64,000 bases of DNA from Alphaproteobacteria bacterium (GTDB lineage: Bacteria; Pseudomonadota; Alphaproteobacteria; Rhizobiales; Xanthobacteraceae). Positions within the stretch are counted from its first letter, which is position 1, and every line of letters starts with the position of its first letter. Below are positions 1 to 64,000 of the stretch, in pieces. Made by a program: the position numbers and the translations under genes. The notes under the pieces were generated by a model. The model searched no databases, had not been told where the DNA came from, and saw nothing but the letters and a program-made list of their open reading frames with translations. The stretch lies in the NCBI GenBank assembly GCA_016869215.1, contig VGEP01000004.1, forward strand, positions 1 through 64,000, read 5' to 3'.

Positions 1-1
1 G

Positions 2-118
2 CAGAAACGCACCGTCGACGACGTCTGGCGTCACATCGGCAGCCTCGTCACGACCATCGGCTCCCGCGAATGCAGCGCATACTTCGCCAACGCAGGATAC
101 GCTTCCGTCAAAACGTGA
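2..118 (+). CDS. IS630-family transposase, C-terminal end (cut by window edge)
   Basis: The first 38 codons in frame 2 read as a protein tail ending in TGA. They contain the pattern DDVWRHIGSLV followed by a SRECSAYFANAGY-like segment. This is the usual C-terminus of IS630-type DDE transposases, where a VW..IG stretch is followed by a C/Y-rich F..AGY tail. The catalytic DDE residues would lie upstream, outside the window, so intactness cannot be judged. No terminal inverted repeat is obvious between the stop and the next gene's stop codon at 125. Recognition is by motif only and the element's right boundary was not located. Confidence 0.6.
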   Translation, partial: QKRTVDDVWRHIGSLVTTIGSRECSAYFANAGYASVKT

Positions 119-124
119 AACGCT

Positions 125-970
125 CTAGTTGCCCCAGCGCTGCTGCCAAAGCTGCTCGCCGATGGTGCAGGAGATGCGCGGCTTGCGGTCGGAGACCGGG
201 ACCACGCGTCGCTCGGGCTGACGGCCCGCGATCTCCAGAATGAGCTTCTTGCGGATCGCGTCCTTGAATTCGTGGCGTTCTCGGATCGGAATGACGAACG
301 CGCCCGGGCCGCCGATCACGCAATCCTCGAAATAGACGTCGAGTTCGCCGATATCCATCATACCGATATTCGGCCGCTTGAGCACGATCGGCAGGCCGTT
401 GATGCCGATGCCCTTCGCCACCACCTCGTCGCGCATCACGTTGACCAGCGGGCCGTTGTTGTTGACGCCGTCGCCCGAGATGTCGATGACCTTGCGCAGG
501 CCGCGATAGCCCGACGTCTCGATCAGCATCGCGCCGAATTCCATGGCGCCGGAAATCGACGTGCGCGACGCGCGGCTGATGCGCGCGCGTGCGATGTCGG
601 CAGCGAAGGCGTCGGCGCTTTCCGGATTGTCGACGACGCGCCAGGGCACGATGATCTGGCGATGGTGCGTGCCGGCCCATTCGAAGTAGGTCATGGCTAC
701 CTTGCCATGAATGCCCTCGCGGATCGCGGTCAGGAACTCGCGCGAGGTGATCGCAGCGATATAGCCCTCGCGCTGCAGCGCCTGCTCTTCGAGGTCCATG
801 GAGTAGGAGACGTCGACCGCGAGAGCGAGCGTCACATCGACGGGAATGCCGGCAGGTGCGGCGCGTTGCGCGAACATTGCCGGCCCCTTGGGGGCGGCCA
901 CGCCGAAGCCCACGGCTCCCGCGGCGAGCGCCACCGCGACGATGGCGTAGAGGGCAGGCCGCATGCGCAT
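125..970 (-). CDS. DUF1194 / von Willebrand factor A-like exported protein
   Basis: 281 residues with an N-terminal hydrophobic signal segment (about residues 8-26) and then a VWA fold. The MIDAS-type motif DVSYSMD lies near residues 53-59, a later conserved segment reads VIDISGDGVNNNGP, and the C-terminal half includes a single Cys pair. This matches the DUF1194 family, exported proteins of unknown function common in Rhizobiales. The ATG at 970 was chosen because GGAGG lies six bases upstream; a second ATG two codons on is less well placed. It lies 68 bp downstream of ribB on the same strand, so co-transcription with the ribB-aroC block is possible. Ligand and role are unknown. Confidence 0.85.
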   Translation of the reverse strand: MRMRPALYAIVAVALAAGAVGFGVAAPKGPAMFAQRAAPAGIPVDVTLALAVDVSYSMDLEEQALQREGYIAAITSREFLTAIREGIHGKVAMTYFEWAGTHHRQIIVPWRVVDNPESADAFAADIARARISRASRTSISGAMEFGAMLIETSGYRGLRKVIDISGDGVNNNGPLVNVMRDEVVAKGIGINGLPIVLKRPNIGMMDIGELDVYFEDCVIGGPGAFVIPIRERHEFKDAIRKKLILEIAGRQPERRVVPVSDRKPRISCTIGEQLWQQRWGN

Positions 971-1038
971 GCGAATCCTCCGTCCGTTCGACGGAATGTT
1001 CGCACGCGATCCGTCGGCGGGAAAGCGCCGTCTGGAGC

Positions 1039-2127
1039 CTATCCCTCGACGATTTCGGTGTCGGCGATTTCGATGCCGAAGCCCGCGAGCCCCACATAGG
1101 TAAAGCGGGCCGAGGTGAGAAGCCGGATCGACGAAATGCCCAGATCCTTGAGAATCTGAGCGCCCAGCCCGACCTCCCGCCACTGCCGGGTGCGGGCCGC
1201 CTCGGAACTGTGTTCCGCGGTCGGGATCGCGTGCGTCGGCACGCCAGCCGTGCCGTCGCGCAGGAAGACGATGACGCCGCGCTCCTCCTGCTTGATGCGC
1301 TGCAGGGCGGCCTTGACCGGATGCGCCCCGCCGAACACGTCGCGGATAATGTCGGCGCGATGCAGGCGCGCCAGGATGTCTCTGCCGTCGCCAATCTTGC
1401 CGTAGACGAAGGCCATGTGCTGAACGGCGTCGAACGGCGTCACATAGGCGTAACCCGCGAGCGTGCCGATCTCGCTCTTGACCGGGAATTCGCCGATCCG
1501 CTTGACCAGCTTTTCCCGCGCCTGGCGGTAGGCGATCAGATCGGCGATGGAAATCTGTCTGAGCTTGTGCTTTTCCGCAAAGGCGGCCACCGCGGGCCCG
1601 CGCATCACCGTACCGTCGTCGTTCATCAGTTCCGACAGCACGCCCACCGCCGGCAGTCCGGCAAGGCGGCAGAGATCGACGCACGCCTCGGTATGGCCGG
1701 AGCGCATCAGCACGCCCCCCTCCTTGGCGACCAGCGGAAACACGTGGCCTGGCCGCACGAAGTCGGTTGCGCCGCTGTTGCCGTTGGCAAGCGCCCGCAC
1801 GGTGTTGGTGCGCTCCTCGGCGGAGATGCCGGTGGTCAGGCCGTGGCGCACGTCGACGGAGACGGTGAACGCGGTGCCGAGCGGCGCGTCGTTGGCCGCG
1901 ACCATCGGATCGAGGTGCAGCCTGCGCGCGTCGTCGCCAGCCAGCGGCGCGCACACGATCCCCGACGTATGCCGGATCATGAACGCCATCTTCTCGGGCG
2001 TGCAGAGCGAGGCGGCGACGAACAGGTCGCCCTCGTTCTCGCGGTCGTCGTCGTCGGTGACGACGATGAGCTCCCCGCGGGCGAACGCCGCTATGGCGTC
2101 TTCGATGCGCTGATAGGACTCGAGCAC
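1039..2127 (-). CDS. ribB: 3,4-dihydroxy-2-butanone-4-phosphate synthase with degenerate GTP cyclohydrolase II-like C-terminus
   Basis: Converts ribulose 5-phosphate to 3,4-dihydroxy-2-butanone 4-phosphate for riboflavin synthesis in the cytoplasm. The N-terminal about 200 residues carry the RibB signatures TDDDDRENEGD and RSGHTEA. The C-terminal about 150 residues align with RibA (GTP cyclohydrolase II), but the zinc-binding cysteine region has become RADIIRDVFGGAHPV with no cysteines. This half is therefore expected to be inactive as a cyclohydrolase, a state known in many alphaproteobacteria. A GTG at 2127 has AAGGAG at good distance; an upstream GTG at 2148 in frame gives seven more residues with a weaker ribosome site. 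It follows aroC by a few tens of bases on the same strand. Confidence 0.93.
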   Translation of the reverse strand: MLESYQRIEDAIAAFARGELIVVTDDDDRENEGDLFVAASLCTPEKMAFMIRHTSGIVCAPLAGDDARRLHLDPMVAANDAPLGTAFTVSVDVRHGLTTGISAEERTNTVRALANGNSGATDFVRPGHVFPLVAKEGGVLMRSGHTEACVDLCRLAGLPAVGVLSELMNDDGTVMRGPAVAAFAEKHKLRQISIADLIAYRQAREKLVKRIGEFPVKSEIGTLAGYAYVTPFDAVQHMAFVYGKIGDGRDILARLHRADIIRDVFGGAHPVKAALQRIKQEERGVIVFLRDGTAGVPTHAIPTAEHSSEAARTRQWREVGLGAQILKDLGISSIRLLTSARFTYVGLAGFGIEIADTEIVEG

Positions 2128-2171
2128 CGGCACTCCTTGATCGTTCACGGCTTCAGTTCACCCACTTGGAG

Positions 2172-3305
2172 TTATCGTTTCGCGAACGGCCAAGCGGCGG
2201 ATTCGCCGACCTGGCCTCGATGACGCAGATAGTGATCGGCGATGACGCACGCCACCATGGCCTCACCCACCGGCACGGCGCGGATGCCGACGCAGGGGTC
2301 GTGGCGGCCCGTGGTCACGATCTCGGTTTCCCGGCCGTAGCGGTCGACGGTCCGGCGCGGGGCGAGGATCGATGAGGTCGGCTTGACCGCAAACCGCACC
2401 ACCATCGGCTGGCCGGTGGAAATTCCGCCCAGGATGCCGCCGGCATTGTTGGACAGAAAGCGCGGCCTGCTGTCGTTGCCCAATCTTTCATGGTCCATGC
2501 GCATCTCGTCGGCGTTGTCCTCGCCGGACAGTTCGGCGGCGGCAAAGCCCGCGCCGATCTCGACGCCTTTGACCGCGTTGATCCCCATCATGGCACCGGC
2601 GAGATCGCCGTCGAGCTTGCCATAGACCGGGGCACCGAGCCCCGGCGGCACGCCCTCGGCGACGATCTCGATGACCGCGCCAACCGACGAGCCGCGCTTG
2701 CGCACGGCGTCGAGCTGTTCGGCGAATTCTGCCGCGGCCTGCGCGTCCGGGCTGAAGAACGGATTGTTGTCGACCTCGGCCCAGTCCCAGCGCGAGCGGT
2801 CGACCTTGTGCCGGCCCATCTGGATCAGCGCGCCGCGCACCTTCAAGCCCGGCACGATTTTGCGCGCAATTGCGCCGGCAGCGACCCGCATTGCGGTCTC
2901 GCGCGCGGATGCGCGGCCGCCGCCACGATAGTCGTGGATTCCATACTTCGCATCGTAGGCGTAGCCGGCGTGGCCCGGACGGTAGGCATCCTTGATCGCG
3001 GAATAGTCCTTGGAGCGCTGATCGACGTTCTCGATCAGGAGCGCAATCGGCGTGCCCGTGGTGACCTGGACGCCGGTCGCCTCGTCCGCGAACACCCCGG
3101 ACAGTATTTTCACGGTGTCGGGTTCCTGGCGCTGGGTGGTGTAGCGCGACTGTCCGGGACGCCGCTTGTCCAGGTACGGCTGGATGTCGGCTTCGGCCAG
3201 CGGAATGCGCGGCGGGCAGCCGTCGACGACGCAACCGATCGCCGGCCCGTGGCTCTCGCCGAAGGTCGTGACGCGAAACAAGTGACCGAAGGTATTGAAC
3301 GACAT
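2172..3305 (-). CDS. aroC: chorismate synthase
   Basis: 377 residues. Catalyses the last shikimate-pathway step, 5-enolpyruvylshikimate 3-phosphate to chorismate, using reduced FMN. Visible signatures are GESHGPAIG near the N-terminus, [11 protein letters not shown], the [11 protein letters not shown] loop and [14 protein letters not shown]. Length is normal for the family. The ATG at 3305 begins [20 protein letters not shown], the usual family start; an in-frame extension of 22 residues upstream lacks family similarity and was not used. Genes ribB and the VWA protein follow on the same strand. No riboswitch-like leader is seen between aroC and ribB, where only a short gap exists. Confidence 0.97.
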
Positions 3306-3378
3306 CGCACTTCCGCTTGTGGCCGTGTGGTAGCCCGCGCCTGCCCGACCGTCAAAGCCGACCCGCGGCATGAATGCA

Positions 3379-3426
3379 CATTCAGCTACCTGAACGCCAG
3401 TTAATGGAAAGCTGAATGACCATTAA
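3379..3426. repeat. overlapping inverted repeats upstream of aroC and the lysine-rich peptide gene
   Basis: CATTCAGCT (3379-3387) is the reverse complement of AGCTGAATG (3410-3418). TTAATGG (3401-3407) is the reverse complement of CCATTAA (3420-3426). The two hairpins share bases and could not both form, so they are mutually exclusive. They lie in the 276-bp gap between the aroC start and the tiny plus-strand gene at 3582. An operator or an alternative-structure leader are both possible. Function is inference. Confidence 0.4.
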
Positions 3427-3581
3427 GCTACGGAAATATAAGCGTTTTTTCCATTCCCGCCCTTGTACGCGGCGAGCCACTGTGTCATGGTGCCGGTCGG
3501 TCGGGGCGTTGGCCTGCGGGCCAAGTCTGAAGCGGTTTCACCCCTGCCGCTGATCAACCTGCAACATCGAGGATCACTGCC

Positions 3582-3641
3582 ATGGCTAAGGCGAAGAAGA
3601 AGTCCAAGGCGAAGAAGCCCGCGAAGAAGAAGTCGTCGTAA
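3582..3641 (+). CDS. 19-residue lysine-rich basic peptide
   Basis: The ORF ATG...TAA encodes a peptide made almost only of Lys, Ala, Ser and Pro (MAKAKKKSKAKKPAKKKSS), resembling the C-terminal tails of histone-H1-like bacterial proteins. GAGGA lies eight bases before the ATG, and a strong intrinsic terminator follows about 80 bp downstream on the same strand, so a dedicated transcript is plausible. Ten of 19 residues are lysine, suggesting nucleic-acid binding or a very short nucleoid-associated peptide. It could also be a by-product of a small RNA. The family is not one I can name with certainty. Confidence 0.6.
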   Translation: MAKAKKKSKAKKPAKKKSS

Positions 3642-3723
3642 CGACACGCGGGAACGCGCGAGCCTCGCTGGGGATATCGCGTCGTCTCTCACTTCGCGAA
3701 GCGCCGAGACCGGCGCATCGCCT

Positions 3724-3761
3724 GAGCGGCCGGGCCACAAGTCCGGCCGCTCTGATTTTTT
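3724..3761 (+). terminator. intrinsic terminator after the lysine-rich peptide gene
   Basis: A perfect 10-bp stem, GAGCGGCCGG (3724-3733) and CCGGCCGCTC (3743-3752), is followed within four bases by six T residues (3756-3761). On the plus strand this ends the transcript carrying the tiny gene at 3582. On the minus strand it sits just past the stop codon of the histidine phosphatase gene, but there is no T-run in that direction. Confidence 0.85.
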
Positions 3762-3766
3762 GGCCC

Positions 3767-4366
3767 TCAGTCGTGGCGCGTCACACCGGCGCCGTCGAAA
3801 ACATAGACCGCGCCCTGGCGGATATCGCCCATCGCGGCTGTCTCGGGCGTCTCGATTTTCAAATGCACCATCAGCGCGCGGCATACGCCGCCATGCGACG
3901 CGACGACCGAATCGCGCTCAAGCGATTCGTACCATTCGCGCACGCGCACCACGAGCTGCGCGTAGCTCTCGCCGCCCGGCAGCACGAAACCCCATTTGTC
4001 GCGCTCCCGCTCCGCGAGGGCAGCGGATTCCCGCGCCTCCAGTTCGGCGAAGGTGAAGCCCTCCCAGCGGCCGAACGACATTTCCATCAGACGCGCGTCG
4101 GTCCGGTATTCCCGCGGCTGCAGGCCCAGGCCGGTGCGCATCAATTCCATGGTTTCGCGGGCACGGCCGAGCGGACTTGCCACGAATTCGAAGGCCTCCG
4201 CCGTGCGGCCGGTGCGCGCCAGCAGGTCGCGCATGATCTCGCCGCAGCGCGCCGCCTGGACGCGGCCGAGCGCGTTCAACGGAATATCGTGCTGGCCCTG
4301 GAGCCGGCGCTCCAGGTTCCAGTCGGTCTCGCCGTGACGGGCGAAATAGAGGAGTGGCCGGGGCAT
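3767..4366 (-). CDS. histidine phosphatase (phosphoglycerate-mutase-like) family protein
   Basis: 199 residues. The N-terminal RHGE motif (R10-H11-G12-E13) carries the phospho-accepting histidine. The second catalytic histidine is in ASHGG (H158), with arginines in SPLGRARET and an acidic region at EMSFGRWEG. This is the small broad-specificity branch of the family (GpmB/CobC/PhoE-like); substrate cannot be read from sequence. It ends close to a plus-strand terminator. fabI lies upstream on the same strand, separated by a palindromic repeat. The start ATG gives the standard MPRPLLYFARHGET opening. Confidence 0.9.
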   Translation of the reverse strand: MPRPLLYFARHGETDWNLERRLQGQHDIPLNALGRVQAARCGEIMRDLLARTGRTAEAFEFVASPLGRARETMELMRTGLGLQPREYRTDARLMEMSFGRWEGFTFAELEARESAALAERERDKWGFVLPGGESYAQLVVRVREWYESLERDSVVASHGGVCRALMVHLKIETPETAAMGDIRQGAVYVFDGAGVTRHD

Positions 4367-4403
4367 GTCGGTCGGAGTGTCCGGCGCGCCTAACTTTGTT
4401 CAG

Positions 4404-4448
4404 GCATGATCTTTTCCGAAAACCGGTTCCCACTTTCCGGGATCATGC
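4404..4448. repeat. intergenic palindromic repeat element
   Basis: The 45-bp sequence starts GCATGATC and ends GATCATGC, with inner segments TTTTCCGAAAACC and a partly complementary CACTTTCCGG. It fills the gap between fabI and the phosphatase gene. Elements of this appearance are abundant, as I recall, in Rhizobiales intergenic regions (RIME/REP-like). Transcribed, it would form a long hairpin that could protect or end the fabI message. Only one copy was noticed in the window. Confidence 0.7.
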
Positions 4449-4449
4449 C

Positions 4450-5274
4450 CTAGTCCTTCTTGATCGTAATGTCGATGTCCGGCGCTTCCGGATGTTTCAT
4501 GCCGATGATGTTGTAGCCGCCGTCGACGTGGTGGATTTCCGCGGTTACGCCGCGCGACAGGTCCGACAGCAGATACACCGCGGTGTCGCCCACCTCCTCC
4601 ACGGTCACATTCCGCCGCAGCGGCGCGTTGTGCGCAGTCCAGCCGAGAATGTAGCGGAAGTCGCCCACCCCCGAAGCCGCGAGCGTCTTGATCGGGCCCG
4701 CGGAGATGGCATTGACGCGGATATTTTTCGTGCCGAGGTCGGCCGCGAGGTAGCGCACCGACGCCTCCAGGGCCGCCTTGGCGACACCCATGACGTTGTA
4801 GTGCGGGATCCACTTCTCGGCGCCGTAATAGGTCAGCGTCAGCATCGAGCCGCCGTTGGGCATCAGCTTTTCGGCGCGCTGGGCGACCGCTGTAAACGAG
4901 TAGCAGGAGATCAGGAGCGTCCGGCTGAAGTTCTCCTGGGTCGTGTCGACGTAGCGCCCGTCGAGCTGGTCCTTGTCGGAGAACGCGATCGCATGCACCA
5001 GGAAATCGAGCGAGCCCCAGGCCTTAGCCACGGCGTCGAAGGCGGCATCGACGGTCGCAGGCTCCGACACGTCGCAATGACCCAACACCCGCGCGCCGAT
5101 CTCCTGCGCCAGCGGCTCCACGCGCTTCTTGATCGCCTCGCCCTGGTAGGTCAGCGCCACTTCCGCGCCATGCGCGCAGCAGGCCTTGGCTATGCCCCAG
5201 GCGATGGAGCGGTTGTTGGCGATGCCCATGATCAAGCCGCGCTTGCCGCGCAAAAGACCTGTGGCGTCCGCCAT
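4450..5274 (-). CDS. fabI: enoyl-[acyl-carrier-protein] reductase, NADH type
   Basis: 274 residues. Performs the last step of fatty-acid elongation, reducing trans-2-enoyl-ACP. It is the FabI branch of the SDR superfamily: glycine-rich opening LIMGIANNRSIAWGIA, core HAIAFSDK, and active site with Tyr149 and the Tyr159-x6-Lys166 pair in HYNVMGVAKAAL. C-terminal segments GPIKTLAASG and HHVDGGYNIIGM are also typical. The start ATG gives MADATGLLRGKRGLIMG, usual for Rhizobiales. It is preceded by 245 bp of non-coding DNA up to the divergent ECF sigma gene. Confidence 0.97.
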   Translation of the reverse strand: MADATGLLRGKRGLIMGIANNRSIAWGIAKACCAHGAEVALTYQGEAIKKRVEPLAQEIGARVLGHCDVSEPATVDAAFDAVAKAWGSLDFLVHAIAFSDKDQLDGRYVDTTQENFSRTLLISCYSFTAVAQRAEKLMPNGGSMLTLTYYGAEKWIPHYNVMGVAKAALEASVRYLAADLGTKNIRVNAISAGPIKTLAASGVGDFRYILGWTAHNAPLRRNVTVEEVGDTAVYLLSDLSRGVTAEIHHVDGGYNIIGMKHPEAPDIDITIKKD

Positions 5275-5519
5275 AATTCATCCCATTTGCCGGAATCCGG
5301 CCGGCAGCCTCCCTATGGCATAGGGCCTATGGGCCATCAAGCACGGCGCCGAAAGCATCGCCGCAAGCGTTAATGCCAGTAACCGGAAGGACTTAGCGCG
5401 CGTAGAACATTTTCGACGCATGGAATACGTTGCAAACGGTCGGTGTTGATTTCCGCGACCGGTACCCGTTCGCCGGCAAGGCCGGCGGACCGCTCGCGGA
5501 GCGGACAGGGAGTGCGCAG

Positions 5520-6009
5520 GTGGGCACGTTTCACCAGGACATCGAGGCGACGATTCCGGCGCTGCGGCGCTACGCGCGCGCTGACTCGCGACGCGGAGGC
5601 TGCCGACGACCTCGTACAGGACACGCTGGTGCGGGCGCTGCGCTCCGAGCACCTGTTTCACGGCGGCGACGTACGAAGCTGGCTCTACACCATCCTGACC
5701 AACCTCAACCGCAACCGCCTGCGCTCGCTGGCGCGGCGCCCGACGTTGACGCAGATCGAGGATAACGACGCGGCCGACGCCGCGGGGCCGGAGGCCGGAG
5801 GCCGCGACATCGAGCGCGCGCTGGCATTGCTGGTCGAAGAGCAGCGCACCGCGCTGCTGCTGGTCGTGCTCGAGGGATTGACGTACCGCGAAGTCGCAGA
5901 GGTTCAAGGCGTACCGATCGGCACCGTGATGTCGCGCCTGGCGCGTGCGCGCGTGCAGATCAAAGCCTATTTGGACGGCGAGCGCCCGGCGCTGCGCCGC
6001 ATCAAATAA
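5520..6009 (+). pseudogene. ECF-type RNA polymerase sigma factor, apparent frameshift near 5570-5585
   Basis: A sigma-70 family extracytoplasmic-function factor. GTG at 5520 has AGGGAG seven bases upstream and reads GTFHQDIEATIPALRRYARA, the normal start of region 2. It then shifts to a second frame that continues LTRDAEAADDLVQDTL (region 2), RSWLYTILTNLNRNRLRS, and region 4 (LTYREVAEVQGVPIGTVMSRLARAR) to the stop at 6009. The junction lies in a CG dinucleotide run; restoring two bases would give the usual RYARALTRDAEAAD. The window therefore shows either a sequence error or a broken gene. The longest open frame, beginning at 5443, has a nonsense N-terminus. The anti-sigma gene follows at once. 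Confidence 0.75.
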
Positions 6010-6025
6010 GAAGAAAGGTCAAACC

Positions 6026-6856
6026 ATGGTCGATCGCAACTCACCTGTGACCGAGGACGAGCTGCACGTCTATGTCGACGGCGAACTGCCCGCGGACCGC
6101 CGCGAAGCCGTCGAACTCTGGCTTGCAAGCCACCCGGAAGACGCCGCCATGGTCGCCGCCTGGCGCGCCCAGGCCGAGGCCATTCGTGCGCGCTACGGCA
6201 GCGTCATCAGCGAACCCGTGCCCGCCCGTTTGACGCTCGATCGTATCCTGCGCAAGCGTCGTTCGTGGACCGCCGTGGCGGCGGCCGCCGCCCTCATCGC
6301 ATTCTCCGTCGGCGGCATCGCCGGCTGGATGGCGCGCGGCGCGTCTGCCGCAGCTCCAAGCGAACTCGAAACCTTCGCCAACGAAGCGATGGGCGCACAT
6401 CGGCTCTACATCGGCGAGGTGCGGCATCCGATCGAGGTCAAGGCCGAGGAGAAGCACCTGCTGCCGTGGCTGTCGCGGCGGGTGGGAACGACACTGCGCG
6501 CGCCCGATCTGTCGTCAGCCGATTTCAAGCTGCTCGGCGGCCGCCTGCTGCCCGGCGTCAACGCGCCGGCTGCGCTATTCATGTACGAAAGCGGCAGCGG
6601 CGAGCGGGTGACGATCTATGTCTCGCGCACTACAGAGCTGCGGACGTCGTTCCGCTACAAGATCAGCGACAAGTTCGGCGCGCTGCGCTTCAGCGAAGGC
6701 GGCTACGGCTGGGTGGTGAGCGGTCCCGACGACAAGCCGCGGCTCAAGGCGATCGCCGAGAAGATGTACGAGCAGCTCGATCTGCGCAATCCGGTGCCGC
6801 CGCCGCAGCCCGCGCGCAGCGACGCCGATCAGCTCATATCGCGGCGCGGATCGTAA
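6026..6856 (+). CDS. membrane-anchored anti-sigma factor
   Basis: 276 residues. The N-terminal cytoplasmic part has the anti-sigma signature EDELHVYVDGELPADRR and an acidic helix. One transmembrane helix spans about residues 81-103, and a periplasmic C-terminal domain of about 170 residues follows. No HxxxCxxC zinc motif is present. It starts 17 bases after the sigma factor stop and is presumably co-transcribed, holding the sigma factor at the membrane until a signal acts. If the sigma gene is truly broken this protein has lost its partner. Its last 28 bases overlap the 3' end of the convergent dnaJ-like gene. Confidence 0.88.
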   Translation: MVDRNSPVTEDELHVYVDGELPADRREAVELWLASHPEDAAMVAAWRAQAEAIRARYGSVISEPVPARLTLDRILRKRRSWTAVAAAAALIAFSVGGIAGWMARGASAAAPSELETFANEAMGAHRLYIGEVRHPIEVKAEEKHLLPWLSRRVGTTLRAPDLSSADFKLLGGRLLPGVNAPAALFMYESGSGERVTIYVSRTTELRTSFRYKISDKFGALRFSEGGYGWVVSGPDDKPRLKAIAEKMYEQLDLRNPVPPPQPARSDADQLISRRGS

Positions 6857-7800
6857 GGCCGGCTGTCGCGCCACTTGCGCATCAGTTCGTCGAGGTCGGG
6901 GTCGCTGCGATCGGGCAGCAGGATGCGCACGGTGGCGTAGAGGTCGCCCGTGCCGTCTTTTCCGGGCAGGCCTTTGCCCTTCACGCGAAAGGTGCGCCCG
7001 GCGTTGGTGTTCGGCGGAATCGCCAGATCGACCGCGCCGTCGAGCGTCGGCACGCGCACTTTCGCGCCGAGCACGGCTTCGTAGAGCGTTACCGGCAGGT
7101 CGAGCCGAAGGTCCGAGCCGTCGCGCTCGAACAGCGGATGCCGGGCGACCGAAACCTTGATCAGCGCGTCCCCCGTCCCGCCCGGGCCGGGCATACCCTG
7201 GCCCTTGAGGCGGATGGTCTGGCCGTCACCGAGCCCCGCCGGAATCTTCACCTCGATCTCGCGGCCGGTCGGCAGATGCACCCGCCGCGTCGTCCCGGTG
7301 GCGACTTCGGCCAACCCGATGGTGACGGTACCGCTCACATCGCGGCCCTGCCCCGCGCTGCCGAAATCCTCCGGTTCGAATTGCGTGCGCCGGCCTCCCG
7401 GCGCTGCACCGCCGAACATGTCCTTCAGAATGTCGTCGATGCCGCCGAAGCCGCGGCCGGCGCCGCGCCCGCCGCCGCGCTGAAAGCCCTCGGGGCCCCA
7501 GGTGAAGCTCTCGAAATTGCCGCCTTGCCCGAAGCCGAACGGACCTGCGCCTGCGCCTTCGAAGCCCTGGAAGCGAGGCTTGCCTTCGGCGTCGATCTCG
7601 CCGCGGTCGAAAGCCTTGCGCTTGTCCTCGTCACCGAGAATTTCGTAGGCCGCGTTCAACTCGGCGAACTTGGTCGCCGCCCGCTTGTCCTGCTTGTTGG
7701 CGTCCGGATGCAGCTTCTTGGCGAGCCGCCGAAAGGCGCTCTTGATGGCCGCCGCGTTCGCGTCCTTCGACACCCCCAGGATTTCATAGGGGTCGCGCAT
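6829..7800 (-). CDS. DnaJ C-terminal domain co-chaperone, CbpA-like
   Basis: 323 residues: a J-domain at 1-70 with the HPD motif (H31-P32-D33), a Gly/Phe-rich stretch at about 80-130, and two C-terminal substrate-binding beta-domains at about 155-310. The CxxCxGxG zinc-finger repeats of classical DnaJ are absent, placing it with CbpA-type Hsp40 proteins that stimulate DnaK ATPase in the cytoplasm. Start ATG gives the standard MRDPYEILGV. The C-terminus overlaps the convergent anti-sigma gene by 28 bp. A housekeeping dnaJ is presumably elsewhere. Confidence 0.93.
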   Translation of the reverse strand: MRDPYEILGVSKDANAAAIKSAFRRLAKKLHPDANKQDKRAATKFAELNAAYEILGDEDKRKAFDRGEIDAEGKPRFQGFEGAGAGPFGFGQGGNFESFTWGPEGFQRGGGRGAGRGFGGIDDILKDMFGGAAPGGRRTQFEPEDFGSAGQGRDVSGTVTIGLAEVATGTTRRVHLPTGREIEVKIPAGLGDGQTIRLKGQGMPGPGGTGDALIKVSVARHPLFERDGSDLRLDLPVTLYEAVLGAKVRVPTLDGAVDLAIPPNTNAGRTFRVKGKGLPGKDGTGDLYATVRILLPDRSDPDLDELMRKWRDSRPYDPRRDMS

Positions 7801-7925
7801 CCGTGACCACTCCGATCATGTCCCCATGCAGCCCCGCAGGCGCGCGGCAGCCCAGCCAGACTGTGGCACATATGTGGTGAGCTTTGCGAAACTTCGCAAT
7901 CCGTTGCCGCCGGGATGGGCGGCAG

Positions 7926-8384
7926 TCAGGACCGCTTCCAGGGCTTGAGGCTCTTGACCTCCCACCGGCCCTTCTTCTCCCGGCAGGCTTCGCCCTGCAG
8001 CCAGGTTTCCGAACGTTCGCGAACATAGCTCGCGAGGAACCCGTGGCAGGTTGCGGCACCCTCGGCATAGGCCGTCGCGATCGGCGTGACGGTGCCGCGC
8101 GCGCCGCTGTTCGGGTTCTCCCACGGCGCGCTGGTCTCGCGGCCGCCGCGCGTGAGGACTTCGACGATCGCGGCGCGGGCGTAGGACAGGTCCGTCTCGG
8201 GCAGGGCCGCGGCGGGTGCGGCGGCGGCCGCAGGCTTGATCGACCCGGTGACGATCTCGTCGGAATAGGCGGCCGAGGTGCCGGCTTTGGGCGACGAGAA
8301 CAGGGAACCCATCTGCCCGGACACGGCGCAGCCGCCGACGGCCATCGCGAGCGCCGCGATGACGGTCAGCCGTAGGCTTGCCAC
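7926..8384 (-). CDS. RT0821/Lpp0805-type outer-membrane lipoprotein
   Basis: About 152 residues from a GTG at 8384. That start gives a short lipoprotein signal with lipobox AVGGC and the acylated Cys at about residue 19. The mature part has a low-complexity Ala/Pro linker and a C-terminal domain with paired cysteines (TCHGFLA and GEACREKKGRWEV), as in RT0821/Lpp0805 surface proteins. Longer ATG starts at 8441 or 8459 are open but would place 20 or more polar residues before the hydrophobic segment. pdxH is divergent, 73 bp away. Function is not established beyond envelope location. Confidence 0.75.
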   Translation of the reverse strand: MASLRLTVIAALAMAVGGCAVSGQMGSLFSSPKAGTSAAYSDEIVTGSIKPAAAAAPAAALPETDLSYARAAIVEVLTRGGRETSAPWENPNSGARGTVTPIATAYAEGAATCHGFLASYVRERSETWLQGEACREKKGRWEVKSLKPWKRS

Positions 8385-8457
8385 AGAGGTTCCACTATAA
8401 GGAGACCGCCGGGACGCGCGAGAGGCCGCCGGTCCGGCCATACGGGTACTCCACGTC

Positions 8458-9099
8458 ATGTCCGATACGGCGCCAATAGAACACCCAATTGGGTTAACGG
8501 TTGGTGATTTCACCGCCGCCGACGAGCCGTTGCGCCTTTTCGCCCAGTGGCTGGAGGAGGCTGCCGGCACCGAACCGGCCGATCCGAACGCCATGGCCGT
8601 TGCGACCGTCGATTCCGACGGCCTGCCCGACGTCCGCATGGTTCTGATGAAGGGCTTCGACGACAGCGGTTTCGTCTTCTACACCAACATGGACAGCCAA
8701 AAAGGGCGGCAGTTGGACCTCACTCCCAAGGCGGCGCTGCTTTTTCACTGGAAGACCCGCAAACGTCAGGTCCGCATCCGGGGGCCGGTCGAACGTGTCG
8801 CCGACGCCGAAGCCGACGACTATTTCGCCACCCGCTCCAAGCTGTCGCAGATCGGTGCCTGGGCTTCCAAGCAATCCGTGCCGCTCGAAAGCCGACTGGC
8901 GTTCGAAAAGGCGATTGCCCGTTTCACCGCCAAGTTCGCCGTCGGCACGGTGCCACGCCCGCCGAACTGGTCGGGTTTTAGAATCGTTCCGACGTCGTTC
9001 GAGTTCTGGGAAGATCGCCCGTTTCGACTGCACGAGCGCGTCGAATTCCGCCGCGAAGGACACGGCAAGCCATGGAGCAAGACGCGGCTCTATCCGTAG
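8458..9099 (+). CDS. pdxH: pyridoxamine 5'-phosphate oxidase
   Basis: 213 residues. Oxidises pyridoxamine or pyridoxine 5'-phosphate to PLP with FMN and O2. The FMN-binding fold shows [39 protein letters not shown] and the C-terminal PdxH signature [15 protein letters not shown]...W.KTRLYP. Length is normal. The ATG at 8458 begins a protein with the family's usual N-terminus. An SDR gene starts 17 bases after its stop, suggesting one transcript. Confidence 0.96.
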
Positions 9100-9116
9100 G
9101 CTAGTGTCTTCAAGCC

Positions 9117-9872
9117 ATGCCAACCTCGCAACAGGCCAACCAGCCGCACCGAACGCTGCTGCTCACGGGCGCAAGCCGTGGCATCGGGCACGCCACCGTG
9201 AAGCGCTTTTCCGCCGCGGGCTGGCGCGTCATTACCTGTTCGCGTCATCCGTTTCCCGAGAACTGCCCCTGGGAAGCGGGACCCGAGGATCACATCCAGG
9301 TCGATCTCGCCAATCCCTCGAATACGAGCCACGCCATCGAGGAAATCAAGCGGCGGCTGACCGCAGGCGAACTGCACGCGCTGGTCAACAACGCCGCGAT
9401 CTCGCCGAAAGCGGAAGGCAGCAAGCGCCTGTCCTCGATCGACACCACGCTCGACGTCTGGCAGCAGGTCTTCCAGGTCAATTTCTTCGCGCCGATCATG
9501 CTGGCGCGCGGACTGGTCGACGAGTTGAAGGCGACCAAGGGCGCGGTGGTGAACGTCACCTCGATCGCAGGCTCGCGCGTGCATCCATTCGCGGGCACCG
9601 CCTATTCGACGTCGAAGGCCGCACTCGCGGCACTGACGCGCGAAATGGCCGCCGACTTCGGCCCGCTCGGCATCCGCGTCAACGCCATCGCGCCTGGCGA
9701 GATCGACACCGCGATGCTGTCGCCCGGCACCGAGACCATTATTCCGCAAATCCCTCTGCACCGGCTCGGCACCACCGACGAGGTGGCGAAGATCATCTAC
9801 GTGCTGTGCACCGACACCGCGTCCTACGTGAACGGTGCGGAGATTCACATCAACGGCGGCCAGCACGTCTGA
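9117..9872 (+). CDS. short-chain dehydrogenase/reductase
   Basis: 251 residues, classical SDR: NAD(P)-binding TGASRGIG at about 17-24, NNAA at 91-94, catalytic Ser149, Tyr163 and Lys167 in YSTSK, and the C-terminal SYVNGAEIHINGGQHV. An insert PFPENCPWEAGPEDH after beta-2 is distinctive of this subgroup. Substrate is unknown. It sits between pdxH and an exported FG-GAP protein, with a TGATG stop/start overlap to the latter, so all three may form one operon. Confidence 0.9.
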   Translation: MPTSQQANQPHRTLLLTGASRGIGHATVKRFSAAGWRVITCSRHPFPENCPWEAGPEDHIQVDLANPSNTSHAIEEIKRRLTAGELHALVNNAAISPKAEGSKRLSSIDTTLDVWQQVFQVNFFAPIMLARGLVDELKATKGAVVNVTSIAGSRVHPFAGTAYSTSKAALAALTREMAADFGPLGIRVNAIAPGEIDTAMLSPGTETIIPQIPLHRLGTTDEVAKIIYVLCTDTASYVNGAEIHINGGQHV

Positions 9873-10873
9873 TGCGTACCGCGATCGTGGCCGTTGCCGC
9901 CTCCGTCCTCGCAATGCCGTGCGAGGCGGCGGACTGGGTGCTGCAGCCCATTCCGACTGTTGGGCCGGTGAAGGCGATCGAGACGGTCGAAGACGGCCCG
10001 ATCGTGCTGATCGGCGGCGGCTGGTTTCGCCCTCTGGCCGACGGCAACCGCATCCGGATGGTCGCGACCGCGGGCCCGCCGCAGTTCCAGCGCCCGCCCG
10101 ACGCGCTGCCCGACAGCCGCGTCGCCGAAGGCAAGCGCACTATCGCCCGCGCCTGGCTCGCCGAGCCGACCGGCCGCTACGGCCACGGCGTGCTGGGCGA
10201 CGCCGTCGAAGCCGGCAGCGTGGTCGTGGAGCGCAGCGACCGCCGGCGCGAGACGGTCAGCGCGGGGCCCGACGCCGTGTTCGAGGACCTGGAGCCGCGC
10301 CTCGCCGATCTCGGCGGCGACGGCCGCGACCGGATAGTTGTGGTGAAGTCCTATCTGCAGCGAGGTTCGGCGCTGGCGGTAATCGGCGAGCGGGACGGCC
10401 GCTATACCGTCGTCGCCGAGACGCCGCCCATCGGCACGCCGAACCGCTGGCTCAATCCAGCCGGCATCGCGGACTTCGACGGCGACGGAGCGATGGACAT
10501 CGCGCTGGTGCGGATGCCGCACGCGCTCGGCCGGCTGGAACTGTGGAGCTGGCGCGACGGCGGCCTGCACAAGACGCTGGAACTCCCCAACGTCTCCAAC
10601 CACGCCATCGGATCGCGCGCGCTGCGGCTCAGCGCGGTCGCCGATTTCGACGGCGACGGCAAGCCCGATCTCGCGATCCCATCGTTCGACCGGCGAAGCC
10701 TGCGGCTGATCGCGTTCGGCCCGCAGGCGCGCGAGATTGCACGGATTGCGCTGCCGGCACGGGCCACGACCGACTTCGCTTTGCTGAAGGACGCGCTGGG
10801 CTGGCCGGCGGTTCTATTGGGGCTGGAGAACGGCGCGCTGGTACTCGCACGCCGCGCGACACCGCGCGGCTAG
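9872..10873 (+). CDS. exported FG-GAP/VCBS repeat protein
   Basis: 333 residues with a cleavable-type signal peptide (about 1-20, ending CEAA). The protein appears to be all beta. It contains at least two Ca-binding-like repeats, DFDGDGAMDIALV and DFDGDGKPDLAIP, and a weaker DLGGDGRDRIVVV, the FG-GAP/VCBS pattern of integrin-like propellers. Its ATG overlaps the SDR stop codon, implying translational coupling. The last four bases overlap the convergent corA stop. A periplasmic location is inferred; its partner is unknown. Confidence 0.85.
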   Translation: MRTAIVAVAASVLAMPCEAADWVLQPIPTVGPVKAIETVEDGPIVLIGGGWFRPLADGNRIRMVATAGPPQFQRPPDALPDSRVAEGKRTIARAWLAEPTGRYGHGVLGDAVEAGSVVVERSDRRRETVSAGPDAVFEDLEPRLADLGGDGRDRIVVVKSYLQRGSALAVIGERDGRYTVVAETPPIGTPNRWLNPAGIADFDGDGAMDIALVRMPHALGRLELWSWRDGGLHKTLELPNVSNHAIGSRALRLSAVADFDGDGKPDLAIPSFDRRSLRLIAFGPQAREIARIALPARATTDFALLKDALGWPAVLLGLENGALVLARRATPRG

Positions 10874-11844
10874 AGCCACCGCTTCCACTTGAAAATGTAG
10901 TACGGCACGATCGCCGCGATCACCATCATGGCGAGCGCCAGCGGATAGCCGTACTGCCATTCCAGTTCCGGCATGTTCTTGAAGTTCATGCCGTAGATCG
11001 TGGCGACCAGCGTCGGCGGCAGCAGTACGACGGCGGCGATGGAGAAAATCTTGATCACGTTGTTCTGCTCGATCTGCACCACGCCCAGCATGGCGTCGAG
11101 CAGGAAGGTGATCTTGTTGCTCAGATAGGTCGCGTGGTCGGACAGCGACAGCACGTCGCGCTGCATCGACTGCAACTGCAATCGCACGTCCTTGGGCCAG
11201 CGCATGCCCTCCGCCTCGTTGGCGAGGAACAGCAGCAGCCGGCCGATCGACACCAGGCTCTCGCGGACCTTGGACGTCAGATCGCCCTTGCTGCCGATGG
11301 CTTTGAGGATCTCCTTGTAAGGAACCGCCGCGCCGGAGCCGTTCTCCGGTTCGAAAATTGTGTGCGACACGCGGTCGACGTCGTTGCCGATCCGCTCGAG
11401 CAGGTCGGCCTCGCGGTCGATCACCGCGTCGAGCAGCTCCAGCAGCACCGTCTCGCCATTGGAGTTCGCCGCGCACGTGCGGGTCAGCTTGTTGGCGATG
11501 ATCATGAACGGGCGTGGGTCGTCGTAGCGCACCGTCACCAGGCAATGCCGGGCCAGGATGAAGGTGACCGCGGTGGTGCGCGGCACCGCCGTGTCCGAGT
11601 TGCACATCAACGTCGCGGTCATGAAGCGAGCGTGATGCTCGGTGTAGAGCCGGCTGGAGACCTCGATCTCCTGCATCTCCTCGCGGGTCGGCACCGCGAT
11701 GTGGAGCCGGCGTTCGATGACCTTGTCCTCGCCGGGGGCCGGATTGACGAGGTCGAGCCAGATCGCGCCCTCGGGCACCTCGCCGTCCGGCGAGACCTCC
11801 ACGCGATGAAGCGACGAACCTTGCGGGACATAAGCAGCCAGCAT
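10870..11844 (-). CDS. corA: CorA-family magnesium/cobalt channel
   Basis: 324 residues. A large N-terminal cytoplasmic alpha/beta domain is followed by a long helix and two C-terminal membrane helices. The signature YGMNF (GMN motif) lies at the first helix end, followed by the periplasmic loop ELEWQYGYP. The C-terminus KWKRWL is basic, as usual. It transports Mg2+ down its electrochemical gradient as a pentamer. The start ATG gives MLAAYVPQG. It is convergent with the FG-GAP gene. Confidence 0.94.
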   Translation of the reverse strand: MLAAYVPQGSSLHRVEVSPDGEVPEGAIWLDLVNPAPGEDKVIERRLHIAVPTREEMQEIEVSSRLYTEHHARFMTATLMCNSDTAVPRTTAVTFILARHCLVTVRYDDPRPFMIIANKLTRTCAANSNGETVLLELLDAVIDREADLLERIGNDVDRVSHTIFEPENGSGAAVPYKEILKAIGSKGDLTSKVRESLVSIGRLLLFLANEAEGMRWPKDVRLQLQSMQRDVLSLSDHATYLSNKITFLLDAMLGVVQIEQNNVIKIFSIAAVVLLPPTLVATIYGMNFKNMPELEWQYGYPLALAMMVIAAIVPYYIFKWKRWL

Positions 11845-12095
11845 GGGCGACTCGAACGGATCGATTGGCCGGATCGGGCGGCCCGCACGGACGACGGACC
11901 GGCAATAGCGCAGTCTTGTGCGGCAGTCTTGGCCCGATCGCCGCGATCGGGCAAGGCAAATTCACCCGTCCACAGCGTCCATGGCCGCGGCACTTCGTGA
12001 GCCCATCGTGCGACAGGACCATGAACGACTTCGGCCGCGCTCACGCGCGGCCGGAATTCGGTTGGAGCGACGCCGGCCCTCGCGGACCGATGGGC

Positions 12096-12305
12096 TCAAG
12101 CGGTCTGTTCAACGAAGCGCGGATCGATCCGCGCCGGCACGATGTCGGCCGGCTTGCGGGGGGTGGTCGTATAGCGCGCGGCGGCGGCGACCGACACGAT
12201 ACCGATCTTGCCGTAGCGGCGGTCGAGGTTGGTCGACTCGCGTCCACCCTCGGCGCCCTTCGGCTGCTGGGGCTGGCTCTGCTTGGAGCCCACGGTCGCA
12301 GTCAT
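12096..12305 (-). CDS. hypothetical small protein, 69 residues
   Basis: Starts at an ATG with GGAG about ten bases upstream. The product is polar and proline/glutamine-rich at the N-terminus (SKQSQPQQPKG) and then holds a compact segment, NLDRRYGKIGIVSVAAAARY. It ends DIVPARIDPRFVEQTA. No membrane segment, cysteine or known motif is visible. Proteins with this RYGKIGI..VAAA pattern occur, as I recall, in Bradyrhizobium relatives, so it is probably real. Codon use matches its neighbours. Function is unknown. Confidence 0.65.
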   Translation of the reverse strand: MTATVGSKQSQPQQPKGAEGGRESTNLDRRYGKIGIVSVAAAARYTTTPRKPADIVPARIDPRFVEQTA

Positions 12306-12688
12306 AATTTCAGTCTCCACTCGTTGGAACGTTCGATTGCCCCCTATGTGGGGGTAGATCGCGGCGGAAGTGGGCTTCAAATCGACCCCCGTCGGGGCAT
12401 TTCGGCCGCCAGCGCCACGATTTGGGCGAGGAATTCGGTCAATTGTCGGAAAAGCCTGACAAATTTCCCGAATCCATTAATCGTTCGGTATGGTAAACTT
12501 TCTTTTAAGGCCTGCCCGTCAAAGTGAGCCTGACGGCACGAGCGACGGCCGATCGGCCGGTGCGGTACGATCTGCGGCTTTCCTGCAACAGTTTCACAGC
12601 AGGATGGGGTGCGGTGTCCGGTTCGCCTAGATAGGCGGGTCGTTAATCGTTTATCTATGAGACTCGAACGACCGGTGGGACGCACAGC
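12306..12688. other. non-coding gap upstream of the L,D-transpeptidase gene
   Basis: 383 bp with no convincing gene. It is less GC-rich than its surroundings around 12450-12520 and 12640-12660. It contains a CCCCC-TATGT-GGGGG hairpin (12340-12354) just upstream of the small minus-strand gene, and the palindrome CGCCTA-GA-TAGGCG (12624-12637), with TTATCT at 12651-12656, upstream of the transpeptidase. These look like promoter and operator material for the two divergent genes. No -35/-10 pair was assigned with confidence. Confidence 0.4.
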
Positions 12689-13387
12689 ATGGGAATTCGG
12701 ACTGAACGGCGTGGATTGAAGAGTCTGGCCTTGCTTGCCGCAGGCTTGGGCTTGCTGCTTTCCGGTTGCATGCAGTCGCAAGTGATCGAGCCGGCGTCCG
12801 ATGCGAATCTCACGCCGCGCGACAAGAAACTCCTGGCCAACGTCCCCTACGCGCAGGCGACGATCCCCGAGCCGTACCTGCGCCACATCGTGAGCTATCA
12901 CCGCAAGGAAGCGCCCGGCACAATCGTAGTCGATCCGGATGCGCGCTACCTCTACTACGTGCTCGAAAAGGGCAAGGCGATCCGCTACGGCGTGACCGTC
13001 GGCGAAGAAGCGCTGGTGTTCTCCGGCGTCGCACGGGTGGGCCGCAAGGAAGAGTGGCCGTCCTGGGTGCCCACCGCTGCGATCAAGAAGCGGCTCGGCA
13101 ACATCCCGGACTTCGTCGGCCCCGGCCCGCACAATCCGCTCGGCGCCCGCGGCCTCTATCTCTTTAGCGGCAACAAGGACACGCTGTACCGCATCCATGG
13201 CACCAACCAGCCGGAATACATCGGCTCGGCGATCTCCTCGGGCTGCATCCGCATGACCAACGAGGACGTCATCGACCTTTACAACCGGGTCAAGGTCGGC
13301 TCGCCGGTCGTGGTGCTGGCGCCCAAGGAAGGCGACTCGCCGCACAACCCGCGCGTAGCGCTCGGCGGAGCGGCAGCCGTCAACTGA
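12689..13387 (+). CDS. L,D-transpeptidase lipoprotein (YkuD domain)
   Basis: 232 residues. The N-terminus has a lipoprotein signal with lipobox LLSGC (Cys27). The YkuD catalytic domain contains H170 in RIHGTNQPEYIG and the nucleophile C186 in SSGCIRMTNEDV. It would form 3-3 cross-links in peptidoglycan or attach proteins to it, acting in the periplasm. The ErfK-like branch is abundant in Rhizobiales. A strong terminator follows 22 bp after the stop codon, so it is probably a single-gene transcript. Confidence 0.93.
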   Translation: MGIRTERRGLKSLALLAAGLGLLLSGCMQSQVIEPASDANLTPRDKKLLANVPYAQATIPEPYLRHIVSYHRKEAPGTIVVDPDARYLYYVLEKGKAIRYGVTVGEEALVFSGVARVGRKEEWPSWVPTAAIKKRLGNIPDFVGPGPHNPLGARGLYLFSGNKDTLYRIHGTNQPEYIGSAISSGCIRMTNEDVIDLYNRVKVGSPVVVLAPKEGDSPHNPRVALGGAAAVN

Positions 13388-13409
13388 CGCAAGCTTTGGG
13401 AATCGAACG

Positions 13410-13441
13410 AGCGGCGGACGAAAGTCCGCCGCTTCGCTTTT
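13410..13441 (+). terminator. intrinsic terminator of the L,D-transpeptidase gene
   Basis: A perfect 10-bp stem AGCGGCGGAC / GTCCGCCGCT with a GAAA tetraloop (13410-13433) is followed by TCGCTTTT. It lies just after the plus-strand gene and before the 3' end of the convergent amidase gene. Confidence 0.88.
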
Positions 13442-13462
13442 GGAACATCACCTCCGCACCGG

Positions 13463-14155
13463 TCACTGCCCGGCCGCGATTCCCCGGCCAGCAACGCCCG
13501 AAGCCGTCTTCGGTTCGGCCAGTCCCGGCCGGTAGCCCTGCGCCCGCGCCCGTTCCGCGAGCGAGCATCCTTCGCAATAACGGTGGTCCTTGTAGTCGAT
13601 CCAGTTGTGCGCATAGACGCGGTCGGGCGGAATGCCGTAGCGCTCCTGGAGAAATCGGACCAACACCAGCATGGCCGCGAATTGCTCCTCGGTCGGCGGC
13701 CTGCGGACATCGGGAAAATTGCCGACGAATTCGACGCCGATCGAATTGGCCCGCGTGACCTGCCGGTAGGTCTTGGAATTGTCGATGTACTTGTTGTCGT
13801 TCCGGTTGGCGCCGTCACCGTGCAGCGTGACCGCGGTTTCGGGGGTCGCCCAATAGACTGTCCCGTCGGTTTCGACCCACAGCGTGGCGCCGCGCTTGGC
13901 GGGATGGCGCGCCTGGGCGTTCGCCATGCCGCGCGCCGAGCCGGCCGGGCCTTCGGTCTGGTGCAGGATGATGTGCTTCCAGGGCGCCGCAGCCGGATCG
14001 CCGAGGGGGCTGAGATAGACCATGCGCAGGCCGGGCACCTGCGGCTCGCCGGCGCCGCGGGCGAGCCGGCCGAAATCCGCGCCGTCGGACGCGAGAGCCC
14101 CGTGCGACGCCGCAGCCAGCACCGCGGTCCCAATCAAGTGGCCCAGTTTCCTCAT
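13463..14155 (-). CDS. N-acetylmuramoyl-L-alanine amidase (Amidase_2/PGRP type)
   Basis: 230 residues with a signal peptide (about 1-22, ending GALAS). The PGRP-like zinc amidase fold shows HIILHQTEG (zinc ligand around H65), AVTLHGDGANRNDNKYIDN, SIGVEFVGNFPD and the later AHNWIDYKDHRYCEG region. It would cleave the amide between MurNAc and the stem peptide in the periplasm. It is convergent with the L,D-transpeptidase, so two peptidoglycan enzymes lie side by side. The next gene upstream is divergent. Confidence 0.85.
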   Translation of the reverse strand: MRKLGHLIGTAVLAAASHGALASDGADFGRLARGAGEPQVPGLRMVYLSPLGDPAAAPWKHIILHQTEGPAGSARGMANAQARHPAKRGATLWVETDGTVYWATPETAVTLHGDGANRNDNKYIDNSKTYRQVTRANSIGVEFVGNFPDVRRPPTEEQFAAMLVLVRFLQERYGIPPDRVYAHNWIDYKDHRYCEGCSLAERARAQGYRPGLAEPKTASGVAGRGIAAGQ

Positions 14156-14211
14156 CGCGATCCTTAGCCGCTATCCGCCGACATTGAACGCCACGCCTTG
14201 TCAATTCTAAC

Positions 14212-15372
14212 ATGGCGCAGATTCGCCTCAATCGGATGCCGCCGATGCCGCTATTCGACGTGGTCGTGGTCGGGCTCGGCGCCATGGGCAGCGCTGCGCT
14301 GTACGAACTGTCACGCCGCGGCTTTCGCGCCGCCGGCATCGAACGCTTCTCCATCGCCCACGATCGCGGGTCGTCGCACGGCGAGACCCGCATCATCCGG
14401 CTCGGCTATTTCGAGCACCCGTCCTACGTGCCGCTGCTGCGGCGCACTTACGAACTCTGGCGCGAGTTCGAAGCCGCATCCGAGCGGCGGCTGGTGCGGA
14501 TCACCGGCATCGTCGAGATCGGTCCTGCGGACGGCGCACTGGTGACGGGCACGCTTGCGGCCTCGCGCATGCACGACCTGCCGCACGAGGTGCTGGATAC
14601 CCACGATTGCATGCGGCGATTTCCCGCCTTCGACCTGCCGCCGGGCTATGTCGGCGTGTTCCAGCCGGACGGCGGCTATGTCGCGGTCGAGCAGACCATC
14701 GAGACGCTGATCGCGATGGCGCAGGCCGCAGGCGCTGAGGTCACGACCGGCGTCGCCGTGCGCTCGGTCACACAGCACGGGCAAGGCGTGCGCGTGTCGG
14801 CCGGTTCGATCGATATCGAGGCCCGCGCGGCGATCGTCACCGCCGGCGCGTGGGCCAGGGACATCCTGCCCGATCTGTCCGCGCCGATCCGCGCCACCCG
14901 CGAGGTCATGGCCTGGTTCTCGCCGCTCGACCCGACGCCGTTTTCCCGCGACCGCTATCCGGTGTTCATCCTGGAGAGCGGCCACGGCATGCATTACGGC
15001 TTCCCGCTGTCGCGCAAAGGCACGCTGAAGATCGCCAAGCACCACCATCGCGACGAGACGGTCTTTCCCGACGAGCCGCGCCGCCCACCCAGCGCCAACG
15101 ACGAAGCGCTGATCCGCGCCGCCATCGCCGAGCACATCCCCAAGGCCAACGGCGCGATGCTCGCGGCCAAGACCTGCCTCTACACCATGACGCCGGACCA
15201 CCATTTCATCGTCGACCGCCTGCCCGATGCGCCCAACGTGATCGTGGCCTCGCCCTGCTCCGGGCATGGCTTCAAATTCGCGCCTGTCTTGGGCGAAATC
15301 CTGGCCGATCTCGCGACCGACGGCGCCACCGCGCACGACATCGGCCGCTTCCGGCTCGGCCGGTTCGGCTGA
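14212..15372 (+). CDS. N-methyl-L-tryptophan oxidase / monomeric sarcosine oxidase-like flavoprotein
   Basis: 386 residues. The N-terminal dinucleotide fold has GLGAMG (G21-x-G23-x-x-G26), and the FAD-dependent DAO fold follows. The C-terminal SPCSGHGFKFAP carries the cysteine (about C349) that in MTOX/MSOX binds FAD covalently. It would oxidise an N-methylated or secondary amine, producing H2O2; the actual amine cannot be read. Starts at 14236 or 14245 are also possible because the fold begins at about residue 14. An acyl-CoA ligase gene follows after 65 bp. Confidence 0.88.
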   Translation: MAQIRLNRMPPMPLFDVVVVGLGAMGSAALYELSRRGFRAAGIERFSIAHDRGSSHGETRIIRLGYFEHPSYVPLLRRTYELWREFEAASERRLVRITGIVEIGPADGALVTGTLAASRMHDLPHEVLDTHDCMRRFPAFDLPPGYVGVFQPDGGYVAVEQTIETLIAMAQAAGAEVTTGVAVRSVTQHGQGVRVSAGSIDIEARAAIVTAGAWARDILPDLSAPIRATREVMAWFSPLDPTPFSRDRYPVFILESGHGMHYGFPLSRKGTLKIAKHHHRDETVFPDEPRRPPSANDEALIRAAIAEHIPKANGAMLAAKTCLYTMTPDHHFIVDRLPDAPNVIVASPCSGHGFKFAPVLGEILADLATDGATAHDIGRFRLGRFG

Positions 15373-15437
15373 TAATCTGGTGCATCCAAACGGCTGCTGC
15401 CGACGTAATAAGAACGGTTCACGACGGAGGAATCCCC

Positions 15438-17072
15438 ATGCTTGGCCTGATGCAGGATTGGCCGCTCCTGTGCCATCGCATCATCGACCATGCCGCGATC
15501 TATCATGCCGACCGGCCGGTCATTTCGCGGTCGATCGAAGGCCCGATACATCGCACAACCTACGCCGACATCCGGCGCCGCGCGCTGAAGGTCGCCCAGC
15601 GCCTCGACCGCGACGGCATCAGCCTCGGCGACCGGGTCGCGACGCTGGCCTGGAACACCTGGCGGCACATGGAGTGCTGGTACGGCATTCTCGGCATCGG
15701 CGCGATCTATCACACCGTCAATCCACGGCTGTTTCCCGAGCAGATCGCCTGGATCGTCAATCACGCCCAGGACCGCGTGATGATGACCGACCTGACGTTC
15801 GTGCCGCTCCTGGAGAAGATCGCCGACAAGCTGCCGAGCGTCGAACGCTACGTCATCCTGACCGACAAAGCGCATATGCCGGCCACCACTCTGAAGTACG
15901 CGGTCGCCTACGAGGACTGGATCGGCGAGGTTGACGGCGACTTCGCCTGGCGCAGCTTCGACGAGAACACGGCAGCCGGCATGTGCTACACGTCCGGCAC
16001 CACCGGCAACCCCAAGGGCGTTCTCTACTCGCACCGTTCCAATGTGCTGCACGCCTTCATGGCATCGCTGCCGGACTCCAAGGGCATCTCGTCGCGCGAC
16101 GTGGTGTTGCCGGTGGTGCCGTTTTTCCACGCCAACGGCTGGTCGCTCGCGTTCTCGACGCCGCTCACCGGCGCCGCCCTGGTGCTGCCCGGGGCCAAGC
16201 TCGACGGCGCATCGATCTACGAATTGCTCGACCAGCACAAGGTGACGTTCACCGCAGCCGTTCCGACGGTGTGGCTGATGCTGCTGCAGGACCTGGAAAA
16301 GACCGGTGGAAAGCTGCCGCACCTGAAGCGCGTCGTGATCGGCGGCTCGGCCTGCCCGCGCGCCATGACGCAGGCGTTCCAGGATAAGTACGGCGTCGAG
16401 GTCATTCACGCCTGGGGCATGACGGAGATGAGCCCGCTCGGCTCGCTCTGCACCATGAAGCCGGAATATGCCTCACTGTCGGGCGACGCTCGGCTCGACA
16501 TCCAGGTCAAGCAGGGCCATCCGCCGTTCGGCGTCGAGATGAAAATCACCGACGACAACGGCAAGGACCTTCCCTGGGACGGCAAGACCTTCGGCCGGCT
16601 GAAGGTGCGCGGACCCGCGGTGGCGCGCGCCTACTACAAGGATGACAGCCGTATCCTGGACGCCGACGGCTTCTTCGACACCGGCGACGTCGCCACCATG
16701 GATAAGCACGGCTACATGCAGGTCACCGACCGCTCCAAGGACGTGATCAAGTCGGGCGGCGAGTGGATTTCCTCCATCGACCTCGAAAATCTCGCGGTCG
16801 GCCATCCCAAAGTTGCAGAAGCTGCCGTGATCGGCGTTCGTCATCCGAAATGGGACGAGCGGCCGCTCCTGATCGTGGTGCTCAAGAAGGACCAGCGGGC
16901 GACCAAAGACGAAATCCTCGGCTTCATGCAGGACAAGATCGCCAAATGGTGGATGCCCGACGACGTCGCCTTCGTGGACGACATCCCCCACACGGCGACC
17001 GGCAAGATCCTGAAGACCGAGCTCCGCGAGCGCTTCAAGGAGTATAAATTGCCCGTAGCCGCAACGGCTTGA
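15438..17072 (+). CDS. acyl-CoA ligase, 3-(methylthio)propionyl/medium-chain type
   Basis: 544 residues of the ANL superfamily. It contains the P-loop [12 protein letters not shown] at about 184-195, the adenylate motif [32 protein letters not shown], and the C-terminal catalytic lysine region [13 protein letters not shown]. It activates a carboxylic acid to its CoA thioester with ATP. The opening [11 protein letters not shown] is characteristic of the group annotated as methylthiopropionyl-CoA ligase (DmdB-like) or medium-chain ligase; specificity is not proven. GGAGG precedes the ATG. The oxidase gene upstream may be co-transcribed. Confidence 0.9.
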
Positions 17073-17152
17073 ACCTGACGGCCTCCCGCCACGACCAACA
17101 GATGCGCTAGGGTATAAGAGCGCCACTCGTCTTTTCGTCTGCGGGACACCCC

Positions 17153-18442
17153 ATGACCGTGCCTGACGCGACCGCCTTGGCGGCGCCCGGAAACGCTGTT
17201 TCCGCGGCGCCGGCGGTCCGCTTTATCGGCGAGCGGAGCGCCTATTGGCGGCTGTTGATCCGCGGCGCGGTGCTGCTCGCCTTCACGCTCGGCATCTACC
17301 GCTTCTGGTTCGCGACCGATGTGCGCCGGTACCTGTGGTCGAACACGGATGTGTCCGGCGACACGCTGGAATATTCCGGCACGGCGTTCGAATTGCTGAT
17401 GGGCTTCCTGATTGCAATCGCGCTGCTGATTCCGCTCTATGTCGGACTTTTTCTCGCCGCGCTCAGCCTTGGCGAAGGCGGCGAGCTGATCAGCGTGCTG
17501 GCGTTTCCGCTGCTGTTCTTCCTGGGCCAGTTCGCGATCTACCGCGCCCGGCGCTACCGGCTGACCCGGACCGTGTTCCGCGGTATCCGCTGCCATCAAA
17601 CCGGCTCGGCGCTGCGCTATGCGGTCTGCGCCATGTTCTGGTGGGTGATGATCGTGCTGACGCTCGGGCTGGCCTACCCGTTCGCGCAGTCGCGGCTTGA
17701 GCGCTCCAAGATGCGCCATACATATTACGGCAATCTGCAAGGCCGGTTCGAGGGCTCGGGTTTCAGTCTGTTCCTGCGCGGCTTCCCGATGTGGCTGCTG
17801 GTCATTGGCCCGCTTGTCTTCGCGATCGCCTATTCGGTCACAAGCGTCGACTGGAACGCGGTCGCTTCCGCTGCGTCCGGCGCCACCAGCGTCGAAGGCT
17901 TCATCGGCCAGCTCGAAAGCAAGTTCCCGTCCATCTATGTCGCCGCCGTGCTGTCGATCGGCGCGGTGGCCGCGAGCATTATTCTTGCCGTCACGCTGTT
18001 TCCGGTGTTTCAGGCGATGACGTTGCGGTGGTGGCTGTCCGGCCTGCGCTTCGGCGGCCTGACCGTCCGCTCGCGCCTGCGCGCATCGCAGATTTACGGC
18101 GCTTACCTGCGCTTCCTCTGGTACGGGCTGTTGTTCACTTTCGCCGCCGGGTTGATCGGCTCGATCGGCTTCGTCGCCTACGGCTTCGCACTCTCCCATC
18201 TCGGCAAGACGCCGGGCAGCGAGATTGCGGGCGCAGCGGGCGCAGTGGTGTTCTATGTCGCCGTCATGCTGGGATTTTCCACCATCTACCAGGGCACCGT
18301 GAAGCTCGCGCTGTGGCGCTGCGGGGCCGAATCCGCAGAGTTCGACGGCGCCGGGGCGCTCGACCGTGTGCGGGCGCAAGGCGCGCCGGGCTCGCCGGTC
18401 GGCGAAGGCCTGGCCGACGCATTGAACGTGGGCAGTATCTAG
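17153..18442 (+). CDS. DUF898 (YjgN-family) membrane protein
   Basis: 429 residues with about eight to ten membrane segments in two repeated halves. Each half carries the DUF898 pattern: GIYRFWFATDVRRYLWSNT with YSGTAFELL in the first, and TLGLAYPFAQSRLERSKMRHTYYGN with FEGSG in the second. The family is of unknown biochemical function. The stop codon abuts the M48 protease ATG (18442/18443), and a DUF1499 gene follows. This order suggests a membrane-protein quality-control or envelope unit, but that is inference. Confidence 0.9.
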   Translation: MTVPDATALAAPGNAVSAAPAVRFIGERSAYWRLLIRGAVLLAFTLGIYRFWFATDVRRYLWSNTDVSGDTLEYSGTAFELLMGFLIAIALLIPLYVGLFLAALSLGEGGELISVLAFPLLFFLGQFAIYRARRYRLTRTVFRGIRCHQTGSALRYAVCAMFWWVMIVLTLGLAYPFAQSRLERSKMRHTYYGNLQGRFEGSGFSLFLRGFPMWLLVIGPLVFAIAYSVTSVDWNAVASAASGATSVEGFIGQLESKFPSIYVAAVLSIGAVAASIILAVTLFPVFQAMTLRWWLSGLRFGGLTVRSRLRASQIYGAYLRFLWYGLLFTFAAGLIGSIGFVAYGFALSHLGKTPGSEIAGAAGAVVFYVAVMLGFSTIYQGTVKLALWRCGAESAEFDGAGALDRVRAQGAPGSPVGEGLADALNVGSI

Positions 18443-19546
18443 ATGACCACCGGGCCCGCCATCTATTTCGACGGCCTCACCAGCGCCCGCCACGACGTGA
18501 CGGTCGAGGCAACGCCGGAGGTGCTGCGCATCCGCGCCGCCGACGGCGCCGAGATCGCCGAATGGCGCTATCAAGACCTGCGTCACCAGTCCGCGCCCGA
18601 TCACGTGTTGCGGCTCGGACGCACCGGCGACACCGTGCTGGCGCGGCTCGAAGTCCACGATCCCACGCTCGCCCACACCATCGACGAGCACGCCGACACG
18701 CTCGACCGCACCGGGGCCGCCGAACGGCGCGTGCGGACGCGGGTGATCGTGTGGAGTTTCGCGGCCGCCGTGTCCCTGGTGCTGGTCGGAATCTTCGGCC
18801 TGCCGGCGCTCGCCGACCGGATCGCACCGCTCGTGCCGCTGTCGGTCGAACACAAGTTCGGGCTCGCAGTCGACGCGCAGGTGCGCTCGATGCTCAATCC
18901 CGGCAGCTCGAAGGGGCCGTTCGAATGCGGCCTCGCAGCGGTCGAGAAGCCCGGCCGCGCCGCGCTCGACAACCTGGTCAAGCGCATGGAGACCGCAGCA
19001 GGGCTGCCTATTCCGCTGAAGGTCGCTGTGGTTCGTCGCGCCGACGCCAACGCCATTGCATTGCCCGGCGGGCACATCTACGTCTTTCAGGGGCTGATCA
19101 ACCGAACGCGCAGCGCCGACGAACTGGCCGGCGTGATTGCGCACGAAATCGGGCACGTCGCCAACCGCGACGGAACCCGTTCAGTCTTGCAGGCGGCCGG
19201 ACTGTCGTTCCTGTTCGGCGTCCTGCTCGGCGATTTCACCGGCGGCGGCGTGGTGGTAATCGCGGCGCGGTCGGTTATGCAAAAGGCCTATTCGCGCGAG
19301 GTCGAAACCGCGGCCGATCGCTACGGGGTGCGTTTGATGGGCAAGATCGGCGGCGACGTTCGCGCTTTCGGCTCGATCCTCGGCCGGATCGCCGGCGGCG
19401 AGCCGGGCATTTCGATCCTGCAGAACCATCCGCTGACCAAGGACCGGATCGCCGCCGTCAATGCCGCAGCCGGCGATGCGCCCGCCCCGGCGCAACCGCT
19501 GCTGACACCGGCCGAATGGGCCGACCTCAAGCAAATCTGCGGCTAG
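18443..19546 (+). CDS. M48 family membrane-associated metalloprotease
   Basis: 367 residues. The N-terminal about 95 residues form a soluble PH-like or beta domain, followed by a membrane helix (about 102-122) and then an M48 catalytic domain. The zinc motif HEIGH is at 234-238 and the third ligand Glu288 in ETAAD. ALPGGHIYVFQGLI is typical of the Oma1/BepA-like branch. The start immediately follows the DUF898 stop, so the two are translationally coupled. It probably acts on envelope proteins from the periplasmic side. Confidence 0.92.
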   Translation: MTTGPAIYFDGLTSARHDVTVEATPEVLRIRAADGAEIAEWRYQDLRHQSAPDHVLRLGRTGDTVLARLEVHDPTLAHTIDEHADTLDRTGAAERRVRTRVIVWSFAAAVSLVLVGIFGLPALADRIAPLVPLSVEHKFGLAVDAQVRSMLNPGSSKGPFECGLAAVEKPGRAALDNLVKRMETAAGLPIPLKVAVVRRADANAIALPGGHIYVFQGLINRTRSADELAGVIAHEIGHVANRDGTRSVLQAAGLSFLFGVLLGDFTGGGVVVIAARSVMQKAYSREVETAADRYGVRLMGKIGGDVRAFGSILGRIAGGEPGISILQNHPLTKDRIAAVNAAAGDAPAPAQPLLTPAEWADLKQICG

Positions 19547-19549
19547 ACC

Positions 19550-20386
19550 ATGGCGCGACGACGGATCGCCGACGAACCGACTTCGCGCCTCGCCATCTGG
19601 GCCCGCCGCTGCGCGTTCTTCTCCCTGGTCGCGACGATCCTGTCGGTAATCATCACACGCTCGGGCTTCGTCGAAATCGAGCCCGCGCTCGCCACCTTTG
19701 CCGGCGCGCTGCTATTCTCGGTGATCGGCATCGTGCTGGCGCTCGGCGCGTTCGTCGTGGTGTGGAAGGACGGCATCGGCGGCGCGGGCTACGCATTCTC
19801 CGCGATCGGCATCGGCGCGATACTGCTGGCCTACCCGGCCTACCTCGGCACCCGCGCCTATAGCCTGCCGATGATTAACGACATCGTCACCGATCCGATC
19901 GATCCGCCGCGCTTCGACGTGATCGCAAGGCTGCGCCCGCGCGGCACGGTTGAATATGCTGGCCTTTACGCCGCCGAGCAGCAGCGCATGGCCTACCCCG
20001 ACATCGAGCCGCTGGTGGTGACCGCGACGCCGCAGCAGGCCTACGACGCGGCGATGCATTTCATGCTGCGGCGCAAGTGGCGCGTGATCGTCGACCGCCC
20101 GCCGCAGGCCGGCCGGCGCGACGGCCAGATCGAGGCGGTGGCGCACACGGCGTTCATGGGCTTCCGCGACGACGTGGCGCTGCGCGTGCGGCCCGACGGC
20201 GAAGGCGCGCGCATCGACGTGCGCTCGGCCTCGCGCTACGGCCGCCACGACCTCGGCGCCAACGCATCGCGCATCAAGAGCCTGCTGGAAGAGATCGACG
20301 GCCGCCTTGCGACGCAGCGCGACGCGCCGGCGCGCGAACAGCCGCAGCAGAAGCCGCCGGCCAAGGGTCAGGCGCCCAAACGATAG
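19550..20386 (+). CDS. DUF1499 domain membrane protein
   Basis: 278 residues. The N-terminus has three hydrophobic helices (about 20-42, 47-72, 78-97). A DUF1499 domain follows (about 115-250): PPRFDVIARLRP, DIEPLVVTATPQQAYDAA, FRDDVALRVRP, and DVRSASRYGRHDLGANASRI. The C-terminus is a low-complexity Gln/Pro/Lys tail. It starts three bases after the M48 stop, completing a tight three-gene operon. The last 19 bases overlap the convergent MBL-fold gene. Molecular function is unknown. Confidence 0.88.
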   Translation: MARRRIADEPTSRLAIWARRCAFFSLVATILSVIITRSGFVEIEPALATFAGALLFSVIGIVLALGAFVVVWKDGIGGAGYAFSAIGIGAILLAYPAYLGTRAYSLPMINDIVTDPIDPPRFDVIARLRPRGTVEYAGLYAAEQQRMAYPDIEPLVVTATPQQAYDAAMHFMLRRKWRVIVDRPPQAGRRDGQIEAVAHTAFMGFRDDVALRVRPDGEGARIDVRSASRYGRHDLGANASRIKSLLEEIDGRLATQRDAPAREQPQQKPPAKGQAPKR

Positions 20387-21300
20387 CGCCCGGCGATCGA
20401 CGGCGGCCCGTCGGTCGCGACCGCGCCGCGCGCGACCAGATCCTCCAGATGCGCCAGCACCGACATGCCCGCGGCCTTCGCCAGGCGGGGGTCGAGATTG
20501 GTGTAGATCGCCTCCACCAGCCCAGGAATGTCGCTTTCGCCCTTGGCGATACGGTTGACGATCGCAGCCTCGCGCGCCTTGCGGTGCAGGATGTAGGCAG
20601 CGACGAAGCGCGGCGCGTTGTTAACGGCGCCGCCATGGCCGGGGAAATACACCGGCTCGGCGCGCTTGGCGAGCTTCTGCAGCGACGCCATGTAGTCGCC
20701 CATGGAGCCGTCCGGCGGCGCGACCACCGGCGTCGACCACGCCATGACGTGATCGCCGGAGAGAATGACGTTCAGCTCCTTGATGGCGTAGGCCATGTGG
20801 TTCTTGGTATGGCCCGGCGTCGCCACCGCCTCGACGGTCCAGCCGTTGCCGCTGACGATCTCGCCGTCGGCGAGCGCACGATCCGGCTTGAAGTCGGTGT
20901 CGTTCGACGATTCCATCCGCGGCGCGTCGCCGGTGTGCAGCGCGCGCGAGGCGCGGTGCGGTCCTTCGGCCAGCACGATCGCGCCGGTGGCGGCCTTGAT
21001 CGCGGGCACGCCCGGCGAATGGTCGCGGTGGGTGTGCGTGACGAAGATGTGCGTGACGGTCTCGCCGCGCACCGCGTCGCGCAGCGCCGCGTTGTGCGCC
21101 GGATCGTCCGGACCCGGATCGACGATCGCGACCTTGCCGCGGCCGACGATGTAGCTGACCGTGCCCTTGTAGGTGAACGGGCTCGGGTTGTTGCACAACA
21201 CGCGCCGCAGGCCGGGCATCGGCTCGTCGACGCGGCCGGGCACGAGAGCGAAGGTCTTGTCGAAGGGAATGTCGTCGGGCATTGCGGTTCTTAGCGTCAT
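20368..21300 (-). CDS. MBL-fold metallo-hydrolase (LACTB2/RNase Z-like branch)
   Basis: 310 residues. The zinc motif THTHRDH (H89, H91, D93, H94) is followed by a later conserved GHTKNHMAY and GDHVMAW, all metallo-beta-lactamase signatures. A C-terminal helical winged region (about 240-310, HRKAREAAIVNRI...AHLEDLVARG) is typical of LACTB2-type proteins. The substrate is not clear; thioester, lactone or RNA are all known in the superfamily. ATG at 21300 was used; a second ATG six codons on is possible. Confidence 0.87.
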   Translation of the reverse strand: MTLRTAMPDDIPFDKTFALVPGRVDEPMPGLRRVLCNNPSPFTYKGTVSYIVGRGKVAIVDPGPDDPAHNAALRDAVRGETVTHIFVTHTHRDHSPGVPAIKAATGAIVLAEGPHRASRALHTGDAPRMESSNDTDFKPDRALADGEIVSGNGWTVEAVATPGHTKNHMAYAIKELNVILSGDHVMAWSTPVVAPPDGSMGDYMASLQKLAKRAEPVYFPGHGGAVNNAPRFVAAYILHRKAREAAIVNRIAKGESDIPGLVEAIYTNLDPRLAKAAGMSVLAHLEDLVARGAVATDGPPSIAGRYRLGA

Positions 21301-21568
21301 TTGCCCGGCGGTAGCAAACCGATGGCGCGTGCCCCGGCAGCCATCGGTGGAACCCGAAACTTGCGGCTGCGGCGGGGAACCTCTTGCAACTTCATATATT
21401 TAATTGAGCCCTCCAAAAATTTGCACACCGCCACTGGACCCTCTTGAACGAGCCCGTGGCTGCTCTAAATCCACCGCTCGCCGGACGCTTCATTTGGGTC
21501 CGGCGCGGGCGCCGGCGCACGACCGGCGCGCTGCTCGCGACCATGTTGCTCAAAAGGAGAATGTGGCC

Positions 21569-21949
21569 ATGAGAAATCACGAAAGACACGACCGGACCAC
21601 CCGCCGCACCGACGGCTTCGACCTCGACGACTTGCTGCACCCCGCGCAGGCCTTCGGACACCCGAACGAGGTTGTCCGCGACCCCGACCTCACACTGAAC
21701 GAAAAGCGCGCGATCCTCGCCGCATGGGCCTCCGACGCCTGCGCGATCGAGGCCGCGCCCGAACTGCGCAGGAGTCCCGCCGGCCCGCCGGTGCGCTTCG
21801 ACGACATCATGGACGCGCTGTGCACGCTCGACCGGCAGGCCGCGGCGGCAGGCATCGGCGAACGCGAGCGCCGCAAGGCGCGCCGCCGCACGATCTTCGG
21901 CAGCGGCTGCTCCGGCGGCATGGACGGTCCCGGTCCGCTGACGATCTGA
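21569..21949 (+). CDS. hypothetical protein, 126 residues
   Basis: Starts at ATG 21569 with AGGAG about ten bases before. The protein is polar and charged with no membrane segment. A central conserved-looking stretch reads LTLNEKRAILAAWASDACAIE followed by VRFDDIMDALCTLDRQ, and the C-terminus is basic then Gly-rich (GSGCSGGMDGPG). The LNEKRAILAAWASDA pattern occurs, as I recall, in small Bradyrhizobiaceae proteins of unknown function. It is preceded by 268 bp containing an AT-rich stretch (about 21390-21410) that may hold its promoter. A 30-residue ORF follows at 21970. Confidence 0.8.
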   Translation: MRNHERHDRTTRRTDGFDLDDLLHPAQAFGHPNEVVRDPDLTLNEKRAILAAWASDACAIEAAPELRRSPAGPPVRFDDIMDALCTLDRQAAAAGIGERERRKARRRTIFGSGCSGGMDGPGPLTI

Positions 21950-21969
21950 GGCAGTTCGGAAATCGTATC

Positions 21970-22062
21970 ATGTGGACGCTGGTGTTCACGGCGGCAACCG
22001 CGCTGTCGCTCGGATTGGCGGTTGCGGCCTTTGCGTTGCAGGCGGAGGAGGAGACGCCATAA
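21970..22062 (+). CDS. 30-residue single-span membrane peptide (putative)
   Basis: ATG...TAA encodes MWTLVFTAATALSLGLAVAA and a short acidic tail (EEETP). It is one predicted transmembrane helix with very short ends. It lies 20 bp after the 126-residue ORF on the same strand, so it could be its operon partner. The ribosome site is weak. Small membrane peptides of this form are found near stress genes in many bacteria, but conservation could not be checked. It may be spurious. Confidence 0.45.
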   Translation: MWTLVFTAATALSLGLAVAAFALQAEEETP

Positions 22063-22100
22063 GGCCGGCGTCGGCCGGTCCGGCACGCGCCAAGTCGCTG

Positions 22101-22190
22101 GTAGCCCGGATGGAGCGCAGCGTAACCCGGGCTACAAACCACGTGAGTCCATCGGATTTCGCCACAACTCCGGCCAGCGCCGCCCTGGCT
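22101..22190. repeat. composite intergenic repeat, copy A
   Basis: A hairpin with arms GTAGCCCGG (22101-22109) and CCGGGCTAC (22127-22135) encloses ATGGAGCGCAGCG. It is followed after about 20 bp by GGATTTCGCCACAACTCCGGC and GCCGCCCTG. Both parts recur in copy B, near 22680-22820. This resembles REP/BOX-like repeats widespread in Rhizobiales. Confidence 0.7.
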
Positions 22191-22347
22191 GCATCGTCCG
22201 ATAGGGTATGCTGCCTGTTGAGAACTGGGGCAGACATTGGACCACGCGGGTTGATCGTGCCGCTCATCCTCGGTTGCAAATCCCAAAGTCCCAGCGGCAT
22301 TTTACGGGAGCTGGGCGCGCCGCCGGAAAGCCAAGCGGGCAGAGATC

Positions 22348-22632
22348 ATGTTCGACGTTGTGGTGACCGTCCTCGCAATTCTACCGATCGGCTTTCCCGC
22401 CGTGCCATGGTTCTTCGGTGCGCGATGGGGGGCGAGAGGCGTTTGGCTCAGCACAGGATTGTCCGTCGTCATCCTGTTGGGTCTTTTTCCAACATTGTTT
22501 TGGGTTGCATGCGATGCCTGTGGGCAGGGCGCGATAGCCATCTTTTTGTTGGGGGCGATCTGGATCGCCTCGGCAATGCTGACGGTCACTTCGGCGGTGA
22601 TCGCCTACTACAAATTCAAATTCTCGCGCTGA
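22348..22632 (+). CDS. small hydrophobic membrane protein, 94 residues
   Basis: Three predicted membrane helices (about 3-22, 33-55, 64-86) joined by short loops, with the C-terminus YYKFKFSR. Two cysteines in WVACDACGQG lie between helices 2 and 3. Base composition is lower in GC than the neighbours, and the gene is bracketed by two copies of the same composite repeat, which together hint at acquisition. Only a weak ribosome site is present. No family is recognised, and it may be orphan or spurious. Confidence 0.5.
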   Translation: MFDVVVTVLAILPIGFPAVPWFFGARWGARGVWLSTGLSVVILLGLFPTLFWVACDACGQGAIAIFLLGAIWIASAMLTVTSAVIAYYKFKFSR

Positions 22633-22681
22633 TTTCCACCCATCGTTGACGCAGACTTCATTGTGGCATTGGCGGTCGCTG

Positions 22682-22820
22682 GTGGCCCGAATGGAGCGCA
22701 GCGAAATCCGGGGCGGCCTCGCGTCGTTCCCGGGTTACGCTGCGCTCCACCCGGGCTACAAACCGCAATTGCTTGAGCCCGTCCGATTTCGCCACAACTC
22801 CGGCGCAGCGCCGCCCTGCC
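22682..22820. repeat. composite intergenic repeat, copy B
   Basis: The arms GTGGCCCGAATGGAGCGCAG and CTGCGCTCCACCCGGGCTAC form a near-perfect inverted repeat of about 22 bp (22682-22703 with 22738-22759). The GATTTCGCCACAACTCCGGC module and GCCGCCCTG follow. This is the same composite as copy A but with a complete palindromic head. It lies just upstream of the secreted protein gene at 22884. Confidence 0.72.
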
Positions 22821-22883
22821 CGCTCCCCGAATTCGCCCCTGCCCGTTGCTCCGATCCCGACCCGGGGCGGATCGGGAGGGGAC

Positions 22884-23924
22884 ATGCGACGCATCGTTGC
22901 CGCGGCCGTGCTGGCCGCCATCGCCGTGCCGGGCTTCGCGCAGGCCGCGCCGACGAAATCGCCGGCCAAGCCGAAGCCGTTCGGCTCGCGCGTCGAGGCC
23001 ATCGCGTGGATGGAGGGCTACCGGCCCAAGCCGGAGCCGCTCCGCATGCCGGAGGCGATCCGCGCGTTCAGCAAAGCCGGCGCGCTGCGCGATCCGGAGG
23101 GCGCGGGCTTCGCAGTGGGCTTTGCCGCCGGCGTGCTCGGCGCCAATCCGAGGGACGCCGAGCGGCTGATCGAGCACATGCTGCCGCTGCCGGACGGCGA
23201 CCAGTGGCTCGCGGTGCGGGCGCTGGCCTATTCCGGCCTGCCGGCCTGGCAGAGCATCATGGCGCGGCTCACGCACCGCCTGCCCGCGCGGCGCGCGATG
23301 ATCGACCGCTATCTCACCGGCGAACTGCCGACGCTCGGCAAGATCGAGCTCGACAAGAGCCCGACGTTTCTCGAAACCGTCAAGGCGCAGTTCCAGAAGC
23401 CCGACAAGCGCCCGCGCACAGGCTACGCCGACAATCCGGAGCTGCTCGACACGCTGTGGGGCGTCTATTTCGCGACCGGCGACTACAAGCCGCTGTGGCG
23501 GATCATGACGCTGCTGCCGTGGTCGGCGGAGCGCGACGATACGGCGAGGCTTGCCGCCGGAAGCTCGGCCAAGCTCACGCTCGCCAACAACGCCGCACGT
23601 TATCCGGACATTCTCGCGACGCTCAAGGCGATGGCGCCGTACCAGGAGCAGGCGGTCGCGGCGGCGCTCGCCGACGTGATCGCGGCGGCCGAAAGCGGCG
23701 AGACCGGGCAGGTGCGCAAGGCCCAGCTCGCCGCGATGGAGGAGCTCAGGCGCAAGGGGCCGGGCCGCCAGCGCGACATGAAGCTGTGGGGCCACGTCGG
23801 CCAGGGCGCCATTGCACTGGGCTGCATCGCGGCGGCCTCGGTGTCGCTCACGGCGCTCGGGCTGCCATGCGTGATCGGCGGCGCGGTGTCGTCGGCGGCG
23901 ATCAATTATATGGCGAGCCAGTGA
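22884..23924 (+). CDS. hypothetical exported protein, 346 residues
   Basis: ATG at 22884 with GGAGGGGAC upstream gives a clear signal peptide (about 1-20, ending FAQA). The mature protein is helical, with repeated Leu/Ala-rich segments (LPDGDQWLAVRALAYSGLPAW, TLKAMAPYQEQAVAAALADVI) suggestive of alpha-solenoid repeats. A C-terminal hydrophobic hairpin follows (about 313-340). The repeat copy B overlaps its likely promoter. I do not recognise a named family. It is convergent with the amidohydrolase gene, ten bases apart. Confidence 0.78.
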   Translation: MRRIVAAAVLAAIAVPGFAQAAPTKSPAKPKPFGSRVEAIAWMEGYRPKPEPLRMPEAIRAFSKAGALRDPEGAGFAVGFAAGVLGANPRDAERLIEHMLPLPDGDQWLAVRALAYSGLPAWQSIMARLTHRLPARRAMIDRYLTGELPTLGKIELDKSPTFLETVKAQFQKPDKRPRTGYADNPELLDTLWGVYFATGDYKPLWRIMTLLPWSAERDDTARLAAGSSAKLTLANNAARYPDILATLKAMAPYQEQAVAAALADVIAAAESGETGQVRKAQLAAMEELRRKGPGRQRDMKLWGHVGQGAIALGCIAAASVSLTALGLPCVIGGAVSSAAINYMASQ

Positions 23925-23934
23925 CCATCCTGCA

Positions 23935-25608
23935 TCAGTCTGACGGCTTCTCCTCCAGCGCGGCGAACGGCCCGGCCGCATAGACGGCGCGGCCGCCGAC
24001 TATCGTCATGAGCGAGACGATGGAGCCGATCTCGTCCACCGGCACGGTGAGGTAGTCCTTGTCGAGCACCGCGAGATCGGCAAGCTTTCCGGCCGCAAGC
24101 GAGCCGCGCTCGTGATCCTCGAACGTGAACCACGCGCTGCCTTGGCTGTAGAGCCGCAGCGCCTCGATGCGCGAGGGGATTTCCTCCGGCCCGCGGATCG
24201 GCACGCCGCCGACGGTCTTGCCATCGAGCATCCATTGCAGCGACACGAAGGGTGACGGCCACATCACCCGATGCGCGTCGGTGCCGCCTCCGACGTTCAC
24301 GCCCATCCGCAGCGCGCTCGCGATCGGCGGCGCCAACCGCGCGGCCTCGAGCCCGCGCTGGCCGAGGAACGCCTCGCCGCGGAAGAAGAACGCGTTCTGC
24401 ACCAGCCAGCCCATGCCCATCGCCTTCAGACGTTCCAAGCTCTGCGGCGAGGCGTCGTTGAGATGCGCCACCGACCAGCGCAGCGGCGCAAGCGGCGTCT
24501 GCGCGTTGACGCGCTCCAGCACACCGAGCAGATGATGCACGGCGCGGTCGTTGTGCCAGTGGAAGGTGGCGCCGAGGCCGCGCTTCGCCGCCCACGCCAG
24601 CACCTCATAGTGGCGCTGCTTCTGCTCGTCGGTCGGCGCGTCGTTGTTGTAGAGGCCCCAGGTGACGTTCTCGCCGATGCCGTTGAAGCGCAGCCATTCG
24701 TCGCCGAAGCCCATCGGCATGGCGGCGGTGATCGACTGGAAATCCGCAAGCTCGTGGCCGCGGCGCGGCGCACAGATGTTGTAGCGCACGCGGATCGTCA
24801 GGCCGCGTTCGCGCCAGACCTGAAACAGCGCGCGGTAGGCATCGAGCGGCATGTTGTAGCCGCCGGGATCCATCACGCCGGTCAGCCCGAGCGCGTTGAG
24901 TGAGCGGAAGAAGGCGCGCGTACCGGCCATCTGCTGCGCCATGTCCGGCGGCGGCAGGCGGTCGAACAATTCGCTGACGGTGCGGTTGTCGGCGAGAAGC
25001 CAGCCGGTCGGCTTGCCGTCCGCGCCGGCCTCGATCCTGACGCGCGACATCAGGTCCGCGTCGTCCGCGACCTTCAGCGCCTCGAAGCCGCCGGGCGACA
25101 GCAGCACGCGGGCGTAAAGCAGTTGCACATAGACGCGATGATCGGGGGCGGCGGCGGCGATCTCGGCCTGGGTCGGCAGGCGGTCCTCCGCGAACTGGCG
25201 CGGCGTCCAGCCGCCGGCGACCACAAGCCACGATCCCTTCGGCGCGACGGCGGCGCGTTCGCGGATGCGGCCAAGCGCATCGGAAAGCGTGCGCGCGCCG
25301 ATCCAGTGAACTTCCGTCGTGTAGGTCAGGCCGGCGCGGATGGCGTGGATGTGCGAGTCGATGAGGCCGGGGATGACGGTGCGTCCGCCGAGATCGACGG
25401 TGCGCGTGTTCGGGCCCGCCAGCGCGCGCACCTCGGCGTCGCTACCGAGCGCGGCGATGCGGCCGTTGCGGACCGCAAGCGCCTGCGCGAGTTCCGCGCC
25501 GTAGCGGACGATCTTGCCGTTGACGAGGATCGTGTCGGCGGGCTGGGCGTGAACCGCGCTCGCAGCCGCGAAGATCAGCGCGGCGCAACACGCGAGCCGC
25601 CGCAGCAT
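23935..25608 (-). CDS. exported amidohydrolase, YtcJ-like
   Basis: 557 residues with a signal peptide (about 1-21, ending VHAQ). The amidohydrolase TIM barrel shows DSHIHA after beta-1, later histidines in ATFHWHNDRAVHHLL and RWSVAHLNDASP, and the final aspartate in VNVGGGTDAHR. The composite N- and C-terminal beta domain includes GRTVIPGLIDSH and GKLADLAVLDKDYL. YtcJ-like proteins hydrolyse amide or ester bonds of unknown substrates. It is the last gene of a six-gene minus-strand operon; the start is six bases after the previous stop. Confidence 0.9.
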   Translation of the reverse strand: MLRRLACCAALIFAAASAVHAQPADTILVNGKIVRYGAELAQALAVRNGRIAALGSDAEVRALAGPNTRTVDLGGRTVIPGLIDSHIHAIRAGLTYTTEVHWIGARTLSDALGRIRERAAVAPKGSWLVVAGGWTPRQFAEDRLPTQAEIAAAAPDHRVYVQLLYARVLLSPGGFEALKVADDADLMSRVRIEAGADGKPTGWLLADNRTVSELFDRLPPPDMAQQMAGTRAFFRSLNALGLTGVMDPGGYNMPLDAYRALFQVWRERGLTIRVRYNICAPRRGHELADFQSITAAMPMGFGDEWLRFNGIGENVTWGLYNNDAPTDEQKQRHYEVLAWAAKRGLGATFHWHNDRAVHHLLGVLERVNAQTPLAPLRWSVAHLNDASPQSLERLKAMGMGWLVQNAFFFRGEAFLGQRGLEAARLAPPIASALRMGVNVGGGTDAHRVMWPSPFVSLQWMLDGKTVGGVPIRGPEEIPSRIEALRLYSQGSAWFTFEDHERGSLAAGKLADLAVLDKDYLTVPVDEIGSIVSLMTIVGGRAVYAAGPFAALEEKPSD

Positions 25609-25614
25609 GGCGAG

Positions 25615-26004
25615 CTACAGCCGGCGCAGCGTGCAGTTGGTCTCGACGTTGGCGGCGTTGGCCTGCTGGCGGCGCTGCACGCCCGCCTGCTGGTAGCCAG
25701 ACTTGTCGCACGACACCGCGACGTCGTCGGGCTTCACGTCCTTGTTGATGTGGCTGCGGTAGAGCCCGAGCGTATTGGTCTTGATCTCGACCGCCTCGCC
25801 GCCCTTGGGCTGCAGCACCACGCGCGCGTCGGACACCGGCACGCCGCGATGGTCGCGCACGAAGCCGAAATAGGCCGGGCCCCGGCCTTCGCTATCGGAC
25901 GCGGCGTCGTAGTCGTCGCCGCCGGCGAGCGCCGCCATCGGCAACGCCGACACCGGCAGCGCCAGCGCGGCGATCAGCGCCAATGCTCGGATATGGACCG
26001 TCAT
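25615..26004 (-). CDS. exported carboxypeptidase-regulatory-like domain protein
   Basis: 129 residues. Signal peptide about 1-27 (ending AALAG), then one Ig-like carboxypeptidase-regulatory fold: AYFGFVRDHRGVPVSDARVVLQPKGG and TNTLGLYRSHINKDV. Two cysteines (SCDK and ETNC) could form a disulfide near the C-terminus. The same fold forms the N-terminus of the two large haem-motif proteins upstream in this operon, so it may be a detached binding module or assembly partner. It is linked to its neighbours by short gaps. Function is unknown. Confidence 0.82.
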   Translation of the reverse strand: MTVHIRALALIAALALPVSALPMAALAGGDDYDAASDSEGRGPAYFGFVRDHRGVPVSDARVVLQPKGGEAVEIKTNTLGLYRSHINKDVKPDDVAVSCDKSGYQQAGVQRRQQANAANVETNCTLRRL

Positions 26005-26041
26005 GCCTGCCTCCGATTCATCGCCTTACTATAGCGCACCG

Positions 26042-26428
26042 TCACCAGCGCCAGAAGAACCGCAATGCGTAGATCAGCACCGGGATCACCGCCAGCGGCG
26101 CGATCCAGACCAGCGCCAGCGGAATCTTTCTGGTCAGGCTTTCCGGCAGCTTTGCGGCGATCAGGCCCAGAATGGCCGATCCCAGCAGCGTCGAGGCGGT
26201 CCAGCCGTACCAGTGCATGGCCGGGCCCTGGTCGCGCACCGATCGCGCGAAGCCGAACTCCACGCGGTTGGTGCCGGGGTGGTAGGTGAACAGCGGCAGG
26301 TTGCCAATTTCGCAGATCGTGTAGATCACCGGCGCCGCGATTGCGAACACCACCGCGAAGGTGCGGAAGGCGTAGGACTGCACGAGCGACGAGGACTGCG
26401 CCGCGGGCGTCTGGGTTGTCGTGCTCAT
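26042..26428 (-). CDS. small membrane protein, three spans, 128 residues
   Basis: Predicted helices at about 20-42, 75-92 and 103-124, with a polar loop TYHPGTNRVEF containing H50 and a second histidine H72 before helix 2 (MHWYGW). The loop is Trp/Tyr-rich. It overlaps the upstream membrane gene by four bases (26425-26428), so the two are translationally coupled. Histidines near the membrane edge could bind haem or metal, which is inference only. I do not recognise the family. Confidence 0.82.
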   Translation of the reverse strand: MSTTTQTPAAQSSSLVQSYAFRTFAVVFAIAAPVIYTICEIGNLPLFTYHPGTNRVEFGFARSVRDQGPAMHWYGWTASTLLGSAILGLIAAKLPESLTRKIPLALVWIAPLAVIPVLIYALRFFWRW

Positions 26429-26949
26429 GATCCGAACCCCCGCACGTTGTTGACGATGTGGCCGGCCAGGAAAATGTACCAGCAGAACGCGGCGAGCGTC
26501 ACGGTGAGCCACTTCCGCGGGCTGTCGTATTCGGGATTGCGCGCGTCCTTCCAGAACAGCCAGTAGACCGGCAGCAGACCGAGCCCGATAGACGCGAGGT
26601 GCTCCTTCAGCTCGAATACGCCCTGCGTCTTCCAGAAGCCTTCCTGCTCGATCGGGATGCGCACGTACATGCGGTACTTGGTGTAGATCCAGGCGCCGAA
26701 GAAGAATGTCACGATCCACAGCACGCAGACCGCGGCGGCATAGCCCGGCCCGTGCACGGCGCGAAAGCGCTCGGTGAAGCTAGGCCCGCCGGCAGCGGCG
26801 GCTTGCCGCATCGGCATCAGCACGGACGCCGCCTGATGCGTCAGCGCACCGAGCAGCGCCACCGCGAGCAGCGCGTGGAACGTGAACAGAAGGGTCCAAT
26901 AGGTGGTGACGTTGACGTAGTCGAGAATAAAGTCGGGCACGAGCCCCAT
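26425..26949 (-). CDS. membrane protein, four spans, histidine-bearing, 174 residues
   Basis: ATG at 26949 has GGGGAGG six bases upstream. Four predicted helices lie at about 18-40, 70-92, 115-134 and 147-166. Histidines sit in or at the ends of helices: H25, H38, H66, H117 and H164. This spacing resembles four-helix cytochrome b or SdhC-type anchors, suggesting haem b and quinone contact. No family name can be given. It lies 68 bp after the second large CxxCH protein and overlaps the next gene by four bases. Confidence 0.84.
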   Translation of the reverse strand: MGLVPDFILDYVNVTTYWTLLFTFHALLAVALLGALTHQAASVLMPMRQAAAAGGPSFTERFRAVHGPGYAAAVCVLWIVTFFFGAWIYTKYRMYVRIPIEQEGFWKTQGVFELKEHLASIGLGLLPVYWLFWKDARNPEYDSPRKWLTVTLAAFCWYIFLAGHIVNNVRGFGS

Positions 26950-27017
26950 CGCTGTCCTCCCCTTGCACCTCACATTCGGGCAGCGCCGTTCACCGCGCCG
27001 CCGCCCCTATGTGGCCC

Positions 27018-29129
27018 TCACCGCGCCAACGGATCGGGCCTGAGCTGGAACTTCACCACCTTCGGCCGCGTGCCCTTGCCGGTTTCCAGATGGAACGGCG
27101 TGCGCGTGCCGTAGGTCGCCCACACACCGCGTCCCTTCCACCCGGCACTCGGATCGTCGATGCGGCCGTCGATCCATTTCGCGTAGAAACCGAGCGGATA
27201 GGGTACCACGAAATTGAGCCACTCGTTGCCAACCAGCGCCATCAGCGACTCGTTGGCGTTGCCGGTGGCCCAGGGCACGTTGCGGCCGAGCCCGAACGTG
27301 TCGAACTGGTCGACCCAGGTGTAGTAGCTCGCCTCCGCGCTGCCGGTGTCGGTCACGCCCATCATCTGCGGACCGGGGAACGGATAGAGCGTCCAGCCCT
27401 CCGGGCAGTGCCGGCCGGTGGCGGTTTCCGGTCCGCGCAGCACCTTGCACTTGGAGCGGTCGAAGCGGCCCATGTGGCCGCTCGACAGCGGCACCCAGGC
27501 GATGCCCTCGCGGTCGATGTCGAAGCCGCGCGGGCCGTAGCCCGGGAACGGCGGCTCGTAGATTTCGGCAAGCGCGGTCTCCGACGGGTTCGGCCCCGGA
27601 TCGACGCGCACGATGTAGCCCGGGAAGGTCAGGATCGAGCCCCAGATCGTGCCGTCCTTCGGGTTGACGCCGATGCCGTAGAACGCGCCGACCACGCGCT
27701 TGTCCTTGGTCGGATCGACCGGCTGGTTCGGCTCGACCCATTCGTCGCGCTTGCCGTTGCCGTTGGTGTCGACGACGATCGGCGTCCAGCCTTGCGCCCT
27801 CGCCTCGTCGCCGGTCTCCTCGAACACGCGGCGGTTGATCCAGCCGACCACGCCCGAGCCCGGCCCGCCCTGGGAGAGCCAAAGCGTATTGTCGGCGTCC
27901 TCGGCGAACACGAGATGGTGGGTCTGGAAGCAGGTGCGGATCAGCGTAATCCTGCCGGTCTTGGGATCGAGCACCGAGACGTGCCGCGTCGAGCTTTCGA
28001 GCGGGAACACCCTCGCCGACGGATGGCTCGAACCTTTCCTGCAGAAATCGGGATTCTGCGGCGGGCCGACGCGCGACGTGAACCAGACCTGACCCTTCTC
28101 GTCGAACATCGGATTGTGCGTCGAAGTCTGGCTGTCCCAGATCGCCTCGTCGCCCCAGTAGGGCGAGGTCGAGAGCGGATCGGTCTTGGACGATTGCGTT
28201 TTGGGATCGCGCACCGGCATCCGGAACGACGACGCGCGGTGGTTCACCGGGTCGAGCACTGGAACGAGATCGGTCGAATTCTCGACCGCGCCGTAGATCA
28301 GCCCGTTGGCGTTGAGCGTCGGGTTACGCTTGTCGGTGACGGTGATGTCGTGGAGGTAGTGCTTGGGATCGGAGAAGTCCCACTGCGTGATGACGACGTT
28401 GCGCTCGCGCCCTTGCGGCCTTCGCGGATGCGCGAACGGCAACTCGCCCGCCGCGATCCGGTCGGTCCAGTCAGCATAGAGTCTCAGCGCGCGCTGGGTG
28501 TCGATGCGGCCGATGGACGTCGCCATGTTGTTCATGGCCTGGCCGGAGAGCAGCCGGCGCGCCCAGGCGTCCTCCGGCTTCAGGTCGGAGAACAGCGGCG
28601 GGATGGTGCGCGTCGCCTTGTTGCCGAGCGCGTGGCAGCCGTAGCAGCCGTTGGTCTTGGTGACGTTCAGCCACGCCGCCTGGCTGCGCACGTTGCCGAC
28701 CGGGAACTCGTCCTTGCCCGGCGTCTTGAGCATCGAATACCAGTAGATCGCCGGATAGAGGTCGGCCGCGGCCTGCGGCGACGGCGCGCGCTGGGCAGTG
28801 AAGTTCACCGTGCGCCCCGGCGCGCTGCGGACCTTGGCAGTGTCGGACAGGCCGTAGCCGCGCGCCCAGACCTCGTAATTGGCCTGCGGCAGTTCGGGAA
28901 TGAGGTAACGGCCGCGATCGTCAGTGACCACGCTCTTGATGTAGCGCGTCGGAAGATCGGTGGTTTCGGCAATCACCCAGACGCCGGCCTCGGGCCCGTT
29001 CGGTCCGGTGACAGTGCCGGCGATGTCGTTACCGGCTGCCTGCTGCGCCGCCGCAAAGCGTGGAACCGCAATCAGCTCCAAAACCGCAATCGAAACGAAA
29101 GCCGCCAGAAAAATCCGCCTGATGGTCAT
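27018..29129 (-). CDS. exported c-type haem protein with carboxypeptidase-regulatory-like domain and beta-propeller (paralogue 1)
   Basis: 703 residues from an ATG with GGAGG five bases upstream. Signal peptide about 1-28 (AAAQ). The carboxypeptidase-regulatory-like domain spans about 34-112 (GTVTGPNGPEAGVWVIAETT, YLIPELPQANYEVWARGYG). A single haem c attachment motif, CYGCH (C162-C165-H166), follows, with a candidate Met ligand in GQAMNNMAT. The rest (about 230-700) is beta-rich with repeated VWFTS, DNTLWLS, GTIWGS blades, like Vgb/NHL propellers, and one EF-hand-like DTNGNGKRDEW. Function is not named. It is a paralogue of the upstream gene. Confidence 0.88.
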   Translation of the reverse strand: MTIRRIFLAAFVSIAVLELIAVPRFAAAQQAAGNDIAGTVTGPNGPEAGVWVIAETTDLPTRYIKSVVTDDRGRYLIPELPQANYEVWARGYGLSDTAKVRSAPGRTVNFTAQRAPSPQAAADLYPAIYWYSMLKTPGKDEFPVGNVRSQAAWLNVTKTNGCYGCHALGNKATRTIPPLFSDLKPEDAWARRLLSGQAMNNMATSIGRIDTQRALRLYADWTDRIAAGELPFAHPRRPQGRERNVVITQWDFSDPKHYLHDITVTDKRNPTLNANGLIYGAVENSTDLVPVLDPVNHRASSFRMPVRDPKTQSSKTDPLSTSPYWGDEAIWDSQTSTHNPMFDEKGQVWFTSRVGPPQNPDFCRKGSSHPSARVFPLESSTRHVSVLDPKTGRITLIRTCFQTHHLVFAEDADNTLWLSQGGPGSGVVGWINRRVFEETGDEARAQGWTPIVVDTNGNGKRDEWVEPNQPVDPTKDKRVVGAFYGIGVNPKDGTIWGSILTFPGYIVRVDPGPNPSETALAEIYEPPFPGYGPRGFDIDREGIAWVPLSSGHMGRFDRSKCKVLRGPETATGRHCPEGWTLYPFPGPQMMGVTDTGSAEASYYTWVDQFDTFGLGRNVPWATGNANESLMALVGNEWLNFVVPYPLGFYAKWIDGRIDDPSAGWKGRGVWATYGTRTPFHLETGKGTRPKVVKFQLRPDPLAR

Positions 29130-29276
29130 CGTCGCCTCCAAAAGAGCCGGACGAAAAATCGCGCTCTTGCCTCTGTCCGGTAATAACCCCGGACGCGGCA
29201 CCGCCCTGCGGGCTTGCGCGAAAAATGACGGGCGCGGCCCAAGCCGCGCCCGCAATTTGCGTAACCGGGTCGCGGC

Positions 29277-31442
29277 CTACTTCGCGAGCGGGTTCGGCCG
29301 CACCTGGATCTGCACCGCGAGCGGACGCGCGCCCTTGCCCAATTCATTGAGCCATGGCGTGCGGTCGCCCGACGCGCTCCACAGGCCCCTGCCCTTCCAG
29401 CCGGCGTTCGGATCGTCGATGCGCGCGTCGAGGCCCTTGGCGTAGAAGCCCATGGGATACGGAACGCGCATCAGGATCATCTTGCCGTTCTTGAGGGCGA
29501 CGAAGCCGTCCTGAAGGTTGGCGGTCGAGATCGGAATGTTCTCGCCCAGGCCCACCGCATTGTGGTGATCGACCCAGGTGTAGTAGCTCGCCTCGGCGCT
29601 CGAATTCGGCACGCCGTCGAAGCCCGGACCCGGATACTTGTGGAGCGTCCAGCCCTCGGGGCAATGGTCGCCGGTGGCCTTCGGCCCGTTGAGCGGCGCC
29701 TTGCACTTGCTGCGGTCGAATTCGACCAGGTGTCCGGCCGAGCCCGAGCCCCAGAGCCGCCCGTCGGCGCCGATGTCGCCGCCGCGCAGGCCGATGCCCT
29801 CTTTCGGAACCGCGTAGAACTCGGAGAGCTTGGTCTTGGGATCGTAGCGCAGGAAGCCCGGCCGTCCGCCGAACACGCCGGACGTGTACCAGATCGAGCC
29901 GTCCTTCGGATGCGGCATCACCGCATAGGGGCCGGAGCCCGGGTTGAACCGCATGTCCTTGCCGTCAGCCGGCTTGCCCGGATCGGTCCACTCGTCGAGC
30001 TTGCCGTTGCCGTTCAGGTCGAGCACGAACGGATGCCAGCCGGTCGCCTTCTGCGCGTCCTTGGTTTCGTCCCAGGCCTTGGTGTTGACCCAGCCCGCAA
30101 CCTGGCCGGAGCCCGACAGCCACAGCGTATTGTCGGCGTCATAGCCGAACTGCGGATGGTGGGTGCCGAAGCAGGTGTCGATGAACTCGTACTTCTGCGT
30201 CTTGGGATCGAACATCGAAACCTGACGGCTGTTGACGTCGAGCGGGAAGATTTTCGCAGACGGATGCTCCGAGCCCTTCTTGCACCAGTCCGGATTCGGC
30301 CGGCCGCGGACCGTCGCCGCGAACCAGACCCGGCCCTGGCTGTCGAACATGCCGTTGTGGTTGTTGGCGCGCGTGTCCCAGAGCTGCTGCTCGCCCCAGT
30401 ACGGCGACGGCATGGTCGGCTTGACCGCGCCGGCGTGGCCCGGTCCGAGCGAGATCGGCATGTTCGGATCGCGCACCGGCATCTTGAAATACGTCACCGT
30501 GTGCGTCTTCGGATCGAGGATCGGCATCATGTCGGTGGAATATTCCGGCGAGCCGTAGAGCTTGCCGCCCGCATTGACCCTCGGATTGCGGCGGTCGGAC
30601 GAGATCAGGTCGTGGAGGTACTTGTCCGCCGTCGACCACTCCCACGCCGTGACGACGAGGTTGCGCTCCTCACCGGTCGGCCGCGGCGGGCGGTGCTTGG
30701 GCGTCTCGCCCTTGGCGACGCGCTCGGTCCAGTCGCCGAAATACTTGTACGGCACGCCGCCGAGCTGTCCGGCGATGCGGTTGGTCATCATCTCGCCCGA
30801 CTGGCCGGACGCGATGCGGCGCATCCAGGCCTCGGCGTGCGATTTGAATTCGCCGAGCTGCGCCGGAATGGTGCGGGTCGATTCCTGGCCGAGTTGATGA
30901 CAGCCGACGCAGTCGACGTTGTTCATCCGGTGACGCCAGGTATCGAACGTGATGTTCTTGGGAATGTCGCTACCGCCGCCGAAATCCTTCTGCGGCGGCA
31001 GCTTCATCATGACGTACCAGTAGATCGCCGGATAATAATGCGCCGCCGCCCGCGCGTTCGGCGCGACCACCGCGGTGTGGTTGACGATCTGGCCGGGCTT
31101 GGCCGTGACCTTCGGCGAGTCGACGAGGCCGTAGCCGCGCACCCAGACCCGGTAGTTGGCGACCGGCAGGTCGGGGATGACGTAACGGCCCTGATCGTCG
31201 GTGACGACGCTCTTGATGTAGCGGGTCGGCAGGTCGGTGGTTTCCGCGATCACCCAGACGCCGGCTTCCGGCCCCTTCGGCCCGCGCACCACACCGCCGA
31301 TATCGTCCTTGTCGATCTCGACCGTCGCAGCAGGCGCCGCGCCGCGCTTCTGCTGCGCGTCGGCCGGCACGGTCAACGTTACGGTCATTGCCGCAATGCC
31401 GATGGCGGCGGCGGTCGAATACAACGTCTGCCTGAGGGTCAT
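29277..31442 (-). CDS. exported c-type haem protein with carboxypeptidase-regulatory-like domain and beta-propeller (paralogue 2)
   Basis: 721 residues. ATG at 31442 with AGGGAGAG six bases upstream. Signal peptide about 1-30 (ADAQ). The carboxypeptidase-regulatory-like domain (about 48-125) has a block nearly identical to paralogue 1 (GPEAGVWVIAETTDLPTRYI). Haem motif CVGCH (C178-C181-H182), with candidate Met ligand in GEMMTNR. C-terminal propeller blades (RVWFAATV, NTLWLSG, GSIWYTSG, GRLWGSGS) and DLNGNGKLDEW. It begins the operon; a Bug receptor gene is divergent across 135 bp. Periplasmic redox or lyase activity is inference. Confidence 0.88.
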   Translation of the reverse strand: MTLRQTLYSTAAAIGIAAMTVTLTVPADAQQKRGAAPAATVEIDKDDIGGVVRGPKGPEAGVWVIAETTDLPTRYIKSVVTDDQGRYVIPDLPVANYRVWVRGYGLVDSPKVTAKPGQIVNHTAVVAPNARAAAHYYPAIYWYVMMKLPPQKDFGGGSDIPKNITFDTWRHRMNNVDCVGCHQLGQESTRTIPAQLGEFKSHAEAWMRRIASGQSGEMMTNRIAGQLGGVPYKYFGDWTERVAKGETPKHRPPRPTGEERNLVVTAWEWSTADKYLHDLISSDRRNPRVNAGGKLYGSPEYSTDMMPILDPKTHTVTYFKMPVRDPNMPISLGPGHAGAVKPTMPSPYWGEQQLWDTRANNHNGMFDSQGRVWFAATVRGRPNPDWCKKGSEHPSAKIFPLDVNSRQVSMFDPKTQKYEFIDTCFGTHHPQFGYDADNTLWLSGSGQVAGWVNTKAWDETKDAQKATGWHPFVLDLNGNGKLDEWTDPGKPADGKDMRFNPGSGPYAVMPHPKDGSIWYTSGVFGGRPGFLRYDPKTKLSEFYAVPKEGIGLRGGDIGADGRLWGSGSAGHLVEFDRSKCKAPLNGPKATGDHCPEGWTLHKYPGPGFDGVPNSSAEASYYTWVDHHNAVGLGENIPISTANLQDGFVALKNGKMILMRVPYPMGFYAKGLDARIDDPNAGWKGRGLWSASGDRTPWLNELGKGARPLAVQIQVRPNPLAK

Positions 31443-31577
31443 CGCGTTCTCTCCCTTACCCAAGTCCGGGCTTGCACGCCCGTTGTCGAAACAATCTTAT
31501 ACCAAATAAAGTCCCGTGACAGCGGCTCGCACCTGCGAAATGATGCGGTGGTTCAGGGCCTTGCCGGGGAGCACAAA
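31443..31577. promoter_or_regulatory. divergent promoter region between haem-protein operon and Bug receptor
   Basis: 135 bp between two divergent starts. The middle (about 31488-31510) is AT-rich, with the run CTTATACCAAATAAAG, and is the likely site of the promoter(s). No clear operator palindrome was found. Boundaries are the two start codons. Confidence 0.45.
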
Positions 31578-32546
31578 ATGGTACGGACGATTTGCATCGC
31601 GGCAGCGGGCGTAACGCTCATGGCCGCGGCAACCGCGCAGGCGCAGGATTACCCGACCCGGCCGATCGTGCTCGTGGTTTCGACCGCGCCGGGCGGCGGC
31701 AACGACATTATCGCGCGCGTGATCGGCGACCGCATGAGCCGCACGCTCGGCCAGCAGATCGTCGTCGAGAACCGGCCGGGCGCCGGCGGCACCATTGCCA
31801 CGCGCCAGATCGCCAAGGCCGCCCCCGACGGCTACACGCTTGGCATGGGCAACACCGGCACGCTGGCGCAGGGCCCGGCCTACTATCCCAATGCCGGCTA
31901 CGACCCGCGCAAGGACTTCACCCCGATCGGCCTGATTGCGAGTGCGCCGCTGTCGGTCGTGGTGCATCCGTCGGTGCAGGCGAAGTCGCTTGCCGAACTG
32001 ATCGCGCTCGCCAAGAAGGAGCCCGGCAAGCTCACCTACGGATCGGGCGGCGCGGGCACGCCGAATCATCTGACGGGTGTCATGTTCTCGAACGTGACCG
32101 GCGTGCACATCGTGCACGTGCCGTTCCGCGGCTCGGGCCCCGCGGTCGCGGGCCTGGTCGGCGGCCATGTTTCGATGATGTTTGCCGGCCTGCCGTCGGT
32201 GATCGGCAACATCAAGAACGGCATGGTGCGGCCGCTGGCGATGACCAGCCTGAAGCGCGCAACGGCGCTGCCGGAGCTGATCACGGTCGCGGAGTCCGGC
32301 TTCCCCGGCTTCGAGGCGGCGCAGCGCTACGGGCTGGTCGCGCCTGCGGGTTTGCCGCCTGCGATCGTCGCCAAGCTCAACGCCGCGCTGCGCGAAGCTC
32401 TCGCCAGCGACGACGTGAAGGCGAAGATTTCCGCCGACGGCGCCGAGCCGGCGCCCGGAACGCCGCAGGACTACGCCAAGGATATCGTCAGCGAAGCCGA
32501 CAAATGGGCCAAGGTGGTCAAAGACGCCGGCATATCGGCGAAGTAA
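31578..32546 (+). CDS. Bug-family tripartite tricarboxylate transporter receptor
   Basis: 322 residues with a signal peptide (about 1-23, ending TAQAQ). Family signatures are YPTRPIVLVVSTAPGGGNDIIAR, VVENRPGAGGTIAT, APDGYTLGMG, the pocket segment VPFRGSGPAVAGLVGGHV, and the C-terminal ESGFPGFEAAQRYGLVAPAG. It binds a carboxylated small molecule in the periplasm. No TctA/TctB permease genes are next to it, so it is an orphan receptor like many in Bradyrhizobium relatives. A class II aldolase gene follows 16 bp on. Confidence 0.92.
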   Translation: MVRTICIAAAGVTLMAAATAQAQDYPTRPIVLVVSTAPGGGNDIIARVIGDRMSRTLGQQIVVENRPGAGGTIATRQIAKAAPDGYTLGMGNTGTLAQGPAYYPNAGYDPRKDFTPIGLIASAPLSVVVHPSVQAKSLAELIALAKKEPGKLTYGSGGAGTPNHLTGVMFSNVTGVHIVHVPFRGSGPAVAGLVGGHVSMMFAGLPSVIGNIKNGMVRPLAMTSLKRATALPELITVAESGFPGFEAAQRYGLVAPAGLPPAIVAKLNAALREALASDDVKAKISADGAEPAPGTPQDYAKDIVSEADKWAKVVKDAGISAK

Positions 32547-32562
32547 CGGGAGGATCGCGTTC

Positions 32563-33285
32563 GTGGCCGACACTGCAATTCAATCCGCCGGTCCCGTGGA
32601 CCGTCAGCTCGTCGAGGACCTGGTCGCGGCAAGCCGCATCCTTGCGCACTACGGCGTGCTCGACGCCTGGGGCCATGTCAGCGCCCGGCATCCCAAGAAC
32701 CCCGACCGCTATCTGCTGTCGCGTGCGCTCGCGCCCGCGCTGGTGACGGCCGGCGACATCATGGAGTTCGACATCGACTCCAACCCGGTCGACCAGCGCG
32801 GTCGCCGCGTGTTCCTGGAGCGGTTCATCCACGGCGAGGCGTACCGCGCGCGGCCGGACGTGATGGCCGTCGTGCACAGCCACTCCCCGACCGTGATCCC
32901 GTTCAGCGTCACCGGCGAACCGCTGAAGGCGATCTCGCACATCGCCTCGTTCCTGACCCACGGCTGCCCGTGCTTCGAAATCCGCGACGTGGGGCTGACG
33001 CAGGGGCTATTGGTCACCAACAGCAAGCAGGGCGCGGCGCTGGCGAAGGTGCTGGGCGACCGGCCGGTGGCGCTGATGCGCGGCCACGGCAATCTGGTGG
33101 TGGCTCAGGACATCCCGCGCGTGGTGCACCGCGCGCTCTACACCGAGGTCAACGCGCAGCAGCTTGCCACCGCACTGTCGTTCAAGCGGCCGATCCGGTA
33201 TGTCGAGCCCGACGAGGCGCAAGACCCGGCGCGACTCGGCGACTCGTGGGACTTGTGGAAGCACGAGGCGCTGAAGGGGAAGTGA
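32563..33285 (+). CDS. class II aldolase/adducin-family protein
   Basis: 240 residues from a GTG with GGGAGG upstream. Fold signatures: ILAHYGVLDAWGHVSAR, a zinc site VVHSHSPTV (two histidines) and a later RGHGNLVV. Relatives cleave or epimerise sugar phosphates or decarboxylate aldols; the substrate is unclear. It lies 16 bp after the Bug receptor gene and may act on its ligand. The 3' end is convergent with the LLM monooxygenase. Confidence 0.88.
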   Translation: MADTAIQSAGPVDRQLVEDLVAASRILAHYGVLDAWGHVSARHPKNPDRYLLSRALAPALVTAGDIMEFDIDSNPVDQRGRRVFLERFIHGEAYRARPDVMAVVHSHSPTVIPFSVTGEPLKAISHIASFLTHGCPCFEIRDVGLTQGLLVTNSKQGAALAKVLGDRPVALMRGHGNLVVAQDIPRVVHRALYTEVNAQQLATALSFKRPIRYVEPDEAQDPARLGDSWDLWKHEALKGK

Positions 33286-33292
33286 GACCCCG

Positions 33293-34336
33293 CTACATCC
33301 GCTCTACCTTCGGCATCACGTCCGACACGAACAGCTTGAGCGAGCGCATGGCGTCGTTCATCGACATGGTGCCGAGGAAGAGATACGTCAGCAGGTAGTT
33401 GAAGCCGATCTCGGCGCACTGCTTCTCGATCTCGCGCAGCACGGTCGCGGGCGAGCCCGCGATCACCGTGCCCTCCTCGACGCATTCCTCGAAGTTCTGG
33501 CCGCGCACGTTCTTCATGCGCGCCTGCGTGGCCGTGACGCCGTGGCGGGCGCGCAGCCAATTGATGTTCTTCAGGTGTACTTCCATCGCGGGCTTGGCCC
33601 AGGCTTTGGCCTTCTCGTCGGTCTCGTCGACGAAGATGTGGCGCTGCACGCCGATGGCGACGCCGCCGGAAAATTCAGGCTTCGGATTGAGCGGCTTGCC
33701 GTGCTTGGCGAAGGCCGCGCGGAAGCTGTCGATGTTGGCCTTGGCAAAAGCATTGGGACCGAGGGTAACGAAATGCATTCCCTGCTCGCCGGCCCAGGTC
33801 GAGCCTTCGGCGCCGGACGAGCCGTACCAGAACGGCGGATAGGGCTTTTGATAGGGCTTGAGCGCGACCGGGACGTTCTCGAACCGATAATGCGGCCCCT
33901 TGTAGGTGAGCTGGTCGGCCTGCAGGCCCGCGCGCAGGCATTCGTAAGCGTCGATGAATATCTCGCGCGACTGGTCGTGCTCGACCTTGTGGTAGCGGAG
34001 CTCGAACGGCGAGACGCCGCGGCCGACGCCGACCTCCATGCGGCCCTTGCTCAGGTGATCGAGCATGCAGATTTCGTCGATCAGCCGCAGCGGCGACACG
34101 ATCGGCAGCAGATAGACCAGCGGCCCCATCTTGATGCGCGTGGTGGCGCGCGCGACCGCGCCCAGAAACACGCCCGGCACCGGCACCATGTTGAGCGGCG
34201 TCTGGTGGTGCTCGGCGAGATGCAGGCAATAAAAGCCGGTCTCGTCGGCAGCCTTGATGAACGAAAGACGCTCGTCGAACAGTTGCGCGAGCGGACGCTC
34301 GCCGTCCTCGATGTGATCGAACAACCCGATTTTCAT
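33293..34336 (-). CDS. LLM-class flavin-dependent monooxygenase
   Basis: 347 residues, bacterial luciferase-like fold: MKIGLFDHIED, HLAEHHQTPLNMVPVPGVFL, GRMEVGVGRGVSPFE and YGSSGAEGSTWAGEQGMHF. It uses reduced flavin and O2 on an unknown substrate, possibly alkanesulfonate- or hydrocarbon-type. The ATG at 34336 begins the fold; the 27-residue upstream extension has no family similarity. The N-terminus is not close to any obvious reductase gene in this window. Confidence 0.9.
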   Translation of the reverse strand: MKIGLFDHIEDGERPLAQLFDERLSFIKAADETGFYCLHLAEHHQTPLNMVPVPGVFLGAVARATTRIKMGPLVYLLPIVSPLRLIDEICMLDHLSKGRMEVGVGRGVSPFELRYHKVEHDQSREIFIDAYECLRAGLQADQLTYKGPHYRFENVPVALKPYQKPYPPFWYGSSGAEGSTWAGEQGMHFVTLGPNAFAKANIDSFRAAFAKHGKPLNPKPEFSGGVAIGVQRHIFVDETDEKAKAWAKPAMEVHLKNINWLRARHGVTATQARMKNVRGQNFEECVEEGTVIAGSPATVLREIEKQCAEIGFNYLLTYLFLGTMSMNDAMRSLKLFVSDVMPKVERM

Positions 34337-34471
34337 CCCCGGCTCCGCTGCACCCGGCGGCCGGGATGACATCGTGCCGCCGGCCGCGCGGCATCGTGCC
34401 CGCTCGTCCGGGGGCAAGCAACCGACCGGTAGCGCATGGCAGGGTTCGCGGAGAAGGCGGCGCCGGAACGC

Positions 34472-34867
34472 CTATTCGCTCTTGAAGCCCCGGCGCATGC
34501 TCTCAATGCGGCTGGACGCCGACCCGCCCGGATTCATCGCCTCGGGCACGAGCTGGACGCAGTTCACTTCCTCGGCCTGCTCGACCGCGCCGGTCCGGTT
34601 GTCGAACAGCGCGCGCTTGCAGTTGTCGCCGACATGCGGCGAGAACAGCACCTCGCCGATCTGCCCATCGCGGAACTTCTGATCCGGGTGCGCGATGGTC
34701 AGGGCCTTGCCGGACGAGCCCCAGTCGGAGCTGTGCCGCACGGCGGCGCCGATCGCCAGCACCGACCCCAGCAGCAGACAAACCGCAACCACCCGCCGCC
34801 GAGAGGTCGCAGTGGCGGTATGCCATACGGCCGAGACCGCTCCACCCGTCGCCGAATTCGATCTCAT
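34472..34867 (-). CDS. hypothetical inner-membrane-anchored protein, 131 residues
   Basis: ATG at 34867 with GAGAGGA eight bases upstream. A short cytoplasmic N-terminus is followed by a membrane helix (about 24-42, VVAVCLLLGSVLAIGAAV) and then a periplasmic domain with two cysteines (DNCKRALFDN, EVNCVQLV). Proteins of this form occur, as I recall, in Bradyrhizobiaceae without known function. A consensus CtrA box lies about 117 bp upstream in the same orientation, so cell-cycle control is possible. Confidence 0.75.
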   Translation of the reverse strand: MRSNSATGGAVSAVWHTATATSRRRVVAVCLLLGSVLAIGAAVRHSSDWGSSGKALTIAHPDQKFRDGQIGEVLFSPHVGDNCKRALFDNRTGAVEQAEEVNCVQLVPEAMNPGGSASSRIESMRRGFKSE

Positions 34868-34983
34868 GATGAGGGTCCTCTCGCTCCCGGCTGTGCGGGA
34901 CTGAACACCCTGTGCATGGTGCAACCCTAACAGGCGCCGATTGCCATGCCCGTAACCCGGTCCGGACAAATCGACCGAAACGG

Positions 34984-34998
34984 TTAAATGACTCTTAA
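34984..34998 (-). promoter_or_regulatory. CtrA-type box (TTAA-N7-TTAAC)
   Basis: On the minus strand the sequence reads TTAAGAGTCATTTAAC, an exact match to the full CtrA consensus TTAA-N7-TTAAC. It lies 117 bp upstream of the 131-residue gene and past the 3' end of the IlvD-like gene. In GC-rich DNA the chance of such a match is low. CtrA is the alphaproteobacterial cell-cycle and motility regulator. The position is a little far for a classical promoter overlap. Confidence 0.6.
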
Positions 34999-35068
34999 GG
35001 ATTGGGACCGCCGCCGCCCATGGCGGTTTCGGCGGCCGTGCCTGCAGCGGCGATATGCCGTTGCGGCG

Positions 35069-36793
35069 TCAATGAATCTCCGGCTCCGGCGTCTTCGCCT
35101 GACCCTGCAGGAAATCGAAGTCGCAGCCCTCGTCGGCCTGGCCGATGTGCTCGAAGAACATGGCGCCGTAGCCGCGCTCGTAATGCCTGGGCGGCGGCGT
35201 CCAGGCGGCCTTGCGGCGGGCCAGTTCCTCGTCGCTGACGTGCAGGTGGATGCGGCGGGCATCGACGTCGATCTCGATCTCGTCGCCCGTGCGCACGAAA
35301 GCCAGCGGCCCGCCGACGTAGCTCTCCGGCGCGACGTGCAGGATGCAGGCGCCGTAGCTCGTCCCGCTCATGCGCGCATCGGAGATGCGCACCATGTCGC
35401 GGACGCCGGCGCGCACGAGCTTGCGCGGGATCGGCAGCATGCCCCACTCCGGCATTCCCGGCCCGCCCTTCGGACCGCCGTTCTTCAGCACCAGAATGTG
35501 GTCGGGCGTGACGTCGAGGTCGTCGCGTTCGACCTCGCGCGCCATGTGGTTGTAATCCTCGAAGGCGATGACCTTGCCGCGATGCTTGAGAAAACGCGGA
35601 TCGGCGGCGGCGGGCTTCATGACGCAGCCGCGCGGCGCGAGGTTGCCGCGCAGCACCGCGGTCGCGCCCTCGCCGTAGATCGGCTTGTCGAGCGTGTGGA
35701 TCACCTCGGAGATGTGGATGCGGGCGCCCTCGATGTTCTCGCCGACCGTCTTGCCGGTCACCGTGAGACACGAAAGATCGAGCTTGTCCTTCATGGCCGC
35801 CATCAGCGCGCGCAGGCCGCCCGCGAAGTAGAAGTCCTCCATCAGATACTTGCCCGAGGGCCGCACGTTCGCCAGCACCGGCACCTCGCGCGACAGTTCG
35901 TCGAAGCGCTCCATGCCGATCGGGATGCCGGCACGCCGCGCCATCGCCACCACGTGAATGATGGCGTTGGTCGAGCCGCCCATCGCCATGTGGACCTTGA
36001 TCGCATTGTCGAAGGCCGCGGGCGTGAGGATCTTGTCCGGCGTCACGTCGTCCCACACCATGTCGACGATGCGCCGGCCCGCGGCCGCGGCCATGCGCTG
36101 GTGATTGGCGTCGACCGCCGGGATCGACGACGCGCCGGGTAGCGCCAGTCCCAGCGCCTCGGCGATCGCCATCATGGTGGCGGCAGTGCCCATCACCATG
36201 CAGGTGCCGAACGAGCGTGCGATGCCGCCCTCGATCTCGTTCCAGTCGTCCTCGCCGATGCGGCCGGCGCGCTTCTCGTCCCAGTATTTCCAGGCGTCGG
36301 AGCCGGAACCGAGCGGCTCGCCGCGCCAGTTGCCGCGCAGCATGGGGCCTGCGGGAATGTAGATCGCGGGAATGCCCATGCTGACGGCGCCCATGACCAG
36401 ACCGGGCGTGGTCTTGTCGCAGCCACCCATCAGCACCGCGCCGTCGATCGGATGGCTGCGCAGAAGCTCCTCGCACTCCATGGCGAGAAAGTTGCGATAG
36501 AGCATGGTCGACGGCTTCACGAACGGTTCGGCGAGCGACATCGCCGGCAGCTCGATCGGGAACCCGCCCGCCTCCAGGATTCCGCGTTTGACGTCGCCGG
36601 CGCGCTCGCGCAGATGCCCGTGGCAGGCGTTGATCTCGCTCCAGGTGTTGATGATGCCGATCACCGGCTTGCCGCCGAAGTCGGCCCGGTCGTAGCCCAT
36701 CTGCTGCATGCGCGAGCGGTGACCAAAGGCGCGCAGGTCGGCGACGCCGAGCCAGCGGTGGCTGCGGAGATCTTCGGGACGTTTTCGGGTCAT
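35069..36793 (-). CDS. IlvD/Edd-family sugar-acid dehydratase (L-arabinonate dehydratase-like)
   Basis: 574 residues. Fe-S ligand cysteines are C57 in NACHGH, C125 in GGCDKTTPG and a third in GTCMVMGTA (about 199). The neighbouring lysine of GGCDKT is typical. The opening DLRSHRWLGVADLRAFGHRSRMQQ is that of the arabinonate/pentonate dehydratase branch rather than valine-pathway IlvD. It would dehydrate an aldonic acid to a 2-keto-3-deoxy acid. It starts one base after the TRAP permease stop, so the transporter is probably its supplier. Confidence 0.88.
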   Translation of the reverse strand: MTRKRPEDLRSHRWLGVADLRAFGHRSRMQQMGYDRADFGGKPVIGIINTWSEINACHGHLRERAGDVKRGILEAGGFPIELPAMSLAEPFVKPSTMLYRNFLAMECEELLRSHPIDGAVLMGGCDKTTPGLVMGAVSMGIPAIYIPAGPMLRGNWRGEPLGSGSDAWKYWDEKRAGRIGEDDWNEIEGGIARSFGTCMVMGTAATMMAIAEALGLALPGASSIPAVDANHQRMAAAAGRRIVDMVWDDVTPDKILTPAAFDNAIKVHMAMGGSTNAIIHVVAMARRAGIPIGMERFDELSREVPVLANVRPSGKYLMEDFYFAGGLRALMAAMKDKLDLSCLTVTGKTVGENIEGARIHISEVIHTLDKPIYGEGATAVLRGNLAPRGCVMKPAAADPRFLKHRGKVIAFEDYNHMAREVERDDLDVTPDHILVLKNGGPKGGPGMPEWGMLPIPRKLVRAGVRDMVRISDARMSGTSYGACILHVAPESYVGGPLAFVRTGDEIEIDVDARRIHLHVSDEELARRKAAWTPPPRHYERGYGAMFFEHIGQADEGCDFDFLQGQAKTPEPEIH

Positions 36794-36794
36794 G

Positions 36795-38678
36795 TCAGGT
36801 TTGCTTCACGGGTTGCGGTTTCGCCGCCGCCTCGCGCGCGGCGCGGCGCGTCAGATATTGCGTGCCGATGACGGTCGCGGCAATGCCCGCGCCGACGAGA
36901 TCGGTCAGCCAGTTCGGATCGATCAGCAGCAGTCCGCCGCCGAGCAGCAGGGCACGCTGCCAGTAGTTCGCCGCGGTCAGGAAATAGCCGTGCAGGCCGC
37001 CTGCGAACATCGCGATGCCGAAGGTGGCGGTGACGAAGGCCTGGATGATCTTCGGCCACTCGCCGATCATCAGGAGCGCGGGCTCGTAGACGAACATGAA
37101 CGGCACGATGAAGCCCGCGGCGCCGATCTTGACCGCCGCCCAGCCGCTCGACCACAGGTCGGCCTTGGCGATGCCGGCGGCGGCGAACACCGCGAGCGCC
37201 ACCGGCGGAGTGATCGCCGACAGCACCGCGAAATAGAGCGCGAACAGATGCGCCGCCGGCACCACGACGCCGAGCTTGATGATCGCGGGCACCAGCAGCG
37301 CGGTCATGATGATGTAAGCCGGCGTGGTCGGCATGCCCATGCCGAGCACGATGCCGGCGATCATGGTCAGGACCAGCGCCATGAACAGGGTGTCGCGGGC
37401 AAGCCCGATGACGAACTGCGTGAACACGATACCGAGCCCGGACAGCGTCACGACCGCAATCACAATGCCCGCGCAGGCGCAGGCCAGCGCCACCGGCAGC
37501 GCATTCCTGGCGCCGTCCACCATGGCGTCGATCACATTGGCGAACGTGACGTAGCCGCGCGTCGATTTCCGCAGCAGCGCCACCGGGAAGCAGGCCAGCG
37601 TGCCGGCGAGCGCGGCCAGCGGCGCGCTGTAGCCGGAGTACATGACGAACAGGATCGCCAGGATCGGCAGGAACAGATGGCCACGCTCGGCGATCACGCG
37701 CGAGACGCGCGGCAACTCCGACCGCGGCAGGCCCTCCAGGCCGCGCCGCTTGGCCTCGAAATGCACCGCCGCGAAACAGGCGACGTAATAGAGGATCGCC
37801 GGGATCAGCGCCCAGATCAGCACCTGACCGTAACCGACACCGATGAATTCGGCCATCACGAAGGCCGCGGCGCCCATGATCGGCGGCATGATCTGGCCGC
37901 CGGTCGAGGCGGTGGCCTCCACGCCCGCGGCGAAATGCGGCGGGAAGCCCGAGCGCTTCATCAGCGGAATTGCGATCGGCCCGTCGACCATGACATTGGC
38001 GACCGCGCTTCCGGAAATCGTGCCGAACAGGCTCGACGAGAACACCGACACCTTGCCCGGCCCGCCGGCGGCGTGGCCTGTCAGGCTCAGCGCGAAGTCC
38101 ATGAACATCTGGCCGGTGCCGGTGCGCTCCATGAACGAGCCGAACAGCACGAAGATCAGCACGTAGGCCGCGGATACCGCGAGCGGGATTCCGAAGATGC
38201 CCTCGGTCGTCATGTAGAGCTGGTCGATAAACCGCATCGGTTCGAGCTTGGCGACGAACAGGCCGTAGATCAGGAACACGATCGCGGTGAGCGGCAGCGT
38301 CCAGCCGATCACGCGGCGCGTCGCCTCGAGCACGACCACGCCCATGATCGTGCCCATAATCATGTCGGTGGGGGTCAACTCGTCGATATAGAAGATGCGG
38401 GTGACGACGTATTCATAGTTGAAGAAGATGTGCAGGATCGGCGCGATGCCGACCAGCAAAAGCGCGTAGTCGAACAGGCTCGGCGTGCCCTCGATACGGC
38501 CGGTCCAGCGGTGGATGAGAAACAGCAGCACCAGCGCGAACGCCAGGTGCATACCGCGGAACACGAACGCTTCCGGCGCCCCGAACGCGATCGCCCACAT
38601 GTGATAGAGCGACATCGCCACGGCGACGATTATCGTCGCATGGCGAACGATCGAGGCGTGAGTGAGCTCAAGCTTCAT
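36795..38678 (-). CDS. TRAP transporter fused permease (4TM/12TM)
   Basis: About 627 residues from ATG 38678 (a GTG three codons upstream is also open). An N-terminal four-helix DctQ-like part is fused to the large DctM-like part, as shown by the segments FVLFGSFMERTGTGQMFMDF, SGSAVANVMVDGPIAIPLMK and MGMPTTPAYIIMTALLVPA. This fused form pairs with TAXI-type receptors, and such a receptor gene lies just upstream. It imports a substrate with Na+ or H+. The dehydratase gene follows after one base. Confidence 0.92.
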   Translation of the reverse strand: MKLELTHASIVRHATIIVAVAMSLYHMWAIAFGAPEAFVFRGMHLAFALVLLFLIHRWTGRIEGTPSLFDYALLLVGIAPILHIFFNYEYVVTRIFYIDELTPTDMIMGTIMGVVVLEATRRVIGWTLPLTAIVFLIYGLFVAKLEPMRFIDQLYMTTEGIFGIPLAVSAAYVLIFVLFGSFMERTGTGQMFMDFALSLTGHAAGGPGKVSVFSSSLFGTISGSAVANVMVDGPIAIPLMKRSGFPPHFAAGVEATASTGGQIMPPIMGAAAFVMAEFIGVGYGQVLIWALIPAILYYVACFAAVHFEAKRRGLEGLPRSELPRVSRVIAERGHLFLPILAILFVMYSGYSAPLAALAGTLACFPVALLRKSTRGYVTFANVIDAMVDGARNALPVALACACAGIVIAVVTLSGLGIVFTQFVIGLARDTLFMALVLTMIAGIVLGMGMPTTPAYIIMTALLVPAIIKLGVVVPAAHLFALYFAVLSAITPPVALAVFAAAGIAKADLWSSGWAAVKIGAAGFIVPFMFVYEPALLMIGEWPKIIQAFVTATFGIAMFAGGLHGYFLTAANYWQRALLLGGGLLLIDPNWLTDLVGAGIAATVIGTQYLTRRAAREAAAKPQPVKQT

Positions 38679-38759
38679 GGCGTTCACGCCCCCGGCCGGA
38701 ACGCTGCCGCGCTCGGTAGCGAAGGCCGGCGGGAGTTGCGCTCCCGCCGGCCGATCCAG

Positions 38760-39710
38760 CTACTTCGTGCTGACGTTGATTCCGGCTTCCTTGTAGTAGC
38801 GCGCCGCGCCCGGATGGAACCTGACGCCGATGTCGGCGGCCATGCCCTTGGGCGTGAGGGTAAGGATGTCACGCGCCACGGTGCCGAGCGTCTTGGTATT
38901 TTCGGCAATCGTCTTGGTCATCGTATAGACCATTTGCTCCGGCAGCTTGCACGACAGCACGACGTGGGTCTGGAAGCCGATCACCTGCAGGTCCTTGTCC
39001 TGCTTCGGATAGGTGCCCTTGGGCAGCGTGATCAGCTTGTAGCTCGGGTTGAGCTTGAGCATATTCTGGTAGATGTCGGCCTGCTCGAAGATCTTGATCT
39101 CGCGTGCGGCCTGCAGGTCCATCACCGCGCCGGCCGGAGCCTGGGTGTTGAGGCCGAACGCGACCGCGTGGCCGTCCTTCATCTGGTTGACCGAGTCGGT
39201 GTAGCCGACGAACGACACCTTGACGTCGTTGAAGGTCAAGCCGTGCGCCTCAAGGAAATGCCGCGTCATCACTTCGCCGGTGTTGCCGCGCTGCTGGGTG
39301 GTGATGCTCTTGCCCTTGAGGTCGGAGATCTTGTTGATCTTGGCGTCGGCCAGCACCACGAACTGGAAGTACTGCGGATAGAGCGAGGCGATGTTGCAGA
39401 CATTGCCGTGCGGCTTCTTGAACGGCTCGCGGCCGGTCATGGCGTCGGCGGTCGAGATCGAGTTGGCAAGACCGACCTCGGCCTTGCCGTCCTCAACGCC
39501 GCGCACGTTGGCGATGCCGGCGCCCGGGAACACCTGAATCTTGGTGCCGGGGATCGCCTTCTCCCACAGGTCCTTGAGCTGGCCGCCGATCGGAATCCAC
39601 GAGCCGCCCTGCGGGCCGGTCATCATTCGCAGATCGTTGGCGGCTGCCGGCGCCGCGAGCACAACGGCCAGCGCCGCGGCCAGTCCGGTGACTTTGATTT
39701 GACGCGTCAT
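38760..39710 (-). CDS. TAXI-family TRAP solute receptor
   Basis: 316 residues with a signal peptide (about 1-23, ending APAAAN). TAXI signatures are MMTGPQGGSWIPIGG, VFPGAGIANVRGVEDGKAEVGLANS, the ligand-contact region GKSITTQQRGNTGE and the helical C-terminus with ARDILTLTPKG. It delivers substrate to the fused permease encoded 81 bp downstream. GGAGGA precedes the ATG. The bound ligand may be a sugar acid given the adjacent dehydratase, which is inference. Confidence 0.92.
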   Translation of the reverse strand: MTRQIKVTGLAAALAVVLAAPAAANDLRMMTGPQGGSWIPIGGQLKDLWEKAIPGTKIQVFPGAGIANVRGVEDGKAEVGLANSISTADAMTGREPFKKPHGNVCNIASLYPQYFQFVVLADAKINKISDLKGKSITTQQRGNTGEVMTRHFLEAHGLTFNDVKVSFVGYTDSVNQMKDGHAVAFGLNTQAPAGAVMDLQAAREIKIFEQADIYQNMLKLNPSYKLITLPKGTYPKQDKDLQVIGFQTHVVLSCKLPEQMVYTMTKTIAENTKTLGTVARDILTLTPKGMAADIGVRFHPGAARYYKEAGINVSTK

Positions 39711-39885
39711 GACGTTTCCTCCTCCGGCGGCGCGTTCGACCACGCCGCTGATTGGCTGCACATGGGTCGGGGGCTTTATTCCCGGACTTGGGTTCAAGCG
39801 TACGTTGGCGGGACAGTCCCGCACAAGAGCGGAGGCCGACACAATCCTGCGGGCGGAACCCCGACTTTCGGCCAGTGGCCTTCGC

Positions 39886-40857
39886 TCAATTCACCTTGAT
39901 CTTGTTGACCTCGATGATCTGCTTCCAGTTCGCGACTTCGTCGCCGATCTGCCGGAGCATGCCTTCCGGCGTGGACGGGATGGCGATGTTGCCGCCTTCC
40001 TTCAGCTTCTGCTGCACGTCGGGCAGCTTCAGCGCGGCGTGGATTTCCCGGTTCAGCCGCTCGACCGCCGGACGCGGCGTGCCGGGCGTCGTCGCCATGC
40101 CGAGCCACGACATGTAATGGACCCCCGGAAGCGTCTCAGCGACAGTGGGTGCGCTCGGCATCAGAGGGTAGCGCGCCTCCGACGTCACCGCGAGCATGCG
40201 GAACTGCCCCGAGTGGACGCGCGGGAATGCCGAGGTCGCCGGCTCGAGCATGACGTCGACACGGCCGCCGAGCACGTCGGTCACCGCCGCCTGCGACCCA
40301 CGGTAGGACACCGGCGTCATGTCGACGCCGGCCTTGCCGCCGACCCAGGTGCCGATCAGATGATAGACCGCGCCGAGCGAGGTGATGACGTAGGTCATCT
40401 TGCCGGGATTGGCCCTGGCGCGGGCCAGCATGTCGGGGAACGACTTGATCGGCGAGTCCTTCGGCACGATGTAGGCAAACGGATAGGCGCAGACCATGGT
40501 GATGAAGGCGAAGCTCTTGTCGCCTTCGAACTTGAACTTGTTGACCGCAGCCCCGCTGGCGTAGCCGGCGGTCAGCAGCGTCATGGTGTGTCCGTCGGGC
40601 TGCGCATTCTGCACGATGCCCGCTGCAATCCCGCCGCCGCCGCCGGTGTTGTTCTCGACCGCGAACGACTGGCCGAGCGGTCCCGCCATCTTGTCGGCGA
40701 GCAGGCGGCCGATGATGTCGGGGCTGCCGCCAGGCGTCGTGCCGATCAGGATGCGCAGCGACCGCTGCGGGAAGCTCGATTGGGCACGAGCGGGGAGCGC
40801 AGCGGAGGCGCCGAACGAAGCGGTGAGCGCGATGGCAGTGCGGCGGCTGATGGTCAT
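39886..40857 (-). CDS. Bug-family tripartite tricarboxylate transporter receptor, orphan
   Basis: 323 residues with a signal peptide of the TAT-like or Sec type (MTISRRTAIALTASFG...ARAQ). Bug signatures include LRILIGTTPGGSPDIIGRLLA, VENNTGGGGGIAAGIVQ, AQPDGHTMTLLTAG, and VSYRGSQAAVTDVLGGRVDVM. No permease gene lies nearby. It is transcribed in the same direction as the TAXI system but 175 bp apart. The ligand is unknown. Confidence 0.92.
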   Translation of the reverse strand: MTISRRTAIALTASFGASAALPARAQSSFPQRSLRILIGTTPGGSPDIIGRLLADKMAGPLGQSFAVENNTGGGGGIAAGIVQNAQPDGHTMTLLTAGYASGAAVNKFKFEGDKSFAFITMVCAYPFAYIVPKDSPIKSFPDMLARARANPGKMTYVITSLGAVYHLIGTWVGGKAGVDMTPVSYRGSQAAVTDVLGGRVDVMLEPATSAFPRVHSGQFRMLAVTSEARYPLMPSAPTVAETLPGVHYMSWLGMATTPGTPRPAVERLNREIHAALKLPDVQQKLKEGGNIAIPSTPEGMLRQIGDEVANWKQIIEVNKIKVN

Positions 40858-41078
40858 GGCGTTCCGTCCCGGATTGTTTGGCAGGACGTTAGCAGGCGCG
40901 CCTGCGGCCCGAAACCGCCCGAAACGACGCACGTTGCGATGCAATATCGCGCCGCGCATGCAGGCGCGTGGCTAACGCGGGCTTAACCCGCGGCGCGAAC
41001 TTGTGTGCGCCTTTGAAACGCGAATTCCACGCGCGTGGTGTAACGGTGTCGAAAATTGGCATCGCGCGAGACCGCAAC

Positions 41079-41300
41079 ATGGATAGATTTCGCTGGACCG
41101 GCATCCTGCTTGCCGCCGTGGCCGTATCGATGGTGCCGTCGGCGGCGGCCACCGATTCCGGACGGCCGGAAATGGCGCGGCCGGGCCCGTGGCTCGACGT
41201 GATGCTGTCGCAAACCGGCGCGAATCCAACGGCTGTTGCACTGCACGAGCGCGCCAGACAATCGTACGAACGAATGCTCGATCGCGAAACGGGCAATTAA
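41079..41300 (+). CDS. hypothetical exported protein, 73 residues
   Basis: ATG at 41079 begins a signal-peptide-like N-terminus (about 1-22, ending AAATD). A polar mature part follows with LDVMLSQTGANPTAVALHERARQSYERML. The ribosome site is weak, and a longer in-frame ORF from 40968 exists but lacks a signal sequence. There is no known domain. A PilZ gene follows on the same strand 57 bp on. Confidence 0.55.
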   Translation: MDRFRWTGILLAAVAVSMVPSAAATDSGRPEMARPGPWLDVMLSQTGANPTAVALHERARQSYERMLDRETGN

Positions 41301-41357
41301 CGATGGGCAGCGGCCGGCGATAGCCGTACATTAAGGTTCGTCCGCTAGGATTCGCGC

Positions 41358-41663
41358 ATGGCCGCAAAACTGGAAACCGTCTCAACCGCGCCGAACATGG
41401 ACGACCGCCGCCTGGCGCCGCGCGTCGACCTGGAGGGCCGCTACAGTCTTATGGTCGACTGTCGCGACGGCAGCGAGCCGGTCGAATGTGCGATCCTGGA
41501 TTTCTCCGTCACCGGCGTGCGGATCGTGGTTCCCGAAGGTGTCACGCTGCCGGACGACGTTCAGGTGGTGATCGGCGAAATCTCGCACAACGCGCGCGTG
41601 GTGTGGCGCAGGGACGGCATTGCCGGCGTCGATCTGGTCGACGAGCACTACAGCATCTACTGA
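41358..41663 (+). CDS. PilZ-domain protein
   Basis: 101 residues, a single PilZ domain. The c-di-GMP motif RxxxR is at RLAPR (18-22) and D/NxSxxG at DFSVTG (48-53). It therefore probably binds cyclic di-GMP and acts as a small adaptor on another protein. The rest is a short beta-barrel. It is the only c-di-GMP effector gene I recognise in the window, and its partner is not obvious. Confidence 0.88.
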   Translation: MAAKLETVSTAPNMDDRRLAPRVDLEGRYSLMVDCRDGSEPVECAILDFSVTGVRIVVPEGVTLPDDVQVVIGEISHNARVVWRRDGIAGVDLVDEHYSIY

Positions 41664-41702
41664 CGCGCGGCTTATCGCCCACGCCGGTTCACGCGCCGGC
41701 GT

Positions 41703-41933
41703 TCACTTGCCCGCGGCTTTGCGCAGCGCATCGTTGATGCGGTCCTGCCAGCCGGGTCCGCCCTCCTGGAAATGGTCGAGCACGTCGCGATCGATCCGCA
41801 GCGTCACCTGTTCCTTGACGCCGGGGATCGACGGCTTCTTCGGCGGCAGTTCGGCGGGCTTGGTGGTCACAGCCTTGAATGCGGCTTCGGCCACATCGCG
41901 CGAAGTGGTCGGGCGGCGCGTTCGGTCGTTCAT
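41703..41933 (-). CDS. BrnA-like antitoxin-type small protein, 76 residues
   Basis: Short basic N-terminus (MNDRTRRPTTSRD) followed by VKEQVTLRIDRDVLDHFQEGGPGWQDRINDALRK, which matches the ribbon-helix-helix region of the BrnA antitoxin family (COG3514). The normally adjacent BrnT toxin gene is absent here; instead another short gene (77 residues) lies upstream. It may act as a stand-alone DNA-binding protein. The ATG at 41933 is used; an upstream TTG adds two residues. Confidence 0.75.
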   Translation of the reverse strand: MNDRTRRPTTSRDVAEAAFKAVTTKPAELPPKKPSIPGVKEQVTLRIDRDVLDHFQEGGPGWQDRINDALRKAAGK

Positions 41934-41954
41934 GGGCAAATCTCTTTGCGGCGC

Positions 41955-42188
41955 TCAGTGGCGGGAATGCTCGCCGCCCTCGATGGCGCCGATCTTCTCC
42001 AGATAGGCCTGCCCGAGATTGGCAATCGCCTCGGCCATCAGCCGGGACTGGTCGGCCGGCGGCGCGAGCAGGATCAGGTCGGCCAAGCTCTCGACCACCA
42101 GCGCGACGGTTTCCGACAGGTCGGCGTTCTCGCCCTCCAGCCGCTTTTCGACCAGTTCGTTGATGTCGCAATGCAGGCAGTCGGACAT
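41955..42188 (-). CDS. hypothetical small helical protein, 77 residues
   Basis: ATG at 42188 with AAGGG upstream. The protein starts MSDCLHCDINELVEKRLEGE (two Cys in CLHC) and continues as acidic and Leu-rich helices, LSETVALVVESLADLILLAPP. No known family is recognised. It lies 21 bp upstream of the BrnA-like gene on the same strand, so the two may be co-transcribed. tRNA-Pro lies farther upstream, on the same strand. Confidence 0.7.
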   Translation of the reverse strand: MSDCLHCDINELVEKRLEGENADLSETVALVVESLADLILLAPPADQSRLMAEAIANLGQAYLEKIGAIEGGEHSRH

Positions 42189-42344
42189 GGGAAACCCTTG
42201 GGCGACGGTTGCGCTCGGCCCGGCGGCGGACATTCGCCCATGGCCGACCCGTCGCAGCGGCAGTGTACACCCCAGCGCCCTCGGGAACACCAAGACCCGG
42301 CGCGCGCTGCGCGCTGGTTTCGAGGCGAAATCGCGGCTGGGAAT

Positions 42345-42421
<77 letters not shown>

Positions 42422-42538
42422 ACCTTGAGGCGGGTATATAGCGGCGGCATCCTGCCCTCGCAAGCATTCGCGAATCTTAGGTAAAATCGCCTTTGGCAGA
42501 TCGCCTTGGACCAGTCCGGGGCCGCGGGGACAGACAAG

Positions 42539-43951
42539 ATGGCGCAGGACACGGTTCAACTGGCGCGATACGCGGCGGCACTGCGCTACGGCGACATTCC
42601 CCCGGCCGTGCTTCAGCGCGCCAGGGACGCCATCGCCGACACCGTCGCCGCCATCGCCTACGGCGCGGATCTGCCCTGGAGCCGGATGATCCTGGACTAC
42701 GCCCGCCGCCGCGGCGGCACGGGCAAGAGCCGCATTCTCGCGCCCGGCGGAGCGAACGTGCAGGCGCCGCAGGCCGCCTTCGCCAACGGCGCGCTGGCAC
42801 ACGCGTTCGAGATGGACAACCTGACGTGGCCGAACTCGGGCGTGCATCCGGGCGCGACCATGTTCGTGCCGGCGCTGGCGATGGCACAGGAGCGCGGCCT
42901 GTCCGGTCGCGAACTGCTGACCGCCTTCGTCGCGGGCGCGGAGGTCATGATCCGCATCGGCCGCGCCACCAGACACAACAATGAGCACCGCGGCTTCCAT
43001 GCGCCCGGCACGACCGGCCCGTTCGGCGGCACGGTCGCGGCCGGACGGCTGCTTGGATTCGACGATGCGCGCATGACCAACGCGCTCGGGATCGCAGGAT
43101 CGCTCGCCTGCGGGCTCCTGGAGTTCGCGCGCTCGGGCACCGGCGCGATGGTCAAGCGCCTGCACATGGGCCGCGCCGCCGAAAGCGGCGTGCTGGCAGC
43201 AAGCCTCGCCGAGAGCGGCTTCACCGGACCGGAAACCGTGCTCGAAGGTCCGTTCGGATTTTTGAACGTGTACTGCGGCGAAGGCACCGACGTGGCCGCG
43301 CTCACCAAAGGCCTCGGCAGCGAATGGGCAAGCTTGCGCATCATGCTCAAGCGCTTTCCGGTCCACATCACGTCGCACACCTCGGTGCAGGCGATCGAGG
43401 ACCTGCGCGCCGAACACGGCTACGCGGCGGATGACGTCGCCGCGATCCACATCGCCGGCAATCCGAAGATGGCGACGATCAACAACATCCCCTCGCCGTC
43501 CGACCTGATGATGGCGCAGTATTCGCTGCCGTTCTGCGTCGCGCTCGCGCATCATCACAATGTGCGCGACCCGCGCTCGTTCAACCTCAAAACATTCAAC
43601 GATCCGGCGATCCGCGCACTGGCCTTGCGCGTTGCGATCGAGGTCTCGGAGGAGGCCCGTCACGGCCACACCCTCGCCTCGACGGTCACGGTGACACTGA
43701 GCGACGGCCGCAGGCTCAGCCGCCGCGTCGACGGCTTCCCCGGCACGCCGGAAACCCCGCTCGACCGGACCGCCATGCGCGACAAATTCCTGCTGATAAC
43801 CCGCCACTGCGACCGCAGGGCCATGGAGCGGCTGTTCGAGCGGTTGCAGAACCTCGAATCCGAACGCAATCTCGGCTGGCTGAGAGTCGAGGCCAAGGCC
43901 CGGCGCTCTGCGAGCGCCCGCCCCCGTGCGGCCGCCGCGGTCCGGCGCTAG
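42539..43951 (+). CDS. MmgE/PrpD-family protein
   Basis: 470 residues. Typical features: ALAHAFEMDNLTWPNSGVHPG, NNEHRGFHAPGTTGPFGGTVAAGRLLG, FPVHITSHTSVQAIEDL. The family includes 2-methylcitrate dehydratase and iminodisuccinate epimerase; the true substrate here is not known. ATG at 42539 with GGGGA upstream; an upstream in-frame TTG at 42506 adds 11 residues. The stop codon TAG is also the first bases of a palindromic repeat. Confidence 0.88.
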   Translation: MAQDTVQLARYAAALRYGDIPPAVLQRARDAIADTVAAIAYGADLPWSRMILDYARRRGGTGKSRILAPGGANVQAPQAAFANGALAHAFEMDNLTWPNSGVHPGATMFVPALAMAQERGLSGRELLTAFVAGAEVMIRIGRATRHNNEHRGFHAPGTTGPFGGTVAAGRLLGFDDARMTNALGIAGSLACGLLEFARSGTGAMVKRLHMGRAAESGVLAASLAESGFTGPETVLEGPFGFLNVYCGEGTDVAALTKGLGSEWASLRIMLKRFPVHITSHTSVQAIEDLRAEHGYAADDVAAIHIAGNPKMATINNIPSPSDLMMAQYSLPFCVALAHHHNVRDPRSFNLKTFNDPAIRALALRVAIEVSEEARHGHTLASTVTVTLSDGRRLSRRVDGFPGTPETPLDRTAMRDKFLLITRHCDRRAMERLFERLQNLESERNLGWLRVEAKARRSASARPRAAAAVRR

Positions 43952-44021
43952 TGGTCCGATCTAACATTCGCATCCCGTTTGGGCAGGCATGTTTGCGAAT
44001 GTTAGAATCAAAGGACCACTA
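43949..44021. repeat. intergenic palindrome, element 1 of a twin
   Basis: TAGTGGTCC (43949-43957) pairs with GGACCACTA (44013-44021), and an inner arm TAACATTCGCA pairs with TGCGAATGTTA. The whole 73 bp can form a long cruciform or hairpin. Its first three bases are the stop codon of the upstream gene. It shares the core ACATTCGC/GCGAATGT with element 2. Confidence 0.85.
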
Positions 44022-44036
44022 GCAAATCTAAGGTGG

Positions 44037-44113
44037 TAGTGGAGCTTTGGATTTGACATTCGCTTCATGAGATTGCGGCCAAGTGGATAGCGAATGTCAA
44101 ATCCGCTCCACTA
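44037..44113. repeat. intergenic palindrome, element 2 of a twin
   Basis: TAGTGGAGC pairs with GCTCCACTA, and GATTTGACATTCGCT with AGCGAATGTCAAATC, over 77 bp. It lies 15 bp after element 1 and has the same architecture and core but different outer arms. Together they fill the gap between the MmgE/PrpD and TsaC genes. Confidence 0.85.
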
Positions 44114-44137
44114 GCCTCGGAGGCGGGCGGCAAGGGC

Positions 44138-45127
44138 ATGATCGAGAAGCTCAAGACGCGCGTGGTCGCAGCCGACCCGGACTCGGTCGCGGAGGCCGCG
44201 CGTGTGCTGATGGCAGGCGGGCTGGTCGCCTTCCCGACCGAGACCGTCTACGGCCTCGGCGCGGACGCCACCAACGGCACCGCGGTCGCCAAGCTTTACG
44301 CCGCCAAGGGCCGGCCCGCATTCAACCCTCTGATCGCCCATGTGCCGGACCTGTCGTCGGCGCGGCGGATCGCGATCCTCGACGGTCCGGCGGACCGCCT
44401 TGCAGCCAAGTTCTGGCCGGGACCGCTGACGCTGGTGCTGCGCAAGAGCGCGGGCTGCCCGGTGTCGGAGCTTGCGACCGCCGGTCTCGACAGCATCGCG
44501 GTGCGAATGCCCAATCACAAGGTGGCGCGCGACCTGCTGGCCGCGCTCGGCCGACCCGTGGTCGCGCCATCCGCCAACCGTTCGGGTCATCTGTCGCCGA
44601 CGGCGGCCAATCACGTGCTTGCCGATCTCGAAGGCCGGATCGACCTCGTGGTCGACGGCGGCCAGACTACGGTCGGCGTGGAGTCGACCATCGTGGCGCT
44701 GCTCGACGGGCCACCGGTGCTGCTGCGGCCGGGCGGCGTGCCGCGCGAGGAGATCGAACAGGTGCTGGAACGCGAGCTCGGCGATCCACCGGATGGCGAA
44801 ATCGACCCCGAAGCGCCGCTGGCGCCGGGCATGCTCGCCTCCCACTACGCGCCGCGTGCGCGGGTGCGGCTGCGCGCCGAGCACGTCGACCCGGGCGAGG
44901 CGCTGCTCGCCTTCGGCCCACACCTGCCGAAGGGCTCCGAGCACGCGGCCCGCGTGCTCAACCTGTCGCCCTCGGGCGATCTCGTGGAGGCCGCGGCCAA
45001 CCTGTTCTCGGACCTGCGCGCGCTCGACGCCGCCGAAGTGTCCTCGATCGCGGTGATGCCGATCCCGCTGGAAGGCCTCGGCGAGGCGATCAACGACCGG
45101 CTGATGCGGGCCTCGGCCCCGCGGTAG
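44138..45127 (+). CDS. tsaC: L-threonylcarbamoyladenylate synthase (Sua5-type)
   Basis: 329 residues. The N-terminal about 200 residues form the YrdC fold with the binding segments TETVYGLG and KGRPAFNPLIAHV, and SANRSGHLSPT. The C-terminal Sua5 domain follows, with LAPGMLASHYAPRARV. It makes the TC-AMP intermediate for tRNA t6A37 modification from threonine, bicarbonate and ATP. Start ATG follows directly after the twin palindromes. A short hairpin is seen after the stop. Confidence 0.93.
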   Translation: MIEKLKTRVVAADPDSVAEAARVLMAGGLVAFPTETVYGLGADATNGTAVAKLYAAKGRPAFNPLIAHVPDLSSARRIAILDGPADRLAAKFWPGPLTLVLRKSAGCPVSELATAGLDSIAVRMPNHKVARDLLAALGRPVVAPSANRSGHLSPTAANHVLADLEGRIDLVVDGGQTTVGVESTIVALLDGPPVLLRPGGVPREEIEQVLERELGDPPDGEIDPEAPLAPGMLASHYAPRARVRLRAEHVDPGEALLAFGPHLPKGSEHAARVLNLSPSGDLVEAAANLFSDLRALDAAEVSSIAVMPIPLEGLGEAINDRLMRASAPR

Positions 45128-45138
45128 TAACCGCCGGC

Positions 45139-45159
45139 ACGGCCCTTGCGGCCGTCTTT
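45139..45159 (+). terminator. possible weak terminator after tsaC
   Basis: ACGGCC (45139-45144) and GGCCGT (45150-45155) form a 6-bp stem with a five-base loop, followed by CTTT. The T-tract is short, so strength is doubtful. It would separate tsaC from the toxin-antitoxin operon. Confidence 0.4.
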
Positions 45160-45175
45160 GGGGCGGCCTATTCTC

Positions 45176-45193
45176 ACTAGTCAGACTAGTCAG
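45176..45193. promoter_or_regulatory. candidate Phd operator: tandem ACTAGTCAG repeat
   Basis: ACTAGTCAG occurs twice in tandem (45176-45184, 45185-45193), and the junction forms the palindrome CTAGT-CAG-ACTAG (45177-45189). It lies 15 bp before the antitoxin ATG. Phd-family antitoxins bind such short palindromes to repress their own operon. The assignment is inference. Confidence 0.55.
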
Positions 45194-45207
45194 AGTTCGA
45201 GGCGCCG

Positions 45208-45507
45208 ATGCTCACAAAGTCCGACATCTGGAAGCTGCAGGACGCCAAGGCGAAGTTCTCTGAGGTGGTGCGCCGCGCCCGGGCCGGCGAACCGCAGCAC
45301 GTCACCGTGCACGGCAAGGAAGCGGTTGCGGTGGTCGACACGTCGCGCTTCGACATCGTGGCGAAAGCGATTCGATCCGGCACGATGCGCACTTTTCTGG
45401 AAGAGTCGCGGAAATACCGCGTCGACATGGATTTCGATTTCGACCGCCCGCTCCCTATGGATTTCCCAGAACCGCGGCTCGGCTCAAAGCGCGGTAAGAA
45501 GAAGTGA
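45208..45507 (+). CDS. Phd/YefM-type antitoxin
   Basis: 99 residues. The N-terminal Phd fold reads LQDAKAKFSEVVRRARAGEPQHVTVHGKEAVAVV, and the C-terminal flexible part (about 50-99) is the toxin-binding region, ending in a basic KRGKKK tail. It would neutralise the PIN toxin encoded immediately downstream and autorepress transcription. The toxin's GTG start overlaps the antitoxin's TGA (45504-45507). Confidence 0.9.
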   Translation: MLTKSDIWKLQDAKAKFSEVVRRARAGEPQHVTVHGKEAVAVVDTSRFDIVAKAIRSGTMRTFLEESRKYRVDMDFDFDRPLPMDFPEPRLGSKRGKKK

Positions 45508-45947
45508 AGTGGCTGCTCGACACCAATGTCGTGTCCGAGGGCATGAGGCCGCGGCCGGATCGCCGCGTCCTGAACTGGCTCGACGGGCAGCTTTCGGATG
45601 ACGTAGCGGTGAGCGACATCACGCTCGCCGAAATTGCTTGCGGCGCGGCGAATATGCGTGACAAGACGCAGCGGGACCGCTTCGAGCGCTGGCTTGCCTC
45701 GATCACGAATCTGTTCCGCGACAGGACGTTTCCGGTCGATGTCGACATACTGGCGGACTGGCTTGCCCTTGCCAGGACGCTTCGCGCCCATGGCAAACCC
45801 CAGAGCGCTCCCGATCTCCTCATCGCGTCGACGGCCCGCATCCACGGACTGGTCGTCGTAAGCCGCAATGTCAGGGACTTCGCCGACACAGGCGTCGTAG
45901 TGTACGATCCCTGGCACGACAAGACCCACCACATGGTCGAGCCCTGA
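45504..45947 (+). CDS. PIN-domain ribonuclease toxin (VapC-type)
   Basis: 147 residues. PIN catalytic acidic residues: Asp6 in LLDTNVVSE, Glu43 in LAEIACGA, Asp104 in SAPDLLIAST, and a final Asp/Asn in VVSRNVRDF (N122, D125). The fold length is normal for VapC-like toxins. Starts at a GTG overlapping the antitoxin stop, which couples translation. Such toxins cleave tRNA or rRNA in the cytoplasm. Confidence 0.92.
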   Translation: MKWLLDTNVVSEGMRPRPDRRVLNWLDGQLSDDVAVSDITLAEIACGAANMRDKTQRDRFERWLASITNLFRDRTFPVDVDILADWLALARTLRAHGKPQSAPDLLIASTARIHGLVVVSRNVRDFADTGVVVYDPWHDKTHHMVEP

Positions 45948-45972
45948 GCACGGCCCACAGGTCGAGTTCCCC

Positions 45973-47406
45973 ATGAACGAAATGCGCAAGCCCATCACCG
46001 CCCTGTCGCAGCAGACGCTGGAGCGGCTCGTCGCCGTTGTCGGCGACAAGAATGCCATTGTCGACAAAGACAAGCAGGCGCCGTTTCTGGTCGAGTTCCG
46101 CGCGCTTTGGACCGGGCATTCACCGGTCGTGCTGCGGCCGGGCTCGACCAAGGAAGTCTCGGAAATCCTCAAGATCGCCAACGAGACCTCAACCGCCATC
46201 GTTCCGCAGGGCGGCAACACCGGCCTCGTCGGCGGGCAAATTCCGCACAACGGCGAAGTGGTGCTGTCGCTGCAGCGGCTGGACAAGATCCGCGAGGTCG
46301 ATGCGGTGTCCAACACGATCACCTGCGAGGCCGGCGTGACGCTGCAGCGCGCGCGCGAGGCGGCGGAAAAGGTCGACCGGCTCTATCCGCAACTCCTGCC
46401 GTCGGAAGGAAGCTGCACCATCGGCGGCAATCTCTCGACCAACGCCGGCGGCACCGCGGCGCTGGCGCACGGAATCGCGCGCTCGCATGCGTTCGGTCTC
46501 GAAGTGGTGCTGGCCGACGGCCGCATCATGAACAATCTCAACAAGCTGAAGAAAGACAACACCGGCTACGACCTGCGCGATCTGTTCATCGGCGCGGAGG
46601 GCACGCTCGGCGTCATCACCGCCGCTGTGCTCCGCCTCGTGCCGCGGCCGAAATCGGTCGAGACCGCATGGGCCGCGATCCCCTCGGTGCAGGCCGCGGT
46701 CGATCTGCTCGGCTTCGCGACCGAAATGACCGCAGGCGGCGTGACCAGCTTCGAGATCATGTCGCGCGAAGGCATCGACATCGTCAACAAGCACTCTGGC
46801 ACGACGCGCGATCCGCTGTCGACGAGTTCGCCTTATGTGACCCTGATCGAACTGTCGTCGCAACGCAAGGAGGGCCTGCGCGAGGCGATGGAGGGCATCC
46901 TCGAAGCCGGCCTGGACAAGGGCCTGGTGCTTGACGCGACGATTGCCGAGAGCGTCGAGCAGGCCAAGGCATTCTGGCGCATCCGGGAGCTGTTCGGCGA
47001 GATGCAGGGCCGCGAGGGCGGCTCGATTAAGCACGACGTGTCGGTGCCGGTCGCCAACATCCCGGCGTTCATCGAGGAAGGCAACGCCGCCGCGGTGAAG
47101 CTCATTCCGGGCGCGCGGCCGCTGCCCTTCGGCCACGTCGGCGACGGCAACATCCACTACAACATCAGCCAGCCGGTGGGCGCCGACAAGGCGGAGTTCC
47201 TCAAACGCTGGGACGATATGAACGACGTGATCTACAAGATCGTGCTGAAGTACGGCGGCTCGGTTTCCGCCGAGCATGGCGTAGGCATCGTCAAGCGCGA
47301 CTATCTGCCCAAGATCAAGGACCCCGTCGCCTACGACCTGATGAAGACGCTGAAGCGCACGCTCGATCCGAAGGGCATCTTAAATCCGGGCAAGGTGCTG
47401 CCCTAA
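45973..47406 (+). CDS. FAD-binding oxidase (D-2-hydroxyacid dehydrogenase-like)
   Basis: 477 residues. PCMH-type FAD-binding part with VPQGGNTGLVGGQIP and SCTIGGNLSTNAGGTAALAHG, followed by FIGAEGTLGVITAAVLRLVPRP. The C-terminal segments GHVGDGNIHYN and SAEHGVGIVKRDYL are typical of GlcD/Dld/D2HGDH members. It oxidises a D-2-hydroxy acid with electrons passed to an ETF or quinone. The substrate is not known. It is the first gene of the dioxygenase cluster; LigA-like follows after 22 bp. Confidence 0.9.
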   Translation: MNEMRKPITALSQQTLERLVAVVGDKNAIVDKDKQAPFLVEFRALWTGHSPVVLRPGSTKEVSEILKIANETSTAIVPQGGNTGLVGGQIPHNGEVVLSLQRLDKIREVDAVSNTITCEAGVTLQRAREAAEKVDRLYPQLLPSEGSCTIGGNLSTNAGGTAALAHGIARSHAFGLEVVLADGRIMNNLNKLKKDNTGYDLRDLFIGAEGTLGVITAAVLRLVPRPKSVETAWAAIPSVQAAVDLLGFATEMTAGGVTSFEIMSREGIDIVNKHSGTTRDPLSTSSPYVTLIELSSQRKEGLREAMEGILEAGLDKGLVLDATIAESVEQAKAFWRIRELFGEMQGREGGSIKHDVSVPVANIPAFIEEGNAAAVKLIPGARPLPFGHVGDGNIHYNISQPVGADKAEFLKRWDDMNDVIYKIVLKYGGSVSAEHGVGIVKRDYLPKIKDPVAYDLMKTLKRTLDPKGILNPGKVLP

Positions 47407-47428
47407 GCCATCGCCAACGAGCAACCCC

Positions 47429-47683
47429 ATGAGCCTCTATGCGCTGCAGAAGCTGATCCGCGACGTCAATCGCGACGACAAAATGCGCGCGAGCTATTTC
47501 GCCGCGCCCGCGGACTTCGCCAAGGGTTACGAGTTGACCGAGGCGGAACGCTCGGCGCTGCTGGCGCTCGACCTGACCAGGCTCTACGCGCTCGGCGTCC
47601 ACGGCCTGCTGCTGCGGCCGTTCAGCATCCTGCACAAGGTCTCCGAGCCCGACTACCTGACGAAAATCCGGGAGAGCGCCTGA
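47429..47683 (+). CDS. LigA-like small subunit of extradiol dioxygenase
   Basis: 84 residues. The small all-helical alpha subunit fold is seen with YALQKLIRDVNRDDKMRASYF and LDLTRLYALGVHGLLLRPF. Its stop overlaps the ATG of the LigB-like gene (47683), the normal arrangement for protocatechuate 4,5-dioxygenase-type enzymes. It completes the active-site lid of the beta subunit. Confidence 0.85.
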   Translation: MSLYALQKLIRDVNRDDKMRASYFAAPADFAKGYELTEAERSALLALDLTRLYALGVHGLLLRPFSILHKVSEPDYLTKIRESA

Positions 47684-48513
47684 TGTCCATCGTGTTCGCC
47701 AGCGCCGGCAGCCATGCGCCAGGCATCACCGCATGGGCGGAAGCCGCACCCTCCGACCAGAAGCAGCGCCTTTACGGCGCCTACGGCCACGTCCGCGATG
47801 CGCTGGCGGCCAGCAAGCCTGACGTGCTGATCCTGCTCACCTCCGAGCATTGGGCCAACTTCTTCCTCGACCACATCGGCGCGTTCTGCATCGGCCGCGC
47901 CGAATATTTCGACGGGCCGGTGGAGCCGTGGCTGAAGGTGCCCAAGACCCGCGTGCCGGGCCATCCGGAATGCGCCGCGGGCTTGATCGAGGCGCTTTAC
48001 GCCTCCGACTTCGAGCCTAGCTTCTCGCATTCGATGGCGCTCGACCACGGCTCGATGGTGCCGCTGCACTTCCTCACCCCGGAGATGAAGACGCCGGTGG
48101 TGCCGATCATGTTCAACACGTTGGCCGCACCGCAGCCGAGCGCCAAGCGGTGTTTGGAGTTCGGCCGCGCCATCGGGCGCTTCGCGCGGTCGTCCAAGCT
48201 TCGCATCGCGATGGCCGCGACGGGCGGCCTCTCGCACGATCCGGGCGAGCGCAACCACGGCGTCATTTATCCGGAATGGGACCGGCAATTCCTCGACCAG
48301 ATGGCGCAGGGCCAGCTCGACCGCCTCGCCGCCTACACGACCAAGGACCTGCTGTCGAAGGGCGCGGGGACGATGGAGTTGCTCAGCTGGGTCGCGCTCG
48401 CGGGCGCGATCGAAGGCCGCAAGGGCGAGATCGTCGCCTACGAGGCGGTGAAGCCCTGGGGCACCGGCATGGGCGTGATCAAATTCCCGCTGCAGCCGGC
48501 GCTGGCGGCCTGA
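47683..48513 (+). CDS. LigB-like catalytic subunit of extradiol dioxygenase
   Basis: 276 residues. Fe(II) ligands: H11 in GSHAPGITA, H56 in SEHWANFF and E232 in TMELLSW. The catalytic histidine is in GGLSHDPGERN (H185). This is the class III extradiol type that cleaves dihydroxy aromatic rings between carbons 4 and 5 or elsewhere. Together with the upstream small subunit it forms a two-component enzyme. The exact ring substrate is not known. Confidence 0.9.
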   Translation: MSIVFASAGSHAPGITAWAEAAPSDQKQRLYGAYGHVRDALAASKPDVLILLTSEHWANFFLDHIGAFCIGRAEYFDGPVEPWLKVPKTRVPGHPECAAGLIEALYASDFEPSFSHSMALDHGSMVPLHFLTPEMKTPVVPIMFNTLAAPQPSAKRCLEFGRAIGRFARSSKLRIAMAATGGLSHDPGERNHGVIYPEWDRQFLDQMAQGQLDRLAAYTTKDLLSKGAGTMELLSWVALAGAIEGRKGEIVAYEAVKPWGTGMGVIKFPLQPALAA

Positions 48514-48528
48514 GCGTCAAGCGCCACG

Positions 48529-49476
48529 TCACGGACTCGCGTGCGAGATGAACGCCTGCGGCACCGGCGTGCCCCATTGCGAGTTCAAGCCGCGCTCGGC
48601 CGGAACGTGATTGGTCGGGTTGCGGCAGTTGAGCATGTCGCTGTCGGTCCAGCGCTCGTGAACGCGGCCCCAGGGGTCCTTCCAGTAGTCGTAGACCTGG
48701 CTGCCGAGCAGATGCCGGCCGACGCCCCAGACATGCTCGTACTTGCCGACACGCTTGAGATGCTCGTGACCCAGCATCACATCGTCGATGTTCTGCACCT
48801 CGAACGACACGTGATTGAGGCCCACCTTGTCGCTCTGGATGCAGACGAAGGTGTGATGGTCGACGAAATCCTCGCCGCGGTCGCAACGGTTGAACGTCGC
48901 AATCACGTGGTCTCGGCTGCCGGCGTAGATTTCGTCCGAGCACACGAAGCCGAACAGGTCCTTGTACCACTTGATGACCTCGTGCAGCCGCGGGGTCATG
49001 TGCAGGGCGTGCGCGATGCGCTTGACCTGCGAGGGGCCGGCGTCGAGCCGCATCAGCTCGCCGGCGCGGCGGAACTTCTCGTCACCCCAATTGAGCACGT
49101 TGCGCCGGATCGGCAGCGGCGCCAGCTCCGCCATGCCGCAGACTGCCTCGATCTGGTAGCCATGCGGGTCGGTGAACCGCACGCGCCGCCCGCCGCCGGG
49201 CTCGTCCATCTGCTCGACCGATGAGGCACCTTCGACCTGCGCAAGCTTGCTGAGCTCGTCGTCGCCGTCGACGTAGAACGCTATCCCGAGATATTTGGGT
49301 GGGCCCAGGTGGGTCACGTGCAGATGATGCGCGGGATCGGTGCCGCGCATGTAAAGGCGGTCGGCGGTGCGCTCGGATCGCACCAGTCCGAGATGGGTCA
49401 GGAATTCCTCCGCCCGATCGAGGTCCGGCGACTGCAATCGGATATAGGCGAGGTCTTCGACCTTCACGACCGACAT
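48529..49476 (-). CDS. VOC-superfamily extradiol dioxygenase (catechol 2,3-dioxygenase-like)
   Basis: 315 residues from an ATG with AGGGAGG upstream. Two VOC modules; the C-terminal one has metal ligands H156 or H159, H222 in LNHVSFEV and E274 in VHERWTD. The first module lacks a complete set, as in type I extradiol enzymes. It is convergent with the LigB-like gene, 15 bp apart, so the two ring-cleaving enzymes are not in one operon. Substrate unknown. Confidence 0.9.
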   Translation of the reverse strand: MSVVKVEDLAYIRLQSPDLDRAEEFLTHLGLVRSERTADRLYMRGTDPAHHLHVTHLGPPKYLGIAFYVDGDDELSKLAQVEGASSVEQMDEPGGGRRVRFTDPHGYQIEAVCGMAELAPLPIRRNVLNWGDEKFRRAGELMRLDAGPSQVKRIAHALHMTPRLHEVIKWYKDLFGFVCSDEIYAGSRDHVIATFNRCDRGEDFVDHHTFVCIQSDKVGLNHVSFEVQNIDDVMLGHEHLKRVGKYEHVWGVGRHLLGSQVYDYWKDPWGRVHERWTDSDMLNCRNPTNHVPAERGLNSQWGTPVPQAFISHASP

Positions 49477-49574
49477 GAACGGCCTCCCTGACATTGCGGC
49501 GCGGCTTCGGGCCGACGACCATGGCTGTGAAAGATTTGGTTACGAATGATACTAAATGTTCCGTCGAACCGGGT

Positions 49575-49588
49575 TTGATCTGGATCAA
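49575..49588. promoter_or_regulatory. FixK/FNR-type box TTGATCTGGATCAA
   Basis: A perfect TTGAT-N4-ATCAA palindrome, the consensus of FNR/FixK regulators that respond to low oxygen. It lies 99 bp upstream of the VOC gene (minus strand) and 613 bp upstream of the TRAP receptor gene. Its distance to the VOC start suits a FixK-controlled promoter, but the target is inferred. Confidence 0.7.
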
Positions 49589-49631
49589 GCTCAAAAGCCT
49601 GCGTGAAGGACTGCCTCCCGAACGCGGCACG

Positions 49632-49934
49632 CGGCATGCGACCACGACCGGCGAGCGCTTTCCGGGCCTGCAGGAGTTCCCGACGCTGAATGAAAGTGGC
49701 GTACCAGGCTTCAACGTGTCGCGCCGGTACGCGGCCGCATTCCCCGCCCAAACGCCGATGCCGACCGTCGAAAAGTTGAGCGCGGAGGCGCGGGCTGTGG
49801 TGAAGGTTTCCGCGATCGCCAGGCGCGCGTTCGACATCGCCTTCCTGGTGCCAAGCTCTGCGGCCGAGGCAGAGCAGACGCACCTCTCATCCGAGGCCGC
49901 ACGCTGCTGCAAGTTGCTCCAGAACGGCGGCATT
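49632..49934 (+). pseudogene. Bug-family receptor, C-terminal remnant
   Basis: Translation in one frame reads ATTTGERFPGLQEFPTLNES, then GVPGFNVSRRYAAAFPAQT, then VEKLSAEARAVVK and LVPSSAAEAEQTHLSSEA ending LLQNGGI. This is the closing third of a Bug receptor (AVTT..RFP.LPT..ESG.PGF...YG..AP..TP..VV.KL..E...). No start, signal peptide or N-terminal two thirds are present, so it is a gene fragment. The intact dctP gene begins about 250 bp later in the same direction. Confidence 0.72.
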
Positions 49935-50187
49935 CCGCAGAAGCAACAGGACCGCTGCGGACGCGGGTCCCGGGAAAGTCCCGGATCGAAACGCAATTGT
50001 TCCAGAAGCGCCTCTGCCCACGGCGGCGCCGGCTTGCGGCCCACCTTGGCACCGGCGCATGAGCCATGCGGCGTTGCGGCTCTGCACACAAGCTTTGCGC
50101 CGCCGCAGTCCGTCGATAAGATGCGCGCAACGCGGGCGCGCCCGGTCGCCGCCCGCGACTACGACCAACCCAGGGAGGAAGTCCGTC

Positions 50188-51207
50188 ATGATCGCGTCCC
50201 GCAGAACGTTCCTGAAAGGCACCGCGGCCGCCACCGCCGCGGGCGTGCTGCCGTGGCAGGCCGCGCAGGCGCAGGCCGCCATCGAACTGAAAATGGCGAG
50301 CTTCGTGCCGCCGTCGCACTCGATCTGGGTCGACCCTCTGCTGCCGTGGGCGAAGGATGTCGAAAAGCGCAGCGGCGGCAAGATGACCGTTCGGCCGTTC
50401 CCGTCGATGCAGCTCGGCGGCAAGCCGCCGGAGCTCTATCGCCAGATGGTGCAGGGCATCGCCGACATCGTGTTCACGCTGCCGGGCTACACCGCTGGCG
50501 ACTTCCCGATGATGTCGCTGACCGAGCTGCCGGGCACCGCCAACGACGCCGAGGATGGCACGCGCAAACTCTGGGCCAACTTCGACAAGTTCTTTGCCAA
50601 GGAATTCGAGGCCGCCAAGGTTCTGATGCTGTGGAACTCGGACACCGCCGGCATCATGAGCCGCGCGAAGCCGATCCGCACGTTGGAAGACATGAAGGGC
50701 ATGCGCATCCGCACCCCATCGCGCGCGCAGTCGGCCCAGCTCACGGCGCTCGGCGCGACGCCGGTCGACATGCCGGTGACCCAGATATACAACGCGCTGG
50801 AGCGCGGCGTGATCGACGCCACCATGATCCCGCTGTCGGCCATGCTCGACTTCAAGCTGCTCGAAGTGGTGAAGCACCTGACGGTGGACGCGCCGCTCGG
50901 CCGCTCGCCGTTCCTGGTGGCGATGCAGCGCAAGCGCTACGACAGCCTGCCCGCCGATCTGAAGAAGATCGTCGACGACACCACCGGGCTGCAGATGAGC
51001 CTCGGCGGCGCGCGCAGCTACGACAAGAAGAACGTGGCCGCGCTGGCGGAAGCCAAGAAGTCGCGCGACGTCATCTCGCTCGCGCCAGCCGAGCGCAACC
51101 GCTGGCTCGGCATCTTCCGCAAGCTTGCGCAGGAACAGGCCGCGGAGGTTGACAAGCGGGGCCTGCCGGGCAGTGCGCTCGTCAAATCCTATAAGCTGAT
51201 CGGTTAA
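50188..51207 (+). CDS. TRAP transporter DctP-type solute receptor
   Basis: 339 residues. A twin-arginine-like signal peptide (MIASRRTFLKGTAAATAAG, ending QAQA) is followed by the DctP fold with MQLGGKPPELYRQMVQGIADIVFTLPGY, TLEDMKGMRIRTPSRAQ and VTQIYNALERGVIDATMIP. It binds a carboxylate or related ligand in the periplasm. AGGGAGG precedes the ATG. The two membrane subunit genes follow as a standard receptor-small-large operon. Confidence 0.93.
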   Translation: MIASRRTFLKGTAAATAAGVLPWQAAQAQAAIELKMASFVPPSHSIWVDPLLPWAKDVEKRSGGKMTVRPFPSMQLGGKPPELYRQMVQGIADIVFTLPGYTAGDFPMMSLTELPGTANDAEDGTRKLWANFDKFFAKEFEAAKVLMLWNSDTAGIMSRAKPIRTLEDMKGMRIRTPSRAQSAQLTALGATPVDMPVTQIYNALERGVIDATMIPLSAMLDFKLLEVVKHLTVDAPLGRSPFLVAMQRKRYDSLPADLKKIVDDTTGLQMSLGGARSYDKKNVAALAEAKKSRDVISLAPAERNRWLGIFRKLAQEQAAEVDKRGLPGSALVKSYKLIG

Positions 51208-51266
51208 CGCGGTCAGGCCCGGCACCCGACAGATACTCGCGCGGGAAGCGCAAGGAGAGAGCATCG

Positions 51267-51749
51267 ATGCAACTCTTCGACCGCTTCCTGCGCGGGCTTG
51301 CGCTCGCGGCCGGCGGCATCATGCTGCTGCTCATGCTGGTGACCGTGCTCGACGTCGTTATGCGCTATGTGTTCAATCGGCCGCTTGCCAGCGCCTGGGA
51401 ATTCACCGAATTCTCCATGGCGTTGATCGTGTTCCTCGGCATCGCCTATTGCGGTTGGACTGGCGGCCACATCGCCGTCGATGTGTTCGCCAAATGGCTT
51501 GACCGCCCGGCCTTGCGCTACCTGCCCTCGATATTGAGCTTCATCGGAGCGGCGCTGTTCGCACTCATCGCCATCCGCGCGACGATGGAGACAATCGCGA
51601 CCATCGAACAGGTCAGCAACATGCTGCGCTGGCCGTTCTTCCCGTTTCGCTTCACTGTCGCCTTCGGCTCCGCAATTTTTGCCGTCGTATTGTTCATCCA
51701 GGGAATTCAATCGGCGGCACAGCAGCCGGCGGAGCAAGCGCCGCAATGA
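51267..51749 (+). CDS. TRAP transporter small membrane subunit (DctQ-type)
   Basis: 160 residues with four predicted helices, including the DctQ opening LDVVMRYVFNRPLASAWEFTEFSMA and the conserved GGHIAVDVF region. Its stop overlaps the ATG of the large subunit by four bases (51746-51749). It anchors and stabilises the DctM subunit. Confidence 0.9.
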   Translation: MQLFDRFLRGLALAAGGIMLLLMLVTVLDVVMRYVFNRPLASAWEFTEFSMALIVFLGIAYCGWTGGHIAVDVFAKWLDRPALRYLPSILSFIGAALFALIAIRATMETIATIEQVSNMLRWPFFPFRFTVAFGSAIFAVVLFIQGIQSAAQQPAEQAPQ

Positions 51750-53050
51750 GCCAAGGAACCATCGGCCTGCTCGGCATCGTTGTCATGCTGGCGCTGCTGG
51801 CGCTGCGCATGCCAATCGGCATTGCCATGCTTCTGGTCGGCGCTATCGGCTTTTCGCTGGTTCACGGCCTGCAGCCGGCGCTGCACATGCTCGGCAGCTA
51901 TCCGTACGGCTATGCGGCAGTCTACGAGCTCGCGGTGATTCCGCTGTTCGTGCTGATGGGTAATGCCGCCGCGGTGTCCGGAATGGGCCGCGACCTCTAC
52001 GCCACTGCCTACGCCTGGGTCGGCCATTGGCGCGGCGGTCTGGCGTCGGCGACCATCGTTTCGTGCGCGGGCTTCGCCGCCGTCTCCGGATCGAGCGTGG
52101 CGTCGGCGGTCACCATGGGCCGTATCTGCCTGCCGGAGATGAAACGCTACAATTACGACGACCGGCTCGCGACCGGCACAGTCGCGGCCGGCGGCACGCT
52201 CGGCATCCTGATCCCGCCCAGTACCGCCTTTATCGTCTACGCCATCTTGACCGAGCAATCGATCGGGCGGCTCCTGCTCGCGGGCTTCTTCCCAGGCATT
52301 ATGCTCGCCGGACTGTTTGTGCTGACGATCGCGATCTGGACGCGCTTCCGCCCGGAGCTCGGCCCGCCCGGTCCGGTGGTGAATTACCGCGAACGGGTGC
52401 GCACGCTCGGCCGCGCCGGGCCGATGCTCGGCATCGTCATCGCCACCATCGGCGGCATCTACCTCGGCATATTCACGCCATCGGAAGCCGCCGCGGTGGG
52501 AGCCTTCCTCGCGCTGGGTTATGCGATTTGGCGCAGGACGCTCGGCGGCGAGAACCTCCAGTTCGTGCTTCTGGAAACCGTGAAGACCACGGCCTTCGTC
52601 TTCCTGATCCTGATCGGCGCGCTGGTGTTCGGGCCGTTCCTTGCGCTGTCCGGCCTGCCGCAGCAATTTGCCGGCTGGCTGATCTCATTCGAACTGCCGC
52701 CGATCATGATCCTGTCCTGCCTGATGGTGCTCTACATCTTCCTCGGCATGTTCTTGGAGGGATTTTCGATCCTGGTTCTGACGCTTCCGATCGTGATCCC
52801 GATCGTGCAGGCGCTCGGCTACGACCTGATCTGGTTCGGCGTGCTGATGGTCATTGTCCTCGAAATGGGCCTGATCAGCCCGCCGGTCGGCATCAACGTG
52901 TTCGTGGTCAAGGGCCTAGTGCCGGACGTGCCGCTGGCGAAGGTGTTCGCGGGCATCATGCCGTTCTGGGTCGCGATGCTGGTGGCGCTCGTGCTGCTCA
53001 TCGCGTTCCCCGACATCGCGCTGATCCTTCCCAACTCAATGTTCAAATAG
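51746..53050 (+). CDS. TRAP transporter large permease (DctM-type)
   Basis: 434 residues with about 12 membrane segments. Typical motifs: FAAVSGSSVASAVTMGRICLPEMK, GTVAAGGTLGILIPPSTAFIVYAILTEQSIG, and the C-terminal EMGLISPPVGINVFVVKG. It transports the solute with Na+ or H+ as part of the DctPQM system. Its 3' end is convergent with the HMCES gene, 15 bp away. Confidence 0.93.
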   Translation: MSQGTIGLLGIVVMLALLALRMPIGIAMLLVGAIGFSLVHGLQPALHMLGSYPYGYAAVYELAVIPLFVLMGNAAAVSGMGRDLYATAYAWVGHWRGGLASATIVSCAGFAAVSGSSVASAVTMGRICLPEMKRYNYDDRLATGTVAAGGTLGILIPPSTAFIVYAILTEQSIGRLLLAGFFPGIMLAGLFVLTIAIWTRFRPELGPPGPVVNYRERVRTLGRAGPMLGIVIATIGGIYLGIFTPSEAAAVGAFLALGYAIWRRTLGGENLQFVLLETVKTTAFVFLILIGALVFGPFLALSGLPQQFAGWLISFELPPIMILSCLMVLYIFLGMFLEGFSILVLTLPIVIPIVQALGYDLIWFGVLMVIVLEMGLISPPVGINVFVVKGLVPDVPLAKVFAGIMPFWVAMLVALVLLIAFPDIALILPNSMFK

Positions 53051-53065
53051 ACGGCCGGGCGATCC

Positions 53066-53845
53066 TCAGAACAACGAGTCCTGCCCGGTGCCTTTCGGGG
53101 TGTCGCGGCGGCGCTTCGGCGCCTTGCCAGCCGGCGGTGACGCGGCCGCCGGCGATTGCGGCGTGACCTGAGGCAACTCCTGCACGACCGGCTCGATCAG
53201 CGCGGACGAGTCGTTGGCGACGCGGTTGACCGCGGTCGACACCTCGTAGACCTCCATCGCGCTTTCGGGCGCTGGCGCGATCAGGGCGGCCGCTGTCCTG
53301 GCGTCGACCTTGTCGCTGTCGAGCCAGAGATCGAACGCCTCCGGCGGAATAATCGCAGGCATCCGGTGATGGATCGCGCCGAGCGTCTTGTTGGCATCGG
53401 TCGTGACGATCGCAGCAGTGTCCAACTCCTCGCCGTTGGGACCGGTCCACGTCTCCCAAAGCCCCGCGAACGCGACCGGCTCGCCCGACGTGCTGCGCGC
53501 GTGGTAGGGCCGCTTCGCGCCGGCCTCCCCCTTCCACTCGTAGAAGCCGTCGGCCGGAAACAGGCAGCGCCGGCGCTTCATGGCGTTGCGGAACGCGGGC
53601 TTGTCGTTGACCGACTCCCCGCGCGCGTTGATCAGCAGCGTAAAGGTCTTCGGATCCTTGACCCACGATGGGATCAGGCCCCACCGCACCAGCGCGAAGT
53701 GCCGCCCGCCTTCGAGCCATCGCACGATAGGCACCGGCTGCGTCGGTGCAACGTTGTAGCGGGACGGGAAATTCGGCTGCTCCGGATAGCGGAACAGTCG
53801 GCGGATCGCCTCCGGCGCGCTGGTGATGCTGTAGCGACCGCACAT
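53066..53845 (-). CDS. SOS response-associated peptidase (HMCES/YedK)
   Basis: 259 residues. The catalytic Cys2 is exposed after Met removal (MCGRYSIT). Further motifs: ARGESVNDKPAFRNAMKRRRCLFPADGFYEWK and the late HHRMPAII with the catalytic His. The protein forms covalent adducts with abasic sites in single-stranded DNA and protects them. A Pro/Lys-rich tail (KAPKRRRD) is extra. ATG at 53845 exposes Cys at position 2, which supports this start. Confidence 0.93.
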   Translation of the reverse strand: MCGRYSITSAPEAIRRLFRYPEQPNFPSRYNVAPTQPVPIVRWLEGGRHFALVRWGLIPSWVKDPKTFTLLINARGESVNDKPAFRNAMKRRRCLFPADGFYEWKGEAGAKRPYHARSTSGEPVAFAGLWETWTGPNGEELDTAAIVTTDANKTLGAIHHRMPAIIPPEAFDLWLDSDKVDARTAAALIAPAPESAMEVYEVSTAVNRVANDSSALIEPVVQELPQVTPQSPAAASPPAGKAPKRRRDTPKGTGQDSLF

Positions 53846-53940
53846 GAACCGCTCCGTGGACGCGCGTCCGCCCCCTTTAGGGCTCTTTAACCCGGCCGGG
53901 CAACACTGCCAAACGGGGTCCGGGGCCTGGGGAAATCGCG

Positions 53941-54456
53941 ATGACTGCGCCAGTTTCCGAATGCGCGGCCGACGCATGCGCACCGGCGACCGGCGCGGCG
54001 CCCTCCGGCGACGCCCCGCAGATCAATCCCGCGACCGGACTGTCCACCGACTACCTCAATCATTTCTCCGAAGCGATCATGGCGCTGGAAATGATCGCGA
54101 CCATGCCCGAGTGCGCCGACGATCTGCGCGCATGGCGGCCGAAATCCTATTGCCAACATTTCGCCGCCTCGAATTTCGCAAACCGCGACGCCGCGATTGC
54201 AGCCTATGCGGATGCGGACCCTGCGGCCGTCGATGTCCTGGAGCGAACGGTCGAGACGCTCGACGCCATCCTGCCGCAGGTGCGCGACGTGGTGCTTCGG
54301 CATCTCGGCACACCGGACGCAGCGGAACTGGCGCGGCGCGCGGTGTCCTGGCTCAGGCCTCTGGTCGCGCGCGCGGCGGCGGCAATCAATGGCAAGTCCA
54401 TGACGCAGCTCGGCCGGGATACCCAGGCCGAGATCGATGCTATCTTCGCGTCGTGA
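53941..54456 (+). CDS. conserved hypothetical helical protein, 171 residues
   Basis: No signal peptide or membrane segment. The first 30 residues are Ala/Cys/Pro-rich and probably flexible; the rest is helical with YLNHFSEAIMALEMIATMPECADDLRAWRPKSYCQHFAASNF and a later AVDVLERTVETLDAILPQVRD. A family resembling this exists, as I recall, across Rhizobiales without a function. The NUDIX gene starts at a GTG overlapping its stop, so they are coupled. Confidence 0.8.
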   Translation: MTAPVSECAADACAPATGAAPSGDAPQINPATGLSTDYLNHFSEAIMALEMIATMPECADDLRAWRPKSYCQHFAASNFANRDAAIAAYADADPAAVDVLERTVETLDAILPQVRDVVLRHLGTPDAAELARRAVSWLRPLVARAAAAINGKSMTQLGRDTQAEIDAIFAS

Positions 54457-54905
54457 GCAACGGACCCGACGCCCGCACCTATCCCGACCGGCCCTACCTC
54501 GCGGTGAGCGCCGCGATCATTCGCGACGGCCGCGTGCTGATTGCGAGGCGGGCGCGCGGCCCGGCGCTCGGCGTCTGGACGCTGCCGGGCGGCGTGGTCG
54601 AGGCCGGTGAAACGCTGCTGGAGGCCCTCAAGCGCGAGGTGGCCGAGGAAACCAGCCTGACGATCGAGCCGGTGACGGTCGCGGGCTATCGCGAGGTCGT
54701 GGCGCGCGACGGCGATGCCCGCGTCGTCCGGCATTTCGTGATCGTTTGCTTCGCCTCGCGCTGGATCGCGGGCGAGCCGCAATTGAACGACGAATTATCC
54801 GAGGCGCGCTGGCTGCGCCCGTCCGAACTGAGCGCGCTGAACACCACCGAGGGGCTCGCCGCGATCGTGGCGGACGCATTCGAGCGGCTGGAAGCACAGC
54901 GTTGA
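54453..54905 (+). CDS. NUDIX hydrolase
   Basis: 150 residues from a GTG overlapping the stop of the upstream gene. The Nudix box is close to complete: GGVVEAGETLLEALKREVAEETS (about 46-68), with Ser where Gly is usual at the end. The substrate may be ADP-ribose, (d)NTP or another nucleoside diphosphate. Context gives no further clue. Confidence 0.87.
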   Translation: MSNGPDARTYPDRPYLAVSAAIIRDGRVLIARRARGPALGVWTLPGGVVEAGETLLEALKREVAEETSLTIEPVTVAGYREVVARDGDARVVRHFVIVCFASRWIAGEPQLNDELSEARWLRPSELSALNTTEGLAAIVADAFERLEAQR

Positions 54906-54971
54906 TGCCTCCGCCGCCGGGCGGGTGGCGCTTGCACGGCGGCCCTTCGGAGCGCATATGTCCGCCCGCCC

Positions 54972-55376
54972 ATGCTCAAACGAGCCCTCACCATAGCGGT
55001 CGCCGCGCTGACGCTCGCCGTCACCCCGGTGTGTGCGCAGGACGGCGGAACTTCGCGCCCGATCGAGGGCGCCCCCGCCCCGTTCGACGCCGACCTCGTG
55101 CGGCTCGCCGAGATTTTGGGATCGCTGCACTATCTGCGCGCGCTCTGCGGCGCCAACGAAGGTTCGAAATGGCGCGACCAGATGCAGGCTCTGCTCGATG
55201 CCGAAACCCAGAGCGGCGACCGGCGCAGGCGCCTCGTCACCAGCTTCAACCGCGGCTATCGCGTATTCCAGCAGACCTACCGCACCTGCACGCCCGCCGC
55301 CGATCTTGCGGTGCGGCGATACCTCGACGAAGGCGCGAAAATCTCGCGTGAAATCACCGCGCGCTATCAGAACTGA
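54972..55376 (+). CDS. TIGR02301-family exported protein
   Basis: 134 residues with a signal peptide (about 1-22, ending VCAQ). The mature part reads LVRLAEILGSLHYLRALCGANEGSKWRDQM and FNRGYRVFQQTYRTCTPAADLA, with two cysteines that could form a disulfide. The family is of unknown function and restricted to alphaproteobacteria. It is commonly found near the NUDIX gene in this order. Length is normal. Confidence 0.88.
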   Translation: MLKRALTIAVAALTLAVTPVCAQDGGTSRPIEGAPAPFDADLVRLAEILGSLHYLRALCGANEGSKWRDQMQALLDAETQSGDRRRRLVTSFNRGYRVFQQTYRTCTPAADLAVRRYLDEGAKISREITARYQN

Positions 55377-55495
55377 CGCACGCGTTTACTCAGCCCGTTA
55401 ACCTTTCCTAAAATTGCGGCTCGGCCGATCACGAAGGCGTGCTAGCGTGTTTACGGATGTGGCAGCGGACGGCGCGCTTTCGCCTTATTTCGAGC

Positions 55496-55762
55496 ATGAC
55501 AACAGTGCGAACAACAACTCCGAGCCACGATCCGCTGCCCGAGCGCGAGCAAAAGATGGCCGCGCTGAGCTATCTCAACGAAGCCTGGGCCGAAGCCCGT
55601 CTTGACGGCATCGACGACGACTGCATGGCACAGGCCTGCCTGTTCGCTGCGCTGGCCGAGTTGGTCACGACCTATGGCGAGACCGCGACCGCGACCTACG
55701 CCGAGGGCCTGTCCGCGCGCATCCGCAACGGCGAATTCACCGTCGACATCGCGCGGCAATAG
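55496..55762 (+). CDS. hypothetical small protein, 88 residues
   Basis: Start at ATG 55496 chosen because it begins the polar N-terminus; no strong ribosome site is seen. The C-terminal portion reads MAALSYLNEAWAEARLDGIDDDCMAQACLFAALAELV and TYAEGLSARIRNGEF. The composition is acidic and helical. No family is recognised with certainty. It is convergent with the frameshifted regulator gene. Confidence 0.7.
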   Translation: MTTVRTTTPSHDPLPEREQKMAALSYLNEAWAEARLDGIDDDCMAQACLFAALAELVTTYGETATATYAEGLSARIRNGEFTVDIARQ

Positions 55763-55774
55763 CGCCTGCGGATT

Positions 55775-56553
55775 TCAGACGCCGCCGAACCGCGTCAATC
55801 CGAACAGCCGGTTCAACACCGCGTCGATGTCTTTGGCAAAAAACGGCTTGTAGAGAAAATCCGACGCGCCCCCCTTGCGGGCGCGATCCTCGATCCAGTT
55901 CTCGCGCTGGCCTGTGATCATCACCACCCGCCATCGGGGTTGGAATTCCGGATCGCATCCAGCGCCGCAAAGCCATCGATGCCCGGCATGTTGCAGTTGA
56001 GGAAGACGATGTCGAAGCGTTCGCGGCTCGTCATCTCGATGGCGGCCGCGCCGTCGACCGCCTCGTCCACCGTCAGCCGATAGCGGCTCGCCTGAACGAC
56101 CTTGCGGATCACCGAACGAACCGTCGAAGAATCGTCGACGATCAAAGCACGGCATTGCAGCCGCGCCCGCACGCAGCTTTCGAGCAGCGCGGTGGCCTGG
56201 TCGGGGTCGATCGGCCTCAACAGGCCGCCGTCGATGTCGAGCCCATGGGTCAGGACCGCACGCGTGCGGGCATCCGAGGGGCCGACGAATATCGCCAAGG
56301 GGTTGCTGCCGGACGCATGCGCCCCGTCCAACAGTTTCTGCAGCGTGGGCCGCGGAATCTCCAGATCCACGAACACTACATCGAACGCGCCGCGCGCGAT
56401 CGACGCGGCGACAGACGCTGCGCCGAGCGACGTGTCGGCGTCGTCGATTTCCACCGGCGCCGAGCACAAAGACGCCGCGCGCCGAAGCACATCGCTTTGC
56501 TCGGCGGTACGGGAGACGTTCAGGACTTTCAGGCAGAATAGGTCGTCGCTCAT
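55775..56553 (-). pseudogene. two-receiver response-regulator-like protein, apparent frameshift near 55930-55942, acceptor Asp replaced
   Basis: ATG at 56553 starts a degenerate receiver-like domain (about 5-120), followed by a second receiver domain: RALIVDDSSTVRSVIRKVV, FLNCNMPGIDGFAALDAI, then, after the shift, VVMITGQRE and LYKPF. The acceptor position reads N (LNCNMPG) where D is usual (GAC to AAC). The first frame ends in TGA at 55921; the second continues to 55775. Restoring one base would merge them. It is a sequence error, a pseudogene or a recoding site. Confidence 0.75.
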
Positions 56554-56701
56554 GCCCCGCCCGTGGCGGCGCAATCCGCACACCACGTGACTTCCCCCAA
56601 AGGCCGGAAATTCCAACCGCCTCGCCCCCCTGGGGCCAAGCAGGCGGCATTTGAGGCCAAGCCGCGGCCGTTAGCAATCGGCGATTGGTAGGATTCGGCG
56701 G

Positions 56702-58039
56702 TTACGCGCCAGCTTGGAGCGTTTCCACGAACCGGACCGGTTCGCCCTGGGCCGGCGTGACGAGTTCCCCCTGCCACATCACCCTGCGGCCGCGCACAAA
56801 AGTTCCAACCGGCCAGCCGGTCACCGCCACGCCGTCGAACGGCGTCCATCCGGAGCGAGAAACCACCCATTTCGCCGTGATCGTCTCGCGCCGCTTCATG
56901 TCGACGACCGTCAGGTCGGCATCGTAGCCGGCGGCGATCCGGCCCTTGCTCGCAATGCCATAGAGCCGCGCGGGCCCCGCGCTGGTGAGATCGACGAAAC
57001 GCTGAAGAGTGAGGCGCCCGGCGTTGACATGGTCGAGCATGACCGGGACCAGGGTCTGCACTCCCGTCATACCCGAATGCGTTTTTGGATAGGTGTGCGA
57101 CTTCTCTTCGAGCGTGTGCGGCGAGTGATCGGAGCCGACGGTGTCGATCAGGCCGCTCGCCACGCCCCGCCAGATGGCGTCGCGGTGCGAGGCATCGCGG
57201 ACCGGGGGGTTGAGCTGCGCCCGCGCGCCGAGCCGCTCGTAGCAGTCGGGCGCGGCGAGGGTCAGATGCGCCGAAGTCGCCTCCGCCGACGCCACGTCCT
57301 TGTGGTCGGCAAGAAAGTCGATCTCCTCCCTGGTGGTGATGTGCAGCACGTGGACGCGCGTGCCGGTTTCGTGCGCGAGCCGGATCAGGCGCTGGGTGCA
57401 GCGGAGCGCGCATTCCTCGTCGCGCCAGACTGGATGCGAGCGCGGATCGCCCTCGACGCGCAGATGCATGCGCTCTTGCAGCCGGTATTCGTCCTCGGAA
57501 TGAAACGAGACGCGGCGGCGCGCGGATTTCAGGACGTTGCGCACGCCCTCGTCGTCCTCGATCAGAAGCGAGCCGGTCGACGAGCCCATGAACACCTTCA
57601 CGCCGCAGGCGCCGGGCAGGCGCTCGAGTTCGCCGAGCTGGGGCGTGTTCTCGCGCGTCGCTCCGATGTAGAAGCCGAAGTCGCAGTGCATGCGGTGCTG
57701 CGCCCGCTTGATCTTGTCCGCGAGCGCGGCCGGATCGGTCGTCGTGGGATCGGTGTTGGGCATTTCGAACACCGCCGTGACGCCGCCCAGAACCGCACCG
57801 CGCGACCCGGTTTCGAGGTCTTCCTTGTGGGTGTGGCCCGGCTCGCGGAAATGCACGTGACTGTCGATCACGCCCGGCAGCACATGTAGCCCGCGGCAGT
57901 CGACCGTCTCGCCGGCCGAGCCGCCCACGTCGCCCACCGCGGCGATCCGCCCATTGCGGATTGCGACGTCGCGCACACCCTCGCCGTCCTGGTTGGCCAC
58001 GGTGCCTCCTTTGAGGATCAGGTCGTAAGCGCCCGCCAT
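56702..58039 (-). CDS. dihydroorotase-type amidohydrolase
   Basis: 445 residues. Zinc ligands: the HVHFREPG pair, the carboxylated lysine in GVKVFMGSS, a histidine in VSFHSEDE and another in VLHITTREE, with the final Asp in VGSDHSPH. The sequence matches the class I dihydroorotase / allantoinase branch more than hydantoinases. It closes or opens a cyclic amide in pyrimidine or purine metabolism. A second, canonical pyrC may exist elsewhere. Confidence 0.9.
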   Translation of the reverse strand: MAGAYDLILKGGTVANQDGEGVRDVAIRNGRIAAVGDVGGSAGETVDCRGLHVLPGVIDSHVHFREPGHTHKEDLETGSRGAVLGGVTAVFEMPNTDPTTTDPAALADKIKRAQHRMHCDFGFYIGATRENTPQLGELERLPGACGVKVFMGSSTGSLLIEDDEGVRNVLKSARRRVSFHSEDEYRLQERMHLRVEGDPRSHPVWRDEECALRCTQRLIRLAHETGTRVHVLHITTREEIDFLADHKDVASAEATSAHLTLAAPDCYERLGARAQLNPPVRDASHRDAIWRGVASGLIDTVGSDHSPHTLEEKSHTYPKTHSGMTGVQTLVPVMLDHVNAGRLTLQRFVDLTSAGPARLYGIASKGRIAAGYDADLTVVDMKRRETITAKWVVSRSGWTPFDGVAVTGWPVGTFVRGRRVMWQGELVTPAQGEPVRFVETLQAGA

Positions 58040-58126
58040 CGAATATCCACCTATTCCAATTCCCGCTCTTGAGCGGTCCCGGTGCGCAGCTTACTTTCCG
58101 GCGCGAGGCGAGACATCTGGAATCGC

Positions 58127-59014
58127 ATGAAAGCGGCACTTCTCCCCGACCGCGGTGTGGTGAAAGTCGTGGGCGACGACGCCCGCGCCTTCCTCAACGG
58201 CCTGCTGACCGCCGATATCACCAAAGTGACGCCGGACCGCCCGGCGTTTGCGGCGCTGCTGACGCCGCAGGGCAAGATCGTGGTGGACTGCATCGTGGCG
58301 GAAGCGCCGGCTGCCGACGGCGGCGGCTTGTTTCTCGACGTACCCAAGGCGCTGGCCGGGACGCTGGTCGCCAAGCTCAACTTCTACAAGTTGCGCTCCA
58401 AGGTGATCGCCGAGGACCTGTCCGAGGTGCTGGGTGTGATGGCGGTCTGGGACGGTTCGGGCGATACCGAGTACGGCCTGGTCTATCCCGACCCGCGCCT
58501 GCCCGCGCTTGGCCGCCGCGTCATGCTGCCGCCGCATCTCGCCAAGGAGGCCGCGGTCGACCTCGGTGCGGACCTGGTGGAGGCGGCAGTCCACGAAGCG
58601 CACCGCATCGCGCATGGCGTGCCGCGCGGCGGGCTCGACTTCATGTACGGCGACGCGTTCCCGCACGAGACCGACATGGACCAGCTCAACGGCGTCGACT
58701 TCGCCAAGGGCTGCTACATCGGCCAGGAGGTGGTGTCGCGCATGGAGCACCGCGGCAATGCGCGCACGCGCGTCGTGCCGGTGACGGTCGACGGCTACGC
58801 GCCCGACGCCGGCATTCCCATCGTGGCGGACGGCAAGACCGTCGGCACCACCGGATCGTCGGCAGGCGGGCGGGCGCTTGCCATGCTGCGCCTCGACCGC
58901 GTCGCCGACGCGATGGCCGAAGGCAAGCCGCTGATGGCTGCCGGAGTGGCAATGCAGCCGAAGAAGCCGGACTGGGCGACGTTCGACTGGCCGGGAGAGA
59001 AGACCGCACCATGA
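58127..59014 (+). CDS. ygfZ: YgfZ/GcvT-domain folate-binding protein
   Basis: 295 residues. The key motif KGCYIGQEVVSRMEHRG with the functional Cys (GCYIGQE) is present. The N-terminal folate-binding fold is seen in RAFLNGLLTADI and TPQGKIVVDCIV. YgfZ (human IBA57) supports Fe-S cluster assembly or repair for certain enzymes. The ATG at 58127 gives the usual start. The tag gene overlaps by four bases (ATGA). Confidence 0.93.
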   Translation: MKAALLPDRGVVKVVGDDARAFLNGLLTADITKVTPDRPAFAALLTPQGKIVVDCIVAEAPAADGGGLFLDVPKALAGTLVAKLNFYKLRSKVIAEDLSEVLGVMAVWDGSGDTEYGLVYPDPRLPALGRRVMLPPHLAKEAAVDLGADLVEAAVHEAHRIAHGVPRGGLDFMYGDAFPHETDMDQLNGVDFAKGCYIGQEVVSRMEHRGNARTRVVPVTVDGYAPDAGIPIVADGKTVGTTGSSAGGRALAMLRLDRVADAMAEGKPLMAAGVAMQPKKPDWATFDWPGEKTAP

Positions 59015-59622
59015 CCGCCCCCCTGCTCCACGCCGACGGCCTGCACCGCTGCCCGTGGCCGGGCAAGGACGACGCGCTCTACATCGCCTATCACGACGAA
59101 GAATGGGGCGTGCCGGAATACGACGACCGCGCGCTGTTCGAGAAGCTCGTGCTCGACGGCTTCCAGGCCGGACTGTCGTGGATCACCATTTTGAGAAAGC
59201 GCGACAACTTCCGCCGCGCCTTCGACGGCTTCGAGCCGGAAAAGATCGCGCGCTACGACGCGCGCAAGAAGACGAAGCTGATGGCCGACGCCGGGATCGT
59301 GCGCAACCGGCTGAAGATCGAAGGTGCGGTGCTGTCGGCGCGCGGCTACCTCGAAATCATGGACAATGGTCCGGGCTTCTCGACGCTGCTCTGGGACCGC
59401 CTCGACGGCAAGCCGAAGGTGAACAAGTTCCGCGACACCAAGCAGGTTCCGGCCGAGACGCCGTTGTCGCGCGCGATCTCCAAGGAATTGTCGTCGCGCG
59501 GATTCAAGTTCGTCGGCCCGACCATCGTTTACGCCTTCATGCAAGCGGTGGGAATGGTCAACGACCATCTGGTGAAGTGCCATTGTCACGAAAAGTGCCA
59601 GGCGCACGGCAAGAAGCGATGA
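59011..59622 (+). CDS. tag: DNA-3-methyladenine glycosylase I
   Basis: 203 residues. HhH-glycosylase with WPGKDDALYIAYHDEEWGVPEYDD, LDGFQAGLSWITILRKRDNFRRAF and the C-terminal zinc-binding HCHEKC region. It removes 3-methyladenine from alkylated DNA. Its ATG overlaps the ygfZ stop; the next gene starts at an ATG that overlaps its own stop by four bases. Confidence 0.96.
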   Translation: MTAPLLHADGLHRCPWPGKDDALYIAYHDEEWGVPEYDDRALFEKLVLDGFQAGLSWITILRKRDNFRRAFDGFEPEKIARYDARKKTKLMADAGIVRNRLKIEGAVLSARGYLEIMDNGPGFSTLLWDRLDGKPKVNKFRDTKQVPAETPLSRAISKELSSRGFKFVGPTIVYAFMQAVGMVNDHLVKCHCHEKCQAHGKKR

Positions 59623-60245
59623 GCGCCGCGCGTTCCGCAAAGCCCGCGTCCAAGCCCGCCGCCCGCGCCTGGCAGCGCATGCTGTCGGGGCGGCGGCTCG
59701 ACCTGCTCGACCCCTCGCCGCTCGACATCGAGATCGAGGACATCGCGCATGGGCTGGCGCGCGTGGCGCGCTGGAACGGCCAGACCGAAGGCGCGCATAT
59801 CTATTCGGTCGCGCAGCATACGCTGCTGGTCGAGGCGGTCGCCCGCGCGCGCACGCCGGGGCTCGACCGCCGGGCGCGGCTTGCGATCCTGCTGCACGAC
59901 GCGCCGGAGTATGTGATCGGCGACATGATCTCGCCGTTCAAGGCGGTGATCGGCGACAGCTACAAGGGCGTCGAGGCGCGGCTGCTCGCCGCCATCCACA
60001 TGCGTTTCGGCCTGCCGGTGAAGCGCGGCGAAGAGCTTGAACGCCTGCTGAAAGCCGCCGACCGCGGCGCTGCCTATCTCGAAGCGACACGGCTGGCCGG
60101 ATTCAGCGCGGCAGAAGCGCGGCGGTTCTTCGGCGCGCCGCCGCCGGTATCCGCCGCGGCGGAACGCGACTTCCTGACGCCCTGGTCAGCCGGCACCGCG
60201 GAGAAGCGGTTTCTGGAGCGCTTTGCCGCCGCGTCGAATGAGTGA
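59619..60245 (+). CDS. HD-domain hydrolase (YfbR-like)
   Basis: 208 residues. HD catalytic pattern: H67 in AQHTLLVEA, H93-D94 in LLHDAPEYVIGD. This is the small phosphohydrolase branch, related to 5'-nucleotidases and similar proteins. The N-terminus has a short basic Ala/Lys/Pro tail (SAARSAKPASKPAARA). It completes a three-gene overlap chain ygfZ-tag-HD. The last segment matches a polar tail. Confidence 0.88.
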   Translation: MSAARSAKPASKPAARAWQRMLSGRRLDLLDPSPLDIEIEDIAHGLARVARWNGQTEGAHIYSVAQHTLLVEAVARARTPGLDRRARLAILLHDAPEYVIGDMISPFKAVIGDSYKGVEARLLAAIHMRFGLPVKRGEELERLLKAADRGAAYLEATRLAGFSAAEARRFFGAPPPVSAAAERDFLTPWSAGTAEKRFLERFAAASNE

Positions 60246-60267
60246 CCGCCCCGGTCCCGGGCGGCTT
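60246..60267 (+). terminator. possible terminator after the ygfZ-tag-HD operon
   Basis: CCGCCC (60246-60251) and GGGCGG (60259-60264) form a 6-bp stem followed by CTTT. The T-tract is short, so strength is uncertain. Confidence 0.4.
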
Positions 60268-60320
60268 TCGGACGTGACAAGTCCGCTCTATATCTTGCCC
60301 GTGATTCCGCAAGGCACATC

Positions 60321-60827
60321 ATGATCCACGTCTGCTCCCTCGCCCGCCTGCACGACACCGTCGCCGAAATCGGCGCGAGCCATGTCGTCACGTTGCTTCG
60401 CACCGTCGACCTGGTGGAGCGGCCGCGTTCGGTCGCGGCCGGAAACCACCTGATCCTCGGCATGGACGATATCGCGGAGCCGCTGGAAGGCTACACCCAC
60501 CCGGCGGAAGAGCACGTCGCCGATCTGGTCGAATTCGTCCAGCGCTGGGACCGCCGCGCGCCGCTGGTGATGCACTGCTACGCGGGCATCAGCCGCTCGA
60601 CGGCCGGCGCGTTCATCGCCGCCTGCACGCTCAACCCGCGCCGCGACGAAACCGCGATCGCAAAATTGATCCGCGACTCGTCGGCGACCGCGATGCCGAA
60701 CCCGATGCTGGTCGGCCACGCCGACCGCCTGCTCAAGCGCAACGGGCGGATGGTCCGCGCGGTCCAGGCGCTCGGCCCCGGCCGTTTCGCCCAGGAGGGC
60801 GAACCGTTCCGGCTGGACCTGGAGTGA
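60321..60827 (+). CDS. tyrosine-phosphatase-like protein
   Basis: 168 residues. The signature HCX5R is HCYAGISR (C86, R92) in the loop PLVMHCYAGISRSTAGAF. The fold is that of dual-specificity/cyclin-type phosphatases. It would hydrolyse a phosphomonoester, protein or small molecule. The NrtR-like gene starts within its stop codon, so the two are coupled. Confidence 0.87.
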   Translation: MIHVCSLARLHDTVAEIGASHVVTLLRTVDLVERPRSVAAGNHLILGMDDIAEPLEGYTHPAEEHVADLVEFVQRWDRRAPLVMHCYAGISRSTAGAFIAACTLNPRRDETAIAKLIRDSSATAMPNPMLVGHADRLLKRNGRMVRAVQALGPGRFAQEGEPFRLDLE

Positions 60828-61798
60828 TGGCCGCAGGCGCCGACGCGCATCTCACCCCGATCGAGGTCGGGCTCACCGCCGCCATCGTCGCGGTCGAGGC
60901 CGACGAGCCGCGCATCCTGGTCGCCGCCGATCCGAAAAGCGACACCCGCGCCGGCCTGCCGTTCGGCCCGTTCGACCCGCTGGCGCATCGCACATTCGAG
61001 ATTGGACTTCGTTCATGGGTCGCAGCGCAGACCGCGATCAACGTGGGTTACGTCGAGCAGCTTTACACGTTTGGCGACCGGGGCCGGCACGCAAGCCCGG
61101 ACGACACCGGCGCGCACACGATTTCGATCGGCTATCTCGCGCTGACCCGCATGCCCAAAAACGCCGCGGGCCTGTTCGAGCCGTGGTACCGGTTCTTCCC
61201 CTGGGAGGATTGGCGCGACGGCAAGCCGGACATCCTCGACGACGCCATCGTTCCGCTGCTCGAACAATGGGCGCGCGGCGGCAAGAGCGAGCCCGCCCGT
61301 CCGCTCGGCCGTAAGGAGCGGCTGCGGCACTGCTTCGGCGCCGGCGGCTCGCCGTGGGACGAGGAGAAGGTACTGGACCGTTACGAACTGCTGTACGAGG
61401 CGGGCCTCGTCGAGGAGGCGCGCCGCGACGGCCGCGAGGCAATCGTGGCGCGCGGCAAAATTCCCCCGCTCGGCGAGCCGATGCGCTTCGACCACCGCCG
61501 CATTCTGGCGACCGCCATCGCCCGCCTGCGCGCCAAGCTGAAATACCGCCCGGTGGTCTTCGAGCTGATGCCCGACGTGTTCACGCTCACCGAGCTGCAG
61601 CGCACCGTCGAGGCGATCTCCGGCCGTCACCTGCACAAGCAGAACTTCCGCCGCCTGGTCGAGACCGCGGCGCTGGTCGAGCCGACCGGCGAGACCTCGA
61701 CCGCGACCGGCGGACGGCCCGCCGCGCAATTCCGCTTCCGCCGCGACGTCCTGCAGGAGCGGCCGGCGCCGGGCCTGCGCGTTGGTGGCCGGGCATAA
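60827..61798 (+). CDS. NrtR-like NUDIX-fold/winged-helix regulator (COG4111)
   Basis: 323 residues. A Nudix-like N-terminal domain (about 10-140) has lost the catalytic residues (PFGPFDPLAHRTFEIGLRSWVAAQT where GX5EX7REUXEE is expected). The C-terminal winged helix region (about 215-310, FELMPDVFTLTELQRTVEAISG, KQNFRRLVE) is typical of NrtR-type ADP-ribose sensors. It may repress NAD-related genes and respond to ADP-ribose. The start ATG overlaps the phosphatase stop (TGATG); a GTG three bases earlier is also open. Confidence 0.85.
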   Translation: MAAGADAHLTPIEVGLTAAIVAVEADEPRILVAADPKSDTRAGLPFGPFDPLAHRTFEIGLRSWVAAQTAINVGYVEQLYTFGDRGRHASPDDTGAHTISIGYLALTRMPKNAAGLFEPWYRFFPWEDWRDGKPDILDDAIVPLLEQWARGGKSEPARPLGRKERLRHCFGAGGSPWDEEKVLDRYELLYEAGLVEEARRDGREAIVARGKIPPLGEPMRFDHRRILATAIARLRAKLKYRPVVFELMPDVFTLTELQRTVEAISGRHLHKQNFRRLVETAALVEPTGETSTATGGRPAAQFRFRRDVLQERPAPGLRVGGRA

Positions 61799-61952
61799 AC
61801 CAAGCCCGTTCCGCTATTGAACTTTTTCGGGCGATGCGCCGACCAAAGACGGCGTGGCTTGTCGCGCGGCGCACGCGCGCGTGTCCTATGACCGTTTCAC
61901 GCGGTATCGGCACCGGGCCGGTTGACGTAAGATTGGATTCGCGGGGGCTCCG

Positions 61953-64000
61953 ATGGAATTTCTACCGCTGGTGCTGATCGTCCTGGCGTTCCCGGTCATC
62001 GCGATCGTGGCGCTGGTGAAGGCGGTTAACCTCAACGAACGCATGCGCAGATTGGAAGCGCGGTTCGGGGCGCTCGAACTGCAGCTAGCCAGCGCGCCGG
62101 CCGCAGCCACCCAGCCCGCCGCTCCGGCCCCTGAGTCCGAACCGGCCCCGGCGGCCGAGCCGGAGCGCCCCTCCGAGGCCACCACCGAGACGCCACCCAA
62201 AACCGCTCCCGCGCCTGACGCGATCGCATCGCCGCCCGTGGCGCCTGTTGACGCCCCAAGCTTCGAGGAGCGCTTCGGCACGCGCTGGACGGTCTGGATC
62301 GGCGGCGTGGCGCTCGCGCTCGGCGGCATCTTTCTGGTCAAGTACTCGATCGAGGCCGGCTTGCTCGGGCCCGGCATGCGGCTGTTCTTCGGTGCATTGT
62401 TTGCGGCGTTCCTCGTCGGCGCCGGCGAATGGACCCGCCGCAAGGAATTGCTCTCGGGCTTCGCCGGGCTGCCGACGGCACACATCCCGAGCATACTCAC
62501 CGCGGCCGGCACCGTCGCTGCATACGCTACGGTTTACGCAGCCTACGGCCTCTACGGCTTCATCGGCCCGGCGGCGGCGTTCGTGCTACTCGGCGCGGTG
62601 GCGCTGGCGACGCTTGGGGCGGCGCTGCTACACGGCCCTGCGCTCGCGGGCCTCGGTCTCGTCGGCGCTTATGTGACGCCAGCGCTGGTATCGACGGGCG
62701 AAGCAAACTTCTGGGCGCTTTATCTCTATCTGGCGGTGGTCACCGCCGCGGCCTTTGCGCTGGCACGGTTTCGGCTGTGGCGCTGGCTCGCGATGACCGC
62801 AGTCGCGTTCGGCGTGTTCTGGATTCTTCCGGGCCTCGATGGCATCGAAACCGGACGGCTCGGCGTCGCTCCGCACCTGTTCCACGCCGTCGCAGGCTTC
62901 GCCCTGGCCGCGGCGCTGATCGTGTCCGGATTGTTCTACGGGCCGACGGCCGAGCCGGGAAAGCCCTCCCCGGTGTCGGCCATCGCGCTCGCAGGCTATC
63001 TGTTCGGCGCGCTGCTGGTGGTCCTCGCCAGCAAGCACGATCCGGCGGCACTGGCCGTTTTCACGCTGCTCGCGGCCGCAACCCTTGCCATCGCATGGCG
63101 CACGGACGCAGCGTCGTTCGCGGTGCCGGTTGCGGCGCTGTTTGCCGTGACGGTGATTGCGCGCTGGTCGTTCGCGCCCGAGATCGCGCAACTGATCGCG
63201 GCGCCCGGCGCCGCCGGCGAGGCCGCGCCGCAGCCCTGGCGTGCCGACCTTGGCGCGCATTTGGCGCTCGGATGCGCATTTGCGGCGCTGTTTGGCGCCG
63301 GCGGCTATTTCGCGCAAGGCCGCTCGCCGGCGTCCCTGCCGCCGATCCTGTGGAGCGCCGCAGGCGTCGCGGTCCCGATCCTGATCCTGATCGCGCTGTA
63401 CTGGCGGATCGCCGGCTTCGAGCGATCGATCCCGTTCGCGGGCCTGGCGCTGCTGCTGGCCGCGATCAACGCCGTCGCGGCCGAAACTCTGGACAAGCGC
63501 GCGCCCGCTCCGGGCATCGCCGCGGCTGGCGCGCTCCATGCCGTCGGCGCGATCGCCGCATTGGCGCTGGCTCTGACGTTTGCGCTGGAAAAAGGCTGGC
63601 TCACCGTGGCGCTGGCGCTCACCGTGCCGGGTATCGCCTGGGTCGCCGACAAGCGCCCGCTGCCGATGCTGCGTCCGCTCGCCGCCGCCATGGCCGCCAT
63701 CGTCATGGCGCGCGTCGGGTGGGGGCCGACAATCGCGGGCGATCATCCCGGCACGATGCCGATCTTCAACTGGCTGCTTTACGGCTACGGCGTGCCCGCA
63801 CTGGCATTCTGGGTCGCCGGCCATCTGATGCGCAAGCGCGGTGACGACAAGCCCGCCCGCATCGTCGACGCCGCGGCGATCCTGTTCACAGTGCTCGCAG
63901 TTTCGCTGCAGATCCGGCATCTGACCACCGGCGGCGACATTTTCGCCGCCCGCTCAAGCCTTGCCGAACTCGGCATGCAGGTGTGCGCGAGCCTCGCCAT
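61953..64000 (+). CDS. DUF2339 large membrane protein (3' end beyond window)
   Basis: The first about 682 residues are seen. An N-terminal helix (about 2-24) is followed by a coiled coil (NLNERMRRLEARFGALE), then an Ala/Pro-rich linker to about 105, then the conserved DUF2339 segment FEERFGTRWTVWIGGVALALGGIFLVKYS. Many hydrophobic helices (about 20) follow. The product reaches the end of the window without a stop. Its role in the envelope is unknown. Confidence 0.9.
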   Translation, partial: MEFLPLVLIVLAFPVIAIVALVKAVNLNERMRRLEARFGALELQLASAPAAATQPAAPAPESEPAPAAEPERPSEATTETPPKTAPAPDAIASPPVAPVDAPSFEERFGTRWTVWIGGVALALGGIFLVKYSIEAGLLGPGMRLFFGALFAAFLVGAGEWTRRKELLSGFAGLPTAHIPSILTAAGTVAAYATVYAAYGLYGFIGPAAAFVLLGAVALATLGAALLHGPALAGLGLVGAYVTPALVSTGEANFWALYLYLAVVTAAAFALARFRLWRWLAMTAVAFGVFWILPGLDGIETGRLGVAPHLFHAVAGFALAAALIVSGLFYGPTAEPGKPSPVSAIALAGYLFGALLVVLASKHDPAALAVFTLLAAATLAIAWRTDAASFAVPVAALFAVTVIARWSFAPEIAQLIAAPGAAGEAAPQPWRADLGAHLALGCAFAALFGAGGYFAQGRSPASLPPILWSAAGVAVPILILIALYWRIAGFERSIPFAGLALLLAAINAVAAETLDKRAPAPGIAAAGALHAVGAIAALALALTFALEKGWLTVALALTVPGIAWVADKRPLPMLRPLAAAMAAIVMARVGWGPTIAGDHPGTMPIFNWLLYGYGVPALAFWVAGHLMRKRGDDKPARIVDAAAILFTVLAVSLQIRHLTTGGDIFAARSSLAELGMQVCASLA

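Follow-up and report, generated by a model that had tools for sequence, protein, structure and literature searches.

Exported CxxCH propeller proteins recur with a linked membrane protein pair in Alphaproteobacteria: a possible periplasmic redox module

We analyzed a locus of six genes in a 64,000-nucleotide stretch of a contig from a soil-type alphaproteobacterium (VGEP01000004.1; hereafter, the window) and found that part of this locus recurs across genomes. The recurring core consists of two membrane proteins (M4 and M3), a small exported protein (S) and a large exported protein of type A or of type B, whereas the second type A protein (A2) and the amidohydrolase (AH) of the window are optional. 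We propose that this core may form a periplasmic redox module, in which the haem of A and B propeller enzymes would trade electrons with M4-M3 as their common carrier in the membrane, a reading to which we give slightly less than an even chance.

Gene organization of the locus

All six open reading frames are encoded on the minus strand and follow the order A1-A2-M4-M3-S-AH (Table 1), with intergenic gaps of 147 (A1/A2), 68 (A2/M4), -4 (M4/M3), 37 (M3/S) and 6 bp (S/AH). An earlier reading of the same DNA, made without database searches (hereafter, the sequence-only reading), had reported six genes in this order with short gaps, and the recomputed frames and gaps agree with it, including the 4-bp overlap and the 6-bp gap. 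Its term "six-gene operon" is justified for the same-strand order but has to be qualified for a single unit, because a strong, terminator-like hairpin lies between A1 and A2; the locus may instead consist of A1 and a five-gene unit.

Table 1. Features of the locus in the window.
Feature	Coordinates	Strand	Description
A1	29277..31442	-	721 aa; exported, with signal peptide and three domains
A2	27018..29129	-	703 aa; A1 paralogue with regulatory-like domain and CxxCH
M4	26425..26949	-	174 aa; four-helix membrane protein; His 25, 38, 117, 164
M3	26042..26428	-	128 aa; membrane protein; GPxMxWYGW kept; start overlaps M4 stop by 4 bp
S	25615..26004	-	129 aa; exported stand-alone carboxypeptidase-regulatory-like protein; C99 and C124
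AH	23935..25608	-	557 aa; exported Amidohydro_3 metal hydrolase; optional accessory
GC-rich hairpin and T tail	29228..29253	-	between A1 and A2

A GC-rich stem was predicted 3' of the A1 stop codon in all 11 folded stretches, which were trimmed by hand around the stem, and a T tail follows the stem in two of the 12 A1-downstream intergenic regions scanned. The twelfth, a 34-bp gap (L085), was included in the T-tail scan and left out of the folding. The A1 hairpin was also considered as a conserved RNA and rejected, given a poor DNA alignment and folding z-scores of -4.5 to -1.0 (-1.26 in the window).

Recurrence across genomes

Linkage was counted at the 22 loci of the family sample that were found through M4 itself (23 rows, one gene being split in two). 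A larger set of 27 M4 contexts includes loci fetched through A, which biases the share of A, and the 22 loci were therefore counted instead. M3 adjoins M4 at every one of them. Within 6 kb of M4, S was found at 20 loci, A at 14, B at 5 and either A or B at 18, and AH was present at 8 of the 22. The four loci with neither A nor B within 6 kb were counted against the module, and a contig end is close by at two of them (L176 and L180). S was not near M4 at L177 and L180; the genome of L177 has an S gene beside a B and a cytochrome gene on another contig (L217). The sequence-only reading had suggested examining whether the same six families recur together. The M4-M3-S core with A or B does recur, but the six genes as an inseparable system had to be rejected, since A2 and AH are optional.

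At the genome level, M4 was found in 21 of the 149 genomes of the family sample, all 21 of which also carry A, while A was found in at least 32. The nesting of M4 within A gave a hypergeometric value of 6.7e-18 by genome and 5.8e-7 by genus (10 within 15 of 47), both uncorrected for relatedness. In the class sample, M4 was found in three of 337 genomes: that of the window and two from a different family. Each of the three carries A. Conversely, A without M4 was observed in 11 of 32 family genomes and 6 of 9 class-sample genomes, which was counted against the redox module. In the phylum sample, A was present in at least three of 398 genomes. Because few first-look candidates were scored per genome (two in the phylum, three in the class and seven in the family sample), absences of A are uncertain and its counts are lower bounds. 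Of the six families, the Bradyrhizobium loci show A alone in the stretch examined; together with the many genomes that carry A without M4, this suggests that A can function with different partners or without any.

In the second family, both genomes with M4 carry A genes, on contigs other than those of M4-M3. M4 and M3 are adjacent at all three loci there, none of which is beside A; S is present at two and missing from one, and the M3 motif is less strictly kept (GPPISWYGW and GPTMMYYGW). No A was found in two sister-genus genomes, and an M4 search of one of them (G575) gave no match. Across 16 loci, the distances among A proteins correlate with those among M4 proteins (r = 0.63, Mantel p = 0.0002); common descent by itself could produce such a correlation.

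Features of the A and B proteins

A1 comprises a carboxypeptidase-regulatory-like domain (residues ~47-125), a helical domain with a CxxCH motif, a putative haem c site (~130-261), and a Vgb-like beta-propeller (~262-715). A2 is 52% identical to A1 across A1 residues 39-721, and both score slightly below the Pfam cut-off for CarboxypepD_reg (29.8 and 30.8 bits for A1 and A2, respectively, against 32.3). The CxxCH residues of A1 (C178, C181 and H182) occur in every one of the 30 A proteins aligned. In the combined A/B cluster, all 73 members of at least 500 aa contain CxxCH, and the three members without it are fragments. The N-terminus of A1 is hydrophobic in a hydropathy scan, and CxxCH in a predicted exported protein is a feature of c-type cytochromes. 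The structure model of A1 (pLDDT 81), which contains no haem, consists of the regulatory domain, the helical CxxCH domain and the propeller. The sequence-only reading had described paired paralogues of ~700 residues with a regulatory-like domain, CxxCH and a propeller-like body, all of which these results bear out.

Sequence searches gave A no name. Apart from the small N-terminal domain, A1 matched nothing in Pfam or NCBIfam, and at E<=1 neither A1 nor A2 matched a cytochrome c Pfam domain, the PQQ propeller domains (PF01011/PF13360) or the Vgb_lyase profile (PF24684). The best two matches of A1 in a PDB sequence search (E of 0.35 and 0.9) were regarded as chance, and a 30-row A1 profile searched against PDB found nothing at E<=1. 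As a counter-argument, the sequence-only reading had named a match of the large proteins to some characterised enzyme of known, simple role; Pfam, NCBIfam and PDB sequence searches gave no such match for A1. In fold, the A1 propeller comes closest to virginiamycin B lyase (Vgb, streptogramin B lyase; PDB 2z2n, 2qc5). Residues 261-715 of the A1 model matched Vgb with a Z of 22.8 over 286 residues at 2.6 A. Among the 50 matches listed, the top four chains were all Vgb (Z 22.4-22.8) and the next unrelated one scored 19.4, which places the shared fold ~3 Z above unrelated propellers.

Type B, absent from the window, is a distant paralogue of A. The two aligned in hhalign (98.4%, 429 columns) from the regulatory domain through CxxCH and across the greater part of the propeller, which was counted in favour of the redox module. 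In contrast to A1 and A2, B proteins match Vgb by sequence, and all four tested exceeded the Vgb_lyase cut-off of 50 bits (121, 91, 142 and 96 bits). When compared with the catalytic His270 and Mg site of Vgb (blades 6-7), the histidine of the B motif APHDV stands opposite that of a Vgb EPHG only in a segment of 3.9 bits, and hhalign aligned A1 His277 to the same B histidine. Copy number reaches six A-type and seven B-type proteins in one genome (G030).

Membrane pair, S and amidohydrolase

Of the four M4 histidines, His25 (25/25) and His164 (27/27) are invariant and His38 (24/25) and His117 (26/27) near-invariant. The M4 structure model has four helices at moderate confidence (pLDDT 66), in agreement with the four-span, histidine-bearing membrane protein described earlier. 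A simple hydropathy scan recovered three of four spans in M4 and two of three in M3, which partly supports the earlier three-span count for M3. The overlap of M3 with M4 stands. With its four conserved histidines and its four predicted helices, M4 resembles membrane b-type cytochromes, but differs from them in lacking a sequence relative or a specific fold match. Searches with M4 turned up no haem b family, related fold or related sequence, which was counted against the redox module. Naming M4 by fold was given up, as the matches were generic four-helix bundles, many of them designed; cytochrome oxidase subunit III chains appeared among them at an unspecific level and were dropped.

S matches CarboxypepD_reg at 26.0 bits, more weakly than A1 and A2 and under the same cut-off, and its C99 and C124 are invariant in 22 of 22 sequences. 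AH is a full-length member of Amidohydro_3 (PF07969; 270.2 bits, cut-off 29.7), and no PDB relative was found for it at E 1e-10. It is presumably YtcJ-like, but differs from YtcJ-like hydrolases in its hydrophobic, signal-peptide-like N-terminus. Both assignments are in line with the small carboxypeptidase-regulatory-like protein and the exported YtcJ-like amidohydrolase of the sequence-only reading.

Possible function and alternative explanations

In the proposed redox module, A- and B-type proteins would be exported, each with one covalently attached haem c, and their Vgb-like propeller would bind and transform small molecules. The haem would give electrons to, or receive them from, M4-M3. 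This pair would act as a carrier within the membrane, with haem b probably bound by the conserved histidines, and would be linked to the quinones. S has the same small N-terminal domain as A and B and probably serves the complex as a docking or structural subunit; a single M4-M3-S unit could serve several A/B paralogues. Hydrolases in the variable slot (AH, alpha/beta hydrolases) or binding proteins may supply substrates or remove products. The sequence-only reading had envisaged a periplasmic pathway in which a compound is oxidised or hydrolysed and electrons move on to the membrane; this fits the haem-c motif, the membrane histidines and some cytochrome neighbours, and we retain it as a conditional model. 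Rather doubtfully, A and B could be extended to a large haem-c/Vgb-fold oxidoreductase family, in which the several paralogues of a genome would each act on a different natural or xenobiotic compound and all feed one dedicated, two-subunit, quinone-reducing haem-b complex of M4-M3 with S as adaptor, an undescribed periplasmic respiratory input. A literature search found no description of this module. If true, it would be a new electron-entry module for bacterial respiration and would place in a redox role the propeller fold of lyases that inactivate antibiotics. The two nameless membrane families and the small adaptor, tied by linkage and co-occurrence to proteins with a haem motif, offer a testable set.

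M4-M3-S might instead be a maturation or assembly factor for A and B, acting in cofactor insertion, folding or membrane anchoring rather than as an electron carrier. Dedicated maturation factors are often encoded far from their targets, as M4-M3 is from several A genes in two genomes (G782 and G855), and the nesting of M4 inside A in 21 of 21 genomes would also be expected. However, the family genomes with A and without M4 (11 of 32) suggest that A generally does not need M4, and a maturation role does not require the conserved membrane histidines, so that we regard it as unlikely. We likewise find it improbable that A and B are non-redox Vgb-fold lyases, lactonases or binding proteins, with a structural or sensory haem and the membrane pair as a signalling or transport partner. 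The A1 fold, nearest among the matches listed to a C-O lyase, the Vgb_lyase scores of B and an NMT1-type binding-protein gene within 6 kb at 8 of 22 M4 loci all argue for this reading, yet it leaves aside the retention of CxxCH in all 73 long homologues and the redox neighbours of some loci. Specifically, B adjoins a cytochrome c gene in L217 (by Pfam) and L206 (by eye), and in L236 a PQQ dehydrogenase gene (300 bits) ends 95 bp before the A gene, whose start comes from the codon-score caller.

That neighbour also bears on whether A is a known copper or quinone dehydrogenase diverged beyond recognition, which seems quite improbable. PQQ quinohaemoprotein dehydrogenases combine a periplasmic propeller with haem c, a plan that A shares, but A1 and A2 have no PQQ-family match in Pfam at E<=1, against 300 bits for the L236 neighbour, and the best A1 fold matches listed are Vgb. 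Thiocyanate dehydrogenase has its own fold with a three-copper site; neither it nor nitrous oxide reductase was among the 50 matches listed per fold search, which is not evidence, as unlisted folds are possible. Thiocyanate dehydrogenase came up as a candidate in the literature (PMC9456337). Chance neighbourhood with no joint function, favoured by the many genomes with A and without M4, is hardly credible given the adjacency of M4 and M3 at 22 of 22 family loci and, in the second family, at 3 of 3 loci, with S at two of the three and A in both genomes.

To our knowledge, Vgb carries no haem. According to the available part of PMC8916777, Vgb is a single-domain enzyme, unlike A and B with their regulatory-like domain and haem-c motif, and a C-O lyase rather than a redox enzyme, which was counted against the redox module. 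The same part describes CylK, the cylindrocyclophane alkylating enzyme, in which hydrophobic residues replace Vgb active-site positions and which, like A and B, joins a Vgb-like propeller to a further domain. The N-terminal domain of CylK is calcium-binding, in contrast to the haem-c motif of A and B.

Neighbouring genes

Neighbouring genes were taken from a simple codon-score caller, so that start sites and small genes are approximate, and were clustered over 74 loci after seven duplicate loci had been dropped, each the same contig under a second name as judged by its length and the position of the locus. Catabolic neighbours were rejected as proof of substrate, as the gene contexts are too diverse for any substrate to be named. 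By eye, one gene cluster was assigned to Bug-type receptors; it occurs in 29 of the 74 loci, a raw count rather than a rate above the background of Bug genes. Other neighbours include a UbiD gene, a gene for a FAD_binding_3 hydroxylase, which we take to be PobA-like, and acylase-like genes identified by eye.

Gene set and fold of the large proteins

The six genes of the set lie on the minus strand in the order A1, A2, M4, M3, S and AH, matching the sequence-only reading of an operon of two large exported CxxCH/propeller paralogues (A1, A2), a four-helix membrane protein (M4, 174 aa), a small membrane protein (M3, 128 aa), a small exported carboxypeptidase-regulatory-like protein (S) and an exported YtcJ-like hydrolase (AH). 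A1 and A2 share 52% identity and are the sole convincing members of their family (A) in this genome; three other matches had E-values of 0.004-0.022 and spanned 33-70 residues. AH is a clear Amidohydro_3 member in Pfam, the CarboxypepD_reg matches of A1, A2 and S scored under the Pfam cut-off, and M4 and M3 had no Pfam match and hit NCBIfam models only far below threshold.

The A1/A2 intergenic region holds a hairpin with a T tail (Table), which may divide the transcript or lower its level at that point. A GC-rich stem 3' of the A1 stop was predicted in all 11 stretches folded (the window, L084, L057, L073, L059, L079, L044, L041, L062, L186 and L038); among 12 regions scanned, a T tail was present in the window and L038 only. 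This pattern suggests transcript processing or graded expression.

The AlphaFold model of A1, built with 30 homologues, had a mean pLDDT of 81 and a pTM of 0.83. It comprises strands at residues 48-114 (the regulatory-like domain), helices at 130-261 carrying C178-x-x-C181-H182, and then a propeller. In a second structure alignment, the four best-matching chains were virginiamycin B lyases (Vgb; Z 22.4-22.8 over 286-292 residues at 2.6-2.7 A), and unrelated propellers ranked next at Z 19.4. A distant relative, B (about 545 aa), has the same three parts and a single CxxCH, and adjoins M4-M3-S in other genera; none was found in the window's own genome at E 1e-80. All four B proteins tested scored above both the Vgb_lyase and CarboxypepD_reg cut-offs, and the A and B profiles matched with 98.4% probability over 429 columns. 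Taken together, these matches place A among the Vgb-fold proteins as a divergent relative, with a predicted haem-c domain joined to the propeller. Invariant columns in the 30-row A alignment include C178, C181, H182 and M219, the last of which we would guess to be a haem ligand.

Linkage and co-occurrence

Relatives of A1 were found at 40 loci in a scan of named genomes, including Bradyrhizobium, Microvirga and several MAGs (labels as filed). In a first comparison of 61 loci (L034-L094, some duplicated), A recurred with M4-M3-S-AH among MAGs from the window's own genus and also outside it, in further genera and a MAG labelled Betaproteobacteria (L081); at the Bradyrhizobium and Microvirga loci it was the sole one of the six families. 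One contig bearing A-M4-M3 genes (L074, CAMDRJ010000088.1) is filed as a Klebsiella pneumoniae MAG and is probably mislabelled or misbinned.

As a sample selected without reference to A, the 22 M4 loci detected in 149 genomes of the window's family were used, and neighbours were counted within 6 kb. M3 was present at 22/22 loci and S at 20/22; A accompanied M4 at 14, B at 5, and one or the other at 18. AH and an NMT1-type binding protein each occurred at 8 loci and never together (0/22; hypergeometric 0.009, uncorrected for kinship). In several loci the position after S held AH, the binding protein or B, as if it were an exchangeable slot. Both the AH and the binding-protein states were found within the window's genus, L038 having the binding protein.

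Across the same 149 genomes, A was present in 32 and M4 in 21, all among those 32. B was present in 21, of which 20 also had A (1.4e-15, ignoring shared ancestry). Eleven genomes had AH at E below 1e-200, and G085 gave a partial match (71% identity) besides; of the 11, G026 lacked A, and G026 and G112 lacked M4. Among 337 genomes sampled across the class, M4 occurred in three, all among the nine with A: the window's own genome and two from a second family of the class. Over both samples, therefore, M4 was never seen without A, and A without M4 was frequent. In the second family M4-M3 lay apart from A in three loci, two of which had S, and the A genes of its two M4 genomes were on other contigs. 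Of the five second-family genomes examined, three had A, once as a fragment only, and it was not found in the other two, which belong to a sister genus. The co-occurrence probabilities ignore shared ancestry; the strongest independent test comes from this second family, which is a single case.

The membrane pair and possible mechanism

The M4 model shows four helices at moderate confidence. Across 25-27 sequences, His25 and His164 never vary, and His38 and His117 almost never do; no relative was found among PDB sequences at E<=1 with an M4 profile. In the M3 motif GPxMxWYGW, the P, M, W, Y and second G were conserved in 22/22 sequences and the opening G and final W in 21/22; sequences from the second family follow this motif less strictly. 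On our reading of the helices, His117 and His164 would lie near the outer face, where a haem b could take electrons from a periplasmic haem c.

The best-supported reading, which we hold tentatively, is a periplasmic redox module of A or B, M4-M3 and S. The large protein would bind and then transform a compound, its haem would exchange electrons with M4-M3, and S would aid docking. Two main rivals, each of which we consider unlikely, are that M4-M3-S has a maturation role and that A and B are non-redox propellers whose haem is structural or sensing. Haem c, the Vgb fold and the amidohydrolase are each familiar components; their combination and the M4-M3 pair appear undescribed. Full-text literature searches gave no paper recognised as describing the protein family or the cassette, which is weak evidence because subscription papers are mostly uncovered.

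Neighbouring genes

Elsewhere, an A gene follows 95 bp after the end of a PQQ dehydrogenase gene (L236), UbiD and FAD hydroxylase genes adjoin a B pair (L204), and a cytochrome c gene lies near B in two loci (L217 by Pfam, L206 by eye). Tandem B pairs occurred in 5 of the 14 B loci fetched (L204, L207, L208, L209 and L210). This context suggests that a range of compounds is broken down, and it points to no one substrate.

Positions of features in the window and in compared loci
Feature	Location	Remark
GC-rich hairpin with T tail	window 29228-29253	between A1 and A2
Bug-type receptor, class II aldolase-like and LLM-flavin-like genes	window 31620-34336	upstream of A1; by eye
LigA/LigB dioxygenase subunit-like and VOC-type dioxygenase-like genes	window 47429-49476	by eye
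PQQ dehydrogenase	L236 14933-19227	borderline cupredoxin-like C-terminal match; directly before A gene
CNACH small protein	L176 6524-7042, L181 4552-4914, L185 5468-6067, L217 11711-12088
Cys-repeat small protein	L177 5656-6045, L178 8809-9180, L184 11032-11385; L176	L176 by tblastn

One small protein, bearing QPRHxKLxLAG and CNACH motifs, recurs near M4-M3-S or a B gene; its L176 and L185 copies had no Pfam match. Another small protein, located after M3, has an N-terminus resembling a membrane segment and carries two repeats that contain Cys (about C.D.D.VPYSA.C), and its L177 copy had no Pfam match. Homologues of the class II aldolase-like and LLM-flavin-like genes upstream of A1 were found by locus clustering at 6 and 7 loci, respectively. 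The LigA/LigB- and VOC-like genes of the window hint at aromatic catabolism nearby.
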